Assembly: GCA_001664005.1 (NCBI GenBank)
Contig: CP016093.1
Span: 4,269,031-4,333,030, forward strand
Length of the DNA stretch: 64,000 nucleotides
Origin: Rhizobiales bacterium NRL2
GTDB lineage: Bacteria > Pseudomonadota > Alphaproteobacteria > Minwuiales > Minwuiaceae
Reading direction: 5' to 3'
Shown here: positions 1 through 64,000 of the stretch, piece by piece
Numbering within the stretch: position 1 is the stretch's first letter
Layout: every line of letters begins with the position of its first letter
The notes under the pieces: model-generated
Told to the model about the DNA's origin: nothing
Database searches by the model: none
What the model saw: the letters and a program-made list of their open reading frames with translations, nothing else
Translations under genes and position numbers: made by a program

Positions 1-1
1 C

Positions 2-997
2 TATGCGCTGGGCGCGCCGCTGCTCGGCTCCCTGACCGGCGGGTTCGACCGCCGGCGGCTGCTGGTCGGCGCGGCGGCGCTGATCGCCGTCGCCAACACG
101 GTGGCGGCCGTGGCGGCGAGCTTCGATCTGCTGCTGTTCGCGCGCATCGCCTCGGCGCTGGGCGCGGCCATCTTCTCGCCGATCGGCGCCGCGGTGGCCA
201 GCACGCTGGTCCCGCCCGAACGCGTCGCCCGCGCGCTCTCGCTGGTCTTCGGCGGCTTCGTCGTCGCCACGGTCCTCGGCGTGCCGCTGGGCACCTGGCT
301 GGGCGGCAATTTCGGCTGGCCCGTGACCTTCTGGTTCGTGGCCGCCCTGGCCGCGGGCGCCACGATCTCGGCCCTGGTCACGGTTCCGAAGGGTCTCAAG
401 GCGCGGGGCGCGGGCTTCCGGCCGCTGATCGCGGTGCTGTCCAACCACCGCATGGTGCTGGCGCTGTCGGTCGGCGTCGGCCACATGGCCTGCCAGTTCA
501 TCCCCTATACCTTCATCGCCCTGATCCTGAGCCAGCGGTCCGGCGCGGACACCAACGACATCACGGTCGTGCTGCTGCTGTTCGGCCTGTTCAGCTTCAT
601 CGGCAATATCGTCGGCGGGCGTATCACCGACCGCTTCGGCACGACCGTCACGATTCTGGGCGGGCTCTTCACCCTGCCTGTCATCTTCGCCGGCTTCGAC
701 CTGCTGGACACCGGGGTGATCGCCGCCTGCATCATGCTCTCGGTCTGGGGCGCCGCCGGGTTCAGCTTCGCGGTCGCCCAGCAGGCCCGGCTGGTCGGCC
801 TCGCGCCCGAGCAGAGCAGCACCGCGCTCTCGCTGCACGCCTCCTCGATGTATCTCGGACAGGCGCTCGGCGCCCTCGTCGGCGCCCAGGTGCTGCGCGG
901 CATGGACCTCTACGCGCTGCAGTGGTTCGCCCTCGCCGGCGCGCTGCTCACCCTGACGCTGTTCCTGATATCGCGGCGGCAGTGGCGCGGCCGCTGA
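2..997 (+). CDS. MFS transporter, 5' end cut by the window edge
   Basis: Inner-membrane permease of the major facilitator superfamily, probably an AraJ/YdhP-type drug or sugar efflux carrier using proton antiport; the substrate cannot be told from sequence. The reading frame is open from base 2, so the start lies outside the window and 331 residues remain. Long hydrophobic segments cover most of it. A motif-A-like loop (GGFDRRR) near the visible N-terminus is repeated in the second half as GRITDRFG, the usual MFS two-fold pattern. It ends with TGA, 64 bases before the class II aldolase gene on the same strand, which may be co-transcribed. Family call is firm, specificity unknown. Confidence 0.85.
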   Translation, partial: YALGAPLLGSLTGGFDRRRLLVGAAALIAVANTVAAVAASFDLLLFARIASALGAAIFSPIGAAVASTLVPPERVARALSLVFGGFVVATVLGVPLGTWLGGNFGWPVTFWFVAALAAGATISALVTVPKGLKARGAGFRPLIAVLSNHRMVLALSVGVGHMACQFIPYTFIALILSQRSGADTNDITVVLLLFGLFSFIGNIVGGRITDRFGTTVTILGGLFTLPVIFAGFDLLDTGVIAACIMLSVWGAAGFSFAVAQQARLVGLAPEQSSTALSLHASSMYLGQALGALVGAQVLRGMDLYALQWFALAGALLTLTLFLISRRQWRGR

Positions 998-1061
998 CGC
1001 GCCGGCCGCGATCGGATAGACTGGCGGCCATCGACCAAGCCACCGAACGGGGAGAACAACA

Positions 1062-1835
1062 ATGTCAGCGAACGTGGCCCGTCATCCCAGCGCCCGCCCC
1101 GACGGCATCACCGCCGAGGAATGGCAGGCGCGGCTCGACCTCGCCGCCTGCTACCGGCTGGTGCGCATGTTCGGCATGGACGACCTGATCTACACCCACA
1201 TCTCCGCCCGCGTACCGGGACCGGAAGAGCATTTCCTGATCAACGGCTTCGGCCTGCTCTACGAGGAGATCACGGCGTCGAACCTGGTCAAGGTCGACCT
1301 GGACGGCAACGTGGTCTCGGAGAGCGAATACGGCATCAATCCCGCCGGCTACGTCATCCACAGCTGCATCCATCGCGAACGCCCGAGCGTCGGCTGCGTG
1401 CTGCACACCCACACCGTCGCCGGCACCGGCGTCTCGGCGCAGGACGGCGGTCTGCTGCCGCTCAGCCAGACGTCCATGCTGTTCACCGACAACGTCGCCT
1501 ACCACGACTACGAAGGCATCGCGCTGCGCGAGGAGGAACAGGAGCGGCTGGTGGCCGACCTGGGTGAGAAGAACGTCATGATCCTGCGCAATCATGGTCT
1601 GCTGACCGTGGGCGAGACCGTGGCCGAGGCGTTCCTTTACATGCATTACATGGAACAGGCCTGCCGCATGCAGATCGCCGCCCAGGCCGGCGGCAAGCTG
1701 GTGACCCCGCCGAAGCAAGTGCAGGAATATGTCCGCCAGGCCGCGATGGGCGGCTTCGGCGCCGGTGTCGGACAGCGCGAGTTCGCCGCCCTCATCCGCC
1801 GCCTCGACCGCCAGGACACGAGCTGGCGGGAATAG
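1062..1835 (+). CDS. Class II aldolase/adducin family protein
   Basis: A 257-residue cytoplasmic zinc-dependent aldolase-fold protein of the fuculose-phosphate aldolase / adducin head family. Two visible metal-site pieces support this: HTHTVAG near residues 117-123 and RNHGLL near residue 175. Members that act on bare sugar phosphates are usually about 210-230 residues; the longer form here resembles family members annotated only as class II aldolase/adducin and found in catabolic operons. The ATG follows a GGGGAGAA ribosome site. The MFS gene lies just upstream, which might supply or export its substrate (inference). The reaction cannot be fixed from sequence. Confidence 0.85.
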   Translation: MSANVARHPSARPDGITAEEWQARLDLAACYRLVRMFGMDDLIYTHISARVPGPEEHFLINGFGLLYEEITASNLVKVDLDGNVVSESEYGINPAGYVIHSCIHRERPSVGCVLHTHTVAGTGVSAQDGGLLPLSQTSMLFTDNVAYHDYEGIALREEEQERLVADLGEKNVMILRNHGLLTVGETVAEAFLYMHYMEQACRMQIAAQAGGKLVTPPKQVQEYVRQAAMGGFGAGVGQREFAALIRRLDRQDTSWRE

Positions 1836-1855
1836 CGTTCGAAACCGATCGGGTC

Positions 1856-1957
1856 ACCCCCGCCTTGCGCGGGGGTCCGGTCGGGCGTGCCCGCCTGGCT
1901 GACGCCGGCGAGGACTGAAACCTCCGCGCTTCCCGGATGCCCGCACAGGGCGGGCAT
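1856..1957. terminator. Two GC-rich hairpins between converging genes
   Basis: Two perfect inverted repeats sit in the 141-base gap between convergent genes. The first has arms ACCCCCGC (1856-1863) and GCGGGGGT (1869-1876). The second has arms ATGCCCGC (1937-1944) and GCGGGCAT (1950-1957). Neither has a T tract. They may stop transcription from both sides or be copies of an intergenic palindromic repeat. Confidence 0.5.
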
Positions 1958-1976
1958 GACAAGTAGCGGACCGCCG

Positions 1977-3545
1977 TCAGATCGGGCTGATCGCGCGCTT
2001 CTTCGGCGGACCGGAATCGTGCGGGCGCGGGGCCGCCATGGCGATCGCCTCGGCCAGCACGCGGCGCGTGTCGCGCGGGTCGATGACGTCGTCGACGCCG
2101 AAATGCTCGACCGCCCGGAGCGCCGTCAGGTTCTTGCGGATGTCGGCCTCCAGTTCGGCCTTGCGCGCCGCCGGATCGGGCGCGTTCTGCCAGTCCCGGC
2201 GGTAGGCGACGTTGAGCGCGGTCTCGATCGACATGGCGCAGAGCTCGGAGGTCGGCCAGACCCAGCAGCCGTCGGCGTGGAAGCCGCGGCCGCCGTTCAT
2301 GGCGTAGTAGCCCGCGCCATAGCCCTTGCGGACCATCACCGAGTAGCGCGGCACGCTGGCCACGCCCAGTTCGTAGAGCATCTTGGCCGAACGCAGGCCG
2401 AGCGTCGTCGCCTCGGCGCCCGAGCCGACGAAGATCCCCGGCATGTCGACGAAGTAGATCAGCGGCAGACCGAAGGCGTCGGCGATGGCGATGTGGCGCG
2501 CTGCCTTCTCGGCGGCCTTCGAATCCAGCATGCCGGCCAGGAACATCGGGTTGTTGGCGACGACCGCGACCGGATGGCCGCCGATCCGGGCGAAGGCGGT
2601 GACCATGTTGCGCGCATGGCTCGGCTTGGTCTCGAAGACGCTGTCCCGGTCGAAGACCAGTTCGAGGATGCGGCGCATGTCGTAGGCGCGGCGCGAGCTA
2701 TCCGGCACGATGTCCGCCAGCGCCTGTTCCCGGCGGTCGATCGGATCGTCCGGCGCCGCGACCGGCGGCCGCTGACCCGAATTGGACGGCAGGTAGGAAA
2801 GATAGCGGCGCATGGCGCGGAAGCAGTCCTCCTCCGTCTCCGGCGCCATGTCGGCGAGCCCCTGACGGTCGGCCTGCACCCCGGCGCCGCCCAGCGCCTC
2901 GGTCTCGATCTCCTCGCCGGTGGCGGCGCGGACCAGCGCCGGGCCGCCAATGCCCATCTGCGAATGCCCCCGCCACATGACACGGAAGTCGGCAAAGGAG
3001 GCCATGTTGGTCGGTCCGGCATAGCCCGGGCCGAGGACCGCGGTGACGATCGGCACCCAGCCCGAGAGCCGCGCCAGGTGCCAGAAGGTTGTGCCGGCGG
3101 ACGCGAAGTGGCGGCTGTCCAGCCCGTCCTGGATGCGGTGGCCCGCCCCCTCCAGCAGCCAGATCAGGGGATGGCCGTTCTTCTCGGCCATGTCCATGAT
3201 GCGGTGCGTCTTCTCCGCGCCGACGACGCCCACCGAGCCGCCGAGCACGGTGAAGTCGTCGCCCAGCAGATAGACCGGCCGTCCCTCGATCTTCCCCCAG
3301 CCGGTGACGATGCCGTCGGCCGGGGCGTTCAGGGTGCTGGTCAGTTCCGTGTCCCTGGCCGGCTCCACCAGGCCACCGATCTCACGGAAGCTGCCGGGAT
3401 CGAGCAGCGTCCCGATCCGCTCCCGCACCGTCATCCGCCCCCGGCCATGCTGCCTTGCTGCCGCTTCCGGGCGGCCTTCGTCCGAAACGCTCAGCCGTCT
3501 GGCCGCGATCTCCTCCAGGCGCCGGCGCGCCGCTTCATCGGTCAT
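1977..3545 (-). CDS. Acyl-CoA carboxylase, carboxyltransferase (beta) subunit
   Basis: A 522-residue carboxyltransferase of the propionyl-/methylcrotonyl-CoA carboxylase beta family, which transfers CO2 from carboxybiotin to an acyl-CoA. The order is typical: an N-terminal crotonase-like half with GGSVGVVGAEKTHR and an oxyanion-hole region around EGAGHR, then a C-terminal half with FVDMPGIFVGSGAE and the GYGAGYYAM stretch. Length matches the family (510-540). No biotin carboxylase or biotin carrier gene is visible anywhere in the window, so the alpha subunit must be elsewhere or the protein works in another assembly. It is followed on the same strand, towards lower coordinates, only by the convergent intergenic hairpins. 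The natural substrate is not determined. Confidence 0.88.
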   Translation of the reverse strand: MTDEAARRRLEEIAARRLSVSDEGRPEAAARQHGRGRMTVRERIGTLLDPGSFREIGGLVEPARDTELTSTLNAPADGIVTGWGKIEGRPVYLLGDDFTVLGGSVGVVGAEKTHRIMDMAEKNGHPLIWLLEGAGHRIQDGLDSRHFASAGTTFWHLARLSGWVPIVTAVLGPGYAGPTNMASFADFRVMWRGHSQMGIGGPALVRAATGEEIETEALGGAGVQADRQGLADMAPETEEDCFRAMRRYLSYLPSNSGQRPPVAAPDDPIDRREQALADIVPDSSRRAYDMRRILELVFDRDSVFETKPSHARNMVTAFARIGGHPVAVVANNPMFLAGMLDSKAAEKAARHIAIADAFGLPLIYFVDMPGIFVGSGAEATTLGLRSAKMLYELGVASVPRYSVMVRKGYGAGYYAMNGGRGFHADGCWVWPTSELCAMSIETALNVAYRRDWQNAPDPAARKAELEADIRKNLTALRAVEHFGVDDVIDPRDTRRVLAEAIAMAAPRPHDSGPPKKRAISPI

Positions 3546-3602
3546 GTCCTTCGAGCCTCCCCTGCCCGTCAGATGATAGATGCGGCGCGCGCCGCCCTCC
3601 GG

Positions 3603-4844
3603 TCAAGCCGCGCCGGGTTCGACGATAGGCCCGGGCGGGTGATCCCGGTCGGCCCACAGGCCGACGCCGAGCGATACCGTCGTGCAGATGCCGAAGCCGA
3701 TCATCAGCGGAATGACGCTGCCGTCCAGCTGACTGCCGATCAGGATGCCCTGGGGCACGGCGAGCGCGGTCGGCACGAAACCGACGAAGGCCGAGGCGAT
3801 GCCCGCGATGGCGCCCATCGGCTCCATGGCGAGCGCATTAAGGTTGCCGAAGACCATGCCGACGGCGAAGAAGATCGCCATGAAATAGACCATCAGCCAG
3901 AACAGGCTCGGCTCGACGCCCATCGCCAGCGCGATGGCGGCCATGACGAAGGACGTCGCGGCGGACGCGGTCTGGGAAATACGCACCAGCCGGCGCATGC
4001 CATAGCGCATCACGATCCGGCCGTTGAGAAACGAGGCGACGCCGAGCGATGCCGCGCCGCCGGCGAAGTACAGCGCGAAGGCGTCGCCGGTACCGTATTG
4101 GTACTGGAAGATCTGCTGCGCCGAGCTGAGATAGGCGAGGAACGGCCCGAAGGTGAAGCCCGTGGCGATGGTGTAGCCCAGCGTGATCCGGTTGGTCGCG
4201 GCGGTGCGGAATCCGCGCGCGATGTTGGAGAGAGAGAACGGCACCCGGCGGGCCGGCGGCAGGGTTTCGAACTGGCGCAGGCCGAACCACGTCACCGCGA
4301 TGCCGGCCAGCCCGATGAAGAAGACGAAGATCAGGTGCCAGTCGCCGGCGAACAGGATTCCCTGCCCCACCATGGGCGCCAGGATCGGCACCAGGATGAA
4401 GACCGCCATGATGAAGCTCATGACCTGAGCCATGCCCCGGCCGGCGAAGCGGTCGCGGACCACGGCGATGGTGACGATCCGCGCCGACGCGGCCCCCAGA
4501 CCCTGCAGCGCGCGGCCCACCAGCATGGTCTCGAAATCCGGCGCGAACAGCGAGGCGAGACAGCCGGCCAGGAAGATCGCGATGCCGATGTAGATGGCCG
4601 GCTTGCGGCCGATGCTGTCCGACAGCGGGCCGTAGATCAGCTGTCCCAGCCCCAGGCCGGCGAACAGCACGGTGACGATGAGCTGGTTGTCGGTCACGTC
4701 GGCGACGCCGAGATCGCGCCCCATGACCGGCAGCGCCGGCAGCACCGTGTCGATCGAGAGCGCTACCATGGAGGTGAGCAGCGCCATCATCGTCACGAAC
4801 TCCGTCCGTCCCGGTCCCGTCCCGCCATTTGCCGAATTGCTCAT
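3603..4844 (-). CDS. Bcr/CflA-type MFS multidrug transporter
   Basis: A 413-residue inner-membrane proton-driven exporter with twelve predicted hydrophobic segments. The Bcr/CflA look comes from the N-terminal TEFVTMMALLTSMVALSIDT segment and the motif-A loop GPLSDSIGRKP near residue 75. Bcr/CflA carriers export bicyclomycin, chloramphenicol, sulfonamides or cysteine-related compounds; which one applies here is not visible. It is 57 bases upstream of the carboxyltransferase gene on the same strand and 84 bases downstream of the phytanoyl-CoA dioxygenase-like gene, so the minus-strand genes from 6723 down to 1977 may form one transcript. Confidence 0.88.
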   Translation of the reverse strand: MSNSANGGTGPGRTEFVTMMALLTSMVALSIDTVLPALPVMGRDLGVADVTDNQLIVTVLFAGLGLGQLIYGPLSDSIGRKPAIYIGIAIFLAGCLASLFAPDFETMLVGRALQGLGAASARIVTIAVVRDRFAGRGMAQVMSFIMAVFILVPILAPMVGQGILFAGDWHLIFVFFIGLAGIAVTWFGLRQFETLPPARRVPFSLSNIARGFRTAATNRITLGYTIATGFTFGPFLAYLSSAQQIFQYQYGTGDAFALYFAGGAASLGVASFLNGRIVMRYGMRRLVRISQTASAATSFVMAAIALAMGVEPSLFWLMVYFMAIFFAVGMVFGNLNALAMEPMGAIAGIASAFVGFVPTALAVPQGILIGSQLDGSVIPLMIGFGICTTVSLGVGLWADRDHPPGPIVEPGAA

Positions 4845-4928
4845 CCGCGCCTCTCGCCAGAGGCGGGGAACCTATCGCGCAATGCCGGCGAGGGAACAGC
4901 CGATTTCGCAGGTGCGGTATTCGCGGCC

Positions 4929-5819
4929 TCAGCCGGCCCTGGCGCCCGTCTGGTGTTTCCAGGGTCCGACATAGCCCGCCGACCAGTCCGGCGGCAGTTC
5001 GCAGCCGCGCGGATCGTGGCAGGAGAAACGGGCCGGCTTGCCGCGCACGATGGCGCCCTCGTAGGGGCTGGGGATCGGATTGGTCACATAGGGCATGGAA
5101 TCGGCGGAGCTGTAGACGTTGAGCAGCATCGGCCGCATGCGGTCCGAACGGTTGGCCTGGCTGCCGTGAATGACGCGGCAGTTGATCAGCACCGCCGAGC
5201 CCGCCGGCCCGGTCAGACTGACCACGTCGTCGCGCCAGCCCTCGTACAGGTCCTCCTCTGGAATGCGCAGCACCCAATTGCCGTCGCGGTCGTACATGGA
5301 GTGCATGGGCGGCTTGTGACTGCCCCGGATCGCCAGCAGCGGCCCCTGCGGCTCGCCGGTGTCCTCCAGGTAGATGCCGACGGTCATGGGGCTGTAGTCG
5401 GTATGCGGCCAGGCCGGCACGTCCTGGTGCCAGTCGAACTTGTGGCCACCCTTGGGCCATTTGAAGTTGAGCTTGGAGTGATAGAATTTCACGTCCGGCC
5501 CGCAGACGTCCGCCGCGATGTCGGCCGAGACCGACTCGCTGGCGAAGGCCCAGAACTCGGGATGGTGCGTGACGGGACTGACCAGCCGCCTGAGCCGCGG
5601 GTCGTCGGGCGAATGCCCCTCCTCCAGGATGAAGCGGCCGTCATCCTCCGCAACCTCGCGGCTGAGATCGACCATCTCGTCCATCGCATCCTGCAGACGC
5701 TTCAGCCAGGCGGCGTCGACCGCGCCCTCGATCACGGCGCAGCCATCCTCGAAGAACTGTTCCCGCTGCGCCTTGCTCAGCACCGTCGTGGGATGCTTCA
5801 GCACGTCTTCCATCAACAT
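4929..5819 (-). CDS. Phytanoyl-CoA dioxygenase (PhyH) family protein
   Basis: A 296-residue non-heme iron, 2-oxoglutarate-dependent oxygenase of the PhyH family. The iron triad is visible: H131 and D133 in WHQDVPAW, and a distal H218 in VIHGSQ, followed by an arginine in NRSDRMRP that could hold 2-oxoglutarate. Members hydroxylate acyl-CoAs, ectoine, halogenated or alkaloid compounds, so the substrate is open. The start codon lies 13 bases after the THI5/NMT1-like gene on the same strand, a clear operon arrangement, which suggests both proteins handle the same small molecule (inference). A second ATG two codons in (MLMED) is an alternative start. Confidence 0.88.
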   Translation of the reverse strand: MLMEDVLKHPTTVLSKAQREQFFEDGCAVIEGAVDAAWLKRLQDAMDEMVDLSREVAEDDGRFILEEGHSPDDPRLRRLVSPVTHHPEFWAFASESVSADIAADVCGPDVKFYHSKLNFKWPKGGHKFDWHQDVPAWPHTDYSPMTVGIYLEDTGEPQGPLLAIRGSHKPPMHSMYDRDGNWVLRIPEEDLYEGWRDDVVSLTGPAGSAVLINCRVIHGSQANRSDRMRPMLLNVYSSADSMPYVTNPIPSPYEGAIVRGKPARFSCHDPRGCELPPDWSAGYVGPWKHQTGARAG

Positions 5820-5832
5820 GAACTCTACTCCA

Positions 5833-6723
5833 CTACCCGATTGTCGGCGGCTCCGCGCAGACCTGCTCGTAGGCGAAGCGCTCGGTCAGTCCGCCGGACT
5901 GCTGATAGATGTCCAGGGTCGCCTCGTAGGCGTCCCGCGTGATCTCCACATGGGGTGTCCAGCAGCCGAGCCGCTGGTAGGCCGCGATACAGTCGGTCAG
6001 CGCCGCCTCGGTGATGTCCGGGAAATGCGGCTTCTCGGCGCGGGCGATCTCGGCGGCCGACGCTTCGTTCATGTAGCGCCGCGTCTTCGCATAGGCCCGC
6101 ATGAAGGCGCGCGCCGTGTCGGTCGCGAGCCATTCGCGCTTCGCCGCCAGGCTGGAAAAGCCGCAGCGGCCGACCTTCGGGCCGACCTGCGCAACGACGC
6201 GACCGACGCCGTCGGCCTCGAGTTGCTGCGGATAGGGACCCTGCTGCTGCACGTACTGGCCCTGCCCTTCCCGGTAGGCGCGGTCGATGGCGTCGGCCCC
6301 GCCCGGCGTGATCGCCTTGATCCTGTCGAAGTCGATGCCGGCGCGGTGGCAGGCGTACTTGAACATCACCTGGGGCTGGCCGCCGCCGAACATGACGACC
6401 TCCGCCCCCTCCAGCTTCTTCCAGTCGAAGTCCGGGTCGGCCTCCCGCCCGGTGATGAAGAAGCCGTCCATCTCGTTGACCTGGGCGAAGTGGACCGCGC
6501 TCGGCGTCTCACCTTTCTGCAGCGGCCCGAATCCCTGGCTGAGCGCCGACTGGATGACGTCCGCCTCGCCACGCTCCAGCGCCTCGATCGCCGAGACCCC
6601 CGGCTTCGCCACCGACCAGTCCGGCTCGAGGCCCTCCTCCTGCAGGAAGCCGCCCGTGAAGGTGGAAATCAGCGGCGAATAGAACGCCGAGAACAGCGTG
6701 AACTGGATGCGGATGACGGTCAT
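5833..6723 (-). CDS. THI5/NMT1-like substrate-binding family protein without a signal peptide
   Basis: A 296-residue periplasmic-binding-protein-fold protein of the NMT1/THI5-like group, related to ABC solute-binding proteins such as SsuA and ThiY. The start at 6723 is set by a GGGGAGG ribosome site; the open frame runs further upstream but with poor sequence. From this start (MTVIRIQFTLFSAFYSPL) there is no signal peptide or lipobox, and no permease or ATPase gene is nearby, so an ordinary role as a transport binding protein is doubtful. It could be a cytoplasmic ligand-binding protein or an enzyme like fungal Thi5. The thiamin-type CCCFC cysteine run of Thi5 is absent (GRCGFSS is seen instead). 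Operonic with the PhyH gene. Confidence 0.7.
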   Translation of the reverse strand: MTVIRIQFTLFSAFYSPLISTFTGGFLQEEGLEPDWSVAKPGVSAIEALERGEADVIQSALSQGFGPLQKGETPSAVHFAQVNEMDGFFITGREADPDFDWKKLEGAEVVMFGGGQPQVMFKYACHRAGIDFDRIKAITPGGADAIDRAYREGQGQYVQQQGPYPQQLEADGVGRVVAQVGPKVGRCGFSSLAAKREWLATDTARAFMRAYAKTRRYMNEASAAEIARAEKPHFPDITEAALTDCIAAYQRLGCWTPHVEITRDAYEATLDIYQQSGGLTERFAYEQVCAEPPTIG

Positions 6724-6856
6724 TGTCTTGCCTCCCCTTGATTGCGCCGATCTTGCCCGCCCCGCCCCCGGCGAACAAGGTCGAGGCGGCGCGGCGACGC
6801 CGGCCCTTGGCCCCTGCCGCCGATCATGATGAAATCGCTGCGGGAGAAAATGCATC
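6724..6856. promoter_or_regulatory. Divergent promoter region between the THI5-like and TauD-like genes
   Basis: This 133-base gap separates two divergent genes and must hold promoters for both directions. A ribosome site GGGGAGG serves the minus gene and GGGAGAA serves the plus gene. I could not pick out convincing -35/-10 boxes. Confidence 0.4.
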
Positions 6857-7726
6857 ATGGCCGAGTTCGAAACCGAACCCCTGCACGACGATTTCGGCGC
6901 GCGGATCACCGGCGTCGACCTGACGCCGCCTCTGGCGCCGGATATGGTCGAGGCGATCCGCGAAGCGATCGACGAGCATTCGCTGCTGATCTTCCCCGAT
7001 CAGGGTCTCGACGACGCGGCGCAGCTCGCCTTTACCGGCCTGCTGGGCGAACCGGAGCCGAACCACGTGATCCTCGGCCAGACCGGCCGCCGGGAATATT
7101 TCGGCACCATCGGCAATATCGACGCCGAAGGCCGGCAGATGGGCAACGACCACAAGCATGTCCGGTTCCTGACCGGCAACAACATGTGGCACACCGACTC
7201 TTCGTTCCGCGACGTGCCGTCCTTCGTCTCGATCATGTCGGTCCACGAGGTGCCCGACGAGGGCGGCGAGACCCTCTATGTCAGTGCCCGCGCGGCCTAT
7301 GACCGCCTCTCCGAGGCAGAGCGCGACGAGATCGATCCGCTGGTGACGATCCACGATTACGTCTTCTCCCGCTCCAAGGTCGGCCCTGACGCGGTCACGC
7401 CCTCGCACGCCGCCAGCCTGCCGCCGGTGCGGCAGCGGCTGGTGCGCGCCAATCCGCGGACGGGGCGGAAGAACTATTATGTCGGCTCCCATGCAAAGAC
7501 CATCGAAGGCTGGGAGGACGCGCGGAGCCGCGACCTGCTGGACGACCTGCTGGCGCGCGCGACGCGGCCCGAGCACGTCTACACCCTGCGCTGGCAGCCG
7601 GGCGACCTGGTGATTTGGGACAACCGCTGCCTGCTGCACCGGGGCGTCGGCTACGACGCCGACCGCTACCGCCGGCTGATGCGCCAGACCCGCGTCGCCG
7701 GAAGGTGCAACACGCTGGCGGAGTAG
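6857..7726 (+). CDS. TauD/TfdA family 2-oxoglutarate dioxygenase
   Basis: A 289-residue iron(II)/2-oxoglutarate-dependent dioxygenase of the TauD/TfdA family, which oxidatively cleaves or hydroxylates substrates such as taurine, chlorophenoxyacetate or alkyl sulfates. The HxD pair is H112 and D114 in MWHTDSSF, the distal histidine is H261 in LLHRGVG, and an arginine-rich segment just after it (RRLMRQTRV) fits the 2-oxoglutarate anchor. Length is typical. It is transcribed away from a second oxygenase locus (PhyH-like gene at 4929-5819), so the region holds two different 2-oxoglutarate oxygenases. TauD itself cannot be assumed; the substrate is unknown. Confidence 0.9.
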   Translation: MAEFETEPLHDDFGARITGVDLTPPLAPDMVEAIREAIDEHSLLIFPDQGLDDAAQLAFTGLLGEPEPNHVILGQTGRREYFGTIGNIDAEGRQMGNDHKHVRFLTGNNMWHTDSSFRDVPSFVSIMSVHEVPDEGGETLYVSARAAYDRLSEAERDEIDPLVTIHDYVFSRSKVGPDAVTPSHAASLPPVRQRLVRANPRTGRKNYYVGSHAKTIEGWEDARSRDLLDDLLARATRPEHVYTLRWQPGDLVIWDNRCLLHRGVGYDADRYRRLMRQTRVAGRCNTLAE

Positions 7727-7755
7727 CGCCGTCCGGGGCGCGGTGTCCTGCCGGC

Positions 7756-8583
7756 TCAGCCCTTGCGCGCGGTGATGCACCAGATCGCGCCGGGCAGCTT
7801 CACACCCTCGTCGGTCTGATGTTCCGCCAGCATGGCGCGCAGCGCCGGCTTCATGCGCTCGACGGCTTCGGGGCCGGCCTCACGCGCCGCGCCGCCGACG
7901 GGGCCGATCTCCAACGCCGAGACCACCGCCTCGTCGGCGTCCGCGCCCAGGCGCAGCATCCGGTCGACGGGCTCCAGTTCGATGTCGGTGAAACCGCCGG
8001 CCGCCAGGATGCGCTTCACCCGGTCGGGATCGGCGAAGGACATCGGTCCCGGTTCCTCCGGTCCGGGGCGCGGCGGCAGCTCGATGAACGACTTGGCGAC
8101 GATGACCGGCTTCAGCATCCACGGGTTCTCGGACAGCGCGCGCCAGCAGGCCAGCGCCAGCCGTCCGCCCGGTTTCGTCGCGCGGCCGATATTGGCGAAG
8201 GCGGCATCGGCGTCGCGAAAGAACATCACGCCGAAGCGCGAGAAGACGAGGTCGAAGGCGGCGTCGCCGAAATCATGGGCCGCCGCATCGGCCTCGACGA
8301 AATCGACCGCCGCGGCGCCCGGCCGGGTGCGGGCGTGTTCCAGCATGGGCCGGGAGACATCGACACCGATCACGCTTGCGCCCGTCGCCGCGATGTCGAT
8401 GGCCGTGCCGCCGCAGCCGCAGCCGATGTCGAGCACCGTCTCGCCCGCCTCGGGCCGCGCCGCCGCCAGCACGTGATCGCTGAAGGGCGCCAGGGTCGCG
8501 TCCATGCGCGCCTGGTTGCGCACCCATTTGGCGCCGTTGGGTCCGTTCCAGTATTCGATCTGCTCGGCATTGATCGCGTTCAT
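7756..8583 (-). CDS. Class I SAM-dependent methyltransferase
   Basis: A 275-residue cytoplasmic methyltransferase. Motif I (VLDIGCGCGGTAIDIA, about residue 50) and a following acidic stretch (GVDVSRPMLEHA) form the S-adenosylmethionine site; motif-II-like FDLVFSRFGVMFF follows. The N-terminal YWNGPNGAKWVRNQARMD segment is typical of a group of small-molecule or ubiquinone-like methyltransferases of unknown substrate. It converges on the TauD-like gene, leaving 29 bases between the two stops, and is 31 bases downstream of the polymerase-like gene on the same strand. Function beyond methyl transfer is not assignable. Confidence 0.85.
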   Translation of the reverse strand: MNAINAEQIEYWNGPNGAKWVRNQARMDATLAPFSDHVLAAARPEAGETVLDIGCGCGGTAIDIAATGASVIGVDVSRPMLEHARTRPGAAAVDFVEADAAAHDFGDAAFDLVFSRFGVMFFRDADAAFANIGRATKPGGRLALACWRALSENPWMLKPVIVAKSFIELPPRPGPEEPGPMSFADPDRVKRILAAGGFTDIELEPVDRMLRLGADADEAVVSALEIGPVGGAAREAGPEAVERMKPALRAMLAEHQTDEGVKLPGAIWCITARKG

Positions 8584-8614
8584 TTCTTCCCCTCCGGTCG
8601 ATGGCGCGGCGCGC

Positions 8615-9910
8615 CTATCCCGCCAGCCGCGCGGCCATCCGGTGGCGGTCGGCCTCGAACTGACGGCGACGATATTGCGCGGCCAGACCGGCGATGCAAA
8701 TGACCACGGCGAGAAAGAACATCTCGAAGGGCATGGGTCTCAGCGACAGGCCGTTGCCGATCAGCGCCGTGACGAAGACGGGCGTGAACAGACAGATTCC
8801 GTGCCGGTTCAGCGCCAGCATCATCATGATCAGCGCGCCGAAATAGGCGAAGAAGCCCAGGATCCCGTTCTCGATGATCATGGTCAGATAGGTGTTGTGG
8901 GAGGTCGTCTCCTTCAGCCGCCAGATGATCGAGGACATGTTGTCGGAGCCGATGCCGGTGCCCAGCCAGACCTCCGCGCTGTCACGGCCCGAAATGATGT
9001 CGAGCCGCTCGATCCAGGTGCCGAGACGGCCCGAGCCCAGCTCCTCCAGCTTGATGTTGGTGTCGTTGCGGACCGCGGCCTTGCGCTCCTCGTTCTCGAT
9101 GGCGATCAGCGCCAACAGCAGCACGCCGGCGACCAGCACCACGGCCTTGAGCGGCCGCGGAATGCGTCGGGAGTACATGCCGTAGCAGCCGAAATAGGAC
9201 ACCGCCGCCACCAGCACCTGGGTGGAGAAGCAGCCCACGATGTAGAGCATCGCCATGCCGACGAAGGCGGCCATGACCTTCGTCGACAGATACCCCCAGT
9301 ACCATGCCTGGTGGACGACCAGCATGAAGGCGAGGGTCATGTAGCCGCTGGAGTGGGGATTCTCGGGACCGCCGTGGTAGGGCGCGAGGCGGCCATTGCC
9401 GACCAGGGCCGCCCACCAGCCCGGCACCGGATCGTCGAAGACGGCCTCGTTGGAATGCAGGTAGAAGGGCTGCGTCGCCGACCAGATCATCACCCAGAAT
9501 ATGGCCCCGCAGGCCAGCCAGGCGATCAGCCGGAGCGGGAACTTGTCGTAGTGTCCGAAGGCGAGAATGCCGAGATAGAATGGCCCGAGATAGCGCAGCA
9601 TCTGGGGAAAATCGATCCGGTGCTGCAGAATCAGATGCGACACCAGCCAGATGACCGGCAGGCTGCTCACCAGGAACAGCAGCCGCCAGCGCCAGGATGA
9701 CGGCCGGGCGGCCACGCTGATGAACGACAGACCCGCGAGGCCGCCGAAGATCAGCGCCGCCAGCGGCGTCAGCAACCCCTCGGGCAGGGCGTTGTAGAAG
9801 GCGGCGTAGAAGAAGCCGAGCACGACCAGCGGCGGCAGCGCCAGCTCGAAGAACGGCAGATGCTGACCGCCGCGTTCGCCTGCCCGCCCCTGTATGTCGC
9901 TGATCGCCAA
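8615..9910 (-). CDS. O-antigen ligase/polymerase-like membrane protein
   Basis: A 431-residue inner-membrane protein with about ten to twelve hydrophobic segments. A large extracytoplasmic loop (about residues 260-335) leads into TTSHNTYLTMIIENG, the histidine-asparagine-tyrosine signature of the WaaL/Wzy superfamily, which joins or polymerises lipid-linked glycans on the periplasmic side. It lies at the edge of an exopolysaccharide locus and may be its Wzy polymerase, while the second homologue at 13505-14893 could be a ligase or a second polymerase; sequence alone cannot divide these roles. Two codons overlap no other gene, and the next gene on the strand is the phosphatase 78 bases away. 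Confidence 0.8.
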   Translation of the reverse strand: MAISDIQGRAGERGGQHLPFFELALPPLVVLGFFYAAFYNALPEGLLTPLAALIFGGLAGLSFISVAARPSSWRWRLLFLVSSLPVIWLVSHLILQHRIDFPQMLRYLGPFYLGILAFGHYDKFPLRLIAWLACGAIFWVMIWSATQPFYLHSNEAVFDDPVPGWWAALVGNGRLAPYHGGPENPHSSGYMTLAFMLVVHQAWYWGYLSTKVMAAFVGMAMLYIVGCFSTQVLVAAVSYFGCYGMYSRRIPRPLKAVVLVAGVLLLALIAIENEERKAAVRNDTNIKLEELGSGRLGTWIERLDIISGRDSAEVWLGTGIGSDNMSSIIWRLKETTSHNTYLTMIIENGILGFFAYFGALIMMMLALNRHGICLFTPVFVTALIGNGLSLRPMPFEMFFLAVVICIAGLAAQYRRRQFEADRHRMAARLAG

Positions 9911-9988
9911 GCCTTGCGCCCCTCAGCCGTGGAAATATCCGCCGATGCCGAATCTACAGCAAGAGCCGTACCGCCGTCAGGCCCCGGT

Positions 9989-10762
9989 TCAGGTCGACAG
10001 GAAGCGCCGCTCCTCGCCCTCCAGAACCGCCGCGGTCAGCCGCCCGCTGAAATAGGCGCCGGTGTCGATGCCGATCCTGTTGTGGCGGCTTTCGACCTCC
10101 AGATTGGGCGTGTGGCCGTGAACGACCACACAGCCGAAATCGTCGTCGCTCTGCAGGAAGGCGTTGCGGATCCAGATCAGGTCGTTGCCGTCCTGGCGGG
10201 CCAGCGGCACGCCGGGGCGTATCCCGGCATGCACGAACAGGTAGTCCCCGGCGCGATAGCTCAGCTTCAGGCCGCGCAGGAACTCCAGGTGCTCGGCCGG
10301 CATGTTGTCGGCCAGCGCCGCCTGGGCCCGCAGCAGTTCGTCGATGCCGGGTTCGTCCCGGCGGATGCGGATGCCGTAGGAGGCCAGCGTGGCGTCGCCG
10401 CCGAAGCGGAGCCAGTCGCGGCCGATCTCGGCGTCCTCCAGGAACTGCAGCAGCACCGCCTCGTGATTGCCGATCAGGGAAACCATGTGCGCGCCGCCGT
10501 CGAAGGGATCGGCGCAGAGGATGTCGAGCACTTCGGCATTGCCCGAACCGCGGTCGAGATAATCCCCCAGGAAGACGACGGTATGGCGCCGGGCCTCGCC
10601 CCGGTCCATGTCCGCGCGGATCATCTCCACCAGTTCGAGCAGCAGGTCCGCGCGTCCGTGCACGTCGCCGATGGCGTAGATGCGCTCGCCATCGGGGGCG
10701 CATGTCACCGTCGCGGCGGCGGCCTGTTGCTCTGCACGGCTCTTCTTCATCCACGGTAGCAT
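9989..10762 (-). CDS. Serine/threonine-phosphatase-like metallophosphoesterase
   Basis: A 257-residue calcineurin-like phosphoesterase with the full metal-site series GDVHGR, GDYLDRG, GNHE and a late HGHTPN. These place it among PPP-type phosphatases and symmetrical diadenosine tetraphosphatases, which have two metal ions and remove phosphate from proteins or cleave nucleoside polyphosphates. No signal peptide. The first ATG is at 10762; a second in-frame ATG at 10750 (MKKSRAEQ) is equally plausible since neither has a strong ribosome site. Its place beside an exopolysaccharide locus with a tyrosine autokinase invites a regulatory role, but PPP enzymes act on Ser/Thr, so this is only inference. 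Confidence 0.85.
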   Translation of the reverse strand: MLPWMKKSRAEQQAAAATVTCAPDGERIYAIGDVHGRADLLLELVEMIRADMDRGEARRHTVVFLGDYLDRGSGNAEVLDILCADPFDGGAHMVSLIGNHEAVLLQFLEDAEIGRDWLRFGGDATLASYGIRIRRDEPGIDELLRAQAALADNMPAEHLEFLRGLKLSYRAGDYLFVHAGIRPGVPLARQDGNDLIWIRNAFLQSDDDFGCVVVHGHTPNLEVESRHNRIGIDTGAYFSGRLTAAVLEGEERRFLST

Positions 10763-10890
10763 GGGGCTTGCAAGCCTGCTTTCAACCCGGAGTTTCGGAC
10801 CGTCGATTCATATAGATCGGTCGCGAATTTGAAAATGTTTTCGCAATTCGTGAATCCGGCGGCCCGAAAGGAGCGGATGGAGGCGTGAGA
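10763..10890. promoter_or_regulatory. AT-rich divergent promoter region
   Basis: The 128-base gap between the phosphatase gene and the Sel1-repeat gene is clearly richer in A and T than its surroundings, notably around 10811-10855. It most likely carries promoters for both directions. No box pair was clear enough to assign. Confidence 0.4.
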
Positions 10891-11961
10891 ATGACCAAAC
10901 GCTGGCTTGGCGCGGCGTTCGCCGCGGTATTCGCCTGCCTTGCTCCCCTTGCCCATGCGCAGGAGCAGGACAAGGAGCAACTGACCGCGGAAGCGCTGGC
11001 GCAGATCTACAAGGAAACCCTGGATGAGGCGCGCCGCGGCGACATGGGCGCCCAGTTCCAGGTCGCGATCGCGCTCTGGCAGGGCAAGGGCGTCAAGCCC
11101 GACAAGATCGAATCCGCCTTCTGGCTGGAGAAGGCGGCCGAGCAGGGACACAAGCAGGCGATCAACCGCCTCGCCTGGCACTACCGCCAGGGCGTGGGCG
11201 TGATCCAGAGCGTCCCCCGGGCGGAGGCGCTCTACAAGCAGGCCTTCAATCTGGGCGTGGTCGGGGCCTCCGTGCCGCTGGCCGCCATCTACCGCAGCGG
11301 CGAGGGCCGGTCGGTGGAAGACGGCGGTCAGGGGCGCGTTGTCGAGAACCATGCCGAGGCCGTGCGGTGGGCCCTGATCGGCGCGGAAGCCGGCATCGAC
11401 CGCGGTCAGAACCTGCTGGGGGAGCTCTACCGCGACGGCGTCGGCGTACCGCAGGATTTCGCCACGGCGCTGAAGTATTTCGACCTCGCGGCGCAGCAGG
11501 AATTTCCGCTCGCCTACTACAACGCCTCGGTCATCTACCGCGACGGCGTCGGCGTGGAGAAGAACACCGAGAAGGGTCTCGAATACCTCAAGCGGGCCGC
11601 CGACATGGGCCATGCCGGCGCCATGATCGATCTCGCGCTCGCCTATGCCGAGGGCAGGGATCTGGAGCAGAGCTTCGATCTGGCGCTGCAATGGTATTCC
11701 AAGGCCGCCCAGCGCAATACCCGCATGGCCGTGAAGCTGGCCCAGGCCTATGAGGACGGCATGTTCGGCGGACCGGACTTCGCCCGCGCCTACAAGTGGT
11801 ACTACATCGCCGCCACCGCCGGCGAGGTCTCCGCGCTGGTCGGCCGCCTGGCCATGAAGGAGCGCATCGACGACGCGACCCGGCTGAGCATGGAAAGCGA
11901 AGGCGACGCCTGGATGGAGCAGGCGGGCGTGACCCGCGAGGCGGGCATCGGCGCTTCCTGA
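10891..11961 (+). CDS. Secreted Sel1-repeat (tetratricopeptide-like) protein
   Basis: A 356-residue protein with a Sec signal peptide (MTKRWLGAAFAAVFACLAPL, cleavage likely after AHA) followed by a row of Sel1 repeats. Recurrent units such as YRDGVGVPQDFATALKYFDL and YRDGVGVEKNTEKGLEYL show the roughly 36-residue alpha-alpha pattern. Sel1 proteins are adaptor scaffolds, and in exopolysaccharide loci (for example ExoR and AlgK) they act in the periplasm. The ATG at 10891 is preferred over an in-frame GTG at 10885 because GGAGG (10879-10883) is 7 bases before the ATG. It is 60 bases upstream of the sugar-phosphate transferase on the same strand, so a role in polysaccharide assembly or regulation is likely. 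Confidence 0.85.
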   Translation: MTKRWLGAAFAAVFACLAPLAHAQEQDKEQLTAEALAQIYKETLDEARRGDMGAQFQVAIALWQGKGVKPDKIESAFWLEKAAEQGHKQAINRLAWHYRQGVGVIQSVPRAEALYKQAFNLGVVGASVPLAAIYRSGEGRSVEDGGQGRVVENHAEAVRWALIGAEAGIDRGQNLLGELYRDGVGVPQDFATALKYFDLAAQQEFPLAYYNASVIYRDGVGVEKNTEKGLEYLKRAADMGHAGAMIDLALAYAEGRDLEQSFDLALQWYSKAAQRNTRMAVKLAQAYEDGMFGGPDFARAYKWYYIAATAGEVSALVGRLAMKERIDDATRLSMESEGDAWMEQAGVTREAGIGAS

Positions 11962-12021
11962 TCATCGGCGCCGACCCTATAGTGCGCCCCGCTTGCCCCG
12001 GCCTCTGAGGCGGAAAGGATC

Positions 12022-13458
<1,437 letters not shown>

Positions 13459-13504
13459 CCGCGCCATTGCCGCCCTGCGGCGGGCCTGAGCCCCGCCGGC
13501 CGTC

Positions 13505-14893
13505 ATGCTGTTCTACTTTGAACGTTTCCTCGTTCTCGCGCTGATCGTGGTTCTCGCCGCGGCGCCGCTGCCGCTGGGCAGCAACCGGCCGGTCAGCTGG
13601 TCGCTGCTGTCCTTCGCCAGCGGCGGGCTGGTCTGTCTCTGGGGGCTGGCGGCGACCTTCCGGCCGACGCTGTTCCGCCTGTCGGGCACGGCCGCCATCG
13701 TGCCCGCGGTGGGCTGGCTGCTGCTCGTCGGCTGGCTGCTGGCCCAGACCGGCGGGCCGGAATTCCTGTGGCACCCGCTGTGGACGCCGACGGCGGCCGC
13801 CCTGGGGCTGGAGACCATCGGCGGCGCCATCGCCGTCTCGCCGTCCGACGCCGCGACTTCGGCCATGCGGCTGCTGGCCTATGGCGGCATCTTCTGGGTC
13901 GCCGCCCAGACCGGGCGGGAACCGGACAACGCCGCGATCTACGTTTTTTCCGCGGTCGGCATCGGGACGCTCTACGCCCTCTACGGACTGGCGGCGGAGA
14001 TCGCCGGCGGCGAGACCATCGTCGGCCTGAAGAAATGGGCCTACGAGGATTCGCTGACCTCCACCTTCGTCAACCGCAACAGCTTCGCCACCTTCGCCGC
14101 CCTCGCCGCCGTGGCCGGGCTGGGCATGGTGATGCGGGGGCTGCGCGCCGGCGGCGGGGGCATGAGCGCGGAACCGCGCCCCGTGATCCACCGCCCGGCG
14201 CGGATCAGCCCCGAGGTATGGCTCTGCGCCTTCGCGGTGCTGATCCTCGTGATCGCGCTTGTAATGACCCGCTCGCGGGCCGGTCTGGTCGCCGGCGGCG
14301 TCGGCATGGCGGCGCTGGGCTGGGCCTGGTTCTACCGCCGGGGACGCCTGCCGGGCGCGCCGGTCCTGCTGGCGGCGGCGGCAGCCAGCGTCGTGGTCGT
14401 AATTCTGGCGGCCGGCGGCGGCACCTTCGAGCGCAAGGTCGACGCCGACGGCCAGGAGCTCAGTGGCCGGCCCTGGCTGTTCCAGCGCACCATCAGCGCC
14501 ATCGCGGACGAGCCCCTGACGGGCCATGGCGGCGGCGCCTTCGAAAGCTATTTCCACGGCTACAAGAACGCCCAGTTCGGCGGCGTCTACGCCATCAGCA
14601 AGGCGCACAACAGCTATCTGGAGTTCGCCGCCGACGCCGGCGCGCCGGCGCTTCTGCTGCTGCTCGGGATCTACGCCTGGATCGCGGGCGCGTGCATCCG
14701 CGGCGTCAGGGTCCGCCGTCAGGACGCGATCTATCCCGCCATCGGCCTCGCGGCGGCCGCTCTGGTCGGCCTGCACGCACTGGTCGACTTCAGCGTGCAG
14801 ATCCCGGCCGTGGCGGCGCTGTTCGCCATGCTGCTGGGCGTCGGTTACGCTCAGGCCTTCCCCACCGGCGGCGGGCGGCACAACCGGCTCTAG
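13505..14893 (+). CDS. O-antigen ligase/polymerase-like membrane protein (second copy)
   Basis: A 462-residue inner-membrane protein with about eleven hydrophobic segments and a periplasmic loop ending in KAHNSYLEFAADAG, the WaaL/Wzy superfamily signature. MTRSRAGLVAG earlier in the protein is also typical. It probably polymerises or transfers polyprenyl-linked glycan in the periplasm. The gene is 46 bases after the priming transferase on the same strand and converges on the minus-strand operon with a gap of only 22 bases. Together with 8615-9910 it gives the locus two members of this superfamily. Confidence 0.85.
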   Translation: MLFYFERFLVLALIVVLAAAPLPLGSNRPVSWSLLSFASGGLVCLWGLAATFRPTLFRLSGTAAIVPAVGWLLLVGWLLAQTGGPEFLWHPLWTPTAAALGLETIGGAIAVSPSDAATSAMRLLAYGGIFWVAAQTGREPDNAAIYVFSAVGIGTLYALYGLAAEIAGGETIVGLKKWAYEDSLTSTFVNRNSFATFAALAAVAGLGMVMRGLRAGGGGMSAEPRPVIHRPARISPEVWLCAFAVLILVIALVMTRSRAGLVAGGVGMAALGWAWFYRRGRLPGAPVLLAAAAASVVVVILAAGGGTFERKVDADGQELSGRPWLFQRTISAIADEPLTGHGGGAFESYFHGYKNAQFGGVYAISKAHNSYLEFAADAGAPALLLLLGIYAWIAGACIRGVRVRRQDAIYPAIGLAAAALVGLHALVDFSVQIPAVAALFAMLLGVGYAQAFPTGGGRHNRL

Positions 14894-14915
14894 AAACGGT
14901 CGGGAATGACGGGGG

Positions 14916-15674
14916 TCAGGGCAGACCCGGCGGGCGCAGACCCGGCGTGCGCCGCTGCAGATACCAGCGCAGGAACTGCGCCATCAGCTCCGGCTCGTCG
15001 GCCAGGGCGCGGCGCACCTGCGGCAGGCCCGCCCGGTCGAGCACCGTTTCCGCCAGGATGCGGGCGTTGTAGCGCGCCAGGCCGCGGATCTGCGCCAGCA
15101 CGCGCTCCTGCTGCTGGTCGTCCAGCACGGGCCAGAGCGCCAGCCCCAGGATCACCCGCGGCCGCATCAGATCGATGACCTGCGGCCCGGTCTCCAGCGA
15201 CATGGTGAAGGCCAGCGCCGCCTCCACGCCCACGCCCCTGGCCAGCAGTTCCGCCTGCGAGAGGCGCAGCCAGACATAGGGCTGGGCGGGGTTGTTCATC
15301 AATGACTGCCGCGCCGCATCGATGGAGGCTTCCAGATAGCCCATGCGCGCGGGATCGTCGGGCGCGGCGCGCTGGGCCGCGATCAGCTCGATCAGGGCCA
15401 GGTCGCGGGGCGCGGTATAGTCCGACGGCAGAATCCGCGCCGCCGAGGCCAGGCTTTCGCGCGCGCGCGTCAGTCCCTGCGCGCCGACCGGCTGGCTTTC
15501 CTGCAGGCGGCCGATCACCGACTCCCCGGTGGATGCGGCGACGGCGTTCAGCAGTTTCGGCACCGACAGGCCGACAAGCAGCAGTCCTGCAGAAAGGATG
15601 ACGAGGCCGCCCGCCGAAGAGCCGATGGCCAGCGCCCGCGTGGTGGAACGGCGCCGGCGCCCGGGACCGCTCAT
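14916..15674 (-). CDS. Membrane-anchored protein of an exopolysaccharide operon, function unknown
   Basis: I do not recognise a named family. The 252 residues begin with a basic stretch (SGPGRRRRSTTR) and one membrane segment (about residues 18-40), followed by a mostly helical region that reads like degenerate tetratricopeptide repeats (ARMGYLEASIDAARQSLMNN, AQPYVWLRLSQAELLARGV). This predicts a periplasmic helical domain held by an N-terminal anchor. It is the last gene of the minus-strand exopolysaccharide operon, 45 bases after the tyrosine autokinase. In size and place it recalls small accessory proteins such as VpsP of vibrio polysaccharide loci, but I cannot show homology. Confidence 0.6.
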   Translation of the reverse strand: MSGPGRRRRSTTRALAIGSSAGGLVILSAGLLLVGLSVPKLLNAVAASTGESVIGRLQESQPVGAQGLTRARESLASAARILPSDYTAPRDLALIELIAAQRAAPDDPARMGYLEASIDAARQSLMNNPAQPYVWLRLSQAELLARGVGVEAALAFTMSLETGPQVIDLMRPRVILGLALWPVLDDQQQERVLAQIRGLARYNARILAETVLDRAGLPQVRRALADEPELMAQFLRWYLQRRTPGLRPPGLP

Positions 15675-15719
15675 GCCGGGACGGGCGGCGGCGCGGGATC
15701 GAATGACGGGTCGGTGGCC

Positions 15720-18050
15720 TCAGGCCCCATAATACTTGCCGTAACCGCGATAGTAGAAATAGCTGTCGCTGTAATTGTACTTCTGGTGGCGGCGGATGTC
15801 GACCCGGGTCATGGCGACGCCGGCGAGGTCGCCATTGGCCTCCTGCACCTGGCGGATGCCGGCGAGCACCGCCTCGCGGCGGGTGGAGCCCCAGCGCACC
15901 AGGAAGACGGTCTTGTCGACATTGCGCAGCAGGACCAGCGAGTCGGAAACCGGCAGGACCGGCGGCGTGTCGAGGATCACGAGATCGTAGCGGCTCTCGA
16001 GTTCGCCGATGAGCTGTCGCATGGCCGCGGAGCCAAGCGCGTCCGGCGGGTTCGGGGCCTTGGCGCCGGCGGTGATGTAGTGCAGGCCCGATTTCAGGTC
16101 GATCTCGATGGCGTCGTTCAGGTCAGCCGCGCCGGTGAGGATCTCGACCACGCCCTGGCCGTTGGGCACGCGCAGCGATTCGTGGACCGAAGGCTTGCGC
16201 AGGTCGCAGTCCACCAGGATGGTGCGCTGACCCGCCTTGGCCGCGGCGCGCGCCACGGAGACGGCGGTCGAGGTCTTGCCTTCGGCGGGCACCGACGAGG
16301 TGAACATCACCGATTTTGGCGGCCGGTCGATGCTGGACAACATCAGCGATGTTCGTATCGTCCTTATGGCCTCGGCGTAGAGCGAGTTCGGCTGCTCCAG
16401 CACGAATTCCTCGGGCGTGTAGCGCCGCGCCTCCATGACCGACAGCCGCGGGACGATGCCCAGCGCCGGCACGTATATCGACTGCTGGAGTTGCTGCAGC
16501 GAGCGGAAGCCGGAGTCCATGTATTCGATCAGGAACACCACCATCACCGCCAGCATGGCCGAGCCGACCAGCGCCGCCGCCAGGGTGAGCGACTTGCGCG
16601 GGAAGCTCGGAAACAGCGGCGTCGACGCCGGCGTGATGATGCGGGCGTTGGCCTGTTGCGGCGAACGCTCCTGCAGGTTGATCTCGTTGAAGCGACCGAG
16701 CACCGTTTCGTAGAGCTGCTTGTTGGCGTCACGCTCCGACCGCAGCGCCTGCAGCGTCACCTCGGCGTCCGACTGGCGCTGGACCTGGGCCTGGAGAATG
16801 GCGACCTCCTGCTCCAGATTGCGCACGCGCACCCGCGACAGTTCCAGATTGTTGTTCTGACCGATGACGATCTTGTTGATCTCGCCGCGGATCTTGTTCT
16901 GCAGATCCTCCAGTTCGGCCCGCTTCAGCAGCAGACGCGGATGGCGGTCGCGGAGCTGCGTGCGGAGTTCCGCGATCTCGCGGACCACCTCGGCCTCCTG
17001 CTCCCGCAGGCGCCCGATCAGCGGCGAATCCAGCACGGAGGCCACGGTCTCGATGCCGCCTTCCTCTTCCAGCAGGCGCTGCACCTGCTGGTTGCGGGCC
17101 TCGGCCTCGGCGAGTTCCTGCCGCGCTTCGACAAGCTGGCGGTTGAACTCGGCGACCTGCTCCTCGATCAGCGAAAGACGGTCACCCTGGCTGACATAGC
17201 CGGTCTCGCGGCTGAACTGCTCCAGCGCCTGCTCGGACTGCTGGTACTGGATCTTCAGCAGTTCGACCTCGTCGCGCAGGAAATCGGAGGCGCGGGACGT
17301 GGCGTCGGACTTCTCCGTCCGGGTGCTTTCGACATAGGCCTGGGCAAAGGCGTTGGCGACCTCGGCCGCGAAAGCCGGGCGGTCCGAGATGAAACGGATG
17401 GCGATGGTGCGCGCGCGCTCCGACGGATCCACGGAGAGTCCGTCGAGCAGTGTCCTCTTGACGTGCTCGCGCTCGAACTCGGCCAGTTCCTCGGGCGTCA
17501 TGCTTGCCAGCACCGAGGTGTTCTCGTCGGTCTGGCTGCCGCCGCGGAACTTGTTCAGCACGCCGCGGACGCCCTCCACAACGGGGTCGGGGAGAATGCT
17601 CTTGATCGTGGCCTTGAGCGAGAACCCCGCCGTGACCGAACCGCCCGCATCCCAGTACAGGCGATCCGGGTTCTCGAACAGGTCCAGGCGCGCAGCGACG
17701 GTTTCGGCCACCTGCGAGGAGGCGATGATCGCCGCCTGGGTCTCGTTGAAATAGAAGTCCTGGGTCTCGCCCTGGACGACGCCCTGGATACCGGTGACCT
17801 GCTCGTCACGGATGCCGATGACCACTTCGCTGGCCGCCGAGTAGAGGGGCGTCTGGCTCTGCAGCCAGTAGTAGGCCATCAGCATGCCCATGATGACGAT
17901 GGCCGCGATGATCCACTTGCGCCGCCACAGGATGGTGAAGACCTGGCGGAAATTCACCATCGGGCTGTCGCCGCGGCCGGAGTCGACGAAGGACGGCGCG
18001 TCGCTCATCTCGTCAGGCCTCGCCGAATCCAGATAGCTCACATTCGCCAT
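15720..18050 (-). CDS. wzc: Polysaccharide co-polymerase / tyrosine autokinase (Wzc type)
   Basis: A 776-residue inner-membrane protein that controls chain length and export of exopolysaccharide. An N-terminal Wzz domain with membrane segment (about residues 43-60), a long periplasmic coiled-coil region, a second membrane segment near residue 495, and a C-terminal cytoplasmic BY-kinase domain are all visible. The kinase has Walker A (SSVPAEGKTSTAVSVA), Walker A' (ILVDCDLRKPSVH) and Walker B (VILDTPPVLP). The tail holds a tyrosine cluster (YNYSDSYFYYRGYGKYYGA), the usual autophosphorylation site. Length is close to the 700-790 usual for fused Wzc. It lies 280 bases downstream of the Wza-like gene on the same strand. 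Confidence 0.93.
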   Translation of the reverse strand: MANVSYLDSARPDEMSDAPSFVDSGRGDSPMVNFRQVFTILWRRKWIIAAIVIMGMLMAYYWLQSQTPLYSAASEVVIGIRDEQVTGIQGVVQGETQDFYFNETQAAIIASSQVAETVAARLDLFENPDRLYWDAGGSVTAGFSLKATIKSILPDPVVEGVRGVLNKFRGGSQTDENTSVLASMTPEELAEFEREHVKRTLLDGLSVDPSERARTIAIRFISDRPAFAAEVANAFAQAYVESTRTEKSDATSRASDFLRDEVELLKIQYQQSEQALEQFSRETGYVSQGDRLSLIEEQVAEFNRQLVEARQELAEAEARNQQVQRLLEEEGGIETVASVLDSPLIGRLREQEAEVVREIAELRTQLRDRHPRLLLKRAELEDLQNKIRGEINKIVIGQNNNLELSRVRVRNLEQEVAILQAQVQRQSDAEVTLQALRSERDANKQLYETVLGRFNEINLQERSPQQANARIITPASTPLFPSFPRKSLTLAAALVGSAMLAVMVVFLIEYMDSGFRSLQQLQQSIYVPALGIVPRLSVMEARRYTPEEFVLEQPNSLYAEAIRTIRTSLMLSSIDRPPKSVMFTSSVPAEGKTSTAVSVARAAAKAGQRTILVDCDLRKPSVHESLRVPNGQGVVEILTGAADLNDAIEIDLKSGLHYITAGAKAPNPPDALGSAAMRQLIGELESRYDLVILDTPPVLPVSDSLVLLRNVDKTVFLVRWGSTRREAVLAGIRQVQEANGDLAGVAMTRVDIRRHQKYNYSDSYFYYRGYGKYYGA

Positions 18051-18330
18051 GGTTCATCCGGCCTCACGCGCCGGAAAGCCGCCAGCGCGCCCGAATCCGT
18101 TATCCGCAGGGATTCCGTCAGCCATGTCAGCCATTTGCCGGAGATTATTCACACTACAAGCGATCATGTGCCCTCAAGTGGCGAAGCGATTTGCGTTTCT
18201 GGTTCCCCTGCCAGGCGACATCTAGAGAGGCCGCACCGCCGGGATACCCGATATGGCCGACAAATGCGGCCACACAATGGTAGGAAGCAAGCGATGTGCC
18301 AAACTCCGCGAGCCGCGGCGCGAGCCGGCA
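18051..18330. other. Intergenic region between the Wza-like and Wzc-like genes
   Basis: A 280-base gap inside the minus-strand polysaccharide operon, longer than any other gap in it. I see no gene and no clear terminator. Its size suggests an internal promoter for wzc and the gene downstream, but no box pair stands out. Confidence 0.35.
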
Positions 18331-19293
18331 TCAGAACAACCGGCGATGCACTTCGATCGTGTCGCCGGGCAGGATGATGGCGTCCTGATCGGCCTCGAAC
18401 TTGATGAGCTCGCCGGCATTGTTCGTCCGGAAGATCGTGATCGGTTCCTCCCGGGCGCGGCGGGTGTAGCCACCGCCCACCGCGATCGCCATGCGGGCGT
18501 TCAGGCCCGGCTGGTACTTGTAGGAACCCGGACTGCCCACCTGACCCAGGATGAAGAACGGGCGGTAGTTGGTGACTTCCACGGTGACCTGCGGGCTGAC
18601 GAAGAACTCCTCCAGCGCCCCCGTCAGCACGCGGTTGAACTCGCCCGGCGTCATGTTCTCGGCAGTGATCTGGCCGATCAGCGGATAGGACAATTCGCCG
18701 GCAGCGCTGACCTCAAACTCGCCCGATATCTCCTCCTGGCCGAACACCTTGATCGACAGCCGGTCGCCGGGGCCGAGGCGGTATTCCTCCAGTTTCCGGG
18801 CGACCTCGTCGGGCACTTCGTCGATGTTCACCAGGGGCACGGCGGCGCTGTCGTCGGTGGCGTTGGAGGCGCGAACGCGCAGCTTGCCGTCCGCCGTGCG
18901 CTCGGGCTCGGCGTCCCGGGGCGGTACCGGGCTGGTGATCAGATTCGCTTCACCGGAGGCCGGCGGGGCGTTTTGGGGACCGGCGGCAGCCTGCTGTTGC
19001 TGCTGCGGCGGCGAGACAGGCTGAGGCGCCGCCTGCTGCTGCGGTTGCGGCGGCGGCGTTGGCGCGGGCTGAGGCGCGGCCGCCTGCGGCTGCGGGGCGG
19101 GCTGGACGACGGCCGCAGGCGGCGGCGGAGCCGGTTGCGGCTGCGCGGCGGCCTGCGGCTGGGCGACGGGCGCGCGCGGAGCCGCCGGCTGGGGCGCGAC
19201 GCCGTAGCGCCGCTCCGCACAGCCCTGGGCCAGCGTCGCCGCAAATCCCAGCGCCGCCAGACCGAGGGCCAATCTCATTGCGTGACGATTCAT
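18331..19293 (-). CDS. Polysaccharide export lipoprotein (Wza-like, SLBB) with a Pro/Gln-rich linker
   Basis: A 320-residue outer-membrane export protein. The N-terminus is a lipoprotein signal (MNRHAMRLALGLAALGFAAT, lipobox LAQGC around residues 22-26). Then comes a low-complexity stretch of Pro, Gln and Ala (about residues 37-110), unusual for this family. The conserved core follows: YRLGPGDRLSIKVFGQEEISGEF (Poly_export domain), LIGQITAENMTPGEFNRVL and an SLBB-type region with NYRPFFILGQVGSPGSY. Wza-type proteins form the outer-membrane channel that works with Wzc. It is 40 bases downstream of the beta-barrel gene. The linker may span the periplasm or bind peptidoglycan (inference). Confidence 0.9.
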   Translation of the reverse strand: MNRHAMRLALGLAALGFAATLAQGCAERRYGVAPQPAAPRAPVAQPQAAAQPQPAPPPPAAVVQPAPQPQAAAPQPAPTPPPQPQQQAAPQPVSPPQQQQQAAAGPQNAPPASGEANLITSPVPPRDAEPERTADGKLRVRASNATDDSAAVPLVNIDEVPDEVARKLEEYRLGPGDRLSIKVFGQEEISGEFEVSAAGELSYPLIGQITAENMTPGEFNRVLTGALEEFFVSPQVTVEVTNYRPFFILGQVGSPGSYKYQPGLNARMAIAVGGGYTRRAREEPITIFRTNNAGELIKFEADQDAIILPGDTIEVHRRLF

Positions 19294-19333
19294 CCTTACA
19301 CTCTCTCCACGGTTGGCTGAATCGGCAAGCCGC

Positions 19334-20752
19334 TCAGTAGTGCATGGTCAGCGTGACGCCGACGACATGCTTGGAGAATTCACGGTTGGCGTCATTCGAG
19401 CTGAGCAGCGAGAAATTCCAGAACCCGCGCATGCGCATGTACTCGTTCATCAGCCACAGGAGCGCAAGTTCGGTGTCGAGACCGGTGTCGGAGGTGCCGT
19501 TCTCCAGCGTATCGGCGAGAGCCAGGTCGATGCCGGCGCTGGCCAGGATCTCGTAGGTCACCTCCAGCTGAGCGCCGAGGCTGAGCGTGTCCGTCAGCGT
19601 GGCGACATCGGGGACGTTGACGTTGTTGATCACGCTGAAGGCATTGGTCTGCGCGAGTCGGCGGTTCCACCCGGCGGTGAAGGTCCAGGAATCATGCGGG
19701 TTCCAGACCAGATCCAGCTTACCGGACAGGAACGGGAAGCTGTCGGCATTGCGGTCGTGCGGAATGCCATAGCCGATGCCCAGCGCACCTTCGAGGAAGG
19801 TCACGGCGGAAGCGTCGTAGGTGAAGCCGGCATTGACGCCGGTCGAATAGAAGCCCCGCTCCAGTCCGACATTGTCGAACTTCCGGAAATTGCGGGCCAG
19901 ATTGAAGAAGGGTTCGAGGAAGATCGTCGTGCCGCGCCATTCCTCCCAGCCCAGCCGAAGCGAGTTCTCCCAGATCCAGTTGTCGTTCTGGTCGTTGTCG
20001 ACGGTCACGCCGGCGGCGGTGTTGTCCCTGAAATCCCGCGCGGTGATCGAGGTATTGGCGTCGACGAGGAACTTGTCGCGCTTGTAGCGCGCCTGCGCCG
20101 AACCGAAGCTTTCGTAGAACACGGTCGGTTCGTCGCCGCCCGTGTCGGTCTCGATGTCGCTGCGCGCCGCGGTCTTGCGCTGCCAGCCTGCGCCGAATTT
20201 CAGGAACAGGAACTCCGTCACATCCAGGCGCGTGCCGAGCTCCGCGCCGTAGCGGGCGAAGCTCTCACGACTGTTGGAGGCGTAACGGGCGAACTCGCCA
20301 AAGCCGCGGACGAAGAATTCATGGTTGTCCCAGTCCGAGTGCAGTTCCAGCTCGGGCCGGACGGTGCCGATGAAGTCCGCGGTCTTGTTGTCGTCCTCGG
20401 CGAAGATGTTGCTGTCGAAGGCGACCTCGGTCTCGATGCTGGGGAACAGCAGGAAGCTCTCCAGAATCTGGCCGCGGCCGAGATATTTCACGTCGCGCAG
20501 GATACCGCCCGCCAGCATGCCGATCGGCTCGTATTCCGGCCTGCGCCGGTTGAGCACGGCGTCCTGCTTGGCGGTGGTGAAGGGGGGCTCCGGATCGACC
20601 TGACCCGGAATGATCGGATTCTGGACGATCTGCGGCTTGACCTGCTTCTCGGACTTGCTGTCGGCGGCCCCCTGGGCGGCGGCCACGCCGGGCAGAGCCA
20701 CGACGGCGCACAGGCAGAATCCGAAACCGATCTGCCACGCCCGACGCATCAT
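19334..20752 (-). CDS. Outer-membrane beta-barrel protein of the exopolysaccharide operon
   Basis: A 472-residue protein with a Sec signal peptide (cleavage after GVAAA) and alternating aromatic and polar strands typical of outer-membrane barrels, for example FLFLKFGAGWQRKT and WTFTAGWNRRLAQT. The final residues (VVGVTLTMHY) end in an aromatic residue as expected for Bam insertion. It fits the beta-barrel family found in vibrio-type and related polysaccharide operons (VpsM-like group, DUF560/OMP_b-brl_2-like), which are thought to aid secretion or anchoring. It lies between the Wza-like gene and the secreted unknown protein, with gaps of 40 and 23 bases, in one operon. Confidence 0.78.
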   Translation of the reverse strand: MMRRAWQIGFGFCLCAVVALPGVAAAQGAADSKSEKQVKPQIVQNPIIPGQVDPEPPFTTAKQDAVLNRRRPEYEPIGMLAGGILRDVKYLGRGQILESFLLFPSIETEVAFDSNIFAEDDNKTADFIGTVRPELELHSDWDNHEFFVRGFGEFARYASNSRESFARYGAELGTRLDVTEFLFLKFGAGWQRKTAARSDIETDTGGDEPTVFYESFGSAQARYKRDKFLVDANTSITARDFRDNTAAGVTVDNDQNDNWIWENSLRLGWEEWRGTTIFLEPFFNLARNFRKFDNVGLERGFYSTGVNAGFTYDASAVTFLEGALGIGYGIPHDRNADSFPFLSGKLDLVWNPHDSWTFTAGWNRRLAQTNAFSVINNVNVPDVATLTDTLSLGAQLEVTYEILASAGIDLALADTLENGTSDTGLDTELALLWLMNEYMRMRGFWNFSLLSSNDANREFSKHVVGVTLTMHY

Positions 20753-20775
20753 GCCCTCCTCGCTGCGGCGCGGCT

Positions 20776-21870
20776 TCAGTTCGGGCTGACGTCGTTGACC
20801 GGTTCGAACACCGGCTCGGGCAGATCGAGCAGCCGCGCGACCTGCTCCGGCCCCGCCTCGGCCACGATCTCGGAAACCAGTTCCTGACGCGCGGTCTCGA
20901 CGCGTTCGGTGGCGACAAGGATGTCCTCGGGCCGGGTGAACAGAACCTCGCGGGCCTCGGCCGATGGCGCGAACACGCTCTCCTCGCCCGCCGGCTCCAG
21001 GATCACGCCGGTCAGATAGGTCTCCTGGCCCTCGATCAGGTCGAAGACGAGTTGCAGTTCGCCGTTCTCGACCACCGTCTCGATGACCACCATGCCGCCG
21101 GTGGTCGGCCCCTGGGCGTTACCGCGCTTGGCGACCTCGTCCGCGGCGGCGGCGCCGTCCTCGGCCAGATAGCTCTGAGGCTCGGCGAGATAGGTCTCGT
21201 TGACCCAGTTCTTCGGCGCCTGTGCCGCCACGCGGACGCGTTCGCCATTCACCTTCATGGCCGACCCATAGGGGTTGGCGGTCGCTTCCGGCACGCCGAT
21301 GTCGTCGGTGGCGATCATGACGCGGTACTTGCCGTTGGCCACCGGCAGCTTCACCTGACGCAGATTGCGGATACCGTCGCGCAGCAGCGATTCACCCTCA
21401 GGCCGGCGCATGGCCGACGGGTTCGGGCCTTTCACCATCTCGCTCTTCGTGGTGACCGTCTGGAAACCGTCCCTGGTTTCCGCGTCGGGCGGACCGAAAT
21501 CGAAGCCGATGCGCTTCTCGTCCATGCGGAAGGTCGAGGTGACGCGGGTCTTGTAGATGCGTGCCGAGACGAAGGAACGGCTGGCCGCGCTGGAAATGCG
21601 GTCCGCCGCCTGCTGCAGGATCTTCGGATCGTCGACCAGCCCCGAACGGCGCAGTTCCCGGATCAGGCCGGCGGCGCGGTCGGCGGAAACCTGTGCCGCG
21701 CCCGCCGAATCCAGATAACGCTCCATCGCGCGGACGCCTTCCTCACTGCCGGCGAGCGCACCGGCCAGCGCATCGGCCCGCGTCGGTTCCGCGGCCACCT
21801 GGGCCTGGACGGCGGGAGCGCCGAGGGCGAGAGCCGCGCCGACGCTCAGGATCTGGGAGATGCGTTTCAT
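20776..21870 (-). CDS. Secreted protein with a malectin-like C-terminal region
   Basis: First gene of the minus-strand exopolysaccharide operon; no named family recognised. The start at 21870 is supported by AGGA 6-7 bases before ATG and by a clean Sec signal peptide (MKRISQILSVGAALALGAPA, cleavage after VQA). The open frame continues upstream but without gene-like sequence. The 364-residue product has a helical N-terminal third, then a beta-rich region: KYRVMIATDD, AMKVNGERV, GGMVVIETVVENGELQLVFD and YLTGVILEP. That series resembles malectin-type carbohydrate-binding sandwiches (strand, 'VNGE', strand with 'DG/ENG-L-L-F'), so glycan binding is my inference. It probably acts in the periplasm or at the surface on the polysaccharide. 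Confidence 0.6.
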   Translation of the reverse strand: MKRISQILSVGAALALGAPAVQAQVAAEPTRADALAGALAGSEEGVRAMERYLDSAGAAQVSADRAAGLIRELRRSGLVDDPKILQQAADRISSAASRSFVSARIYKTRVTSTFRMDEKRIGFDFGPPDAETRDGFQTVTTKSEMVKGPNPSAMRRPEGESLLRDGIRNLRQVKLPVANGKYRVMIATDDIGVPEATANPYGSAMKVNGERVRVAAQAPKNWVNETYLAEPQSYLAEDGAAAADEVAKRGNAQGPTTGGMVVIETVVENGELQLVFDLIEGQETYLTGVILEPAGEESVFAPSAEAREVLFTRPEDILVATERVETARQELVSEIVAEAGPEQVARLLDLPEPVFEPVNDVSPN

Positions 21871-22204
21871 GGGAGTTCCTGCATGCAAGAAACGGGCGTG
21901 CCTCGAACACTGCCCATAAGTCCACGTCACTACTAAATAATGTATAATCGCCTGCCCGAGAACCCCATGTGGCCGGGTGGCTGTCACATTCCGCACCGCC
22001 CGGACGGGTCCACGTGCCGAATTCGCACAGGTCCGACGGTGATCCGGGCCGGGCACAGCCATCGCCGGATCGCCGAAACGGCGCGGTGCGAAAAATGATC
22101 GGGAGCCTATCCATGACCGCCTCTTCCATGCGCCATCGCCTTCTGCGTGAGCACCGGACGTTCCCGAAGCTGGCCTCCGCGCCCCACATTCCGGGAGCGG
22201 CCCG
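21871..22204. promoter_or_regulatory. 334-base divergent intergenic region, promoter of the exopolysaccharide operon
   Basis: No gene is visible. The part next to the minus-strand operon (about 21925-21950) is AT-rich, with TATAAT at 21943-21948 on the plus strand and TATACATTAT on the minus strand, and probably holds the operon promoter. The rest is GC-rich and featureless to me. Confidence 0.45.
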
Positions 22205-22555
22205 ATGATCGCGGTGATCTTCGAGGTCGAACCGGCGGAGGGCCAGCGCGAGGCGTATCTCGACATCGCCGCGGCGATCCGGCCCGAACTGGAGAAGATC
22301 GACGGCTTCATCTCGGTGGAGCGTTTCCAGAGCCTGAACGATCCCGGCCGGATCCTCTCGCTCTCCTTCTTCCGCGACGAGGACGCGGTGATCCGCTGGC
22401 GCAACCTGGAGGCTCACCGCCGGGCGCAGGCGAAGGGACGCGGCGGCGTCTTCGCCGGCTACCGGCTGCGCGTGGCGCAGGTCCTGCGCGACTATGGCAT
22501 GGACGACCGGGCCGAGGCCCCGGACGACAGCCGCCAACGCCACGAAGACCGTTGA
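22205..22555 (+). CDS. Antibiotic biosynthesis monooxygenase (ABM) domain protein
   Basis: A 116-residue protein with the dimeric alpha-beta barrel fold of the ABM family. The start MIAVIFEVEPAEGQREAYLD, the central FISVERFQSLNDPGRILSLSFF and the DAVIRWRNLEAHRRAQAKG segment are characteristic. Members act as small cofactor-free oxygenases, heme-degrading enzymes or as unknown quinone-handling proteins. No heme-ligating asparagine pair can be assigned with confidence. It is the first plus-strand gene after the polysaccharide operon and overlaps or abuts the nucleotidyltransferase-like gene. Substrate unknown. Confidence 0.82.
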   Translation: MIAVIFEVEPAEGQREAYLDIAAAIRPELEKIDGFISVERFQSLNDPGRILSLSFFRDEDAVIRWRNLEAHRRAQAKGRGGVFAGYRLRVAQVLRDYGMDDRAEAPDDSRQRHEDR

Positions 22556-23708
22556 CCTGCCGGGGAGCCGGGCGGATGGTTTCCCGCGGTGCAGGGATGC
22601 AGAACAGGAAACAATTCTTATCGCGCTGTCCCGAAACGATACAGACAGTCTGCCGAAAGGCGAATCCCCCGATCCCGTCTGGGGCGCGGTCGCGGGCCTG
22701 CCCGTGCAGCCCGGGCCGGACGATGCGGCGCGCCTGACGGCCCTGGCGGCACTGATCTCGGCCGCAACCGCTGCGGCCGTGATCCCCGGCGCCGAGACCA
22801 TGCTGGCCGCCGACGAGGTGCGGCAGGCGCGCCTGCTCAACCGTTTCCGTCGTCTGCAGGGCGAGAAATGGGCGGCGGCGCTGATGGAAGCGGGCATCCC
22901 CAATGTCGCCCTGAAGGGCCTTGCCTCGGCGCATTGTCTCTATCCCTCGCCGGACGACCGGGCGGTGTCGGACGCGGACCTGCTGATCCGTCCGTCCGAC
23001 CTGGGCGCCGCCCTGAAACTGCTGACTGCCCGGGGCTTCGCCTTCGCCGAAACACCGACCCGCAGCCCATGGGGGTTCGTCAGCGAAGCCAGCTTCCAGC
23101 CCCTGATCGGAGAGGACGGCGCGAACATCGACCTCCATGTCCAGGCGGCGGCGCATCCGTTCGAGAGGGTTCTCCCCGTCGCCGACATCATGGCGCAGAG
23201 CTGCGGCGCCGGGGCCGCCGGACTGCGCGTTCCGGCCCCGGAACACCGTTTCCTGATCGCCGCGGCCCACGCGGCCGGAGACCTGTTCACCGCGGATGCC
23301 ATCAAGTCGGTGATCGACGGCCTGCTGATGCTGCGCCGGGCCAGCGACCTCGACTGGACCGGGATGCGCCGCCGGGTCGACGCAGGCGGCATGCGCCGTC
23401 CCGTCACCGCCTACCTGGCGCTGCTGGGTGCGCTGGGCGGCGATATCGCGCCCGCCGGCCGCGCCGGCTTCGAACCCGAACGGGTCCGGGGTCCGACGCT
23501 GGCGCGGGTGATCGCGGACCACCGCGCCGTCTTCGTGGACCGGCCCGAACCTTCGGCGCTGGAGCGGCTGCGGCGGGAGGCGGCGCTGGCCGCATCCTGG
23601 CCGGTTCTGGCCCGCCGCAACTGGCGCCGCCTGACCGGCCTGCTGCGCCCCAGGCGCGGCCGTCCCGATGGCGAAACCGGGGGTGCGATGGCACGGAGAT
23701 TGCCTTAG
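22494..23708 (+). CDS. Nucleotidyltransferase-family protein (NTP_transf_5-like), start uncertain
   Basis: The core reads as the PF14907 nucleotidyltransferase-like family: ALMEAGIPNVALKGLA, then SDADLLIRPSDLGAALKLL with the metal-binding D-x-D of this fold, and NIDLHVQAAAHPFE with a further acidic residue. The protein is cytoplasmic. The substrate is unknown; relatives sit beside peptide-modification and export genes. The start is odd. The only upstream ATG (22494) lies 62 bases inside the monooxygenase gene without a ribosome site, while an in-frame ATT at 22614 follows AGGAA closely; GTG at 22704 is another option. The conserved part begins near 22710, so any start works. It opens a four-gene unit with an ABC exporter and HlyD adaptor. 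Confidence 0.75.
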   Translation: MAWTTGPRPRTTAANATKTVDLPGSRADGFPRCRDAEQETILIALSRNDTDSLPKGESPDPVWGAVAGLPVQPGPDDAARLTALAALISAATAAAVIPGAETMLAADEVRQARLLNRFRRLQGEKWAAALMEAGIPNVALKGLASAHCLYPSPDDRAVSDADLLIRPSDLGAALKLLTARGFAFAETPTRSPWGFVSEASFQPLIGEDGANIDLHVQAAAHPFERVLPVADIMAQSCGAGAAGLRVPAPEHRFLIAAAHAAGDLFTADAIKSVIDGLLMLRRASDLDWTGMRRRVDAGGMRRPVTAYLALLGALGGDIAPAGRAGFEPERVRGPTLARVIADHRAVFVDRPEPSALERLRREAALAASWPVLARRNWRRLTGLLRPRRGRPDGETGGAMARRLP

Positions 23709-23744
23709 GATCGGGTTCACCCCGGGGCAGGAATCGGCAAGGCC

Positions 23745-24542
23745 ATGGACATGTTCGCGTATCTGAAGGGCGGCGAGGAAACCGGCGAAGGACAGCGTGT
23801 CGCCCCGGAACGCCGTGTCCTGGAGGTCGGCTACATCCTCGACACCGACAAGGCCGGCTTCATCTGGGAAGCGCCGCGCCAGTTCCGCCGCAACGACCCG
23901 CCCGCCCAGCACGCCAAATCGGCGGCCATGTGCCCGGCGGTGCTGGACTACGAATCCCGTCTCTACGAGGTGCCGTGCCCGATCGACGTCCAGCTCCGCT
24001 TCAAGATGGACGACAACGGCCAGCCGCAGCTCGTCAACCTCGCCGGCGACAAGAGCTCCATCCGTTCCAAGCACCTGCGCCAGATGGTGGCGGTGATGGC
24101 GCGCAAGGAATGGCGTCATCCCAACCGCCCGATCATCCAGTTCATCACGCCCTACATCTTCGTCGCCGACGACATCTGCTGGATGAACCAGATGCCAGCC
24201 TTCAGCCACTACCGCCCCGCCCCCCTGCCCGGCACGATGATCGGCGGACGGCTGCCGATCCACATCTGGCCGCGGCCGATGATGTGGGCCTTCGAATGGT
24301 GGGAGCCGTCGAAGGATCTGGTGCTGCGCCGGGGCGAGCCGTGGTTCTACCTGCGCTTCGAGACCGACGACCCGCGCCGGCCGATCCGCATGGTCGAAGC
24401 CGAGAAGACGGAGACGCTGACGCGCTACATGACCGGCCTCAACAGCGTCACCAATTACGTCAACCGGACCTTCTCGCTGTTTCAGGTAGCAGAGCAGCGG
24501 CGGCCGGCGAAGCTGGTGCAGAAGAAGATGGCGAAGGGCTGA
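23745..24542 (+). CDS. Uncharacterised 265-residue protein upstream of an ABC exporter
   Basis: I do not recognise the family. There is no signal peptide, membrane segment or lipobox. The sequence is rich in Trp, Pro and Arg, with conserved-looking blocks CPAVLDYESRLYEVPCPIDV (two cysteines around residues 65-81), PIIQFITPYIFVADD, LPIHIWPRPMMWAFEWWEP and EPWFYLRFETDD. Such a pattern suits a globular beta-rich enzyme or binding protein. The stop TGA is directly followed by the ATG of the ABC exporter (no gap), so the two are translationally coupled. It may be the dedicated substrate-maturation or recognition protein of that exporter; this is inference. Confidence 0.7.
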   Translation: MDMFAYLKGGEETGEGQRVAPERRVLEVGYILDTDKAGFIWEAPRQFRRNDPPAQHAKSAAMCPAVLDYESRLYEVPCPIDVQLRFKMDDNGQPQLVNLAGDKSSIRSKHLRQMVAVMARKEWRHPNRPIIQFITPYIFVADDICWMNQMPAFSHYRPAPLPGTMIGGRLPIHIWPRPMMWAFEWWEPSKDLVLRRGEPWFYLRFETDDPRRPIRMVEAEKTETLTRYMTGLNSVTNYVNRTFSLFQVAEQRRPAKLVQKKMAKG

Positions 24543-26975
24543 ATGGCCGAGGACGGCGACAGCACCGGCGACGGCTGGTCGAGGATCGGCCGCATCACGC
24601 CGACGAAGCGGCCGGCCACGCCGGAGGAAGCGGCCGAGCACCGCCGGCGCACCGCCGGCGCGCATCTGCATGTCGTCGCCAGCAAGCCGGGCGCGCGCCC
24701 GGTCGCCGACCTGTCGGAGGAAGCCTGGCGGCGGCCCGAGCCACAGCGCCGTGCGCAGGCCGCGCCGGCCCCTGAGAACCCGCCCGCCGGAGACGCCGCC
24801 GATACGCCGCTGCCGACGGCGGCAGCCAGCGGCCGGCCGCGGATCGACGTGCTGCGCCGGCTGCTGATCCGCATCACCCGGGATCTGGGCCGGCCGATCG
24901 GCGCGGCCGATATCCAGACCGCTGCGCCCGGGGCAGGCAGCCCCATGACGCTGGACGGCTTCCGCCTCGCCGCCGAGCGGCTTGGATTCCCGGTCACCGA
25001 ACAGGCCTTCGACGCCGGCGCGCTGCGGCGCCTGCAGGCGCCCTTCGTGATCCTGGACGCGAAGGATCCTTCGGCCTCCCGCTCCGTGGTGCGGCGCGAG
25101 GGGTCGGGCTACCTCGTCTACGATCCGGTGCGCGAACAGACGGAGGTCCTGGACGCCGGCGGCGTCGCCGCCCTTGGCCGTCGGGCGCTGGTCGTCAAGG
25201 CGCCCCAGACCGGCGTCAAGCGCCAGCGCGACTGGCGCGGCCATGTCGTGCGCAAGATGCGCGGCGTGCTGCTGGAACTCGGCGTCGCGTCCCTGCTGAT
25301 CAACCTGTTCGCGCTGGCCGCGCCGCTGTTCATCATGACCGTGTTCAACAAGGTCGTCGGTTCCGGCGGCGGGGCGCAGTCGACCCTGTTCTCGCTGACC
25401 ATCGGCATGGTGGTGATCTACCTCTTCGATCTGATCCTGCGGATCGTGCGGGTCTATGTCTCCAGCCACACCGGCGCGCGGGTGGAGAGCCTAATCGGCG
25501 GCGAACTGGTCCATCACCTGCTGCGCCTGCCCTACAAGCATTTCGAGAACACCGCCTCCGGCGTCATCTCGGAGCGGATGCGCCAGCTCGACACCATCCG
25601 CAGCTTCTTCACCGGCCAGATGCCGCTGGTGATCGTCGATCTTCTGTTCGTCGTGGTCTTCCTCGCGGCGCTGCTGCTGATCGAGCCCCTGATCGCGCTG
25701 GTCGTCGCGGTGGCGATCCCGATCTTCGTCGCGCTGTCGGTGGCCACCCACGGCCGCCAGAAGAAACTGACCGAGCAGAACTTCCTCGGCCAGGCGGCCA
25801 AGGCGTCGGCCCTGCACGAGACCATGGCCAACGCGCTGACCGTGAAGTCGCTGGGTCTGGAATCGGAGATCGAGCGGCGCTGGGATCACCGTCTCGGCCT
25901 CTCGGCCTGGACCGGCTACCGCTCCAACAGCCTCGCCGGCGTGCTGTCCGCCATCGGCCAGAACCTGCAGCAGATCCTCAGCCTGGTCGTCATCGTCATC
26001 GGCGCCCTGCTGATCATGTCGGGCGACATGTCGATCGGCGCGCTGATCGCCACCAACATCCTGGCGACGCGGGCGGTGGCGCCCATGCGCCAGGTCGTCG
26101 GCGCCTGGCACCAGGTGCAGGAGGTCCGCTCGGCCTTCGAACGCATCGACGACATCATGTCGGAGGAGCCGGAGGCCGAGCCCGGCGAGCTCAGCCCCGG
26201 GTCTCCCTTCGAGGGCAAGATCGCCTTCGAGAACGTCTCCTACCGCTATGCCGACGACCTGCCCTTCGTGCTCGACAATGTCACTCTGGAGATCGGCGCC
26301 GGCCAGGTCTTCGGCATCATCGGCCCGTCGGGCCAGGGCAAGACGACGCTGTCCAAGCTGATCCAGGGCCTCTACCAGCCCGATCACGGCCGGGTTCTGA
26401 TCGACGACACCGACATCTCGCACCTGTCGCCGGCCACGCTGCGCCGCCAGATCGGCGTCGTGCCCCAGGACGTCCAGCTGTTCGCAGGCACGGTGCGCGA
26501 GAACATCGCCATGGGCATCGACGACAAGGATCCCGCGCGCGTCGAATCGGTCGCCAAGTTCGTCGGCGCGCACGAATTCATCCAGCGCCTGCCCAAGGGC
26601 TACGACACGGTGCTGAGCGAGCGCGGCGGCGGCCTGTCGTCCGGTCAGCGCCAGCTTCTCGCGGTGGCGCGCGCGCTGATCCGCAATCCGAAGATCCTGA
26701 TCTTCGACGAGGCCACCAGCGCGCTCGATCCGGGCTCCGAGGAGCGGCTGATCCGCGCCGTCAACCGCGCCCGGCGCGGCCGCACCATCATCCTGATCTC
26801 CCACCGCATGGCGCCCATGGCGATCGCCGACAAGGTGGCGCTGGTGCTGGAGGGACGGGTCGAGCGCATCGGCCCGCCGCAGGAGGTCATCGCCTTCGCC
26901 CGTTCGCGCATGCGCGACGCCGCCATGCCCGGCCAGGGCGGCCAGCCCGCCGCCGGCCAGTCCGGGGACGCCTGA
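24543..26975 (+). CDS. Type I secretion ABC exporter with degenerate C39-like domain
   Basis: An 810-residue inner-membrane exporter of the HlyB/LapB class. It has a low-complexity N-terminal tail, a C39-peptidase-like domain (about residues 95-215) without a visible catalytic Cys, six membrane segments (about 235-510), and a C-terminal ATPase with Walker A GPSGQGKTTLS, Q-loop VVPQDVQLFAG, signature LSSGQRQ, Walker B ILIFDEATSALD and H-loop SHRMAP. A non-cleaving C39-like domain is typical for exporters of large unprocessed proteins such as RTX proteins; no RTX or other candidate cargo gene is seen here. It directly abuts the 265-residue unknown gene and is 7 bases before the HlyD gene. Confidence 0.92.
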   Translation: MAEDGDSTGDGWSRIGRITPTKRPATPEEAAEHRRRTAGAHLHVVASKPGARPVADLSEEAWRRPEPQRRAQAAPAPENPPAGDAADTPLPTAAASGRPRIDVLRRLLIRITRDLGRPIGAADIQTAAPGAGSPMTLDGFRLAAERLGFPVTEQAFDAGALRRLQAPFVILDAKDPSASRSVVRREGSGYLVYDPVREQTEVLDAGGVAALGRRALVVKAPQTGVKRQRDWRGHVVRKMRGVLLELGVASLLINLFALAAPLFIMTVFNKVVGSGGGAQSTLFSLTIGMVVIYLFDLILRIVRVYVSSHTGARVESLIGGELVHHLLRLPYKHFENTASGVISERMRQLDTIRSFFTGQMPLVIVDLLFVVVFLAALLLIEPLIALVVAVAIPIFVALSVATHGRQKKLTEQNFLGQAAKASALHETMANALTVKSLGLESEIERRWDHRLGLSAWTGYRSNSLAGVLSAIGQNLQQILSLVVIVIGALLIMSGDMSIGALIATNILATRAVAPMRQVVGAWHQVQEVRSAFERIDDIMSEEPEAEPGELSPGSPFEGKIAFENVSYRYADDLPFVLDNVTLEIGAGQVFGIIGPSGQGKTTLSKLIQGLYQPDHGRVLIDDTDISHLSPATLRRQIGVVPQDVQLFAGTVRENIAMGIDDKDPARVESVAKFVGAHEFIQRLPKGYDTVLSERGGGLSSGQRQLLAVARALIRNPKILIFDEATSALDPGSEERLIRAVNRARRGRTIILISHRMAPMAIADKVALVLEGRVERIGPPQEVIAFARSRMRDAAMPGQGGQPAAGQSGDA

Positions 26976-26982
26976 CCGCGCC

Positions 26983-28323
26983 ATGTCCAGTCAAGACCGG
27001 TCCAAAGGACCCCAGTACACCGAATTCCTGCCTGAAGCGCAGGCGATCAGCGAAAGCCGGCACTCGCCGCTCGCCACGGTGCTGGTCATGGTCGTCGCGG
27101 GCTTCTTCGTGGCGATCATCCTATGGGCGACGCTGGCGCAGGTCGATCAGGCCGTCGTCGCGCCCGGCGAGGTGCGGCCCGGAGGACGCGTGAAGGTCGT
27201 CAACCATCCGGAGGGCGGGGCCGTCGCCGAAATCCTGGTCCGAGACGGCGATCTGGTGGTCGAAGGCCAGGCCCTGATGATCCTGGACGAGAGCCTGCTC
27301 CGCGCCGAGGAACGACGATTGCGGGGCGATCTGCTGACGCTCGAAGCCGAACTCGCGCGGCTGGAGGCTGAGGCCGGCGGCGACGCCGCCATACGCTTCG
27401 GCCCCGAGGTCATGGCCGAGCGGCCCGACCTGGTGGCCACCCATTCGCGGCTGTTCGAGGCCCGGCGCGATGCGCTGCAGTCCCAGCGCGAAAGCGCCGA
27501 CCGGGAGATCGAGCAGCGCCAGTCGGAGATCAACACCCTGCGCGTGCGCATCCGCACCCTGACCGAGAGCGCGCGGGTGCTGGAGGATCAGGTCGCCTCC
27601 CTGCAGAAACTCACCGACAAGGGCCATTTTCCGTTCCTGCGCTTCCAGTCCATCCAGCGGCAGTTGAACGAGACCCGCGGCGACCTGCAGGAGACCCGGG
27701 AGTCGCTGGAATCGGCGCAGTCGGCCCTGTCGGCGGCGCGATCCCGCCGGCGCGAGATCGACGAGACCGGGCGCGGCAACGTGCTGGCCGATCTGGCCGA
27801 GTCCCGCGGCGCGCGCGACCGCACCGCCGCGGCGCTGGACCAGGCCGAGACGCGCCTGGACCGCACGGTCATCCGCAGCCCCGTCGACGGCTACGTCCAG
27901 AACCTGGCGGTCAACAATCCCGGCCAGGCGGTGCGGCCGAACGAGCCCCTGGCTTCCATCGTCCCGGAGGCGGACAACCTGGTCATCGAGGCGCGCGTGG
28001 CGAACCGCGACATCGGCGCCATAGAACCGGGACAGCCGGCGGTGGTGAAGGTCCGCGCCTACGACTTCATCAAGTACGGCTCGCTGGAAGGCACGGTCGA
28101 ACGGGTCGCCCGGGACGCCAACCGCGATCCGGACACCGGACAGGTCTTCTTCAACGTCGAGATCCGCACCGACAGGACGCATCTGGGCGCGGCCCCGGGC
28201 ATCAACGAGGTCCGCCCCGGCATGGAGGTGGACGCGGAGATGAAGACCGGCAGCCGCTCCGTGCTCTCCTTCCTCACCGATCGGGTGATCGGCACCGCCG
28301 ACGAGGCCTTCCGCGAGCGGTGA
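26983..28323 (+). CDS. HlyD-family type I secretion membrane fusion protein
   Basis: A 446-residue periplasmic adaptor linking an inner-membrane ABC exporter to an outer-membrane TolC-type channel. One N-terminal membrane segment (about residues 27-48) is followed by a lipoyl-like start (VVAPGEVRPGGRVKVVNHPEGG), a long coiled-coil hairpin rich in E, R and Q (about 110-285), and the return half with DRTVIRSPVDGYVQNLAVNN and a beta-barrel ending GMEVDAEMKTG. Length is typical (430-480). The ATG is 7 bases after the ABC gene stop, so both are one operon. The TolC-type partner is not in the window. Confidence 0.92.
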   Translation: MSSQDRSKGPQYTEFLPEAQAISESRHSPLATVLVMVVAGFFVAIILWATLAQVDQAVVAPGEVRPGGRVKVVNHPEGGAVAEILVRDGDLVVEGQALMILDESLLRAEERRLRGDLLTLEAELARLEAEAGGDAAIRFGPEVMAERPDLVATHSRLFEARRDALQSQRESADREIEQRQSEINTLRVRIRTLTESARVLEDQVASLQKLTDKGHFPFLRFQSIQRQLNETRGDLQETRESLESAQSALSAARSRRREIDETGRGNVLADLAESRGARDRTAAALDQAETRLDRTVIRSPVDGYVQNLAVNNPGQAVRPNEPLASIVPEADNLVIEARVANRDIGAIEPGQPAVVKVRAYDFIKYGSLEGTVERVARDANRDPDTGQVFFNVEIRTDRTHLGAAPGINEVRPGMEVDAEMKTGSRSVLSFLTDRVIGTADEAFRER

Positions 28324-28423
28324 TCCCGCTCGCGCCCCGACCAGAGGTTGATTTGAGTCAAGCCTTGAAGTCGCTGGACGTGCTTTCATCTGCCGGAGTG
28401 CGAACCGGCAAGGGAGCAGCACA

Positions 28424-29056
28424 ATGACAACGAAATCGACTTTCGTGACAATGATCGCCGCGGCGGTCGCGTTGACCGTTTCCGCAGCGGCCGGCGCCCA
28501 TGAGAGGGGCAACTGGCCCGGACGTGGTGGTCCCGGCATGATGGGCCAGAGCATGGATCCCGGCATGATGGGCCAGGGCATGGGCCCCGGCATGAAGCAG
28601 GGTCCCTGCCCGATGGGCGGTCAGGGCATGATGCAGGGCCGCGGCATGATGGGTGGTCAGGGCCCCGGCATGATGGGCGGCGGCCATGGCATGATGCACG
28701 GACAAGGCATGATGGGTGGTCAGGGCCCCGGCATGATGGGCGGCGGCCATGGCATGATGCACGGACAAGGCATGATGGGTGGTCAGGGCCCCGGCATGAT
28801 CATGGGCCAGGGCATGGGTCCCGGCATGATGGGCGGTGCCGGGATGATGGCGCTGCGTCAGGATCTGACGGTCGATGATGTGCGCCATATCCTGGGGCAT
28901 CACATCGAATGGCGGGGGAATCCCAACCTGAAGCTCGGCACGGTCGAGGAAACCGACGAAGACACCATCACCGCCGAGATCGTCACCCAGGACGACTCAC
29001 TGGTGCGTCGCCTCGAGATAGACCGCCATACCGGCCAGATGCAGCCCGCCGGATAA
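28424..29056 (+). CDS. Secreted Met/Gly/His-rich repeat protein with a small conserved C-terminal domain
   Basis: A 210-residue exported protein with a Sec signal peptide (cleavage after AAGAH or nearby). Residues about 30-140 are almost only Gly, Met, His, Gln and Pro, built from GMMGG-type motifs and two and a third copies of a 21-residue unit. The last 70 residues (from ALRQDLTVDDVRHILGHHIE to RRLEIDRHTGQMQPAG) form a normal small domain that reminds me of PepSY-like folds. Met/His-rich periplasmic proteins often bind copper or silver, so metal sequestration is plausible but unproven. AAGGGAG precedes the ATG. It lies 100 bases after the HlyD gene and may have its own promoter; a hairpin terminator follows. 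Confidence 0.75.
   Translation: MTTKSTFVTMIAAAVALTVSAAAGAHERGNWPGRGGPGMMGQSMDPGMMGQGMGPGMKQGPCPMGGQGMMQGRGMMGGQGPGMMGGGHGMMHGQGMMGGQGPGMMGGGHGMMHGQGMMGGQGPGMIMGQGMGPGMMGGAGMMALRQDLTVDDVRHILGHHIEWRGNPNLKLGTVEETDEDTITAEIVTQDDSLVRRLEIDRHTGQMQPAG
28651..28800 (+). repeat. 63-bp tandem repeat, about 2.4 copies
   Basis: Units start at 28651, 28714 and 28777 with a period of exactly 63 bases. The first two are near identical; the third stops matching after about 24 bases. The period keeps the reading frame and adds 21 residues per unit to the Met-rich protein, so copy-number change would lengthen or shorten the protein without a frameshift. Confidence 0.85.
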
Positions 29057-29079
29057 CGCGACCGCGTCGATCTTACCCG

Positions 29080-29115
29080 CTGGGGATCCCGGGCCACTCG
29101 GTCCGGGATCCCCAG
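29080..29115. terminator. Strong hairpin, bidirectional terminator candidate
   Basis: A perfect 13-bp stem, CTGGGGATCCCGG (29080-29092) and CCGGGATCCCCAG (29103-29115), with a 10-base loop. It lies between the ends of two convergent genes. There is no T tract on either side. Confidence 0.65.
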
Positions 29116-29146
29116 TGCCGGGGACCTCGGCGAGACCGGGTTCAGC

Positions 29147-31570
29147 CTAGGCCAGGCCCGGCCGGATCAGCTTCTGGGGGCGGCGGCCGCGTTCGTAGCG
29201 GGCGGCGGGCGCGTTGACCACGTCGGCCAGCGGCCGGGCGCCGAAGGAGCGCCGGACCTGCCCCTCGGGCGCGTCCGCGTAGGTCGTCGTGCGCTGGCGC
29301 GGCGTGCGGCCGGCGGCGCGGATCAGCGCCTCCATCGCCTCGGGCGGCATCTCCTCGCCATAGGTGGCGCCGGCGGCGCGGGTGATGGTCTCGTTCATCA
29401 GCGTGCCGCCCAGATCGTTGGCCCCGGCGTTGAGACAGGTCTTCACGCCCTCCGGCCCCATCTTCACCCAGCTCGTCTGGATGTTGCCGATCAGGCCGTG
29501 GAAGACCAGCCGCGGAATCGCGTGCATCAGCACCGCCTCGCGGAATGTCGGCCCGCGCCGGGCCCGGCCCTTGAGGTAGATCGGCGCTTCCATGTGCACA
29601 AAGGGCAGCGGCACGAACTCGGTGAAGCCGCCGGTCTCCGCCTGCAGATCCCTGAGCGCCAGCAGGTGCCGGGCCCAGTTGGGATAGCGGTCGACATGGC
29701 CGAACATGATCGTCGCGGTGGTGCGGAAGCCGGCGCCATGCGCGGCGCGCATCACGTCCAGCCACTGCTCCGTGCGGAGCTTGTCGGGGCAGAGAACCTC
29801 GCGGACCTCGTCGTCCAGCACCTCGGCCGCCGTGCCCGGCAGGGTGCCGAGGCCGGCTTCCTTGAGCGACCGGACGAACTCGGCCAGCGGCACGCCGAGT
29901 GTGGCGGCGCCCTGGTGGACCTCCAGCGGCGAAAAGGCGTGGACGTGCATCTCCGGCGCGGCGCGCTTCACCGCCCGGGCGATCTCCAGATAGGTCTCGC
30001 CGGTATAGTCCGGGTGGATGCCGCCCTGCATGCAGACTTCGGTCGCGCCGCGCTCCCAGGCCTCCCGGACGCGGCGGTCGATCTCGTCCAGGCCGATGTC
30101 ATAGGGCCGCCCGCGCAGGTTCTCCGACAGCTTTCCCTTGGAGAAGGCGCAGAACTGGCATTTGAAGTAGCAGACATTGGTGTAGTTGATGTTGCGGGTG
30201 ACGACGTAGGAGACGTTCTCGCCGCTGACCTCCCGGCGCAGGTCGTCCGCCGCCCGCGTCACCGCCAGGAAGTCCGCGCCGCGGGCCTGGAACAGGCGCA
30301 CGATCTCCGCCTCGGACGGGGCCTTACCGGCCATCGCCCGGTCCAGGATCGGCGTCAGCCGGTCCGACGCCCGGACCGCCGGCAGGGCGGGCACGGCGTC
30401 GTGGTCGCCGGGCGACCAGGAATCCGCGCGCACCAGTCCCTGACCGTCGATCCGGTCCAGCACCGGCTTGACGAAGCGCTTGTCCAGCCAGCGTTCCGGC
30501 TTCAGCGCGTATTCGGCATAGACCGGCAGACGCTGGACCAGCTGCTTGCCGGCCCGTTCGGTTTCCTCGGCCAGCTTCTCCAGATGCGGCCAGGGCGCTT
30601 CCGGATTGACGAAGTCGGGAGTGACGGGGCTGACCCCGCCCCAGTCGTCGATGCCGGCGCCGACAAGCTGCGGCAGCACGCCGGGGCTGAGATTGGGCGG
30701 CGCCTGGATGTGCATCTCCGGTCCGAAGATCAGCCGCGCCGCGGCGATGGTCCAGAGCAGTTCGTCCAGGCTCGGCTCCGGCGCGCTCTTCATCTTGGTG
30801 TCCGGCTTGGCGCGGAAGTTCTGGACGATGATCTCCTGGATGTGGCCGTGTCGGTCGTCCAGCTCGCGCAGGCGGAGCAGCGAGGAGATGCGGTCCGCGC
30901 GGCTCTCGCCGATGCCGATCAGGATGCCGGAGGTGAAGGGCACGGCGGCCTCGCCGGCGGCGTCCATGCACTCGATCCGCCGCGCCGGGATCTTGTCGGG
31001 GGAGCCGAAATGCGGCTGGCCGCGCTCCAGCAGCTTCTCCGAATCGCTCTCCAGCATGATGCCCATGGAGACCGAGACCTCGCGCAGGCGCTTCAGTTCC
31101 TCCAGGCTCATCAGGCCGGGATTGAGATGCGGCAGCAGGCCGGTCTCGGTGAACACCAGCTCGGCCATCGCGGCCAGGTAGTCGAGCGTCGTCGCGTAGC
31201 CCAGCCGCTCCAGCGCCTCGCGCGCGGCACGGTAACGCAGTTCTGGCTTGTCGCCGAGCGTGAACAGCGCCTCGGTGCAGCCGGCCGCCGCGCCCTTGGC
31301 GGCGATCTCGAGAACCTGCTCGGGCGACAGGAACGCCGCCTCGCCCTTCCGGGGCGGCTCGGCGAAGGTGCAGTAGTGGCAGACGTCGCGGCAGAGGTGG
31401 GTCAGCGGGATGAAGACCTTGCGCGAATAGGTCACCGTGTCGCCATGGCCACGGTCCCGAAGCTCGGCGGCGGCCGCCAGCATGCCGTCCAGCGGCGCCT
31501 GCAGCAGCGACTGGGCCTCCCGCTCGTCCGGCCGGCGTCCGGCCAGCGCCCCCTCGATCACGCCATTCAT
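29147..31570 (-). CDS. fbiC: FO synthase, fused CofG-CofH (FbiC type), coenzyme F420 biosynthesis
   Basis: An 807-residue fusion of two radical-SAM enzymes that together make FO, the deazaflavin core of F420, from 5-amino-6-ribitylaminouracil and tyrosine. The CofG half carries CRDVCHYC (near residue 72) and the CofH half CYFKCQFC (near residue 530), each a CxxxCxxC iron-sulfur site. The fused form is usual in actinobacteria and some proteobacteria, while archaea have separate genes. The start at 31570 forms an ATGA overlap with the end of cofC, so the two are translationally coupled; the longer upstream open frame is the antisense-like remainder within cofC. Confidence 0.93.
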   Translation of the reverse strand: MNGVIEGALAGRRPDEREAQSLLQAPLDGMLAAAAELRDRGHGDTVTYSRKVFIPLTHLCRDVCHYCTFAEPPRKGEAAFLSPEQVLEIAAKGAAAGCTEALFTLGDKPELRYRAAREALERLGYATTLDYLAAMAELVFTETGLLPHLNPGLMSLEELKRLREVSVSMGIMLESDSEKLLERGQPHFGSPDKIPARRIECMDAAGEAAVPFTSGILIGIGESRADRISSLLRLRELDDRHGHIQEIIVQNFRAKPDTKMKSAPEPSLDELLWTIAAARLIFGPEMHIQAPPNLSPGVLPQLVGAGIDDWGGVSPVTPDFVNPEAPWPHLEKLAEETERAGKQLVQRLPVYAEYALKPERWLDKRFVKPVLDRIDGQGLVRADSWSPGDHDAVPALPAVRASDRLTPILDRAMAGKAPSEAEIVRLFQARGADFLAVTRAADDLRREVSGENVSYVVTRNINYTNVCYFKCQFCAFSKGKLSENLRGRPYDIGLDEIDRRVREAWERGATEVCMQGGIHPDYTGETYLEIARAVKRAAPEMHVHAFSPLEVHQGAATLGVPLAEFVRSLKEAGLGTLPGTAAEVLDDEVREVLCPDKLRTEQWLDVMRAAHGAGFRTTATIMFGHVDRYPNWARHLLALRDLQAETGGFTEFVPLPFVHMEAPIYLKGRARRGPTFREAVLMHAIPRLVFHGLIGNIQTSWVKMGPEGVKTCLNAGANDLGGTLMNETITRAAGATYGEEMPPEAMEALIRAAGRTPRQRTTTYADAPEGQVRRSFGARPLADVVNAPAARYERGRRPQKLIRPGLA

Positions 31571-32244
31571 GCGGTCTGGTCCTTGTCGCGGTCGGCCCGG
31601 AGCCGTTCGGCGATGCCGCTTTCCTGCAGAAAGCGGAGCGTGCGGGTCTGCGGCGCCATTTCGAGGAACTTCAGCACGTCCTCGGGCGTATCGATATCCA
31701 GCCCGATGCCCGGCAGCGGCCGGATCTTCGCCGTCACGCCGGCCTTCTCGGCCTCGTCGCAATGGGGTTTGAAGCTGTCATGACCGAAATGAAACGGGAT
31801 GATGTCGGGCGGGGTCGCCACGATGCAGTTGGTGCCGCGCCGGTCATGGCTGGGCGAAAGCGTCACCGAACGCGCCTCGTGGCCGTTCAGCAGCACCAGT
31901 TCGTCGATCTCGCTGGCCCGCAGTCCCGGCGCATCGCCCGGCAGGGTGATGACGCCCCGGCTCTCCCGCGCCATGGCCCACAAGACGCCGCGCTGCACGG
32001 CCGTCGACTGGCCCTCGTTCTGCGGCTCGACCAGCAGCTCCGCACCGTGGCGGTCGGCCAGTTCGCGCGCCTTCGGTTCCCGGCTGACGATCAGAACGCC
32101 ATCGGCTGCCGCGACCTTGCGCGCCTCGGACAGGACGTCCTCCAGCATGGTCTCGAACAGGCGGCGGCGTTCCGCCGGCGTCAGGGCGCCGGACAGGCGT
32201 TGCTTGGCCTGATCAAGGTTCTTGATCGGCAGGATGATCCACAT
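31567..32244 (-). CDS. cofC: 2-phospholactate/phosphoenolpyruvate guanylyltransferase (CofC/FbiD)
   Basis: A 225-residue nucleotidyltransferase with a MobA-like fold that activates 2-phospholactate, or phosphoenolpyruvate in many bacteria, with GTP for F420 side-chain synthesis. The N-terminus MWIILPIKNLDQAKQRLSGA with the conserved Lys residues, TLPGDAPGLRASEID (metal and GTP site) and SPSHDRRGTNCIVATPP are diagnostic. MWIILPIK at 32244 is taken as the start since the upstream residues are not family-like, although the ribosome site is weak. It leads the cofC-fbiC operon, transcribed away from an F420-type oxidoreductase. CofD and CofE, needed to finish F420, are not in the window. Confidence 0.92.
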   Translation of the reverse strand: MWIILPIKNLDQAKQRLSGALTPAERRRLFETMLEDVLSEARKVAAADGVLIVSREPKARELADRHGAELLVEPQNEGQSTAVQRGVLWAMARESRGVITLPGDAPGLRASEIDELVLLNGHEARSVTLSPSHDRRGTNCIVATPPDIIPFHFGHDSFKPHCDEAEKAGVTAKIRPLPGIGLDIDTPEDVLKFLEMAPQTRTLRFLQESGIAERLRADRDKDQTA

Positions 32245-32484
32245 CGGTATTCCGCGCTTCTGTCGTTGCTCACTCCCCAAGTGGGGCACTATCGCCCTTT
32301 GTGAAGGCGAAAGGCAACCGGGCCCGAAATTCACCACATTTCAGGATGTTGGAAGCCTCGAAGCGGATATGGCGAGGGCATCCCCCGCGCCGCGGCGCGC
32401 CGATCATTGCCGCACTTCGGCGCCAGACCTATCATCCCGGCCGAAGCCGGCGCACGACGCCGGCCGATACGGGGGAGGGAGACG
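32245..32484. promoter_or_regulatory. Divergent promoter region of the F420 module
   Basis: A 240-base gap between cofC and the F420-type oxidoreductase gene. The ribosome site GGGGGAGGGAG just before 32485 is strong. I could not assign promoter boxes. A CATCCCGGCCGAAGCCGG segment at 32433-32450 resembles parts of the intergenic inverted repeat at 33596-33710. Confidence 0.4.
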
Positions 32485-33546
32485 ATGAAGGTCTATTACA
32501 CCATGCCGCGCATGTCGCTCGGACAGGCGGCGGCGACCGCACGCAAGGCCGAGGAACTGGGCTATGACGGGGTGGTCACGACGGAGACCAACCGCGATCC
32601 CTTCCTGCCGCTGGCGGTCGCGGCGACGGTGACCCGGAAGATGGACCTGGTGACCGGCGTCGCCATCGCCTTCCCGCGCAGCCCCATGGTCGTCGCCGAG
32701 ATGGGCTGGGACCTGCAGGAGGAATCGGGCGGGCGTTTCATCCTCGGCCTGGGCAGCCAGGTGAAGGGCCACAACGAGCGCCGCTTCTCCGTGCCCTGGT
32801 CGGCGCCGGCGCCGCGGCTGAAGGAATACGTCCAGTCGCTCCGCGCCATCTGGCAGTGCTGGGCCGAGGGCGGCAAGGATCTCGCCTATCTGGGCAAGCA
32901 CTATTCCTTCACGCTGATGACGCCCAACTTCACGCCGCCGCCCATGGGCCATGTCGGCGCGCCGGTGACCATCGCCGCCGTCGGCCCGGCCATGCTGCGT
33001 GTCGCCGGCGAGGTCTGCGACGGCGCGCGCCTGCACGGCTTCTGCACCCGCAAATACTACGAGAACGTGATCTCGAAGGAGATCGGGACCGGCTTCGAGC
33101 GCGCCGGCGGCCGGGCGCGGGAGAACTTCGAGATCTCCGGCGGCGGCTTCATCGCCACCGGCCCGGACGAGGAGAAGACCCAGAAGATGTACGAATGGGT
33201 CCGCTACCGCGTCGCCTTCTACGGTTCCACGCGGACCTACTGGCCGGTCTTCGAGCAGCATGACCTGCTCGATCTGGGCGAAAAGCTGCACCGGCTCTCC
33301 GTCCAGCAGCGCTGGGACGAAATGGCGAAGGAAGTGCCCGACGACGTGGTGGACCTGTTCTGCGCCCGCGGCACCTGGGCCAACATCGCCGGCGCCATCG
33401 AGAAGCGCTTCGGCGGCATGGCCGACGTGGTCTCGATCCAGTCCGAGATGGGCGACGATTCGCCGATGTTCGATCCCGGCCTGATCCAGGACATCCGGCG
33501 CATCGCGACGCCGTTCAGGGGCTTCGACCTGGCGAAGGCGGCCTGA
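32485..33546 (+). CDS. LLM-class F420-dependent oxidoreductase
   Basis: A 353-residue luciferase-like TIM-barrel enzyme. The start MKVYYTMPRMSLGQAAATARKAEELGYDGVVTTE and the later RFILGLGSQVKGHNERRF match the group of probable F420-dependent oxidoreductases rather than flavin-dependent luciferases. It would take hydride from reduced F420 to an unknown substrate. The start is fixed by a near-perfect ribosome site (GGGGGAGGGAG, about 7 bases before ATG). Its divergent pairing with cofC-fbiC supports true F420 use. Such enzymes work on ketones, nitro compounds, enals or polycyclic compounds; no choice can be made here. Confidence 0.85.
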   Translation: MKVYYTMPRMSLGQAAATARKAEELGYDGVVTTETNRDPFLPLAVAATVTRKMDLVTGVAIAFPRSPMVVAEMGWDLQEESGGRFILGLGSQVKGHNERRFSVPWSAPAPRLKEYVQSLRAIWQCWAEGGKDLAYLGKHYSFTLMTPNFTPPPMGHVGAPVTIAAVGPAMLRVAGEVCDGARLHGFCTRKYYENVISKEIGTGFERAGGRARENFEISGGGFIATGPDEEKTQKMYEWVRYRVAFYGSTRTYWPVFEQHDLLDLGEKLHRLSVQQRWDEMAKEVPDDVVDLFCARGTWANIAGAIEKRFGGMADVVSIQSEMGDDSPMFDPGLIQDIRRIATPFRGFDLAKAA

Positions 33547-33595
33547 GGCAGGCGCTCCCCGAATGCCACCGCTGCGTGAGACAAGCTCAGGCGGA

Positions 33596-33709
33596 GGTCC
33601 CGGCTCTTCGGCGCCTGACGGCGCCGCCGGCCGGGATGACATCCAGGGGGCGACCTCGCTTTGGTGTCATCCCGGCCCAGCCGAGCGGAGCGAGGCGCGA
33701 GCCGGGACC
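33596..33709. repeat. Large imperfect intergenic inverted repeat
   Basis: Left arm 33596-33642 opens with GGTCCCGGCTC and ends with GGCCGGGATGACA; right arm 33665-33709 opens with TGTCATCCCGGCC and ends with GAGCCGGGACC, so the outer and inner edges are complementary. Each arm also holds its own smaller palindrome. It fills most of the gap between two convergent genes and looks like a pair of head-to-head intergenic palindromic repeats, which could also terminate transcription. Confidence 0.65.
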
Positions 33710-33783
33710 TTTGGCGTCATCTCAGTCAGAAGGCCCGCCGGCCGGCCATGCCAACCCCGGCGGGCCAACCGGTCGTGCCGCCT

Positions 33784-34857
33784 TCAGGGAAACAGTGGCG
33801 CCTGCTCCAGGCCGGTCAGCTCCGAGAGGCCGAACATCAGGTTCATGTTCTGGATCGCCTCGCCCGAGGAGCCCTTGACCAGGTTGTCGATGACCGCGAC
33901 CACGATGGCGCGGTTCGGGATCCGGTCCTGGTAGAGCCCGACGAGGCAATAGTTGGAGCCGCGCACGTGCCGCGTCGCAGGCGTCACGCCTTCAGGCACG
34001 ATGGAGACGAAGGGCTCGCCCGCGAAGCGCGCCTCGAAGGTCCGGCGCAGGTCGGCGACCGTCGCGCCGCCCGTCATGCGCACATAGCACGTGCAGAGCT
34101 CGCCCCGGTTCATCGGCATCAGATGCGGCGTGAAATTGACGTGCGTCTCGGCCCCGTGGGCGTGCTTGGCGATCTCCTGCTCGATCTCCGGCGCATGGCG
34201 GTGGCTGGCCACCGAATAGGGATGGATGCCCTCGCCCACCTCGCCGAACAGCAGGTTCTCCTTCAGCCCGCGCCCGGCGCCGGTCACACCCGACTTGGCG
34301 TCAATGATGACGTCCGTGGTGTCGATCAGGCCCTGCTCCACCAGCGGCAGCAGGCCGAGCAGCGCCGCGGTGGGATAGCAGCCCGGATTGGCGACCAGCC
34401 GGCTCTTCGCCACCCGTTCGCGGTAGTATTCCGGAAGGCCGTAGACCGCCATCGGCTGGATGTCGGTGGCGTAGTGTTCGTGGCCGTACCATTCGGCGTA
34501 GACGTCGGTGTCGTCCAGCCGGAAGTCCGCCGACAGGTCCACCACGCGGATCGTCTCGTTCTCCGTCAGTATCTGCCTGACGATCTCCTGCGTCGTGCCG
34601 TGGGGCAGACAGCAGAAGACGACATCGACGTCAACCTGCCCCCACTCGATCTCGTCGACGGAAATCAGCGGCGGCAGTTCCTGGCCGAACAGGTGCGGGA
34701 AGACCGTGTCCATGGTCTTGCCGGCATGGCGGTCGGCGGTCATGAAGGCGATCTCGGCGAAGGGATGTCGGACCAGCAGGCGCACCAGATCGCCGCCGGT
34801 GTAGCCGCTGGCGCCGAGTATGCCGATCCTGATCTTCTTCTCCGCGTTCTCGCTCAT
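33784..34857 (-). CDS. argC: N-acetyl-gamma-glutamyl-phosphate reductase
   Basis: A 357-residue NADPH-dependent reductase of the arginine pathway, converting N-acetylglutamyl phosphate to the semialdehyde in the cytoplasm. The NADP-binding start IGILGASGYTGGDLVRLL, the catalytic cysteine in NPGCYPTAALLGLLPL, and the closing region RGSNYCLVGLYQDR are all family features. AAGGAG about 8 bases upstream sets the start at 34857; the reading frame extends 20 codons further without support. No other arginine gene is adjacent, so argC stands alone, as is common in alphaproteobacteria. Confidence 0.93.
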   Translation of the reverse strand: MSENAEKKIRIGILGASGYTGGDLVRLLVRHPFAEIAFMTADRHAGKTMDTVFPHLFGQELPPLISVDEIEWGQVDVDVVFCCLPHGTTQEIVRQILTENETIRVVDLSADFRLDDTDVYAEWYGHEHYATDIQPMAVYGLPEYYRERVAKSRLVANPGCYPTAALLGLLPLVEQGLIDTTDVIIDAKSGVTGAGRGLKENLLFGEVGEGIHPYSVASHRHAPEIEQEIAKHAHGAETHVNFTPHLMPMNRGELCTCYVRMTGGATVADLRRTFEARFAGEPFVSIVPEGVTPATRHVRGSNYCLVGLYQDRIPNRAIVVAVIDNLVKGSSGEAIQNMNLMFGLSELTGLEQAPLFP

Positions 34858-35001
34858 GATCCTCGCTCCTTCCGTGCGGCGGCACATCCGTCCGCACCGG
34901 CGCGCTGAATACGGCAAAAGCGGACGCTTGGCAAAGACCGCCTCTGGCGCCGCGGCGCCGTTGCCCTAAGATGCGCCGCCGAAACGCGAGGGGGAGCACG
35001 C

Positions 35002-36366
35002 ATGAGCCGCGACTATCACGCGATGACGGCGCTGGCGCTTGGCCGGGGGATCGCCGGGGGCGACATCGATCCGCTGACGCTGACCGAGCACTTCCTGGAC
35101 CGCATCGCCGAGCGCGATCCCGGCCACAGCATCTTCGTCAGCCTGACGCGGGAGCGCGCACTGGCCGAGGCGATGGCCGCGCGCCACCGCGCCGCCGCGG
35201 GACTGCTGCGCTCGCCGCTGGACGGGGTGCCCATCGGCTGGAAGGACCTGTTCGACACCGCCGGGCATCCGACCGAGGGCGCCTCCGCCCTGTTCCGGGG
35301 CCGGGTGCCCGACCGCGACGCCGAACCGCTGGCCCGCGCGGCGACCGCCGGCATGGTCTGCCTGGGCAAGACCAACCTGCCCGACCTGGCCTATTCGGGC
35401 CTCGGCGTGAACCCCTGGAGCGGCACGCCCGCCAACGCCCACAGTCCGAAGGACGATCCGCGCGTGCCCGGTGGCAGCTCTGCCGGGGCCGGCGTTTCCG
35501 TCGCCGCCGGTCTCGCGGCGGCCGGCATCGGTTCGGACACCGGCGGCTCGGTACGCATCCCGGCGGCGTTCAACGGCATTGTCGGGCTCAAGTCCACCTG
35601 GGGAGCGGTCTCGCTGGAAGGCTCGATCCCGCTGGCGCCGTCGCTCGACACGGTCGGGCCGCTGACAAAGGACGTCGCCGACGCCAATGCGATCCACGCC
35701 ATCCTGTCGGGCCGCCCGGCAGCCGACCTGGAGGGCGCCTCGGCGCAGGGCCTGCGCCTGCTCTGGGCGCGCGGCCATGACGACAACGAGATCCAGTCCG
35801 GCGTCGCCGCGGCGGTCGAAGCGGCGGTCGAGCGCCTGTGCGCCGCCGGGGCCGAGGTGATCGAACGCCGCCTGGATTCCTTCGAGGCGCACGACGAGGT
35901 GGTGCTGCAGCACGGCAACCCGATCAGCCTGGAGGGCTGGGCCATCTGGGGCGACACCATCGACGCCAATCCCGACAAGCTCTACCGGCCGATCCGCGAA
36001 CGCATCGCCGCCGGCCGTTCGGCGCGCGCGTCGGACGCGATCATCCTGCGCCACCGCTTCGGCGAACTGCAGCGCGCCTGGATGCGGGAGACGGCAGGCT
36101 TCGACGCGGTTCTGCAGGCGACGACGCCCGCCATCGCGCCCTCGATCGCCGCGGTCATGGAGAGCGAGGAGGAGCACGCCCGCCAAGCGCTGCTGTCGTC
36201 CTTCAACACCCGGCGCATCAATTTCCTGGGGCTCTGCGCCATCAGCCTGCCCTGCGGATTCAGCGAAGGCCTGCCCGTGGGCCTGATGGCGACCGCAGGC
36301 CCGAATCTGGAGGGGCGTCTGCTGCGCGCCGCGCGGGGCATCGAGCGTGCAATCTCTATTGCCTGA
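35002..36366 (+). CDS. Amidase signature family hydrolase
   Basis: A 454-residue amidase with a Ser-cisSer-Lys triad. The lysine is in GVPIGWKDLFDTAG (near residue 77), the cis-serine in PGGSSAGAGVSVAAG and the nucleophile in GSDTGGSVRIPAAFNG. These enzymes hydrolyse simple amides or act in catabolic pathways (for example allophanate or indoleacetamide hydrolysis); GatA is unlikely because no gatB or gatC is adjacent. AGGGGGAG lies just before the ATG. It is followed by the NtrC/sigma-54 control region of glnK, so an ammonium-releasing amidase next to nitrogen genes fits a nitrogen-scavenging theme (inference). Confidence 0.88.
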   Translation: MSRDYHAMTALALGRGIAGGDIDPLTLTEHFLDRIAERDPGHSIFVSLTRERALAEAMAARHRAAAGLLRSPLDGVPIGWKDLFDTAGHPTEGASALFRGRVPDRDAEPLARAATAGMVCLGKTNLPDLAYSGLGVNPWSGTPANAHSPKDDPRVPGGSSAGAGVSVAAGLAAAGIGSDTGGSVRIPAAFNGIVGLKSTWGAVSLEGSIPLAPSLDTVGPLTKDVADANAIHAILSGRPAADLEGASAQGLRLLWARGHDDNEIQSGVAAAVEAAVERLCAAGAEVIERRLDSFEAHDEVVLQHGNPISLEGWAIWGDTIDANPDKLYRPIRERIAAGRSARASDAIILRHRFGELQRAWMRETAGFDAVLQATTPAIAPSIAAVMESEEEHARQALLSSFNTRRINFLGLCAISLPCGFSEGLPVGLMATAGPNLEGRLLRAARGIERAISIA

Positions 36367-36388
36367 TTTTTATGCATAAGGCCGTTTT

Positions 36389-36405
36389 TGCATAATATTT
36401 ATGCA
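36389..36405 (+). promoter_or_regulatory. NtrC-like binding site upstream of glnK
   Basis: The 17-base perfect dyad TGCATAATATTTATGCA fits the NtrC pattern TGC-N11-GCA. It lies in a conspicuously AT-rich stretch about 77 bases upstream of the sigma-54-like promoter, a normal enhancer distance. A second ATGCAT half-site lies at 36372-36377. Confidence 0.65.
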
Positions 36406-36473
36406 ATCTGATTGATCGGCAGACACGGTCCTGAGCCGAATTCTGCGGTCAACATCATGAAATCTCTCGATAA

Positions 36474-36893
<420 letters not shown>

Positions 36894-36913
36894 AACCGGA
36901 GGGACCATTCAGA

Positions 36914-38254
36914 ATGAATCTATCGAAACGTATCCTGGTGGGCGGACCGGTCGCGGCCGCGCTCGCCCTGGGGGCCGCGGCCCCCGCCTTCGCGCAGGTG
37001 TCGGGGGAGACGGCCTTCGTCTTCAACACCCTGTCGTTCCTGATGTGCGGCTTCCTGGTCATGTTCATGGCCGCCGGCTTCGCCATGCTGGAAAGCGGCA
37101 TGGTGCGCTCGAAGAACGTCGCCACCATCTGCGTCAAGAACATCTCGCTCTATTCGATCGCCGGCATCATGTACTACCTGATCGGCTATGACCTGATGTA
37201 CGGCATCGACGCGGGCGGCTACATCGGTTCCTTCAGCCTGTTCTGGTCGCCCGACGATGCGGCGGCCCTGGCCGACACCTTCCCGACCGAGGACGCCCCC
37301 GGCTACGCCGCGACCTCCGACTGGTTCTTCCAGATGGTGTTCGTCGCCACCGCGGCCTCGATCGTCTCCGGCACCGTCGCCGAGCGCGTGAAGCTCTGGC
37401 CGTTCCTGATCTTCGTCGTCTTCCTGACCGCCGTCATCTACCCGATCCAGGGTTCCTGGGAGTGGGGCGCGGGCTGGCTGGACGCCGAGTTCGGCTTCTC
37501 TGATTTCGCCGGTTCGACGCTGGTGCACTCCACCGGCGGCTGGGCGGCCCTGATGGGCGCGATCATCATCGGCGCGCGCAAGGGCAAGTACGGCGCCGAC
37601 GGCCGCGTCAACCCGATGCCGGGTTCGTCGATGCCGCTGGCCACGCTGGGCACCTTCATCCTGTGGCTCGGCTGGTTCGGCTTCAACGGCGGCTCGCAGC
37701 TCGCCCTGGGCTCGGCGGCCGACGCCGTGGCCATCGCCGACATCTTCGCCAACACCAATGCGGCTGCGGCCGGCGGCGTCATCGCGGCAATGCTCACCAG
37801 CCAGGTGGTCTTCAAGAAGGTCGATCTCACCATGGCGCTCAACGGCGCGATCGGCGGTCTGGTTTCGATCACCGCCGAACCGCTGGCGCCCACGCTGGGC
37901 GGCTCGATCCTGATCGGCGGCGTCGGCGGCGTGCTGGTGGTGCTCGCGGTGCCGCTGCTCGACAAGCTGAAGATCGACGACGTGGTCGGCGCCATTCCGG
38001 CCCACCTGGTCTGCGGCATCTGGGGCACGCTGGTCGTGCCGGTGTCCAATTCGGACGCCAGCTTCGGCGGCCAGATCGTCGGCATCATCGCCATCGGTCT
38101 CTTCGTCTCGATCGCCAGCGCCATCGTCTGGTTCGCTCTCAAGGCGACCATCGGCGTCCGCGCCGACGAGGAAGACGAGGACATGGGTCTCGACCGGGCA
38201 GAGCTCGGCATGGAGGCCTATCCCGAGTTCGGCGCCGGCTCCCAGAGGATCTGA
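36914..38254 (+). CDS. amtB: Ammonium transporter AmtB
   Basis: A 446-residue trimeric inner-membrane ammonium channel with a signal peptide (cleavage after PAFAQ) and eleven predicted membrane segments. The pore-lining twin histidines fit HSTGGW (first) and GAIPAHLVCGIWG (second), and AGFAMLESGMVRSKN and GWFGFNGGS are family signatures. It brings ammonium in under nitrogen limitation and is gated by GlnK, the gene just upstream. A strong rho-independent terminator follows at 38315-38348. Confidence 0.96.
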   Translation: MNLSKRILVGGPVAAALALGAAAPAFAQVSGETAFVFNTLSFLMCGFLVMFMAAGFAMLESGMVRSKNVATICVKNISLYSIAGIMYYLIGYDLMYGIDAGGYIGSFSLFWSPDDAAALADTFPTEDAPGYAATSDWFFQMVFVATAASIVSGTVAERVKLWPFLIFVVFLTAVIYPIQGSWEWGAGWLDAEFGFSDFAGSTLVHSTGGWAALMGAIIIGARKGKYGADGRVNPMPGSSMPLATLGTFILWLGWFGFNGGSQLALGSAADAVAIADIFANTNAAAAGGVIAAMLTSQVVFKKVDLTMALNGAIGGLVSITAEPLAPTLGGSILIGGVGGVLVVLAVPLLDKLKIDDVVGAIPAHLVCGIWGTLVVPVSNSDASFGGQIVGIIAIGLFVSIASAIVWFALKATIGVRADEEDEDMGLDRAELGMEAYPEFGAGSQRI

Positions 38255-38314
38255 CCGGCGCCGCATAACAGGCAACCCACGGTCTCGCCTCTCTCCCCAG
38301 AGACCGTCACTACC

Positions 38315-38348
38315 GGGCCCGGCGGCAACCCCGCCGGGCCCATTTTTT
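38315..38348 (+). terminator. Rho-independent terminator of glnK-amtB
   Basis: An 11-bp perfect GC stem, GGGCCCGGCGG (38315-38325) and CCGCCGGGCCC (38331-38341), followed by A and six T residues. A weaker upstream hairpin pairs GGTCTC (38281-38286) with GAGACC (38300-38305). Confidence 0.9.
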
Positions 38349-38465
38349 GATCAGCCACTGACCTCTCCAGCGGCAATATGACTGTTTTTTGATCACTTAT
38401 TCCGGCCCGAATCCGACCCCTCGCCCAAGCCCTTGAAACATATGCAGAAATCCACGTTGCCTAAC

Positions 38466-38480
38466 TGGCATGCAGATTGA
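38466..38480 (+). promoter_or_regulatory. Sigma-54-like promoter of the second amt gene
   Basis: TGGCATGCAGATTGA matches TGGCACG-N4-TTGC at nine of eleven fixed positions, with the GG and TTG elements in correct spacing. It lies 70 bases before the start codon of the second ammonium transporter, downstream of the amtB terminator, so that gene has its own control. No clear NtrC dyad was found nearby. Confidence 0.6.
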
Positions 38481-38550
38481 GTATTTCCGCGGCGGTTGCA
38501 GATGGCGGCGGACCCTCCGCCCGGCCATCCCATGCGGGAGGGATCAGAAG

Positions 38551-39789
38551 ATGGAGAACGTGGTCTCCGGACTGGACGTGTTTTTCGTGCTCATGGGCGC
38601 GATCCTGGTGTTTGCGATGCACGCGGGTTTCGCGTTCCTGGAGGTCGGCACGGTCCGGCACAAGAACCAGGTCAACGCGCTGGTGAAGATCATCGTCGAC
38701 TTCGCGGTGTCGATGGTCGCCTATTTTCTCGTCGGCTACATGGTCGCCTACGGCACGGGCTTCCTGGTCAGCGCCACGGTGCTGTCCGGCGCCGAAGTGG
38801 TGGAAGGTCATGATTTCGGGCTGTCGGGCTTCGGCCTGATCAAGTTCTTCTTCTTGCTGACCTTCGCGGCGGCCATCCCGGCGATCATCTCCGGCGGCAT
38901 CGCCGAGCGGGCGAAGTTCTGGCCCCAGGCGATGGCCACTGCGATCGTCGTGGGCGTGGTCTATCCCTTCTTCGAGGGCCTGGTGTGGAACGGCAATTTC
39001 GGCTTCCAGGACTGGATGACCGAGAGCTTCGGCGCCGCCTTCAACGATTTCGCCGGCTCCATCGTGGTCCACGCCATGGGCGGCTGGATCGCGCTGGGGG
39101 CCGTGGTCATGCTGGGCGTGCGCCGCGGCCGCTACCGCCGTGACGGCAGCCCCGCCGGCATCCCGCCGTCGAGCATCCCGTTCCTGGCGCTGGGCACCTG
39201 GCTGCTCTGCATCGGCTGGTTCGGCTTCAACGTGATGAGCGCGCAGTCGGTCGAAGGCATCAACGGGCTGGTCGCCATGAACTCGCTGCTGGCCATGGGC
39301 GGCGGCATCCTCGCGGCCCTGCTGGCCGGGCGCAACGACCCCGGCTTCGTCCACAACGGCGCGCTGGCCGGCCTGGTGGCGGTCTGCGCCGGCTCCAACG
39401 TCATGCACCCGGTGGGCTCGTTCGCGGTGGGCGCGGTGGCCGGCGTCATCTTCGTGGTCTTCTTCCAGCTCTGCCACAACCGCTGGAAGATCGACGACGT
39501 GCTCGGCGTCTGGCCGCTGCACGGCCTCTGCGGCCTCTGGGGCGGCATTGCCTGCGGCATCTTCGGGCTCGAGGCGCTGGGCGGCATGGGGGGCGTGACC
39601 TTCATGTCCCAGCTCGTCGGTTCGCTCATCGGCGCGGCCTTCGCCGGCGTGGCGGGATTCGCGGTCTACGGCCTGCTGAAGGTCACCATCGGCATCCGCC
39701 TGGGCGAAGAGGAGGAGTTCCGCGGCGCGGACCTCTCGATCCACCAGGTCGGCGCCAATCCCGAGCAGGACCTGACCGCGCAGGGTTAG
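38551..39789 (+). CDS. Second ammonium transporter (Amt family)
   Basis: A 412-residue Amt/Rh-family channel with about eleven membrane segments. The pore histidines fall in IVVHAMGGW and VWPLHGLCGLWGG, and AGFAFLEVGTVRHKNQ is the Amt signature. Unlike AmtB it has no cleavable signal peptide, has a distinct sequence, and starts at 38551 after GGGAGG; the reading frame runs 27 codons further upstream without support. Paralogues of this kind sometimes act as ammonium sensors or as specialised channels. Its own sigma-54-like promoter suggests nitrogen control. It converges on the amidohydrolase gene. Confidence 0.93.
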   Translation: MENVVSGLDVFFVLMGAILVFAMHAGFAFLEVGTVRHKNQVNALVKIIVDFAVSMVAYFLVGYMVAYGTGFLVSATVLSGAEVVEGHDFGLSGFGLIKFFFLLTFAAAIPAIISGGIAERAKFWPQAMATAIVVGVVYPFFEGLVWNGNFGFQDWMTESFGAAFNDFAGSIVVHAMGGWIALGAVVMLGVRRGRYRRDGSPAGIPPSSIPFLALGTWLLCIGWFGFNVMSAQSVEGINGLVAMNSLLAMGGGILAALLAGRNDPGFVHNGALAGLVAVCAGSNVMHPVGSFAVGAVAGVIFVVFFQLCHNRWKIDDVLGVWPLHGLCGLWGGIACGIFGLEALGGMGGVTFMSQLVGSLIGAAFAGVAGFAVYGLLKVTIGIRLGEEEEFRGADLSIHQVGANPEQDLTAQG

Positions 39790-39804
39790 CCTTCAGTCGC
39801 GGCG

Positions 39805-39834
39805 CCCCGGACGGACTATCGGTCCGATCCGGGG
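39805..39834. terminator. Hairpin between convergent amt and amidohydrolase genes
   Basis: CCCCGGACGGAC (39805-39816) pairs with GTCCG and TCCGGGG (39822-39834), with one bulged A. No T tract is present on either strand. A likely shared terminator. Confidence 0.55.
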
Positions 39835-39850
39835 CTCGGAAAAACCTGAC

Positions 39851-41080
39851 CTACTCCGCCGCCTGGGCCATTTCGGCCCCCGCACGGCGGTCGGCGAAGG
39901 TCCGGCCGTCCTTGATCACCATCAGGTGGTTGGCGCGCTCGGCGGCCATGGCGATGTCCTCGGCCGGGTTGCCGCGCACCAGCAGCAGGTCCGCGACCAG
40001 CCCCTCGGCCACGCGGCCGCGCTCGCCCGGTTCGATAAGTTCCGCGGCGTTGGACGTGCCGGCGATCAGCGCGTCCAGCCTGGACATGCCGGCCTCGACC
40101 ATGTGCGCCAGCTCCTGGGCGTTCTCGCCGTGCTGGTTGAAGGGCGTGCCCGCGTCGGTGCCCATGGCGACCTTGCCGCCGGCGGCCTGATAGGCCCGGA
40201 AGGCGGCGATGTGGATGTCGTAGACCCGCTCCGATTTCTCCACCGCCCAGGCCGGAATGCCCCGGTCGCGGTTGGCGATGATGTTCTTCACCGCCGCCAG
40301 CGTCGGCACCAGGAAGACTCCGCGCTCGATCATCTCGCGGATGCACTCCTCGTTCATGAATATGCCGTGCTCGATGGAATGAATACCGCCGCGCACGGCG
40401 TTGAGGATGCCTTCGGCGCCCTGGGCGTGGCTGGCCGTGCGCTTGTTGAAACGCTTCGCCTCCGATATCCCGGCGGCCATCTCCTCGGCCGAGTAGTGCG
40501 CGTCCTCGGGATTCACGCCGGGCGTCATCACCCCGCCCGTGGCCATGATCTTGATGACGTCGGCGCCCTTGTGGACGTTGGTCCGCACCGCCTTGATCAC
40601 CTCGTCGCAGCCGTCGGCGACGATGCCGTTCTTGTTGCCGTGGCCGCCGGTCATGCAGATCATCTTGCCCGAGGCGCGCATTACGGGACCGGGGAAGCGG
40701 CCGGCGTTCAGGGCATCGCGCACGTCCAAGTCGACATAGTCCTTGCCGCCGCAGTCGCGCACCGCGACGACGCCGCCTTCCAGGATCTTCCGGGCGTTGT
40801 CCATCGCCTTCAGCGTCAGCGCCGACAGCGTCAGTTTCTCCGCCGCGTCGCCCGGATTGCCCTCGGCCCCGTAGCAGATGTGGATGTGGCAATCCATCAG
40901 CCCCGGCATCAGCGTTGCGCCCCGGGTGTCGACGCGTTCGCCGGCGAAGCCCTCGAACGCGGCCACAGGCTTCACGGCCTCGATGCGGCCCTTGTCGACC
41001 AGCACCCCGAGACCCGCCTGCGGCGCCTCCAGCCCGTCGAAAACCAGCCCCCCGGCGTAAAGCGTCGGTCCCTTGTCCAT
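39851..41080 (-). CDS. Amidohydrolase family metal-dependent hydrolase
   Basis: A 409-residue TIM-barrel hydrolase. The metal set is visible: DCHIHICYG (HxH), KIMATGGV with a lysine likely carboxylated, TASHAQG, SIEHGIF, and the final aspartate in MGTDAGTPFNQHGE. This order is typical of imidazolonepropionase-like and Xaa-Pro/prolidase-type amidohydrolases. The ATG at 41080 has AAAGGA about 10 bases upstream. No signal peptide. It is 19 bases after the glutathione transferase gene on the same strand, so they may be co-transcribed. The exact substrate (a dipeptide, organophosphate or cyclic amide) cannot be told. Confidence 0.85.
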   Translation of the reverse strand: MDKGPTLYAGGLVFDGLEAPQAGLGVLVDKGRIEAVKPVAAFEGFAGERVDTRGATLMPGLMDCHIHICYGAEGNPGDAAEKLTLSALTLKAMDNARKILEGGVVAVRDCGGKDYVDLDVRDALNAGRFPGPVMRASGKMICMTGGHGNKNGIVADGCDEVIKAVRTNVHKGADVIKIMATGGVMTPGVNPEDAHYSAEEMAAGISEAKRFNKRTASHAQGAEGILNAVRGGIHSIEHGIFMNEECIREMIERGVFLVPTLAAVKNIIANRDRGIPAWAVEKSERVYDIHIAAFRAYQAAGGKVAMGTDAGTPFNQHGENAQELAHMVEAGMSRLDALIAGTSNAAELIEPGERGRVAEGLVADLLLVRGNPAEDIAMAAERANHLMVIKDGRTFADRRAGAEMAQAAE

Positions 41081-41099
41081 GATCGTTCGGTCCTTTCCG

Positions 41100-41786
41100 T
41101 CAATCGTAGCCCAGTGCACTGCGGGCCAGGCCGTCATACAGATCCAGCATGCGATTCCGCCAGTCGTTCAGCGGATCGTCCGCTTCCAGCAGCCGGAATT
41201 CGGAGATCGCGCGCGCCCAGAGGAGGGGCGCGACACACATGTGATCGGCGAAGCCAGGCTGCTCACCGGCGACCCAGGGCTGGGCCTGCAGCGTCAGCCT
41301 GAGCGGCGTCAGCGACTGGCGGAAGCCCCTTACCCTGTCCTCTCGGCCCGACTGCACATCTTCCAGCGGCTTGCCGAAGCGTTTCTCCCGCGAGGTCCGG
41401 AAGTAGTCGCGGTCCTTCGGGTCGATGTGTTCGTAGATGTCGCGCACCACCAGCGTAATGATGCCGGCGCTCAGCACGGCCTCCGACCACGCCTTGACGA
41501 AGCGCGCCTCGCCGCGGCCGTTGGGGAACAGCGCCGGCCGGTCGGGGTACTCGTCTTCGAGATACTCCGCAATGGCCCAGGAATCGGAGACCGCTTTCTC
41601 GCCGTCCAGGATCACCGGCACGGTCTTCGAGCCGTGCGCGGCGATCGCCTCCTTCTCGGTGAAGCGCCAGGGGATGGTCTCGACCTCCAGGCCCTTGTGC
41701 GCCAGGGCGAGCCGTGCCCGCCAGCAGAACGGGCTGAAACGCCGTTCGGGCTCCGCCCCGCAGAGATCGTACATCCGTATCGCCAT
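41100..41786 (-). CDS. Glutathione S-transferase family protein
   Basis: A 228-residue protein with an N-terminal thioredoxin-like domain and helical C-terminal domain. CGAEPERRFSPFCWRARLALAHKGL holds the probable active-site region, KTVPVILDGEKAVSDSWAIAEYLEDEYPD the cis-proline and the glutathione-binding Ser motif, typical of beta-etherase-like or other bacterial GSTs. A GGGAGG ribosome site fixes the start at 41786; the longer open frame upstream is antisense to the enoyl-CoA hydratase gene. It is transcribed away from that gene and 19 bases upstream of the amidohydrolase. Substrate unknown. Confidence 0.87.
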   Translation of the reverse strand: MAIRMYDLCGAEPERRFSPFCWRARLALAHKGLEVETIPWRFTEKEAIAAHGSKTVPVILDGEKAVSDSWAIAEYLEDEYPDRPALFPNGRGEARFVKAWSEAVLSAGIITLVVRDIYEHIDPKDRDYFRTSREKRFGKPLEDVQSGREDRVRGFRQSLTPLRLTLQAQPWVAGEQPGFADHMCVAPLLWARAISEFRLLEADDPLNDWRNRMLDLYDGLARSALGYD

Positions 41787-41849
41787 GGCCCTCGCCTCCC
41801 GCGCTATGCTACCCGGCACGGTAGGCGAGAAGGCGGGAGACGCAAAGCC

Positions 41850-42605
41850 ATGGACGCAGGATTGCTGGTCGAGCGCGAGGGGCCGGTCACGGTCTTCACC
41901 ATCAACCGGCCGCAGGCGCGCAACGCCCTGGACGACCCGACGGCCCGGGCGCTGGGCCGGGCGCTGGCCGAGTTCGACGCCGACGGCGAACAGCGCGCCG
42001 GTGTGCTGACCGGCGCCGGCGGCGCCTTCTGCGCCGGGGCGGACCTGAAGGCGATGGCGCCCGACTACGTCGCCTGGGCCGGCGATCCGGAAGGGCCGAA
42101 CGCCGCCGTGCTCTCCAAACCCCTGATCGCCGCCGTCGAGGGGCATGCGGTCGCCGGCGGCCTCGGCGTCGCGCTGCGCTGCGACGTCCGCATCGCCGAC
42201 GAGACGGCGGTCTTCGGCGTCTTCTGCCGCCGCTTCGGCGTACCGATGAGCGATGGCACCACCGTCCGGCTGCCGCGGATCGTCGGCCAGGGCCGGGCGC
42301 TGCACATGCTGCTGACGGGCGAGCCCGTGGACGCAGCCAAGGCGCTGGAATGGGGCCTGGTCACCCAGGTCGTGGCGAAGGGCGAGGCGCGCGCCGCGGC
42401 GGTCGCCATGGCGGAACGGCTGGCGACGTTTCCCCAGCTCGCCATGCGCTCCGACCGGCTGTCAGCCCTGCAGCAGTACGATTTCGATCTCGCGGACGCC
42501 TTCGCCAACGAGAAGCGCCTGGCGGAGGCCGCCAAGCGCGCCGAGGCGCTGGACGGCGCGGCGCGTTTCGCCGGCGGCCAGGGCCGCCACGGCGAACGCG
42601 GCTGA
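41850..42605 (+). CDS. Enoyl-CoA hydratase/isomerase (crotonase) family protein
   Basis: A 251-residue crotonase-fold enzyme. VTVFTINRPQARNALDDP, the first oxyanion-hole region GAFCAGADLKAMA and the second GHAVAGGLGVALRCDVRIAD are clear. In the second active-site stretch the sequence FGVFCRRFGVPMSDGTTVRLPRIVG places Arg/Phe where hydratases have the usual catalytic Glu (one of the pair), so classical hydratase activity is uncertain and a hydrolase or other crotonase reaction is possible. It is divergent from the glutathione transferase with 63 bases between starts. Confidence 0.88.
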   Translation: MDAGLLVEREGPVTVFTINRPQARNALDDPTARALGRALAEFDADGEQRAGVLTGAGGAFCAGADLKAMAPDYVAWAGDPEGPNAAVLSKPLIAAVEGHAVAGGLGVALRCDVRIADETAVFGVFCRRFGVPMSDGTTVRLPRIVGQGRALHMLLTGEPVDAAKALEWGLVTQVVAKGEARAAAVAMAERLATFPQLAMRSDRLSALQQYDFDLADAFANEKRLAEAAKRAEALDGAARFAGGQGRHGERG

Positions 42606-42704
42606 GGCATTTGAAGGCCGGCGTCCCGGACGGTGTGACAGCGACGATCGGGGACCCGGATTTCCGGCTGAACCCGATATTTCGTTGAGCCACCTGACTC
42701 TGTC

Positions 42705-42727
42705 GCCCCTGGGCTCGATCCAGGGGC
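42705..42727. terminator. Hairpin between convergent genes
   Basis: A perfect 8-bp stem GCCCCTGG (42705-42712) and CCAGGGGC (42720-42727) with a 7-base loop, in the 151-base gap between the enoyl-CoA hydratase and methyltransferase genes that run towards each other. Confidence 0.55.
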
Positions 42728-42756
42728 GTAGCGGACCGACAGACTGGGTCGTGGGA

Positions 42757-43425
42757 TCAGGCCCCAGGACGCCAACCAAGCCTGTCTCCTTCGGGATCGG
42801 CCTGGGCAGGCCGCCGTGCGACGATGAAATGGCTGGGCGGCTTCGCCGGATAGTCGCCGGTCTCGATGATCTCGAACCCCGCGCCCGTGACCATGGCTTC
42901 CAGCTCCGCCACGTCGAGGAAACTGACATGCGGCGCCTTGCCGATCAGCTGCAGTCCGCCGATCAGCGCCCTGAAATGCCAGGCGCGCCGCCCGAGACAG
43001 ACCGTCTTGGAGATGAATAGTCCGCCCGGCCGGACGAGATTGCGCACGCGGTCGATGGCGTCGGCAGGATCCGTCAGAAGATGCAGGAGATTGAAGGCAA
43101 GCACGGCGTCGAACGGACCCGCCGGCATGTCCTGCTCCAGCGTCGCCTGGCGGAACTCGATATTGGCGACATCCTGCGCCGCGGCCTTTTCCCGGCCGAT
43201 GGCGATCATGCCGGCGGAAATGTCGGTCGCGGTGATCCGGCCCGCCGCATCGGCCAGCTTGAGGGCGGTCGTGCCGGTGCCGCAGCCTGTCTCCAGCACC
43301 TCGTCGCCGACCGACAGGTGTGCGCGGACACGGTCCAGCGTCTTTTCGTAGGCGCCCATGTCCTTGACCGGCCGCGCGGCGTACTTGCGCGCCGACCTGT
43401 CCCAGAAGGCAGCAGTATCCGTCAT
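42757..43425 (-). CDS. Class I SAM-dependent methyltransferase
   Basis: A 222-residue methyltransferase. MTDTAAFWDRSARKYAARPVKD is followed by motif I DEVLETGCGTGTTALKLA and DAVLAFNLLHLLTDP. This type resembles UbiE/ArsM-like small-molecule methyltransferases of unknown substrate. The start at 43425 is preferred from its family-like N-terminus and GAGGA about 10 bases upstream; the frame reaches an upstream ATG at 43506, which has GGAGAG close by and would add 27 less conserved residues. It lies about 100 bases from the MttB-family gene, but reading towards it is not evidence that the two work together. Confidence 0.85.
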   Translation of the reverse strand: MTDTAAFWDRSARKYAARPVKDMGAYEKTLDRVRAHLSVGDEVLETGCGTGTTALKLADAAGRITATDISAGMIAIGREKAAAQDVANIEFRQATLEQDMPAGPFDAVLAFNLLHLLTDPADAIDRVRNLVRPGGLFISKTVCLGRRAWHFRALIGGLQLIGKAPHVSFLDVAELEAMVTGAGFEIIETGDYPAKPPSHFIVARRPAQADPEGDRLGWRPGA

Positions 43426-43604
43426 GACGTCGTCGTCCTCGGAATTGGCGGACGGAACCTCTCCCGGCGCGCGGCCGAAGTCCAGCACCTGGGCGCGACC
43501 CGTCATGTCTCTCCATCGGAACCGCGAAAGCCGAAGGCGCGCCGCATCTCGCCGTCGAACAGCCGTTCGATCCGTTTGTGGGGCGCCCGCCCGGCGTCAC
43601 CCTT

Positions 43605-45164
43605 TCAGGTGAAGGCGTCGGGCATGGAATCCTTCTTGCGGCGGATATAGTCGTCGAGCGCCTCGCCCACGCCCTCGTCCAGCGCCGGCTGCTGGTAGTC
43701 GGCCAGCCACTTGCGCACCAGATCGTTGGCGCGCTCCTCGATCCGGCGCGCGCCTTCCGCCTCCCACTGCTCGTAGGAATTGTTGTCGGTCAGCGGCGAA
43801 CGGTAGAAGGCGGTCTCGAAATTCGCCTGAGTATGGGCGCAGCCCAGATAGTGGCTGCCCGGGCCGACCTCCCGGATGGCGTCCATGGCCTGACCGTTCT
43901 CACTCAAGTCGATGCCGCCGGCGAAGCGCTGCAGCATGGCGAGCTGATCGCAGTCCATGACGAATTTCTCGAAGGACGAGACCAGCCCGCCCTCCAGCCA
44001 GCCGGCGGCGTGAAGGACGAAATTCACCCCCGCCATCAGGGTCGGATTGAGCGTCGCCAGGCTTTCATAGGCCGCCTGGGCGTCCGGCGTCTTGGACCCG
44101 CAGAGACCGCCGCCGGAGCGGAAGGGCACGCCCAGCCTGCGCGCAAGTTGTGCCGCGCCGTAGAGCACCAGCGCCGGCTCCGGCGTGCCGAAGGTGGGCG
44201 CCCCCGACTGCATCGAGATCGAGCTGGCGAAGCTGCCGAAGACGACCGGCGCGCCGGGGCGGCAGAGCTGCGTGAAAGCCATGCCCGCCAGGGCCTCGGC
44301 CAGGGTCTGGGTCAGCACGCCCGCCGCCGTCACCGGCGCCATGGCGCCGGCCAGGATGAAGGGGGTGACGATGCAGGCCTGCCCCGCCCGGGCGTAGGTC
44401 TTCAACGCGCCCAGCATGGTCTCGTCGAACACCATCGGCGAGTTGGCGTTGATCAGGTTGATCAGCACGCAGTTGCGGTCGACGAAGTCCTCGCCGAAGA
44501 CGATCTTCGCCATGGCGACCGAATCCGCGGCCCTGTCGGGATGGGTGACCGAACCCATGAAGGGCTTGTCGGAAAAGCGGACATGGGCGTCGATCATGTC
44601 CAGGTGGCGCTTGTTCACCGGCACGTCGACGGGTTCGCAGACCGTGCCGCCGGAATGGTGCATGGCCGGGGCCATGTACGCCAGTCGGACAAAGTTGCGG
44701 AAATCCTCGATGGTGGCGTAACGCCGCTTGCCTTCCAGATCGCGGACGAAGGGCGGGCCGTAGACGGGGGCGAAGACGGTGCTGTCGCCGCCGATCTCGA
44801 CCGAGCGCTCCGGATTGCGGGCGTGCTGGATGAAGCTGGCCGGCGCCGTTCGGATCAGCGACCGGCAGAGTCCTTCAGGAAAACGCACGCGCTCGCCGTC
44901 GACGTCGGCGCCGGCATCGCGCCACATCGCCAGGGTCTCCGGGTCGCCGCGGAACTCGATGCCGATCTCCCGGAGCACGATGTCAGCGTTGCGCTCGATC
45001 AGCGCCAGGCCTTCCTCGGACAGCAGTTCATAGGGTTTCAGCTTGCGGGTGATGAAGCGCTGGCTTTCCATGCCGCCGCCCTTCCGGCGGTCGCGGCGGG
45101 CGTCCGATCCGCCGCCGCGGCGGCCCTTGCGCCGTCCCTGTTCCTGATCGGTGTCCGCGTCCAT
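43605..45164 (-). CDS. Trimethylamine methyltransferase (MttB) superfamily protein, non-pyrrolysine
   Basis: A 519-residue corrinoid-dependent methyltransferase that would take a methyl group from a quaternary or tertiary amine to a corrinoid protein. The frame is uninterrupted, so unlike true MttB it does not use amber-coded pyrrolysine; such homologues (for example MtgB for glycine betaine) act on quaternary amines. GAPVVFGSFASSISMQSGAP and RSGGGLCGSKTPDAQAAYES are characteristic. Residues 10-31 form an Arg/Lys/Gly-rich tail (GRRKGRRGGGSDARRDRRK). GGAG about 7 bases upstream supports the start. The substrate is unknown; the corrinoid protein gene is divergent, 254 bases away. Confidence 0.9.
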   Translation of the reverse strand: MDADTDQEQGRRKGRRGGGSDARRDRRKGGGMESQRFITRKLKPYELLSEEGLALIERNADIVLREIGIEFRGDPETLAMWRDAGADVDGERVRFPEGLCRSLIRTAPASFIQHARNPERSVEIGGDSTVFAPVYGPPFVRDLEGKRRYATIEDFRNFVRLAYMAPAMHHSGGTVCEPVDVPVNKRHLDMIDAHVRFSDKPFMGSVTHPDRAADSVAMAKIVFGEDFVDRNCVLINLINANSPMVFDETMLGALKTYARAGQACIVTPFILAGAMAPVTAAGVLTQTLAEALAGMAFTQLCRPGAPVVFGSFASSISMQSGAPTFGTPEPALVLYGAAQLARRLGVPFRSGGGLCGSKTPDAQAAYESLATLNPTLMAGVNFVLHAAGWLEGGLVSSFEKFVMDCDQLAMLQRFAGGIDLSENGQAMDAIREVGPGSHYLGCAHTQANFETAFYRSPLTDNNSYEQWEAEGARRIEERANDLVRKWLADYQQPALDEGVGEALDDYIRRKKDSMPDAFT

Positions 45165-45418
45165 CGCTCTGCTCCAGATGGCAATTTGCACGATCCAGAT
45201 ACGCCCGCGCCCGGCGGCCCACTGTCCCGGCTGCGGCACGCGAAGGACGCGGGCGCGACAGGTCCCGCCCGCCGGCGGCGGCGGCGTCGCAAAGCGATGC
45301 GCCGAGGTCGCACATGAATAATCCCGCTGCGGCGGCTTGCTGTCATAAGGGAGCCGCGACGTCCCGATCACGGGACGCCTGCCCGTTCGCGTATCCGACC
45401 GATCCGGGGGATGAAATC
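45165..45418. promoter_or_regulatory. Divergent control region of the corrinoid methyltransferase locus
   Basis: A 254-base gap between the MttB-family gene and the corrinoid-protein gene. It holds the inverted repeat at 45360-45377. I saw no B12 riboswitch box. Promoters for both directions must be here. Confidence 0.45.
45360..45377. promoter_or_regulatory. Inverted repeat upstream of the corrinoid-protein gene
   Basis: CGTCCCG-ATCA-CGGGACG, a perfect 7+7 dyad with a 4-base spacer, 41 bases before the corrinoid-protein start. It may be a repressor or activator operator, or a short leader hairpin. No similar dyad was noticed elsewhere in the locus. Confidence 0.45.
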
Positions 45419-46123
45419 ATGGCCGACGACGACGAAGACATTGTCCTTTCGGAACTGGAGGACGACGACCTCGTCCAGCAGATGATGGACGACCTCTATG
45501 ACGGCCTGAAGGAGGAAATCGAGGAAGGCGTCCGCATCCTGCTGGAGCGCGGCTGGACGCCTTACGACGTCCTCACCCGGGCCCTGGTCGAGGGCATGCG
45601 CATCGTCGGCATCGACTTCCGCGACGGCATCCTGTTCGTGCCGGAAGTGCTGCTGTCGGCCAACGCCATGAAGGCGGGCATGACGATCCTGCGGCCGCTG
45701 CTGGTGGAGACCGGCGCGCCGAAGATGGGCAAGGTCGTCATCGGCACCGTCAAGGGCGACATCCACGACATCGGCAAGAATCTTGTCGGCATGATGCTGG
45801 AGGGCGCGGGCTTCGAGGTCATCGACATCGGCATCAACAACCCGGTCGAGAACTACCTGGAGGCGCTGGAGGAGCACAAGCCGGACATCCTCGGCATGTC
45901 GGCCCTGCTGACGACCACCATGCCCTACATGAAGGTGGTGATCGACACGCTGAGCGAGAAATCGATCCGCGACGACTACATCGTCCTCGTCGGCGGCGCG
46001 CCGCTGAACGAGGAATTCGCCGAGGCGATCGGCGCCGACGCCTATTGCCGCGACGCGGCGGTGGCGGTGGAGACGGCCAAGGACCTTATCGCCCGGCGGC
46101 ACAATCAGGCCGCCGCCGGATAG
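45419..46123 (+). CDS. Corrinoid (B12-binding) methyl-carrier protein, MttC type
   Basis: A 234-residue cobalamin-binding protein that carries the methyl group between methyltransferases. It has the four-helix cap (about residues 15-100) and the Rossmann B12 domain with GDIHDIGKN (the DxHxxG cobalt-ligand motif, His about residue 119), SALLTTTM and GGAPLN. The N-terminus is very acidic (ADDDEDIVLSELEDDD). Its start at 45419 follows GGGGGATGAAATC. It is the first gene of a plus-strand unit with DUF1638, PF13769, MTHFR-like and MTHF:corrinoid methyltransferase genes. It should accept methyl groups from the MttB-family enzyme. Confidence 0.94.
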   Translation: MADDDEDIVLSELEDDDLVQQMMDDLYDGLKEEIEEGVRILLERGWTPYDVLTRALVEGMRIVGIDFRDGILFVPEVLLSANAMKAGMTILRPLLVETGAPKMGKVVIGTVKGDIHDIGKNLVGMMLEGAGFEVIDIGINNPVENYLEALEEHKPDILGMSALLTTTMPYMKVVIDTLSEKSIRDDYIVLVGGAPLNEEFAEAIGADAYCRDAAVAVETAKDLIARRHNQAAAG

Positions 46124-46232
46124 CGATACCCCCCGGCGCGGCCGCGCCGGGTCATGTGACTTCGGCCGGCCAGGGTGGTATGGTGCCCATACCCCCTTTC
46201 GACCGGTATTGTTGCGTTCATGGGAGTGAGAC

Positions 46233-46868
46233 ATGCCTGACACGGCATCGGGACGGTTGCGCGCGGATCTCAGCGACGCCGCCCAGGAAAGAACCCTCAT
46301 CATTGCTTGCGGCGCGCTGGCGCGGGAGATCGGCGGCATGATCGGCCGGGGCGGACTCGGCCATCTGGCGCTGAAATGCCTGCCCGCGACCCTGCACAAC
46401 ACGCCCGACAGGATCCCTGGGGCCGTGCGCGAGGCGGTGCTGCAGGCGCGCGAGACCTATGGCGACGTCCTTGTCGGCTACGCCGATTGCGGCACCGGCG
46501 GACGGCTGGACAAGGTCTGTGAGGAACTGGGGGTCGAGCGCATTCCCGGCCCCCACTGCTACGCCTTCTATTCCGGCAATGCCGCCTTCGAGGCGCTGGC
46601 CGAGGAAGAGTACACGGCCTTCTACCTGACCGACTTCCTGACCCGGCAGTTCGAGACCCTGGTGATCAAGCCGCTGGGCCTGGACCGGCATCCCGAACTC
46701 CGTGACCAGTATTTCGGCAACTACGAGAAACTGGTCTACCTGGCGCAGACCGACGATCCGGAACTGACGGCGCAGGCCCGCGCCGCCGCCGACCGGCTCG
46801 GCCTCGCCTTCGAGCGCCGCGAGACCGGCCTGGGCGACCTGCAGGCGTTCATCGACCGCAACGTCTGA
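46233..46868 (+). CDS. DUF1638 family protein
   Basis: A 211-residue cytoplasmic protein of the DUF1638 family, whose role is not established. Visible family blocks are LIIACGALAREI, LPATLHNTPDRIPGAVREAV and VGYADCGTGGRLDK. Cysteines in IIACG, ADCG and PGPHCYAFY suggest metal or cofactor contacts but are not proven. It lies between the corrinoid protein and the tetrahydrofolate genes on the same strand; DUF1638 genes commonly occur beside corrinoid methyltransferases, so a role in corrinoid handling or methyl-transfer reactivation is my inference. Confidence 0.82.
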   Translation: MPDTASGRLRADLSDAAQERTLIIACGALAREIGGMIGRGGLGHLALKCLPATLHNTPDRIPGAVREAVLQARETYGDVLVGYADCGTGGRLDKVCEELGVERIPGPHCYAFYSGNAAFEALAEEEYTAFYLTDFLTRQFETLVIKPLGLDRHPELRDQYFGNYEKLVYLAQTDDPELTAQARAAADRLGLAFERRETGLGDLQAFIDRNV

Positions 46869-47158
46869 CGGCGCGCCGGAAGACACACCGCCCGGCCTTC
46901 CCGACCCCTGTCCGCCCCGCCGCGACGCGGGACCGCGTCCGCGATCCGCTGCGCGTCAGTGCGTCCGATCGCGACCTCCCGGTCGTGACCCAAATGCGAC
47001 ATGCGCCGTCTCCGGCGCGACATATCTTTATTATCAACAGGTTACCAGGACACGACGATGTCGCTTTTATCGCAAGAGCGACTCGTTCTGGTCGCGTCGG
47101 AACCACATTCCGTCCCTTCGAATCATCATATTCGGTCTCAGGGCAAGAGGACGGAAAG
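46869..47158. other. 290-base intergenic region within the corrinoid locus
   Basis: No gene seen. The right part (about 47018-47140) is AT-richer, with the dyad GTCGCT at 47060-47065 and AGCGAC at 47077-47082, and probably holds a second promoter for the three tetrahydrofolate-side genes. I tested it by eye for SAM, THF and B12 riboswitch boxes and found none. Confidence 0.4.
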
Positions 47159-47461
47159 ATGGCACAGAAAGTCATCGTCTACTGGCGGGACATCCCCGCC
47201 CAGGTCATCGTCAAGGCGGGCCGCCAGCGCGCGGCCGTCGAGCTGCCCGAACGATTCATCAAGGCCATCGACCGCACCGCGATGAAGCTCGGCGCAAAGG
47301 ACCAGGACGCCTATCTGGCGGAATGGCGCCGCGGCGCGCCCGAGTCCGTCGAGGGCGATCCCGAGACGCTGGCGGCCGAGGCCGCAGCCGCGCTCGAAGC
47401 ACTCTACACCCCCGATCGCATACACGAACTCGTCGCCAATGGAGGCAAGGCCCATGACTGA
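47159..47461 (+). CDS. PF13769 'virulence factor' domain protein
   Basis: A 100-residue protein whose start (MAQKVIVYWRDIPAQVIVKA) and middle (RAAVELPERFIKAIDRTAMK, EWRRG) match the small family named virulence factor, without established activity. There is no signal peptide. GAGGA before ATG at 47159 supports the start. It overlaps the MTHFR-like gene by 8 bases and is tied to that operon. The family name should not be read as evidence for pathogenicity; in this setting it more likely serves one-carbon metabolism, which is inference. Confidence 0.8.
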   Translation: MAQKVIVYWRDIPAQVIVKAGRQRAAVELPERFIKAIDRTAMKLGAKDQDAYLAEWRRGAPESVEGDPETLAAEAAAALEALYTPDRIHELVANGGKAHD

Positions 47462-48365
47462 GATGTTCCGGCTGGGCGGCAGCCCGCGCATCGGCGCTTC
47501 CATCGAGGCGACACCGACACAGGTGCTCGACAAGGTGGACCTCGCCGGTCTTTTCCCGGTCAACACCCGCGTCTACCTGACCGATCTCGGCACCGACGAC
47601 AGCGCCCGCCTGATCCGCGCGGCGCGGTTGCTGCAGGACTACGGCTATGTCGCGGTGCCGCACCTGGCGGCGCGGCGCTTCCCGTCCTGGGCGGCCTTCG
47701 AGGCGCGGGTCAGGGCGCTGGCCGGGGAGGCCGGCGTGACCGAGGCTCTGGCGGTCGCCGGCAGCCCGGAACGGCAGGCCGGTCCGATCGCCGCCTCGAT
47801 CGAACTGCTGCGGAGCGGCTGGTTCGACCGCCTCGGCTTCACCCGTATCGGCGTCGCCGGCCACCCGGAGGGCAGCCCCGACATCGCGCCCGAGGCGCTG
47901 GACGCCGCGCTCCGGGAGAAGAACGCGTTCGCCGCCGAGACCGACGCCGAGCTCTATCTGGTCACCCAGTTCGGCTTCGACGCCCGGCGCTTCATCGCCT
48001 GGGCGGAGCGCGTCTCTGCCGCAGGCAACCGGCTGCCCATCCACATCGGCGTCTCCGGCCCGGCAAAGATCGCGACCTTGCTGAAATACGCTGCCGCCTG
48101 CGGCGTGGGCGAATCCCTGGGCTTCCTGAAGAAGCGCGCCGGGGCCGTCACCGCGCTGGCTACCGGCCATTCGCCGGAATCGGTGGTGCAGCCGCTCGAA
48201 AACTACTGGGCCGCCGATCCCGCCGGACCGATCCGGCAGATGCATGTCTTCCCCTTCGGCGGCCTGAAGAAATCCTCCCAGTGGCTCTTCGAGCGCGGCT
48301 CCTGGGTCAACGGCATCGAAGCCTTCGCCGACACGCAACCCATCCAGCTTGAGGCCCGCAAATGA
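47454..48365 (+). CDS. Methylenetetrahydrofolate reductase-like protein
   Basis: A 303-residue TIM-barrel protein resembling MetF, which interconverts methylene- and methyl-tetrahydrofolate with FAD. The order fits (SIEATPTQVLDKVD near the N-terminus, GVAGHPEGSPDI, YLVTQFGFD, RLPIHIGVSGPAK, MHVFPFGGLKKSSQW), but the sequence is divergent from housekeeping MetF. Beside a methyl-THF:corrinoid methyltransferase it probably runs in the oxidative direction, feeding methyl groups into the C1 pool (inference). GGAGG about 9 bases upstream favours the ATG at 47454 over the in-frame ATG at 47439. It overlaps the PF13769 gene and the next gene (ATGA). Confidence 0.87.
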   Translation: MTEMFRLGGSPRIGASIEATPTQVLDKVDLAGLFPVNTRVYLTDLGTDDSARLIRAARLLQDYGYVAVPHLAARRFPSWAAFEARVRALAGEAGVTEALAVAGSPERQAGPIAASIELLRSGWFDRLGFTRIGVAGHPEGSPDIAPEALDAALREKNAFAAETDAELYLVTQFGFDARRFIAWAERVSAAGNRLPIHIGVSGPAKIATLLKYAAACGVGESLGFLKKRAGAVTALATGHSPESVVQPLENYWAADPAGPIRQMHVFPFGGLKKSSQWLFERGSWVNGIEAFADTQPIQLEARK

Positions 48366-49273
48366 CGCGCACCGTTCTCTCCTCGGCCACCCGCGAGATC
48401 GTCATCGGTTTCGACCAGCCCTTCTGCGTGATCGGGGAGCGGATCAATCCGACCGGCCGCAAGCTGCTGGCCGCCGAGATGAAGGTCGGCGACTACAGCC
48501 GCGTCCAGACCGACGCGCTGGCCCAGGTCGCCGCCGGCGCCACCATGCTGGACGTCAACGCCGGCATCCCGTTGGCCGACGAGCCGCGCATTCTGGCCGA
48601 GACGATCGAGCTCGTGCAGTCGCTCACCGATCTGCCGCTGTCGATCGATTCCTCGATCATCGCGGCGCTGGAAGCCGGGCTCGCCGTCTATCGCGGCAAG
48701 GCGCTGGTCAACTCGGTGACCGGCGAAGACGAGAACCTGGAACTGGTGCTGCCCCTGGTGAAGAAGCACGGCGCGGCCGTGGTGGCGATCTCCAACGACG
48801 AGAGCGGCATCTCCACCGACCCGGATGTGCGTTTCGCCGTGGCGAAGAAGATCGTCGAGCGCGCCGCCGATCACGGCATCAGCCACGAGGACGTGGTCGT
48901 CGACCCGCTGGTGATGCCCGTCGGCGCCATGAACGACGCCGGCCGGCAGGTCTTCACCCTGGTCCGCCGCCTGCGCGAGGAGTTGAAGGTGAACACCACC
49001 TGCGGCGCCTCCAACATCAGCTTCGGCCTGCCCAACCGGCGGGTGATGAACGGCCACTTCCTGTCCATGGCGATCGCCGCCGGCATGACCTCGGCGATCA
49101 TGAATCCGCTGCATGACGAGGACATGAACGCCGTGCGGGCGGCCAATGTGCTGATGGGCCACGATCCGGACTGCCGCACCTGGCTGAAGGCGAACCGCGA
49201 CCCGAACGCGGTGCCCTCGGAGACGGAAGGCCGCCGCGCCCGCGGCGAACGCCGGCGCCGCCGCGCGGCCTAA
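48362..49273 (+). CDS. Methyltetrahydrofolate:corrinoid methyltransferase
   Basis: A 303-residue pterin-binding TIM barrel related to MtrA/AcsE and to the dihydropteroate-synthase-like domain of MetH. FCVIGERINPTGRKLLAAEM, GATMLDVNAG, PLSIDSS and VNSVTGE are diagnostic, and NTTCGASNISFGLPNR lines the pterin pocket. It would move methyl groups between the corrinoid protein and tetrahydrofolate. The gene begins with the ATGA overlap to the reductase-like gene. The C-terminus ends in a basic tail (GRRARGERRRRRAA), not part of the barrel. It overlaps the convergent antitoxin gene by 4 bases. Confidence 0.93.
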   Translation: MTRTVLSSATREIVIGFDQPFCVIGERINPTGRKLLAAEMKVGDYSRVQTDALAQVAAGATMLDVNAGIPLADEPRILAETIELVQSLTDLPLSIDSSIIAALEAGLAVYRGKALVNSVTGEDENLELVLPLVKKHGAAVVAISNDESGISTDPDVRFAVAKKIVERAADHGISHEDVVVDPLVMPVGAMNDAGRQVFTLVRRLREELKVNTTCGASNISFGLPNRRVMNGHFLSMAIAAGMTSAIMNPLHDEDMNAVRAANVLMGHDPDCRTWLKANRDPNAVPSETEGRRARGERRRRRAA

Positions 49274-49572
49274 TCGGTCTCACCTTCCAGCGTCGGTATG
49301 CCGGAGACGTCGACCCGCGCCTCCGCCATGGCCAGATCGTAATTGCGTTGGAGACTGATCCACAGCCGCGGGCCGTTGCCCAGCAGCTTGCCGAACCGGA
49401 CTGCCATTTCCGCTGTGACGGGCTGGCGTTCGTTCAGGATGTCATAGAGATGCTGGCGCGAAATCCCGAGGGCGCGCGCGACGCCGGCCTTGCTCAGCTT
49501 CACGACCGGCAGCACGTCCTCCCGCAGGACTTCGCCCGGATGCACCGGCCTGATCGAATGATGCGCAATCAA
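49270..49572 (-). CDS. HigA-family antitoxin, without adjacent toxin
   Basis: A 100-residue helix-turn-helix protein of the HigA/VapI type (MIAHHSIRPVHPGEVLREDV at the start, helix-turn-helix around VARALGISRQHLYDILNERQ). HigA proteins neutralise HigB mRNA-cleaving toxins and repress their operon. The toxin gene normally lies immediately upstream, but only 31 bases separate this gene from cysS and none hold a reading frame, so it is an orphan here. It may now act only as a regulator, or pair with a toxin elsewhere. Confidence 0.88.
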   Translation of the reverse strand: MIAHHSIRPVHPGEVLREDVLPVVKLSKAGVARALGISRQHLYDILNERQPVTAEMAVRFGKLLGNGPRLWISLQRNYDLAMAEARVDVSGIPTLEGETD

Positions 49573-49603
49573 TGATCGTCCTCCAGGTCGACGTCGACAG
49601 CGG

Positions 49604-50971
49604 CTATCCCGCCATCCGCCAGGTCGTGCCTTCGGGTCCGTCCTCGAGAACCACGCCCATGCCGGTCAGTTCATCGCGGATCGCGTCGGCGCGGGCGAAG
49701 TCCTTCGCCTTCCGCGCAGCCTGGCGCTCGGCGATGAGGCTCTCGACCACGGCCGGGTCGACCTGCGGCGCGGCGCTTGCCGTGGACCGACGCCAGGCCT
49801 CCGCCGATTGCTGGCCGATGCCGAGCAGCCAGCAGGCGTCGCGCAGGACTTCCGCCCCCGTTTCGCCCTGCTCGACGGCGCGCGCGATACGGAAGATCTC
49901 GGCCAGCGCCTTCGGCGTGTTGAGGTCGTCCATCAGCGCCGCGAGCACCGCGGCGACGTCCGGGTCGCCGCTGTCGGGGTCGGCCTCGCGCACGCCGCGC
50001 AACAGGCCGTAGATCCGGTCCAGATTCTTTCGCGCCTGGTCCAGCCCGGCCTGGGAGAAGTCCAGCGGATGGCGGTAGTGGCCGGACAACAGCAGCAGAC
50101 GCACCGCCTCCGCCGGCTCCCGGGACAGAAGGTCGTGGATCAGCAGCACATTGCCCACCGACTTCGACATCTTCTGGCCCTCGATGCGCAGCATGCCGTT
50201 GTGCATCCAGTAGCGCGCGAAGACCTCTCCGCCGTGGGCGCAGGTCGACTGCGCCATTTCGTTCTCGTGGTGGGGGAAGATCAGGTCCTGCCCGCCGGCG
50301 TGTATGTCGATGGTGCGGCCCAGATGCTTCTCGATCATCGCCGAGCATTCGATGTGCCAGCCCGGCCGCCCCCGGCCCCAGGGACTGTCCCAGCCCGGCT
50401 GAGTATCGTCGGAGGGCTTCCACAGCACGAAATCCGCCGGATCCTTCTTGTAGGGCGCCACCTCGACGCGGGCGCCGGCGACCATCTCGTCACGGCTGCG
50501 GTTGGACAGCGCGCCGTAGTCGGCGAAGGCCGTCACGTTGAACAGCACGTGGCCCTCGGCCTCGTAGGCGTGGCCGCCCTCGACCAGGCGCGCGATCATG
50601 TCGACGATCTCCGGGATCGTCTCGGTCACGCGCGGCACGACATCGGGATCCAGAACCCCCAGCGCCCGCACGTCGTCGCGATAGGCGTCGGCATAGCGCC
50701 GCGTGATGGTCTCGATCGGCACGCCTTCGCGGCGCGCGGCATCGATGATCTTGTCCTCGACGTCGGTGATGTTGCTGGCGAAGACAACGCCCGGATAGAG
50801 CCGCTTCAGCAGGCGGTGCAGCACGTCGAAGACCACTGCAGGCCGTGCATTGCCGATATGCGGATGGTTGTAGACGGTGGGTCCGCAGACATACACCGTT
50901 ACCCGTTCCGGATCGGCGGGCTGGAACGCCTCTTTCCTTCGGGTCAGCGTGTTGTATATCTGCAGCGTCAT
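49604..50971 (-). CDS. cysS: Cysteinyl-tRNA synthetase
   Basis: A 455-residue class I aminoacyl-tRNA synthetase that attaches cysteine to tRNA-Cys. The signature motifs are HPHIGNA (HIGH) and KMSKS, and the zinc site is formed by [14 protein letters not shown] and HENE. Length matches the usual 450-470. The start at 50971 gives [20 protein letters not shown], standard for the family. It is transcribed divergently from folE across a 194-base gap and ends 31 bases before the HigA-like gene on the same strand. Confidence 0.96.
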
Positions 50972-51165
50972 TTACGGCGTCCTCCGTCAGGTGAAGGGCC
51001 GTTGTAGTTGGAATGACGGCGCATTCAAGGGCGGGGAAGCCCGTGGTTGTCACGCCGGCGCGGGTGCGCCATTTGATTAATCTAGGCGCATAAGGTCAAA
51101 TGAACCGGCCGATGGCAGGTTGCGTAGAACGCTGCGCGCGAGTTGAGACAAGGAGCCGCGACGCG

Positions 51166-51804
51166 ATGGACGTTTTGGTGAACGGACCCCGAGAAGATAC
51201 CCGGGGCCGCGAGTACGACCCGGCCACCGGCAAGAGCCGTCCGAGCCGGGAGGAGGCCGAGGCCGCGGTGCGGACCCTGATAGAATGGGCCGGAGACACG
51301 CCGGACCGCGAGGGTCTGCGCGACACGCCCGGACGCGTCGTCCGCGCCTATGAGGAATTCTTCGCCGGCTATGACGAGGATCCGGAAGAGGTGCTGGGCC
51401 GCACCTTCGAGGAGGTCGAGGGCTATGACGACATCGTCATGCTGCGCGACGTCCGCCTGGAAACCCATTGCGAGCATCACATGGTGCCGATCATCGGCAA
51501 GGCGCATGTCGCCTATTTCCCGGCAGGCCGCGTCGTCGGCATCTCCAAGCTGGCCCGCGTGATCGACATCTACGCCAAGCGGCTGCAGACGCAGGAGACC
51601 ATGACTGCGCAGGTCGCCGCGACGCTGGAAAAGGTGCTGCAGCCCAGGGGCGTCGCCATCCTGATCGACGCCGCCCATCAGTGCATGACCACGCGCGGCG
51701 TCAAGAAGCCCGGCGTTTCCTGCATCACCACCCGCTTCACCGGCATCTTCCGGGAAGACCGGGACATGGAGCGGCGTTTCCTGGACCTCTGCCGCGGCGT
51801 CTGA
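51166..51804 (+). CDS. folE: GTP cyclohydrolase I
   Basis: A 212-residue decameric enzyme that opens GTP to 7,8-dihydroneopterin triphosphate, first step of tetrahydrofolate synthesis. The zinc and active-site pieces are [25 protein letters not shown] and [18 protein letters not shown]. The zinc cysteine pair is C in HCEHH and in HQCM. AAGGAG about 9 bases upstream supports the ATG at 51166; the frame extends 22 codons upstream without support. Folate supply is a plausible link with the tetrahydrofolate-dependent locus 2 kb away, though the two are not in one operon. Confidence 0.96.
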
Positions 51805-51867
51805 GGCCCCGCAATCGTGATCGCGAAAATGCGTGACGCAGGGTAAGGGCGTTCCCATATAGGTCCT

Positions 51868-52488
51868 ATGGGACTCTTCGCACGACATCTGGCCGCCACG
51901 GGCCTCATGGCCCTGGCGGCGGCGTGCACGCCTTCTCAGCAGGTCACGGTGACCGGCTCGAACGCTGCAGCGCCCGCACCGTCGGCCGTGGAAAGCGTGG
52001 CCGTCGTCCCGTCGGAAAACGCGGACGGGACGTCGAAGGACTACAGTGCCCAACTGGAAAGCAGGCTCCGCGCCGCGGGCTACCGCCTCGCGCCACGCAC
52101 CGAGGCAACGCTGTTCGCAACGCTGGACCATGATGTCGGCGAGCCGCGCACGGAGATCGTCGAGTTCGAGGTTCCCGAATACCGTACGGAAGAGCGGATC
52201 GAGCGCGTCAACGGCCAGTTCGTGACCTTCTACGAGGACGTTCTGTACGGCTACCGCACCGAGACCTACGAGGAGACCGTCTATCCGGCCCATGTCGAGG
52301 TGAGCATCTACCGCGCCGGTTCGGGGGCCGCACCGCCCGAGACCGTCTACCGGGGCCGCGCCCGGACAGAGGGACGCTGCGGCGACATGGACCATCTGAT
52401 CGGACCGCTGCTGGACGCACTGTTCGCGGATCTGTCGCGCAGCGGCGATACCGTGCACGAACACCGCGTCAAGGTGGAGGACTGCTGA
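51868..52488 (+). CDS. Uncharacterised lipoprotein
   Basis: A 206-residue predicted outer-membrane or periplasmic lipoprotein with a signal (MGLFARHLAATGLMALAAAC) and a lipobox LAAAC, lipid cysteine at residue 20. The mature part is mixed alpha/beta with repeated VPEYRTEERIERVNGQFVTFYEDVLYGYRTETYEET, a pattern also seen in lipoproteins of unknown function with DUF4136-like folds. I cannot name a family. It lies 64 bases after folE and 162 bases before mreB on the same strand, with no evident functional link. Confidence 0.72.
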   Translation: MGLFARHLAATGLMALAAACTPSQQVTVTGSNAAAPAPSAVESVAVVPSENADGTSKDYSAQLESRLRAAGYRLAPRTEATLFATLDHDVGEPRTEIVEFEVPEYRTEERIERVNGQFVTFYEDVLYGYRTETYEETVYPAHVEVSIYRAGSGAAPPETVYRGRARTEGRCGDMDHLIGPLLDALFADLSRSGDTVHEHRVKVEDC

Positions 52489-53691
<1,203 letters not shown>

Positions 53692-53757
53692 GCGGGATTC
53701 GACAGGACCGTCGACGCACTATCTTGCCCGGCGACGGGACAGCGAGGGGAGATTTCC

Positions 53758-54366
53758 ATGAAGCTCTACGATCTGAACGCCGGCTCCAATCCGCGGCGGG
53801 TGCGCATCTATCTGGCCGAGAAGGGCCTGGAGGTGCCGATGCAGGCGGTCGACATGATGAGCCACGAGAACGAGGCGCCGGACTACCTGAAGATCAACCC
53901 GCTGGGAAAGATGCCGGCGCTGGTGCTCGATGACGGCACGATCCTGACCGAGTCGATGGCCATCTGCCGCTATTTCGAGGAACTGAACCCGGATCCGCCG
54001 ATGTTCGGCCGCGACGCGCTGGAAAAGGCGCAGGTCGAGATGTGGAACCGCCGCGCCGAGCTGGAGGTCGCCATTCCGACGGCCCAGTGCTTCCAGAACA
54101 CCCACGAGTTCTGGAAGGACCGCCTCGAGCAGATACCCGCCTGGGGCGAAGCCTGCAAGGCGAAGGTCTTCGACCGTTTCCGGATATTCGACGCCCACAT
54201 GGAAGGCCGCGAGTACCTGGCGACGGACAGCTACACGGTCGCCGATATCTCGCTCCAATGCGGCATCCTGCTGGGCAAGGCCGTCGGCATCCGCGTGCCC
54301 GACGAACTGGAGAATCTCTCCGCCTGGTGGCAGCGCGTGACCTCCCGCCCGACAGCGCGGGCCTGA
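53758..54366 (+). CDS. Glutathione S-transferase family protein
   Basis: A 202-residue GST. The thioredoxin-like N-terminal domain has MKLYDLNAGSNPRRVRIYLAEKGLEV, KINPLGKMPALVLDDGTILTESMAICRYFEEL (cis-proline and glutathione-binding motif). The C-terminal domain is helical. An AGGGGAG ribosome site precedes the ATG. It is the gene directly after mreB, 66 bases downstream, and before two PilZ genes. The substrate is unknown. It is only distantly like the GST at 41100-41786. Confidence 0.88.
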   Translation: MKLYDLNAGSNPRRVRIYLAEKGLEVPMQAVDMMSHENEAPDYLKINPLGKMPALVLDDGTILTESMAICRYFEELNPDPPMFGRDALEKAQVEMWNRRAELEVAIPTAQCFQNTHEFWKDRLEQIPAWGEACKAKVFDRFRIFDAHMEGREYLATDSYTVADISLQCGILLGKAVGIRVPDELENLSAWWQRVTSRPTARA

Positions 54367-54457
54367 GTCCCAGGGGACCGCGGCACCCGCCACGGGACTG
54401 ACCGCCCGCGGACGGGCACCCGTGTGAGTGGCATCGCGCTTGCGATTGCCGTTGCCC

Positions 54458-54823
54458 ATGAGGGGAATCGAACACATCGCAAGACTTCTGGGCCTGGGAC
54501 GCAAACAAATTGCGTCACAGGACCGGCGAGCGTCACAAAGAGTGACAATCAACCTGCCCGTGCGCGTCACCGGCGAGAACGACTGCGCCAATGGCGCCTG
54601 CATCGCCCGCAATGTCTCCGAGGGCGGCATGCTGGTCACGCCGAACCTGGCCGGCGACCGCGGCCGGCGGGTCAGGGTCGACCCGGGGCAGGGCGCGCAA
54701 GTCGTGACGGCGCGGATCGTCGGTCAGCGTCCGGAGGGCACGGGCCTCGCCTTCCTGGCAGGGGAAGAAGGCCGGTCACTGGCCCACTGGATGGTCGAGC
54801 GCGCCCATGGCGGCGGCGCCTGA
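54458..54823 (+). CDS. PilZ domain protein
   Basis: A 121-residue protein with a PilZ fold that would bind cyclic di-GMP. The arginine motif is in QDRRASQRVTINLPVRV and the second motif is NVSEGGM, where the usual first Asp is Asn, so affinity may be changed. It is a single-domain protein without other domains. The start is taken at ATG 54458; an in-frame GTG at 54428 adds ten residues. A second PilZ gene follows 100 bases downstream on the same strand. Confidence 0.8.
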   Translation: MRGIEHIARLLGLGRKQIASQDRRASQRVTINLPVRVTGENDCANGACIARNVSEGGMLVTPNLAGDRGRRVRVDPGQGAQVVTARIVGQRPEGTGLAFLAGEEGRSLAHWMVERAHGGGA

Positions 54824-54932
54824 GGCGACTGCCGTCGACGGCGTAATCGCCCGATACCACTCAGCCTTAACCGGGCCTTAAGCCCCGCCGATCCATCATG
54901 CGCCGGTCAGAGTAACAAGGGTGATTCCCACC

Positions 54933-55301
54933 ATGGGCATGATGTCCGATCTCGCGCGCCGCGTACGTCAGTTCAACATGCTGTTTGCGCCGCCGCCGCA
55001 GCTTCGCCGGCAGCATGAGCGCTTCGAGGTTTCCGTCGAAATCGAGATCGAGACGGCGGACGGCACGATCAGCCGCTGCCGCACCATCGACATCTCCAAT
55101 GGCGGCGTGTTCGTGGAGCCGCCCCTGCCCGCCCAGGTCGGCGACCGCATCTACATCAGCGTCGGCATGCTGCTGCGCCGGGTCGAGGGCGAGGTCCTGG
55201 CCCACCGCGGCGGCGGCTCGGCGATCCGCTTCGCCTCTGCGGCCCATGGCGCAGCGCTGACGGCCTGGCTGCTCGACCAGAGCCGCCGCAAGGTCAACTG
55301 A
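54933..55301 (+). CDS. PilZ domain protein (second of a tandem pair)
   Basis: A 122-residue single-domain PilZ protein. RRQHERFEVSVEIEIE holds the arginine motif and IDISNGGVFV the D-x-S-x-x-G motif, both intact, so cyclic di-GMP binding is likely. The ATG at 54933 (MGMMSDLARRV) is used; a GTG at 54921 is an alternative. Tandem PilZ genes with different motif quality suggest one may be a sensor and the other a modified version (inference). It overlaps by 8 bases the end of the convergent nitronate monooxygenase-like gene. Confidence 0.82.
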   Translation: MGMMSDLARRVRQFNMLFAPPPQLRRQHERFEVSVEIEIETADGTISRCRTIDISNGGVFVEPPLPAQVGDRIYISVGMLLRRVEGEVLAHRGGGSAIRFASAAHGAALTAWLLDQSRRKVN

Positions 55302-56370
55302 CCGCCGAGAGACGCGCTAGAGCATCCGCGATCAGCCGGCGGGTCAGTTCGCCCGCACCGGCCGGCCGCGCCAGTCCGGCCGCCTGCCCCGACCAGAGCG
55401 ACGAGAAGTCCGCACGCCCCTGTGCCTCGGCCGCCTGCTTGAGCGGCGCCAGCGCCTCGCCCGCTGTCGGAAACGGCGGCGCCTCGGCGGCCATCGGGCC
55501 GACCTCACGCATTACCCGGTTGACGATGCCGCGCGCCGGCCGCCCCGAAAAGACATTGGTCAGCGCCGTCGAATCGTCGACGGCCTCCGCGAGGGCGCGG
55601 CGGTGCAGATCGGAGATCGTCGCCTCGGGCGTGAACAGGAAGGCCGTGCCCACCTGAACCCCGGCCGCGCCCAGCACCAGCGCCGCCGCCACGCCGCGGC
55701 CGTCGGCAATGCCGCCGGCGGCGATCACCGGCGCCGCGACCGCATCCGCAATCTGGGGCACCAGGGCCATCGTACCGGCCTGGCTGGTTATGTCGTCGCC
55801 CAGAAATATCCCGCGATGGCCGCCGGCCTCACAGCCCTGGGCAATGATGGCGTCGCAGCCCCGCGCCTCGAGCCAGCGCGCTTCCGCCACGGTCGTCGCC
55901 GAAGCGATGATCTTCGCGCCGGCGGCCCGGACCCGCTCCAGCAGATCCCCCGAAGGCAGACCGAAATGGAAGCTGACCACACCGGGACGGACCTCCTCGA
56001 CGACCTCGCAGGCCCGGTCGTCGAAGGGCTCGCGCAGCGGCGCGGCGGCCGTCCGGCCCGGATCCAGTCCATGCTCCTCGTAATAGGCCGCAAGCCGCCG
56101 GCGCCAGCGGTCCTGGGCCGCCGGGTCCGGCGGGCGGGGCGCATGGCAGAAGAAGTTCATGTTGAACGGCCGGTCGGTACGCTGCCGGATCACACCCGCC
56201 TCCGCGCGCATCCTGTCGCCGTCCAGCATGGCGCAGGGCAGCGAACCCAGCCCCCCGGCGGCGGAGACCGCGGCGGCCATGTCGGCGCCGTTGGCGCCCG
56301 CCATCGGGGCCTGGATCAGCGGCAGTTCGATCCCCAGCAGGTCGGTCAGTCGGGTGTCAAACCGGGTCAT
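55294..56370 (-). CDS. Nitronate monooxygenase / 2-nitropropane dioxygenase family protein
   Basis: A 358-residue FMN-dependent TIM-barrel enzyme. IQAPMAGANGADMAAAVSAAGGLGSLPC, the FMN-phosphate GCEAGGHRGIFLG and VIAAGGIADGRGVAAALVLGAAGVQVGTAFL are the family pattern. It oxidises nitronates or reduces quinones. It is downstream of sdhB on the same strand but separated by a hairpin terminator, so probably separate. No signal peptide. Annotation as true nitronate monooxygenase is plausible but not shown. Confidence 0.87.
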   Translation of the reverse strand: MTRFDTRLTDLLGIELPLIQAPMAGANGADMAAAVSAAGGLGSLPCAMLDGDRMRAEAGVIRQRTDRPFNMNFFCHAPRPPDPAAQDRWRRRLAAYYEEHGLDPGRTAAAPLREPFDDRACEVVEEVRPGVVSFHFGLPSGDLLERVRAAGAKIIASATTVAEARWLEARGCDAIIAQGCEAGGHRGIFLGDDITSQAGTMALVPQIADAVAAPVIAAGGIADGRGVAAALVLGAAGVQVGTAFLFTPEATISDLHRRALAEAVDDSTALTNVFSGRPARGIVNRVMREVGPMAAEAPPFPTAGEALAPLKQAAEAQGRADFSSLWSGQAAGLARPAGAGELTRRLIADALARLSAVS

Positions 56371-56390
56371 GACGTCCTCCGGAAAGCAAA

Positions 56391-56423
56391 GAGGGCCGCT
56401 GCCCCGGATCGGGCGCGGCCCTC
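56391..56423 (-). terminator. Terminator of the sdhCDAB operon
   Basis: GAGGGCCGC (56391-56399) pairs with GCGGCCCTC (56415-56423), a 9-bp stem. Read on the minus strand it is followed by TTTGCTTTCC. It lies 25 bases after the sdhB stop. Confidence 0.75.
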
Positions 56424-56447
56424 GATAAGCTCAAGCGGCGCGATGGA

Positions 56448-57236
56448 TCAGAGCTTGCGCTCGACCATCATCTTCTTCAGCTCGGCGATCGCCTTGCCCG
56501 GGTTCAGGCCCTTCGGGCAGGTCTTCGCGCAGTTCATGATGGTGTGGCAGCGATAGAGCTTGAAGGGATCCTCCAGCTTGTCGAGCCGGTCGCCCGTCGC
56601 CTCGTCGCGGCTGTCGATGACCCAGCGATAGGCCTGGAGCAGGACCGCCGGTCCCATGTAGCGCTCGCCGTTCCACCAGTAGCTGGGGCAGGAGGTCTGA
56701 CAGCAGAAGCACAGGATGCATTCATAAAGGCCGTCGATCTTGGAGCGGTCCTCGCGCGCCTGCAGGCGCTCCCGGTCCGGCGGGGCCGGCGACTTGGTCT
56801 GCATCCAGGGCTCGATCGAGGCGTACTGGGCGTAGATATGGGTCAGGTCGCCGACCAGATCCTTCACCACTTCCAGATGGGGCAGCGGGTAGATCTTGAT
56901 GTCGCCCTTCACTTCGTCGACGCCCTTGGTGCAGGCCAGCGTGTTGGTGCCGTCGATGTTCATCGAGCAGGAGCCGCAGATGCCCTCGCGGCAGGAGCGG
57001 CGGAAGGTCAGCGTCGGATCGACCTCGTTCTTGATCTTGATCAGCGCATCGAGAACCATCGGCCCGCAGTCGTCCATGTCCACCTCGTAGGTGTCCACGC
57101 GCGGATTCTCGCCCAAGTCCGGATCGTAGCGGTAGATCTTGAATTTCCGGGTATTGGCGCCGTCGCCGGCCTTGGGCCAGCTCTTGCCACTACCGGACTT
57201 GATGCGGGAGTTCGCCGGCAGATTGAATTCAACCAT
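56448..57236 (-). CDS. sdhB: Succinate dehydrogenase iron-sulfur subunit
   Basis: A 262-residue subunit carrying three iron-sulfur clusters between the flavin and the quinone. [22 protein letters not shown] binds the 2Fe-2S cluster; [16 protein letters not shown] and [17 protein letters not shown] bind the 4Fe-4S and 3Fe-4S clusters. Length is usual for alphaproteobacteria. It is the last gene of sdhCDAB, 27 bases after sdhA, and a terminator-like hairpin follows. Part of complex II and the citric-acid cycle. Confidence 0.96.
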
Positions 57237-57263
57237 TGCTTCGTCCTCTTGGGCTGCGCGGCG

Positions 57264-59057
57264 TCAGTAGACGCGCGCTTTCGGCTCGATGTACTCGATC
57301 TCGTTGGACAGCGTGTAGGTATGCACCGGCCGGTAGTCGATGGTCACTTCACCGGATTCGTTGATCCAGGCCAGCGTGTGCTTCATCCAGTTGGCGTCGT
57401 CGCGGTCCGGGAAGTCCTCGTGGGCGTGGGCCCCGCGGCTTTCCTTGCGGTTCTCCGCCGAATGCATGGTGACCACCGCCTGGCGGATCAGGTTGTCGAG
57501 CTCCAGGCTCTCGACCAGGTCCGAGTTCCAGACCATCGAACGGTCCGTGACCTTCAGGTCGGGCATTTCGCGGTAGACCTCATCGATCTTCTGCTTGCCC
57601 TCGGAGAGCACCTCGGAGGTGCGGAACACCGCGCAGTTGTCCTGCATGACGCGCTGCATCCGGTCCCGGATCGCCGCGGTCGGCGTGCCGCCACTGGCGT
57701 TGCGGACCTTGTCGAGCCGCGCCAGCGCCTTGTCGACGGAGGCCTTGTTGGTCTCCGGAAGATTCCGCCCGGCCTCGACGATTTCGGCGCAGCGGTTGGA
57801 ACAGGCGCGTCCGAACACCACCAGATCGATCAGCGAATTGGAGCCCAGACGGTTGGCGCCGTGGACGGAAACGCAGGCGGCTTCGCCCGCCGCCATCAGG
57901 CCGGGCACCACCGCGTCGGGATCGCCGTCGCGGAGCGTCAGCACCTCGCCGCGGTAGTTCGTCTGGATGCCGCCCATGTTGTAGTGCACGGTCGGCAGCA
58001 CCGGGATCGGCTCCTTGTTGACGTCCACGCCGGCGAAGATACGGGCCGATTCGGAAATGCCCGGCAGGCGCTCGGCGATGATGTCGGGATCCAGGTGGTC
58101 CAGGTGCAGGTAGATGTGGTCCTTGTCCTTGCCCACGCCGCGGCCCTCGCGGATCTCCATGGTCATGGAGCGGCTCACCACGTCGCGGCTGGCCAGATCC
58201 TTGGCCGATGGCGCATAGCGCTCCATGAAGCGCTCGCCCTCGGAATTCACCAGATAACCGCCCTCGCCGCGCACGCCCTCGGTGATGAGGCAGCCTGCCC
58301 CGTAGATACCGGTGGGATGGAACTGCACGAACTCGAGATCCTGCAAAGGCAGGCCCGCGCGCAGCACCATGCCACCGCCGTCGCCGGTGCAGGTATGGGC
58401 CGAGGTCGCCGAGAAATAGGCGCGGCCGTAGCCGCCGGTCGCCAGGATGGTCATCTGCGCGCGGAAGACGTGCAGCGTCCCCTCCTGCAGGTTCCAGGCG
58501 AGCACACCCTGACAGGCGCCGTCATCGTCCATGATCAGGTCGATGGCGAAGTACTCGATGAAGAAATGCGTGTCGTTCTTCAGCGACTGACCATAGAGGG
58601 TGTGCAGCATGGCGTGGCCGGTGCGGTCCGCCGCCGCGCAGGTGCGCTGCGCCGCCGGGCCCTCGCCGAAATTGGTCGTCATGCCGCCGAAGGCGCGCTG
58701 GTAGATCTTGCCCTCGTCGGTGCGGCTGAAGGGCACGCCGAAATGCTCCAGCTCCAGCACCGCGTTGACCGCGTCGCGGACCATGTATTCGATCGCGTCC
58801 TGGTCGCCGAGCCAGTCGGAACCCTTGACGGTGTCGTACATGTGCCAGCGCCAGTTGTCGGGGCCCATGTTGCCGAGAGAGGCGGAGATGCCGCCCTGTG
58901 CGGCGACGGTGTGGGAGCGGGTCGGAAACACCTTGGTGACGCAGGCGGTGTTCAGACCGGCTTCGGCGCAGCCCATGGCCGCGCGCAGGCCGGCGCCGCC
59001 GGCGCCCACCACCACGACGTCGAACTTGTGCTCCGTGTACGGATAGGCTTCGGACAT
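57264..59057 (-). CDS. sdhA: Succinate dehydrogenase flavoprotein subunit
   Basis: A 597-residue FAD enzyme that oxidises succinate to fumarate. The FAD-binding start [20 protein letters not shown], the flavin-linked histidine in [10 protein letters not shown], and the active-site stretch [15 protein letters not shown] are standard. GGAGG about 9 bases before the ATG at 59057 marks the start; the frame extends about 100 codons upstream over sdhD in another sense without support. It lies 5 bases after sdhD, within the sdhCDAB operon. Confidence 0.97.
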
Positions 59058-59062
59058 CGGGT

Positions 59063-59452
59063 TCACCCTCCAAAGGCGATCGTGAGGACGGCCAGGATGC
59101 AGATCAGTGCGCCGATCCAGCATCCGAACGTGTTCGCGAACATCATGAACAGCCGCGAGGCCGGGCCGTGGACATAGTCCTCGATGACGACCTGGACCCC
59201 CAGCTTGAGATGCCAGAACACGGCGACGATGAGCAGCAGCAGAACGCCGGTGACCAGTGGATTGCCGACAATGCCGGCGGCGGTGAGATAGTCGGCGCCG
59301 GCGAGCCGGATCATCAGCACGACGAAGGCGAAGACCAGCGGAATCAGCGCGATCGCGGTGACCCGCTGCATCCACCAGTGCTCCGTGCCGTCCTTGGCCG
59401 AGCCGAGGCCGCGCGCATTCTTCAGCGGCGTGTTGAGTGCGGAACGCTTCAT
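59063..59452 (-). CDS. sdhD: Succinate dehydrogenase membrane anchor subunit
   Basis: A 129-residue inner-membrane subunit with three membrane helices. [21 protein letters not shown] is the family's first helix, and [16 protein letters not shown] carries the probable heme-ligating histidine and the quinone-side residues. It anchors SdhAB and forms the heme and ubiquinone sites with SdhC. It is 4 bases after sdhC and 5 bases before sdhA. Confidence 0.93.
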
Positions 59453-59456
59453 GGCG

Positions 59457-59849
59457 TCAACCTCCGTAGGCGTAGGCCGCCACCCAGGCCAGTACGGTGA
59501 GCACCAGCGAGGCGATCACCACCGTCCAGCCCGAACGGTAGACCGCCGGAATCTCGAACCCCCGGCCGGCGTCCCAGAAGAGGTGCCGGATGCCGTTGCA
59601 GAGGTGATAGAACAGCGCGGCCGTGAAGCCGAACAGCACCAGGCGGCCGATCCAGCTGCCCGCCACGCCCAGCACGTAGGTGTAATATTCCGGCCCGCTG
59701 GCCAGCGCGACCAGCCACCAGATCACAAGCAGCATGCCCAGCCCAAGGAACACGCCCGTGATGCGATGCAGGATCGACATCAGGGCCGTGATCTGAAGCA
59801 TGTCGTAGACTTGCAGATGCGGCGACAACGGGCGATTGGTGTTCGCCAT
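59457..59849 (-). CDS. sdhC: Succinate dehydrogenase cytochrome b556 subunit
   Basis: A 130-residue membrane subunit. RPLSPHLQVYDMLQITALMSILHRITGVFL is the signature segment and YHLCNGIRHLFWD carries the heme-ligating histidine; three membrane helices follow. The start at 59849 (MANTNRP) has GGGGG about 7 bases upstream; an in-frame ATG at 59864 is less likely. It opens the sdhCDAB operon. Confidence 0.94.
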   Translation of the reverse strand: MANTNRPLSPHLQVYDMLQITALMSILHRITGVFLGLGMLLVIWWLVALASGPEYYTYVLGVAGSWIGRLVLFGFTAALFYHLCNGIRHLFWDAGRGFEIPAVYRSGWTVVIASLVLTVLAWVAAYAYGG

Positions 59850-60116
59850 GACCGTCCCCCTCATTCGCTCCGGCCGGTCTGAAACCGGCCTCGAGCTCTA
59901 TGATCCCCTGGTACGGAGTCCCCCCGGATTCGCCGGACCCCCGCAACCGAGACGCGATTGTAGGCCGATGCCCCTGACTGTCAACGCGAGACCGCCCCGC
60001 CCCTCGAAGCCGGCAGACGGCAAGTGCATGGCGCGGCGTCGGATTCCGAGATTGCCGTGGCGCTTGCGGCGGACTAGGTTATGTACAGGTTGGAGACGTA
60101 GATTTCGGATTAGCCC
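59850..60116. promoter_or_regulatory. Divergent promoter region of sdhC and coaBC
   Basis: A 267-base gap between the sdhCDAB operon and coaBC. It must contain promoters for both directions. The end near coaBC (60064-60116) is AT-richer, including GGTTATGTACAGG at 60077-60089. No clear box pair could be fixed. Confidence 0.4.
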
Positions 60117-61343
60117 ATGCTTGCTGCGGATGTGACCGGAACCCTGTCGGCGCGGCGTGTGCTGCTGATCGTCGGCGGCGGGATCGCGGCCGTGAAGATA
60201 CCGGACCTGATCCGGCGCCTGCGGGAGCGCGGCGCGGCGGTGCGCCCGGTGCTGACCCGCTCGGGCGCCGAGTTCGTGACCCCGCTCGCCCTTTCGGCGC
60301 TGGCCGAGGAGAAGGTCTACACCGAGCTGTTCGATCTGACCGACGAAGCGGAGATGGGGCACATCCAGCTGTCCCGGCAGGCCGATATCGTGCTGGTCGC
60401 GCCGGCCACGGCGAATCTGATGGCGCGCATGGCCGCAGGCCTGGCCGACGATCTGGCGACGACGTTGCTGCTGGCGACCGACAAGCCGGTAATGATCGCA
60501 CCGGCGATGAACGTGCGCATGTGGCAGCATTCGGCGACCCGCCGCAACCTGGCGCAGCTCCGCGACGACGGCGCGATCGTCATCGACCCGACGGAGGGCG
60601 CGATGGCCTGCGGCGAGTTCGGACCCGGCCGCATGGCGGAGCCGCTGGACATCGTTGCGGCGCTGGAGCGGCACTTCGCCGGCGGTCCTCTGGCGGGCTT
60701 GAAGGCGGTGGTCACCAGCGGCCCCACCCATGAGCCGATCGATCCGGTCCGCTACATCGCCAACCGGTCCTCGGGCAAGCAGGGCCACGCCATCGCCGGC
60801 GCGCTGCGCCGGCTGGGGGCGTCGGTCACCCTGGTCAGCGGCCCGACGGGCCTGCCCGACCCGCCGGGGGTCGAGACCGTGCGGGTGGAGACGGCGGTCC
60901 AGATGCGCGACGCCTGCGAGGCGGCCCTGCCGGCCGACATCGCCATCTGCGCCGCGGCGGTGGCCGACTGGCGGGTCGACGCCGCGGGACAGAAGCTGAA
61001 GAAGCAGGAAGGCGGCCCGGCGCCGGCGCTCAGCTTTGCGGAGAACCCCGACATCCTCGCCGGGCTGGCCGGCCACGCCAGCCAGCGGCCGCGCCTGGTG
61101 GTCGGCTTCGCGGCCGAAACGCAGAACATCATCGAATATGCCGAGAAGAAGCGCCAGAAGAAGGGCTGCGACTGGATCGTCGCCAATGACGTCAGTCCCG
61201 ACACCGGCACCTTCGGCGGCGACCGGAACTCGGTCACGCTGATCGGCGCGGGGGAGCCCGAAAGCTGGCCGCCCATGGCCAAGACCGCCGTCGCCGAGCG
61301 CCTGGCCGACCGGATCGCCCGCTTCTTCGGAAGCACGCCATGA
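60117..61343 (+). CDS. coaBC: Bifunctional phosphopantothenoylcysteine decarboxylase / phosphopantothenate-cysteine ligase
   Basis: A 408-residue coenzyme A biosynthesis enzyme. The N-terminal CoaC flavoprotein domain has [37 protein letters not shown] (the PASANT-like motif) and [11 protein letters not shown]. The C-terminal CoaB ligase domain has [23 protein letters not shown] and the catalytic lysine region LKKQEGG. Its stop overlaps the dut start (ATGA), an arrangement common in bacteria. The start at 60117 is the first in frame after the AT-rich promoter area; the ribosome site is weak. Confidence 0.95.
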
Positions 61344-61798
61344 ACCTGGACGCCATCCCCATCCGCCGGCTGGCGCACGCCGCCGACCTGCCCCTGCCGG
61401 GCTATGAGAGCGCCGGAGCGGCGGGCATGGATCTCCGCGCGGCGATCGACGCGCCGCTGATACTGCAACCCTGGCGCCGAGCAATGGTGCCGACGGGAAT
61501 CGCCATCGCCCTGCCGCCCGGCCACGAGGCGCAGGTGCGCCCGCGATCCGGACTCGCGGCCCGTCACGGCGTGACGGTGCTGAACAGCCCCGGCACGGTG
61601 GACGCCGACTATCGCGGCGAGGTTTCCGTGATCCTGGTGAACCTTTCGGCGGAACCCTTCGAGATCCGCCGCGGCGACCGCATCGCGCAGATGGTGGTCG
61701 CGCCGGTCGCGCGCTGCGTCTGGCGGGAAGTCGAGGCGCTGGAGGAGACCGCCCGGGGCGGCGGCGGCTTCGGCTCGACGGGGGTGGGCCGGCCATGA
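61340..61798 (+). CDS. dut: dUTP diphosphatase
   Basis: A 152-residue trimeric enzyme that hydrolyses dUTP to dUMP, supplying the thymidylate precursor and keeping uracil out of DNA. All five motifs appear: [46 protein letters not shown] and GGGFGSTG near the C-terminus. The ATGA overlap with coaBC and a second ATGA overlap with the Rrf2 gene show translational coupling of three genes. Confidence 0.96.
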
Positions 61799-62247
61799 CC
61801 GACATCCTGCGCCTGCCGAAGAAGACCATGTTCGCGCTTGATGCCGTGCTCGACGTCGCCTACAACGCCCGGCCCGACCCGGTACAGTCCAAGGACATCA
61901 CGGCGCGACAGAAGATTCCGCCGCGCTATCTGGAGCAGGCGATGCAGCAACTCGTGCGCGCCGGCATCCTGAAGGGCGTGCGCGGCCCCCGCGGCGGCTA
62001 CACCCTGGCCCGGGAGCGCCGGCGCATCACCGTGGCCGATATCGTCCGCGTGATCTCCAGCGACGACGAGCCGGAGGAGGACACGGGCTCCGACCTGGGC
62101 CACAAGGTGGTCCGGCCGCTGTGGAATGAGATCCAGCTGGAGATCGTCGACCGGCTTTCGGAGATCACCCTGGAGGATCTCTGCCGCCGCGCCGAGTCCG
62201 CCGAGGTGCCCAAGGCCGCCAGCAACACGCGCGATTTCACCATCTGA
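61795..62247 (+). CDS. Rrf2-family transcriptional regulator lacking Fe-S cysteines (CymR-like)
   Basis: A 150-residue winged-helix regulator. [21 protein letters not shown] and [33 protein letters not shown] form the DNA-binding domain. IscR-type members bind an iron-sulfur cluster with three Cys residues; here only one Cys is visible (EDLCRR), so cluster binding is unlikely. CymR, the cysteine regulator of Gram-positives, is likewise cluster-free and is controlled with cysteine synthase. With cysK starting 40 bases downstream, cysteine-linked control is a reasonable inference. Confidence 0.87.
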
Positions 62248-62287
62248 CGGCGGCAACGCCGACCCCTGGGGAGGGGGACAGAACGCC

Positions 62288-63253
62288 ATGACCGACTTCG
62301 AACGCTTCACGCCGCCGCGCGGCCGCATCTATGATTCCATCGTCGAAACCATCGGCGCGACGCCGCTGGTGCGCCTCAACCGCATCGGCGAGAACCTGGC
62401 CGAGGGCGCCGAGATCCTGGCCAAGCTGGAATTCTTCAACCCGCTCTCGTCGGTCAAGGACCGCATCGGCGTCTCGATGATCGAGGCGCTGGAGGAAGCC
62501 GGCGATCTGAAGCCGGGCGCGACCATCATCGAGCCGACCTCGGGCAATACCGGCATTGCGCTGGCCTTCGTTGCCGCCGCCAAGGGCTACCGGCTGATCC
62601 TGGTGATGCCGGAGAGCATGTCGATCGAACGCCGGCGGATGCTGAAGCTGCTGGGCGCGGAGCTGGAACTGACCCCGCCGGAGAAGGGCATGAACGGCGC
62701 CATTGCGCGCGCCAACGAACTGATGGCGGAAAACGCCGGCGCGGTGATGCCGCAGCAGTTCGCCAACCCGGCGAACCCGGCGATCCATGTCGCCACCACC
62801 GCCGAGGAAATCTGGGCCGACACCGGGGGCAAGGTCGACGTCATCATCTCCGGCGTCGGTACCGGCGGCACCATCACCGGCATCGGCCGGGTGCTGAAAC
62901 AGCGCAAGCCCGACGTCCACATCGTCGCCGTCGAGCCCGAGGACAGCCCCGTGCTGTCGGGCGGCAATCCGGGACCGCACAAGATCCAGGGTATCGGCGC
63001 GGGCTTCGTGCCCGACAATCTCGACCGCGCGGTGGTCGACGAGGTGCTGACCATCGGCAACGAGACGGCCTTCGAGACCGCGCGCCGCCTGGCGCGCCTG
63101 GAAGGCATTCCCGTCGGTATTTCGTCGGGCGCGGCGGTCGCCGCGGCGCTGGAGGTCGGCGAACGGAAGACCATGGCCGGCAAGACCATCGTCGCCATCC
63201 TGCCGTCCTTCGCCGAGCGCTACCTCTCGACGCCCTTGTTCGAGGGGCTCTGA
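62288..63253 (+). CDS. cysK: Cysteine synthase (O-acetylserine sulfhydrylase)
   Basis: A 321-residue PLP enzyme that makes cysteine from O-acetylserine and sulfide. The PLP lysine is in [11 protein letters not shown], the substrate loop [11 protein letters not shown], the phosphate-binding loop [15 protein letters not shown], and a closing [12 protein letters not shown]. Length matches CysK. The ATG at 62288 follows GGAGGGGG; the open frame extends upstream over the Rrf2 gene without support. It follows the Rrf2 regulator in the same transcript, and its C-terminus stops 7 bases before the next gene on the opposite strand. Confidence 0.95.
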
Positions 63254-63260
63254 CTCCGCC

Positions 63261-64000
63261 TCACCCGAGGCAGCCGAGCGCTTCGTATTTCGGTTTCAGT
63301 TCGTCGAAGGATTTCGGCGACCAGTCCGCCGCATCGGCGTCCAGTTTCGCCATGACCGCCGGCGCCAGCCGATCCGACAGCACATCCAGCGTATGCAGGA
63401 TGTAGCGTTCGACGGTGAAGCTTGCGGCCTCGCCGAAGGTCTCCAGCGTGACCCGTCCCCAGAAATAGGCCGTGTCCGCCGCGCCGCCGCCTTCGGCATA
63501 GCGGTAGACCGTGCGGAGCTGGGCCATGGCATTGCCCTGCAGCGCCACCAGTTCGTCGCAGCGGGCCGCCGGATCCTCCGCCCGGCCGCCGCGGTAGAGA
63601 CGGCGCGCCTTCAGGGCCAGCGCGGGCCCGTAGCCGGCTTGCGCCGCCTCGGTCAGCCGGCGCTCGGCGAAATTCGATTCCGGCTGGCCCAATACATATT
63701 GGGCGGGCGCAAAACCGGTGTCGGCGGACTTTTCCAGCATGTTGTTGATGGTGCTGGACATGGCCCGGCCGGGCCCGATCGGCTCGCCATAATCGGCCAT
63801 CACCAGCAGGGCCCAGCCCGCCCCCGCGTCGGCATGGGGCCCGGCCAGACGCCGCGCCTCGCCGTACTCGCCGCGCTCCACGGCGGTCAGGGCAGGGACC
63901 GCGGCGGCTCGTTCGGCCGCCGGCACATGGGGCTGCAGGTCGTCCAGCACCGGGTGCAGCGCCTCCGGCGCCCGGCTGGCCGAAATCCAGAACCGCTCGA
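63261..64000 (-). CDS. Sel1/TPR-like protein, 5' end cut by the window edge
   Basis: The visible 246 residues are open to the window edge, so the start is missing. A GTG at 63950 could start a shorter form, but the frame continues without stop to 64000 as ERFWISASRAPEALHPV. The sequence has helix-pair repeats of Sel1/TPR type (PALTAVERGEYGEARRLAGPHADAGAGWALLV, AERRLTEAAQAGYGPALALKARRLYRGG). The function is unknown. It converges on cysK with a 7-base gap. Confidence 0.7.
   Translation of the reverse strand, partial: ERFWISASRAPEALHPVLDDLQPHVPAAERAAAVPALTAVERGEYGEARRLAGPHADAGAGWALLVMADYGEPIGPGRAMSSTINNMLEKSADTGFAPAQYVLGQPESNFAERRLTEAAQAGYGPALALKARRLYRGGRAEDPAARCDELVALQGNAMAQLRTVYRYAEGGGAADTAYFWGRVTLETFGEAASFTVERYILHTLDVLSDRLAPAVMAKLDADAADWSPKSFDELKPKYEALGCLG

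Follow-up and report, generated by a model that had tools for sequence, protein, structure and literature searches.

A leaderless NMT1/THI5-type protein from an alphaproteobacterial genome represents a strongly conserved, undescribed family with a predicted solute-binding-protein fold

In the type II periplasmic-binding-protein fold the strand-helix junctions contact the ligand. Thi5, MqnA/MqnD and DszB are cytosolic enzymes of this fold, and the desulfinase DszB uses a cysteine nucleophile in the cleft. The active site of Thi5 includes a lysine and a histidine, numbered Lys62 and His66. The nearest precedent for the protein investigated here is the CA3427 family of fungi and Bacteroidetes, described in PMC3073944 as an uncharacterised family of the same fold that is mis-annotated as thiamine-related, has conserved cleft residues and whose cleft is strongly hydrophobic. 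The CA3427 family may be a non-catalytic cytosolic binder. Genes of NMT1/THI5-like proteins as well as of dioxygenases have also been reported under the xanthine riboswitch (PMC7373994), and a misleading automatic label on such proteins is described in each of the two papers.

We analyzed a protein of this kind, which together with its relatives is referred to as family A. The window, meaning the whole analyzed stretch of 64,000 nucleotides, contains the following features at this locus:

5833-6723, minus strand: leaderless NMT1/THI5-type protein (family A), 296 amino acids plus stop codon, with a predicted type II periplasmic-binding-protein fold (open reading frame, Pfam and fold model)
4929..5819, minus strand: PhyH-type 2-oxoglutarate oxygenase (PF05721, E 1e-29)
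3603..4844, minus strand: Bcr/CflA-type MFS exporter, the next co-directional gene, two places downstream of the family A gene
6724..6856: intergenic region of 133 bases between the family A gene and the divergent TauD gene, containing no Rfam RNA
6857..7726, plus strand: TauD/TfdA-family oxygenase, divergent neighbour of the family A gene

A sequence-only reading of the window had described the protein as similar to ABC solute-binding proteins, and both Pfam and the fold prediction agree. The match to PF09084 (NMT1/THI5-like) is weak, its 24.5 bits lying above the cut-off of 20.5. The NMT1_2 score falls below its cut-off, and no match of the protein to the NCBIfam models was found. The open reading frame is not a chance one, since 189 relatives were found in a scan of the named-genome collection and divergence is concentrated at the third codon positions, which differ far more among family A genes than first and second positions do. 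The best 80 of the 189 relatives, showing 66-76% identity to the window protein, were retained. They are derived mostly from alpha-, beta- and gammaproteobacterial metagenome assemblies and from a few named genera (Sneathiella, Hyphomicrobium, Pelagibius, Acidisphaera). An alignment of 85 sequences has a mean column identity of 78% and 59 invariant columns. Within the phylum sample a close copy was detected in the genome of origin only (1/397), and the distribution of family A is therefore patchy. A search of open-licence PMC yielded no paper on family A. It is a strongly conserved, undescribed family, new as a family, while its kind is already known. One copy on a contig labelled Deltaproteobacteria (L021:239-1126) groups with the betaproteobacterial ones in the tree, reflecting either transfer or mis-binning.

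Export signals were judged by eye and by hydrophobicity. Within residues 1-40 of the window protein the most hydrophobic 11-residue stretch reaches a value of 1.37, compared to 1.67-3.07 in the nine other PF09084 proteins encoded in this genome, which without exception (9/9) look exported. The sole longer start for the window gene is a GTG at 6909, which would extend the gene into the divergent TauD gene without supplying a hydrophobic stretch. All of the 80 retained relatives share a common start point with the consensus M-x-x-I-x-I-Q-F-T-L-F-S-A-F-Y. The aligned first codon is ATG, GTG or TTG in 79 of them, and in the remaining relative (L080) an ATG is located one codon earlier. An in-frame upstream start is absent in 43/80 relatives and a stop codon occurs at most 15 codons upstream in 27/80. 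Only one candidate leader was seen among the 80, a GTG located 17 codons upstream in L022 that would yield a hydrophobic stretch (2.59); the relatives thus share no conserved upstream start that would provide a genuine signal. In the predicted model the first beta strand comprises residues 2-8, therefore the chain of the window protein begins where the fold begins. The missing signal peptide had been recognized correctly in the earlier reading.

We called genes on 81 loci (the window and the 80 relatives) and tallied the neighbours. A gene with an ABC ATPase motif is present within three genes in 3/81 loci. Over all 81 loci these motifs occur in 3/433 nearby genes versus 5/515 farther genes, so that their frequency near family A equals the background, and a BPD_transp_1 permease was found in 2/77 downstream neighbours. 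Family A genes are thus not generally located beside ABC permease genes. For the window gene itself, scanning the neighbours with Pfam and NCBIfam revealed no adjoining ABC gene, and the second gene downstream encodes an MFS exporter, in agreement with the absence of transporter partners noted before. The fold and the Pfam family would also suit a conventional exported solute-binding protein that serves a remote ABC permease and for which the start or the leader had been overlooked. We consider this very improbable, because the start at strand 1 is conserved across the whole sampled family, the other PF09084 proteins of the genome all carry leaders, and ABC genes are not enriched near family A. 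Since neither an upstream signal start nor ABC adjacency was found to be a property of the family, the cytoplasmic ligand-binding protein or enzyme suggested by the sequence-only reading is the right frame. The best explanation, which we regard as probable, is a protein that works on its own in the cytosol, has the two-lobed fold known from solute-binding proteins of the NMT1/SsuA type and acts as an enzyme or as a ligand carrier or sensor. Such a protein would close around a single specific small molecule there.

The neighbour tallies did not reveal a conserved operon: apart from family A itself, clustering gave no cluster present in more than 8/81 loci. The commonest Pfam family accounts for 6/77 genes at position -1, 6/77 at +1 and 5/144 at both ±2 positions, and ten close neighbours scanned singly belong to ten different families. 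Hydantoinase genes are absent from the 25 commonest neighbour families listed at one or two genes from family A, a list that single cases could escape. As there is no conserved partner gene, no pathway is indicated for family A.

The distance of only 13 bases (5820-5832) between the family A gene and the downstream PhyH gene had been reported correctly, the suggested pairing of the two as a functional unit did not hold. Outside the window a counterpart of the PhyH gene beside a family A gene was found in 1/86 loci, in a genome of the same genus (G004) only, and in three other carriers (G073, G075 and G083) the PhyH relatives are situated on other contigs. The PhyH pairing is local and no trait of family A. 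A TauD neighbour is present in 6/86 loci, namely G004 and one alphaproteobacterial clade of five (L023, L033, L052, L063 and L085) in which a divergent TauD gene is positioned as it is in the window; on the family A tree this distribution needs two changes. In L033 a second TauD gene lies downstream. Genus members without the family A gene keep TauD in 5/5 cases at 61-63% identity and PhyH relatives in 4/5 cases at 42-44% identity. In one of them (G003) the TauD and carboxyltransferase orthologues are separated by about 190 kb, so that of all genomes seen only the window genome (G000) and G004 have the block. A dedicated partner that presents a substrate to the PhyH and/or TauD oxygenase would account for the short spacing and the divergent TauD gene, both kept in G004, and the recurrence of TauD neighbours in two separate clades allows for a link to 2-oxoglutarate oxygenases. 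However, the small number of loci with either neighbour and the retention of both oxygenases in genus members that have no family A gene make such a partnership unlikely. PhyH and TauD are local neighbours rather than fixed partners, and may handle related substrates in this lineage.

The AlphaFold2 model of the window protein has a pLDDT of 95.1 and a pTM of 0.91. Using Foldseek and VIA-align the model groups with type II binding proteins, with the following values for comparison to solved structures:

3qsl: Z 26.1, rmsd 4.1, 289 aligned residues
4nmy: Z 25.3, rmsd 3.8, 288 aligned residues
3un6: Z 25.2, rmsd 3.1, 279 aligned residues
3ix1: Z 24.9, rmsd 3.9, 285 aligned residues
4esx (Thi5): Z 22.4, rmsd 4.3, 284 aligned residues
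2x7p (CA3427): Z 21.0, rmsd 4.2, 281 aligned residues, 12% identity
2de2 (DszB): Z 18.2, rmsd 3.7, 281 aligned residues
2czl (MqnD): Z 17.6, rmsd 4.1, 257 aligned residues

Among solved structures only 3qsl was clearly found by sequence (profile E 1.1e-10). Within the exported group comprising the 3qsl-type proteins (CAE31940 of Bordetella) and ThiY/SsuA/TauA, 3qsl is thus the closest solved relative by sequence as well as by fold, but the 3qsl-like relatives that were fetched have export signals and cover no more than a part of the family A profile. Residues S12, Y15, Q58, S62, N83, D86, Q116, Q161, S190 and S191 are invariant and located at or beside strand-helix junctions of the model, at loops which in this fold line the cleft. 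Taken together with H78, this invariant and mostly neutral polar set leads us to guess at a neutral polar or heterocyclic ligand rather than a sulfonate. None of the 59 invariant columns is a cysteine; C125 is nearly invariant and lies in a helix of the second lobe. No invariant lysine or cysteine nucleophile was seen in the family A alignment of 85 sequences, which weakens the reading as an enzyme.

Like family A, the Thi5/NMT1 HMP-P synthases (4esx, 4h67) combine an NMT1-type fold with the lack of export. A function of this type, with the thiamine pyrimidine being made from the protein's own histidine and PLP, would be in line with the Pfam NMT1/THI5 match, the shared fold (Z 21-22 at 11-12% identity), the cytosolic location of Thi5 and the absence of ThiC from the window genome. 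The ligand-residue alignment with the THI5 family proposed in the earlier reading was carried out against yeast Thi5. In this weak alignment (probability 1.3%) the Lys/His pair is not matched: GLKAMIH of Thi5 aligns to the IQSALS region, placing Gln58 and Ser62 at the positions of the catalytic lysine and histidine, and CCCFC aligns to GRCGFSS. Both Gln58 and Ser62 are invariant in the 85 family A sequences. As had been stated before, the cysteine run is missing, and none occurs anywhere in the window protein. In both trees Thi5 groups with the exported ThiY-like protein of the window genome, apart from family A, although this is a join of long branches. The absence of ThiC also does not track with the family A gene: ThiC is present in 2/7 family A carriers versus 26/96 genomes overall, and none of the seven genus members has it, be it with or without a family A gene. 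The aligned residues, the trees and the occurrence of ThiC each speak against a Thi5 function, which was rejected as hardly conceivable. The exported ThiY-like protein of the window genome (L112) is encoded near an ABC ATPase, suggesting pyrimidine salvage in view of the missing ThiC in the seven genus members.

As most known cytosolic proteins of the fold are enzymes (Thi5, MqnA/MqnD, DszB), catalysis appears slightly favoured over passive binding for the probably cytosolic family A protein. MqnA/MqnD, DszB and 4,5-dihydroxyphthalate decarboxylase are enzymes of the same fold but share only 10-15% sequence identity with family A. If enzymatic, family A would represent a new activity on this fold. 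The binder half of our explanation, a non-catalytic cytosolic carrier, buffer or sensor, is a reasonable though lesser candidate: the alignment offers no obvious catalytic residues, and with CA3427 an orphan of the same fold has been described (PMC3073944). Conservation along the whole chain, however, would exceed what binding alone usually needs. The CA3427 family as described there is similar to family A in its PBP type II fold, the misleading thiamine label and the conserved cleft, and differs in its fungal and Bacteroidetes hosts, the low sequence identity and the strongly hydrophobic cleft. Automatic annotation tends to label such proteins as ABC transporter substrate-binding or thiamine-synthesis proteins, which the leaderless family A corrects. 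Family A would add a further example of a transport-protein fold at work in the cytosol. It is a small target for which the ligand can be sought directly.

We also considered a link to the xanthine riboswitch. RF03054 was not found in the window or in any of the 57 family A carrier genomes tested. It occurs in one of 62 genomes tested (G407), which holds only a distant leaderless relative, with the RNA on another contig. For NMT1-type proteins at riboswitch loci of the phylum the exported-protein profile scores highest in 15/15 hit rows (11 distinct proteins), and most of these proteins have a clear signal. A connection of family A to this riboswitch was therefore rejected.

The weaker relatives of family A fall into two sets. 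One consists of eight leaderless proteins of 294-320 amino acids, for which the start was set with a simple rule based on the ribosome site; the other contains exported proteins, most of them 3qsl-like. A tree of 34 proteins places family A and the leaderless relatives on one side of a branch with a support of 97/95, which is still 97/90 with signals trimmed and the long-branch row L012 left out. These trees are midpoint-rooted, include long branches and contain relatives gathered with the window query; because sampling started from that query, other leaderless families may exist. Gene calling recovered the protein in seven of the eight distant leaderless loci. Within three genes of it, hydantoinase B/oxoprolinase genes are present in 4/7 called loci, and amidohydrolase plus enolase-superfamily genes are found nearby in 2/7, both being raw counts. 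Only tentatively we propose that the NMT1/SsuA fold has a cytosolic branch not described before, which is independent of Thi5 and comprises family A together with the other leaderless proteins. Its members could be enzymes that act on cyclic amides, ureides or similar N-heterocycles, or proteins that handle such substrates, with family A possibly acting on one widely shared compound.

The distant leaderless loci with hydantoinase B/oxoprolinase or amidohydrolase and enolase-superfamily genes are L150, L152, L153, L154, L155 and L156. In the last of these a tight run with overlapping ends (L156:4400-9264) comprises an ABC ATPase-motif gene, an FMN-dependent dehydrogenase, the leaderless NMT1-like protein and an amidohydrolase.

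Follow-up and report, generated by a model that had tools for sequence, protein, structure and literature searches.

What does a secreted-type protein built largely of methionine and glycine do, when its gene stands apart from copper genes but most of its relatives adjoin metal pumps? The question is raised by a locus in a 64,000-nucleotide stretch of the Rhizobiales bacterium NRL2 genome (contig CP016093.1, positions 4,269,031 to 4,333,030), termed here the window, to which the coordinates below refer unless another sequence is named. A preliminary description of this DNA had noted a Met/Gly-rich protein of secreted type with a 63-bp in-frame tandem repeat, and had proposed that it handles soft metals such as copper. 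The open reading frame is present at exactly the noted coordinates, 28424-29056 (+), with the repeat inside it, and its product has 210 aa. The features used in the analysis are as follows.

28348..28361 (+): FNR/FnrL-type box TTGATTTGAGTCAA, centred 69.5 bp upstream of the ATG; read from the sequence, conserved in the same-genus genome G004, and of a rare pattern
28410..28416 (+): probable ribosome-binding site AAGGGAG, by direct reading of the sequence
28424..29056 (+): coding sequence of the Met/Gly-rich, putatively secreted protein, 210 aa, from the list of open reading frames; the ortholog shares start, flanks and C-terminus
28424..28498 (+): predicted signal peptide, residues 1-25, cleavage AGA^H, rule-based (hydrophobic core and AxA rule)
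28499..28501 (+): codon of His26, the predicted mature N-terminal histidine; AxA^H is found in 8 of 14 Met-rich genera
28499..28849 (+): Met/Gly-rich tract, residues 26-142, by composition a predicted soft-metal-binding chain
28531..28595 (+): 27-bp in-frame tandem repeat, 2.4 copies (Tandem Repeats Finder)
28616..28800 (+): 63-bp in-frame tandem repeat, 2.9 copies (GGHGMMHGQGMMGGQGPGMMG; Tandem Repeats Finder and sequence comparison)
28850..29053 (+): C-terminal domain, residues 143-210, helix and three-stranded sheet, PepSY-like at low confidence (33 homologs, AlphaFold2 and structural matches)

Layout of the protein

The N-terminus shows a hydrophobic segment followed by an AxA site, and by these rules the protein is inferred to be Sec-secreted and periplasmic. 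The tract that follows, of about 117 residues, has 41% Gly, 26% Met, 9% Gln, 8.5% Pro and 4% His (residues 26-143 counted). The preliminary description had the repeated part consist almost only of Met, Gly, His, Gln and Pro; of these, His is a minor component. It should be noted that a chain poor in His, with a single Cys, counts against a copper-binding function. An antisense His-rich reading frame, 28358-28903 (-), was considered as a gene and rejected; it mirrors the ATG-rich repeat.

Tandem arrays and length change

The 63-bp array is the top-scoring array of the window, with a score of 328, a period of 63, 2.9 copies, a 95% match and zero indels according to Tandem Repeats Finder. Over its first 59 bases copy 3 repeats copy 2 exactly, and 6 of the 63 positions differ between copies 1 and 2; thus the array represents a real and recent duplication and not a codon bias. 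It covers about 62 of the approximately 185 mature residues, or about a third. The second array, of 27 bp (28531-28595), belongs to the same low-complexity tract, and it is this whole tract, not the 63-bp array, that makes up more than half of the mature protein, as had been said of the repeated part.

Length change without frameshift, which had been predicted from the period, is seen between two species. The ortholog in G004 (locus L002), a genome of the same genus, has 181 aa against 210 aa in the window copy, the same neighbors on both sides and a C-terminal domain that is 93% identical. It has no 63-bp array, so the array length is not constant among relatives, and every indel within the gene keeps the frame. 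In-frame arrays of other family members have units of 48, 45, 60, 63, 24, 18 and 15 bp. These various units show that change by way of repeats is usual in the family. No copy of the gene was found in five further genomes of the genus; the gene is thus dispensable, and this counts against the metal-buffering function preferred below.

The C-terminal domain and its distribution

The conserved C-terminal domain mentioned in the preliminary description is real and family-wide. A profile search finds it, at a length of about 65 residues, in 33 of 387 alphaproteobacterial genomes, and the 33 aligned copies share the pattern LT.d.Vr..l......GN.rLk.G.i.......i.a.ivT.dgSLV.r..idr.tG. The domain is carried on Met-rich chains and also on unrelated Met-poor chains, so that the roles of domain and chain can be studied separately. 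A phylum-wide search, in a sample whose class make-up is not given, produced matches within the Alphaproteobacteria only. In plasmid records the domain of the window protein had no match and that of its paralog in the same genome had one weak match.

Scans of the window protein and of the 33 domain copies against Pfam and NCBIfam revealed no convincing family, and searches of PDB sequences with the protein or the domain gave chance matches only. Among PepSY sequence models in particular, none matched the 33 members convincingly, the best case being one member with YPEB_PepSY1-2 at an E value of 0.054. By these searches the gene represents an undescribed family, for whose C-terminal domain a curated model is lacking. 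The papers found do not describe a tandem GMMGG-type tract combined with this domain. An AlphaFold2 model of the domain shows one helix and three main strands (pLDDT 86). Its best structural matches are YpmB (Z 6.5) and YpeB (Z 6.2), which are middling scores, and a Foldseek search of the model against the PDB gave nothing with E below 0.001. The likeness to YpmB and YpeB may reflect merely a common arrangement.

Two further settings of the domain occur in the family. Three loci of one genus (L118, L119 and L120) have two domain copies in tandem inside a single open frame. At L061, L063 and L064, small domain proteins that are Met-poor or contain moderate amounts of Met directly adjoin a response regulator and a histidine kinase.

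Metal pumps and regulators near relatives

Neighboring open reading frames at 35 loci of the family were clustered without preselection, and a boundary of 9% Met divides these loci into 26 Met-rich and 9 Met-poor ones. The commonest neighbor across all loci is a P1B-type ATPase. It is found near 15 of the 26 Met-rich loci, mostly within 1.2 kb, and near none of the 9 Met-poor loci that bear the same domain (Fisher p 0.002). The Met-rich loci with an ATPase represent 10 of 14 genera, a count that omits the borderline loci L064 and L067 (11% Met, no ATPase) and becomes 10 of 16 when both are included. With about 3.3 P1B ATPases per genome, chance proximity is approximately 1.7% per locus and the binomial p is ~2e-15; this p-value and the Fisher p ignore shared ancestry, the loci of one genus not being independent, and they serve as guides only. 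Because the Met-rich relatives associate with P1B ATPases while the Met-poor members do not, the protein is read as one that handles metal.

The same comparison bears on the possibility that the chain binds no metal and is retained merely as a low-complexity spacer for the C-terminal domain. That the domain also sits on unrelated Met-poor N-terminal parts would fit a spacer, but the association with metal ATPases tracks the Met-rich chain and not the domain, and Met in the tract is kept at 9-28% across 14 genera despite changing length and repeat unit. A mere spacer is therefore highly improbable.

Most of the neighboring ATPases have CPC or CPH followed by ALGL, as in pumps of the copper type. 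At L040 and L060 the neighboring ATPase has instead the motif CPCALVI, which we take to suggest export of Zn, Cd or Pb and not of copper, and the MerR genes near these two loci differ in loop type from C-X7-C-P. These two loci count against copper, and they are the ground for considering a binder of Zn/Cd/Pb or of metals broadly in place of a Cu/Ag binder. To this we give only a very small chance, in that the remaining typed ATPases are copper-like and Met thioethers favor Cu(I) (PMC11840665).

Further neighbors recur beside the Met-rich genes, namely DUF2933 and a PEMT/ICMT methyltransferase, both of which also occur in copper clusters in Alteromonas (PMC8478169). In one genus, CueR-type operators, TTCC-N7-GGAA, are found upstream of the Met-rich genes L052, L053 and L054, and a MerR gene with a C-X7-C-P loop adjoins L052 and L054. 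The paralog, at 616 kb of the same genome, has the order DUF2933 - PEMT/ICMT - Met-rich gene - CPH-motif ATPase, and a search of named genomes with a subfamily alignment shows that this order recurs in Parvibaculum, Hoeflea, Dongia and others.

These neighbors also weigh on a role in which the dense surface Met residues would scavenge reactive oxygen or chlorine species and be recycled by MsrPQ, metal binding being secondary. An exposed and presumably flexible chain with 26% Met is consistent with such an oxidant sink, as is the oxidation of periplasmic Met under copper or chlorine stress and its repair by MsrPQ, which one study reports (PMC9302797). However, the ATPase, CueR-type and DUF2933 neighbors would be left unexplained, as would the predicted N-terminal His, and an oxidant sink is regarded as very unlikely.

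The island that holds the paralog (L007:9559-18525, at 605-625 kb of the genome) consists of DUF2933 - ICMT - Met-rich gene - CPH ATPase - APC permease - acetate kinase - phosphoketolase. Its proteins are 84-98% identical to those of islands in Parvibaculum indicum (L094) and in an Actibacterium MAG (L093), which suggests that the island has spread by recent horizontal transfer.

Surroundings of the window gene and an FNR-type box

With respect to copper, the window copy differs from most of its Met-rich relatives. A copper ATPase or regulator close by, as in a copper-resistance operon, is found at the paralog and at most Met-rich relatives and not at the window copy, and the seven P1B-like ATPases detected in the genome are all at other sites. 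The window copy has no copper genes alongside, which counts against copper handling: type I secretion genes are upstream and a convergent gene that resembles a CofG/CofH fusion is downstream. Thus the soft-metal proposal of the preliminary description is borne out for the relatives by their copper-type P1B ATPases, CueR-type regulators and operators and DUF2933/ICMT genes, but the window copy itself is outside any copper cluster.

The upstream genes (22494-28323, +) encode a type I secretion ABC transporter and an HlyD-type adaptor, and are preceded by genes for a nucleotidyltransferase-like protein and an unassigned 265-aa open reading frame. The downstream gene is a long open reading frame, 29147-31762 (-), with a likeness to a CofG/CofH fusion (F420 deazaflavin synthesis), here in an alphaproteobacterium. 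Membership of the Met-rich gene in the type I secretion operon was rejected as the main reading, as the gene has its own signal peptide and ribosome-binding site and an FNR-type box in the intergenic region. A contrary hint comes from four genomes of the same genus in which the CofG/CofH-like gene was located. Neither the Met-rich gene nor the HlyD gene is present there within ~1.5 kb of it, the type I genes being thus likewise not beside it; in one of the four, the contig ends close to the CofG/CofH-like gene.

The box lies between the HlyD gene and the Met-rich gene, and its counterpart in G004 is a perfect dyad, TTGACTTGAGTCAA. The corresponding pattern, TTGAYNNNNRTCAA, has only 20 sites in 4.7 Mb, compared with 6 for a reversed control pattern. 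One of these sites lies ahead of ccoN (NCBIfam TIGR00780) and another ahead of an FnrL-like gene whose product has a cluster of cysteines at its N-terminus; the FnrL model match of this gene, 253 bits, is under the model cut-off of 300. Further sites are close to OmpW, protoglobin-chemotaxis and CBS-BON genes. The Met-rich genes L040 and L060 have an upstream match to the pattern as well. A close upstream site in 3 of 14 genera has a chance of ~6e-6, a rough figure in which ancestry is ignored. A related arrangement is the operon bsl7992-bll7991-bll7990 of Bradyrhizobium diazoefficiens (DUF2933-ICMT-hypothetical), which has a FixK2 box at -59 (PMC9104804). Its order is that of the paralog island, with bll7990 in the position of the Met-rich gene. 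Judged from the box, transcription of the window gene is probably induced at low oxygen via an FnrL-type regulator.

The box and the isolated position of the gene could also indicate a copper-delivery chaperone, which would keep Cu(I) in the periplasm at low oxygen and hand it on for assembly of cbb3 oxidase or a different cuproenzyme, the C-terminal domain serving for docking. The box is of the kind found at ccoN and fnrL, and the window gene stands alone, away from export pumps. Most Met-rich relatives, however, adjoin export ATPases, some with CueR-type control, and this points to detoxification; the absence of the gene from five same-genus genomes is a second point against delivery. A chaperone is considered unlikely, although more probable than the oxidant sink.

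Proposed function and comparison with known proteins

The function that we consider fairly probable is that of a SilE-like periplasmic sponge for Cu(I)/Ag(I) that bears a new domain, with FnrL-type low-oxygen control of the window copy. Cleavage of the signal peptide would leave a long flexible chain of Met, Gly, Gln and Pro in the periplasm, and the many thioethers of this chain would bind several Cu(I) or Ag(I) ions in a weak, reversible manner. For short Met peptides, binding of Cu(I) via three thioethers has a log K of 5-6 (PMC11840665). The C-terminal domain, with its predicted helix-plus-sheet fold, may serve as an anchor or as a docking site for a partner. In most Met-rich relatives, metal that the nearby P1B ATPase delivers to the periplasm would be buffered by the protein. 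Periplasmic copper shifts toward Cu(I) as oxygen drops. For the window copy, an FnrL-type regulator would switch the gene on at low oxygen, when copper would be mostly Cu(I) and the copper enzyme cbb3 oxidase would be made under the same type of box. In-frame tandem duplication would lengthen or shorten the tract and so change its capacity. The tandem array also provides natural length variants whose metal capacity may follow the number of repeats. To our knowledge, few proteins connect oxygen sensing with Cu(I) buffering, and the Met-rich family, if the proposal is true, represents a testable connection of this type.

SilE is a disordered sponge that folds upon binding six Ag+, with the repeated motifs MxxHxxxxxHxxMxx and HxxMxxxHxxMxx (PMC5008109). 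The window protein resembles SilE and PcoE in being small, predicted to be secreted, of low complexity and Met/His-containing, and in an association with metal pumps, which here is that of the relatives; reversible buffering of multiple ions is presumed. By inspection, however, both SilE motifs are missing, the His spacings being unfit and only HxxM occurring. Compared with SilE and PcoE, the window protein also has much more Gly and Met, less His and, in addition, the conserved C-terminal domain. Searches of Pfam, NCBIfam and PDB sequences did not detect homology to SilE.

Other known proteins share single aspects with the window protein. CopM of Synechocystis and other Met-rich periplasmic copper binders are likewise periplasmic proteins tied to copper resistance, but the window protein has no Pfam or NCBIfam match. 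CopI of Rubrivivax, a cupredoxin rich in His and Met that serves copper tolerance when cells grow microaerobically, is similar in linking copper handling to low oxygen and in having a flexible Met-containing segment (PMC13308877), whereas a cupredoxin domain is absent here. The PepSY proteins YpmB and YpeB, the top structural matches, may share with the C-terminal domain its predicted helix followed by a three-stranded sheet; the domain lacks a sequence match to PepSY models and the Z of about 6.5 is middling.

Predicted N-terminal histidine

Rule-based cleavage behind AGA makes His26 the first residue of the mature window protein. Of the 14 genera with Met-rich proteins, 8 have the AxA^H site in these proteins, and no Met-poor member has it. 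In a general set of signal-peptide-cleaved proteins, His is first in 2.6% (PMC12537917), and against this background the recurrence has a binomial p of ~5e-10, with ancestry ignored. An N-terminal His is a copper-chelating feature known for CopC and related proteins, and the predicted His behind an AxA site would be what the window protein has in common with CopC, the histidine-brace proteins and other N-terminal-His metalloproteins. It differs from these in having no CopC fold and no identified second His of a brace; candidate His residues lie in the repeats of the low-complexity N-terminal region. The predicted His at the mature N-terminus could provide a Cu(II) site in addition.

A broader proposal for the family combines such a Cu(II) site at the predicted N-terminal His with an expandable Met-rich Cu(I) sponge and the new small domain in an alphaproteobacterial family, with stand-alone copies under FnrL, so that low oxygen would raise Cu(I) buffering together with cbb3 oxidase. 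This combination is put forward as tentative, with perhaps one chance in three of holding in all its parts. The N-terminal His is not the only form of this region: a second group of members, including the paralog, has instead a conserved H.HHP.E-like motif near the N-terminus.
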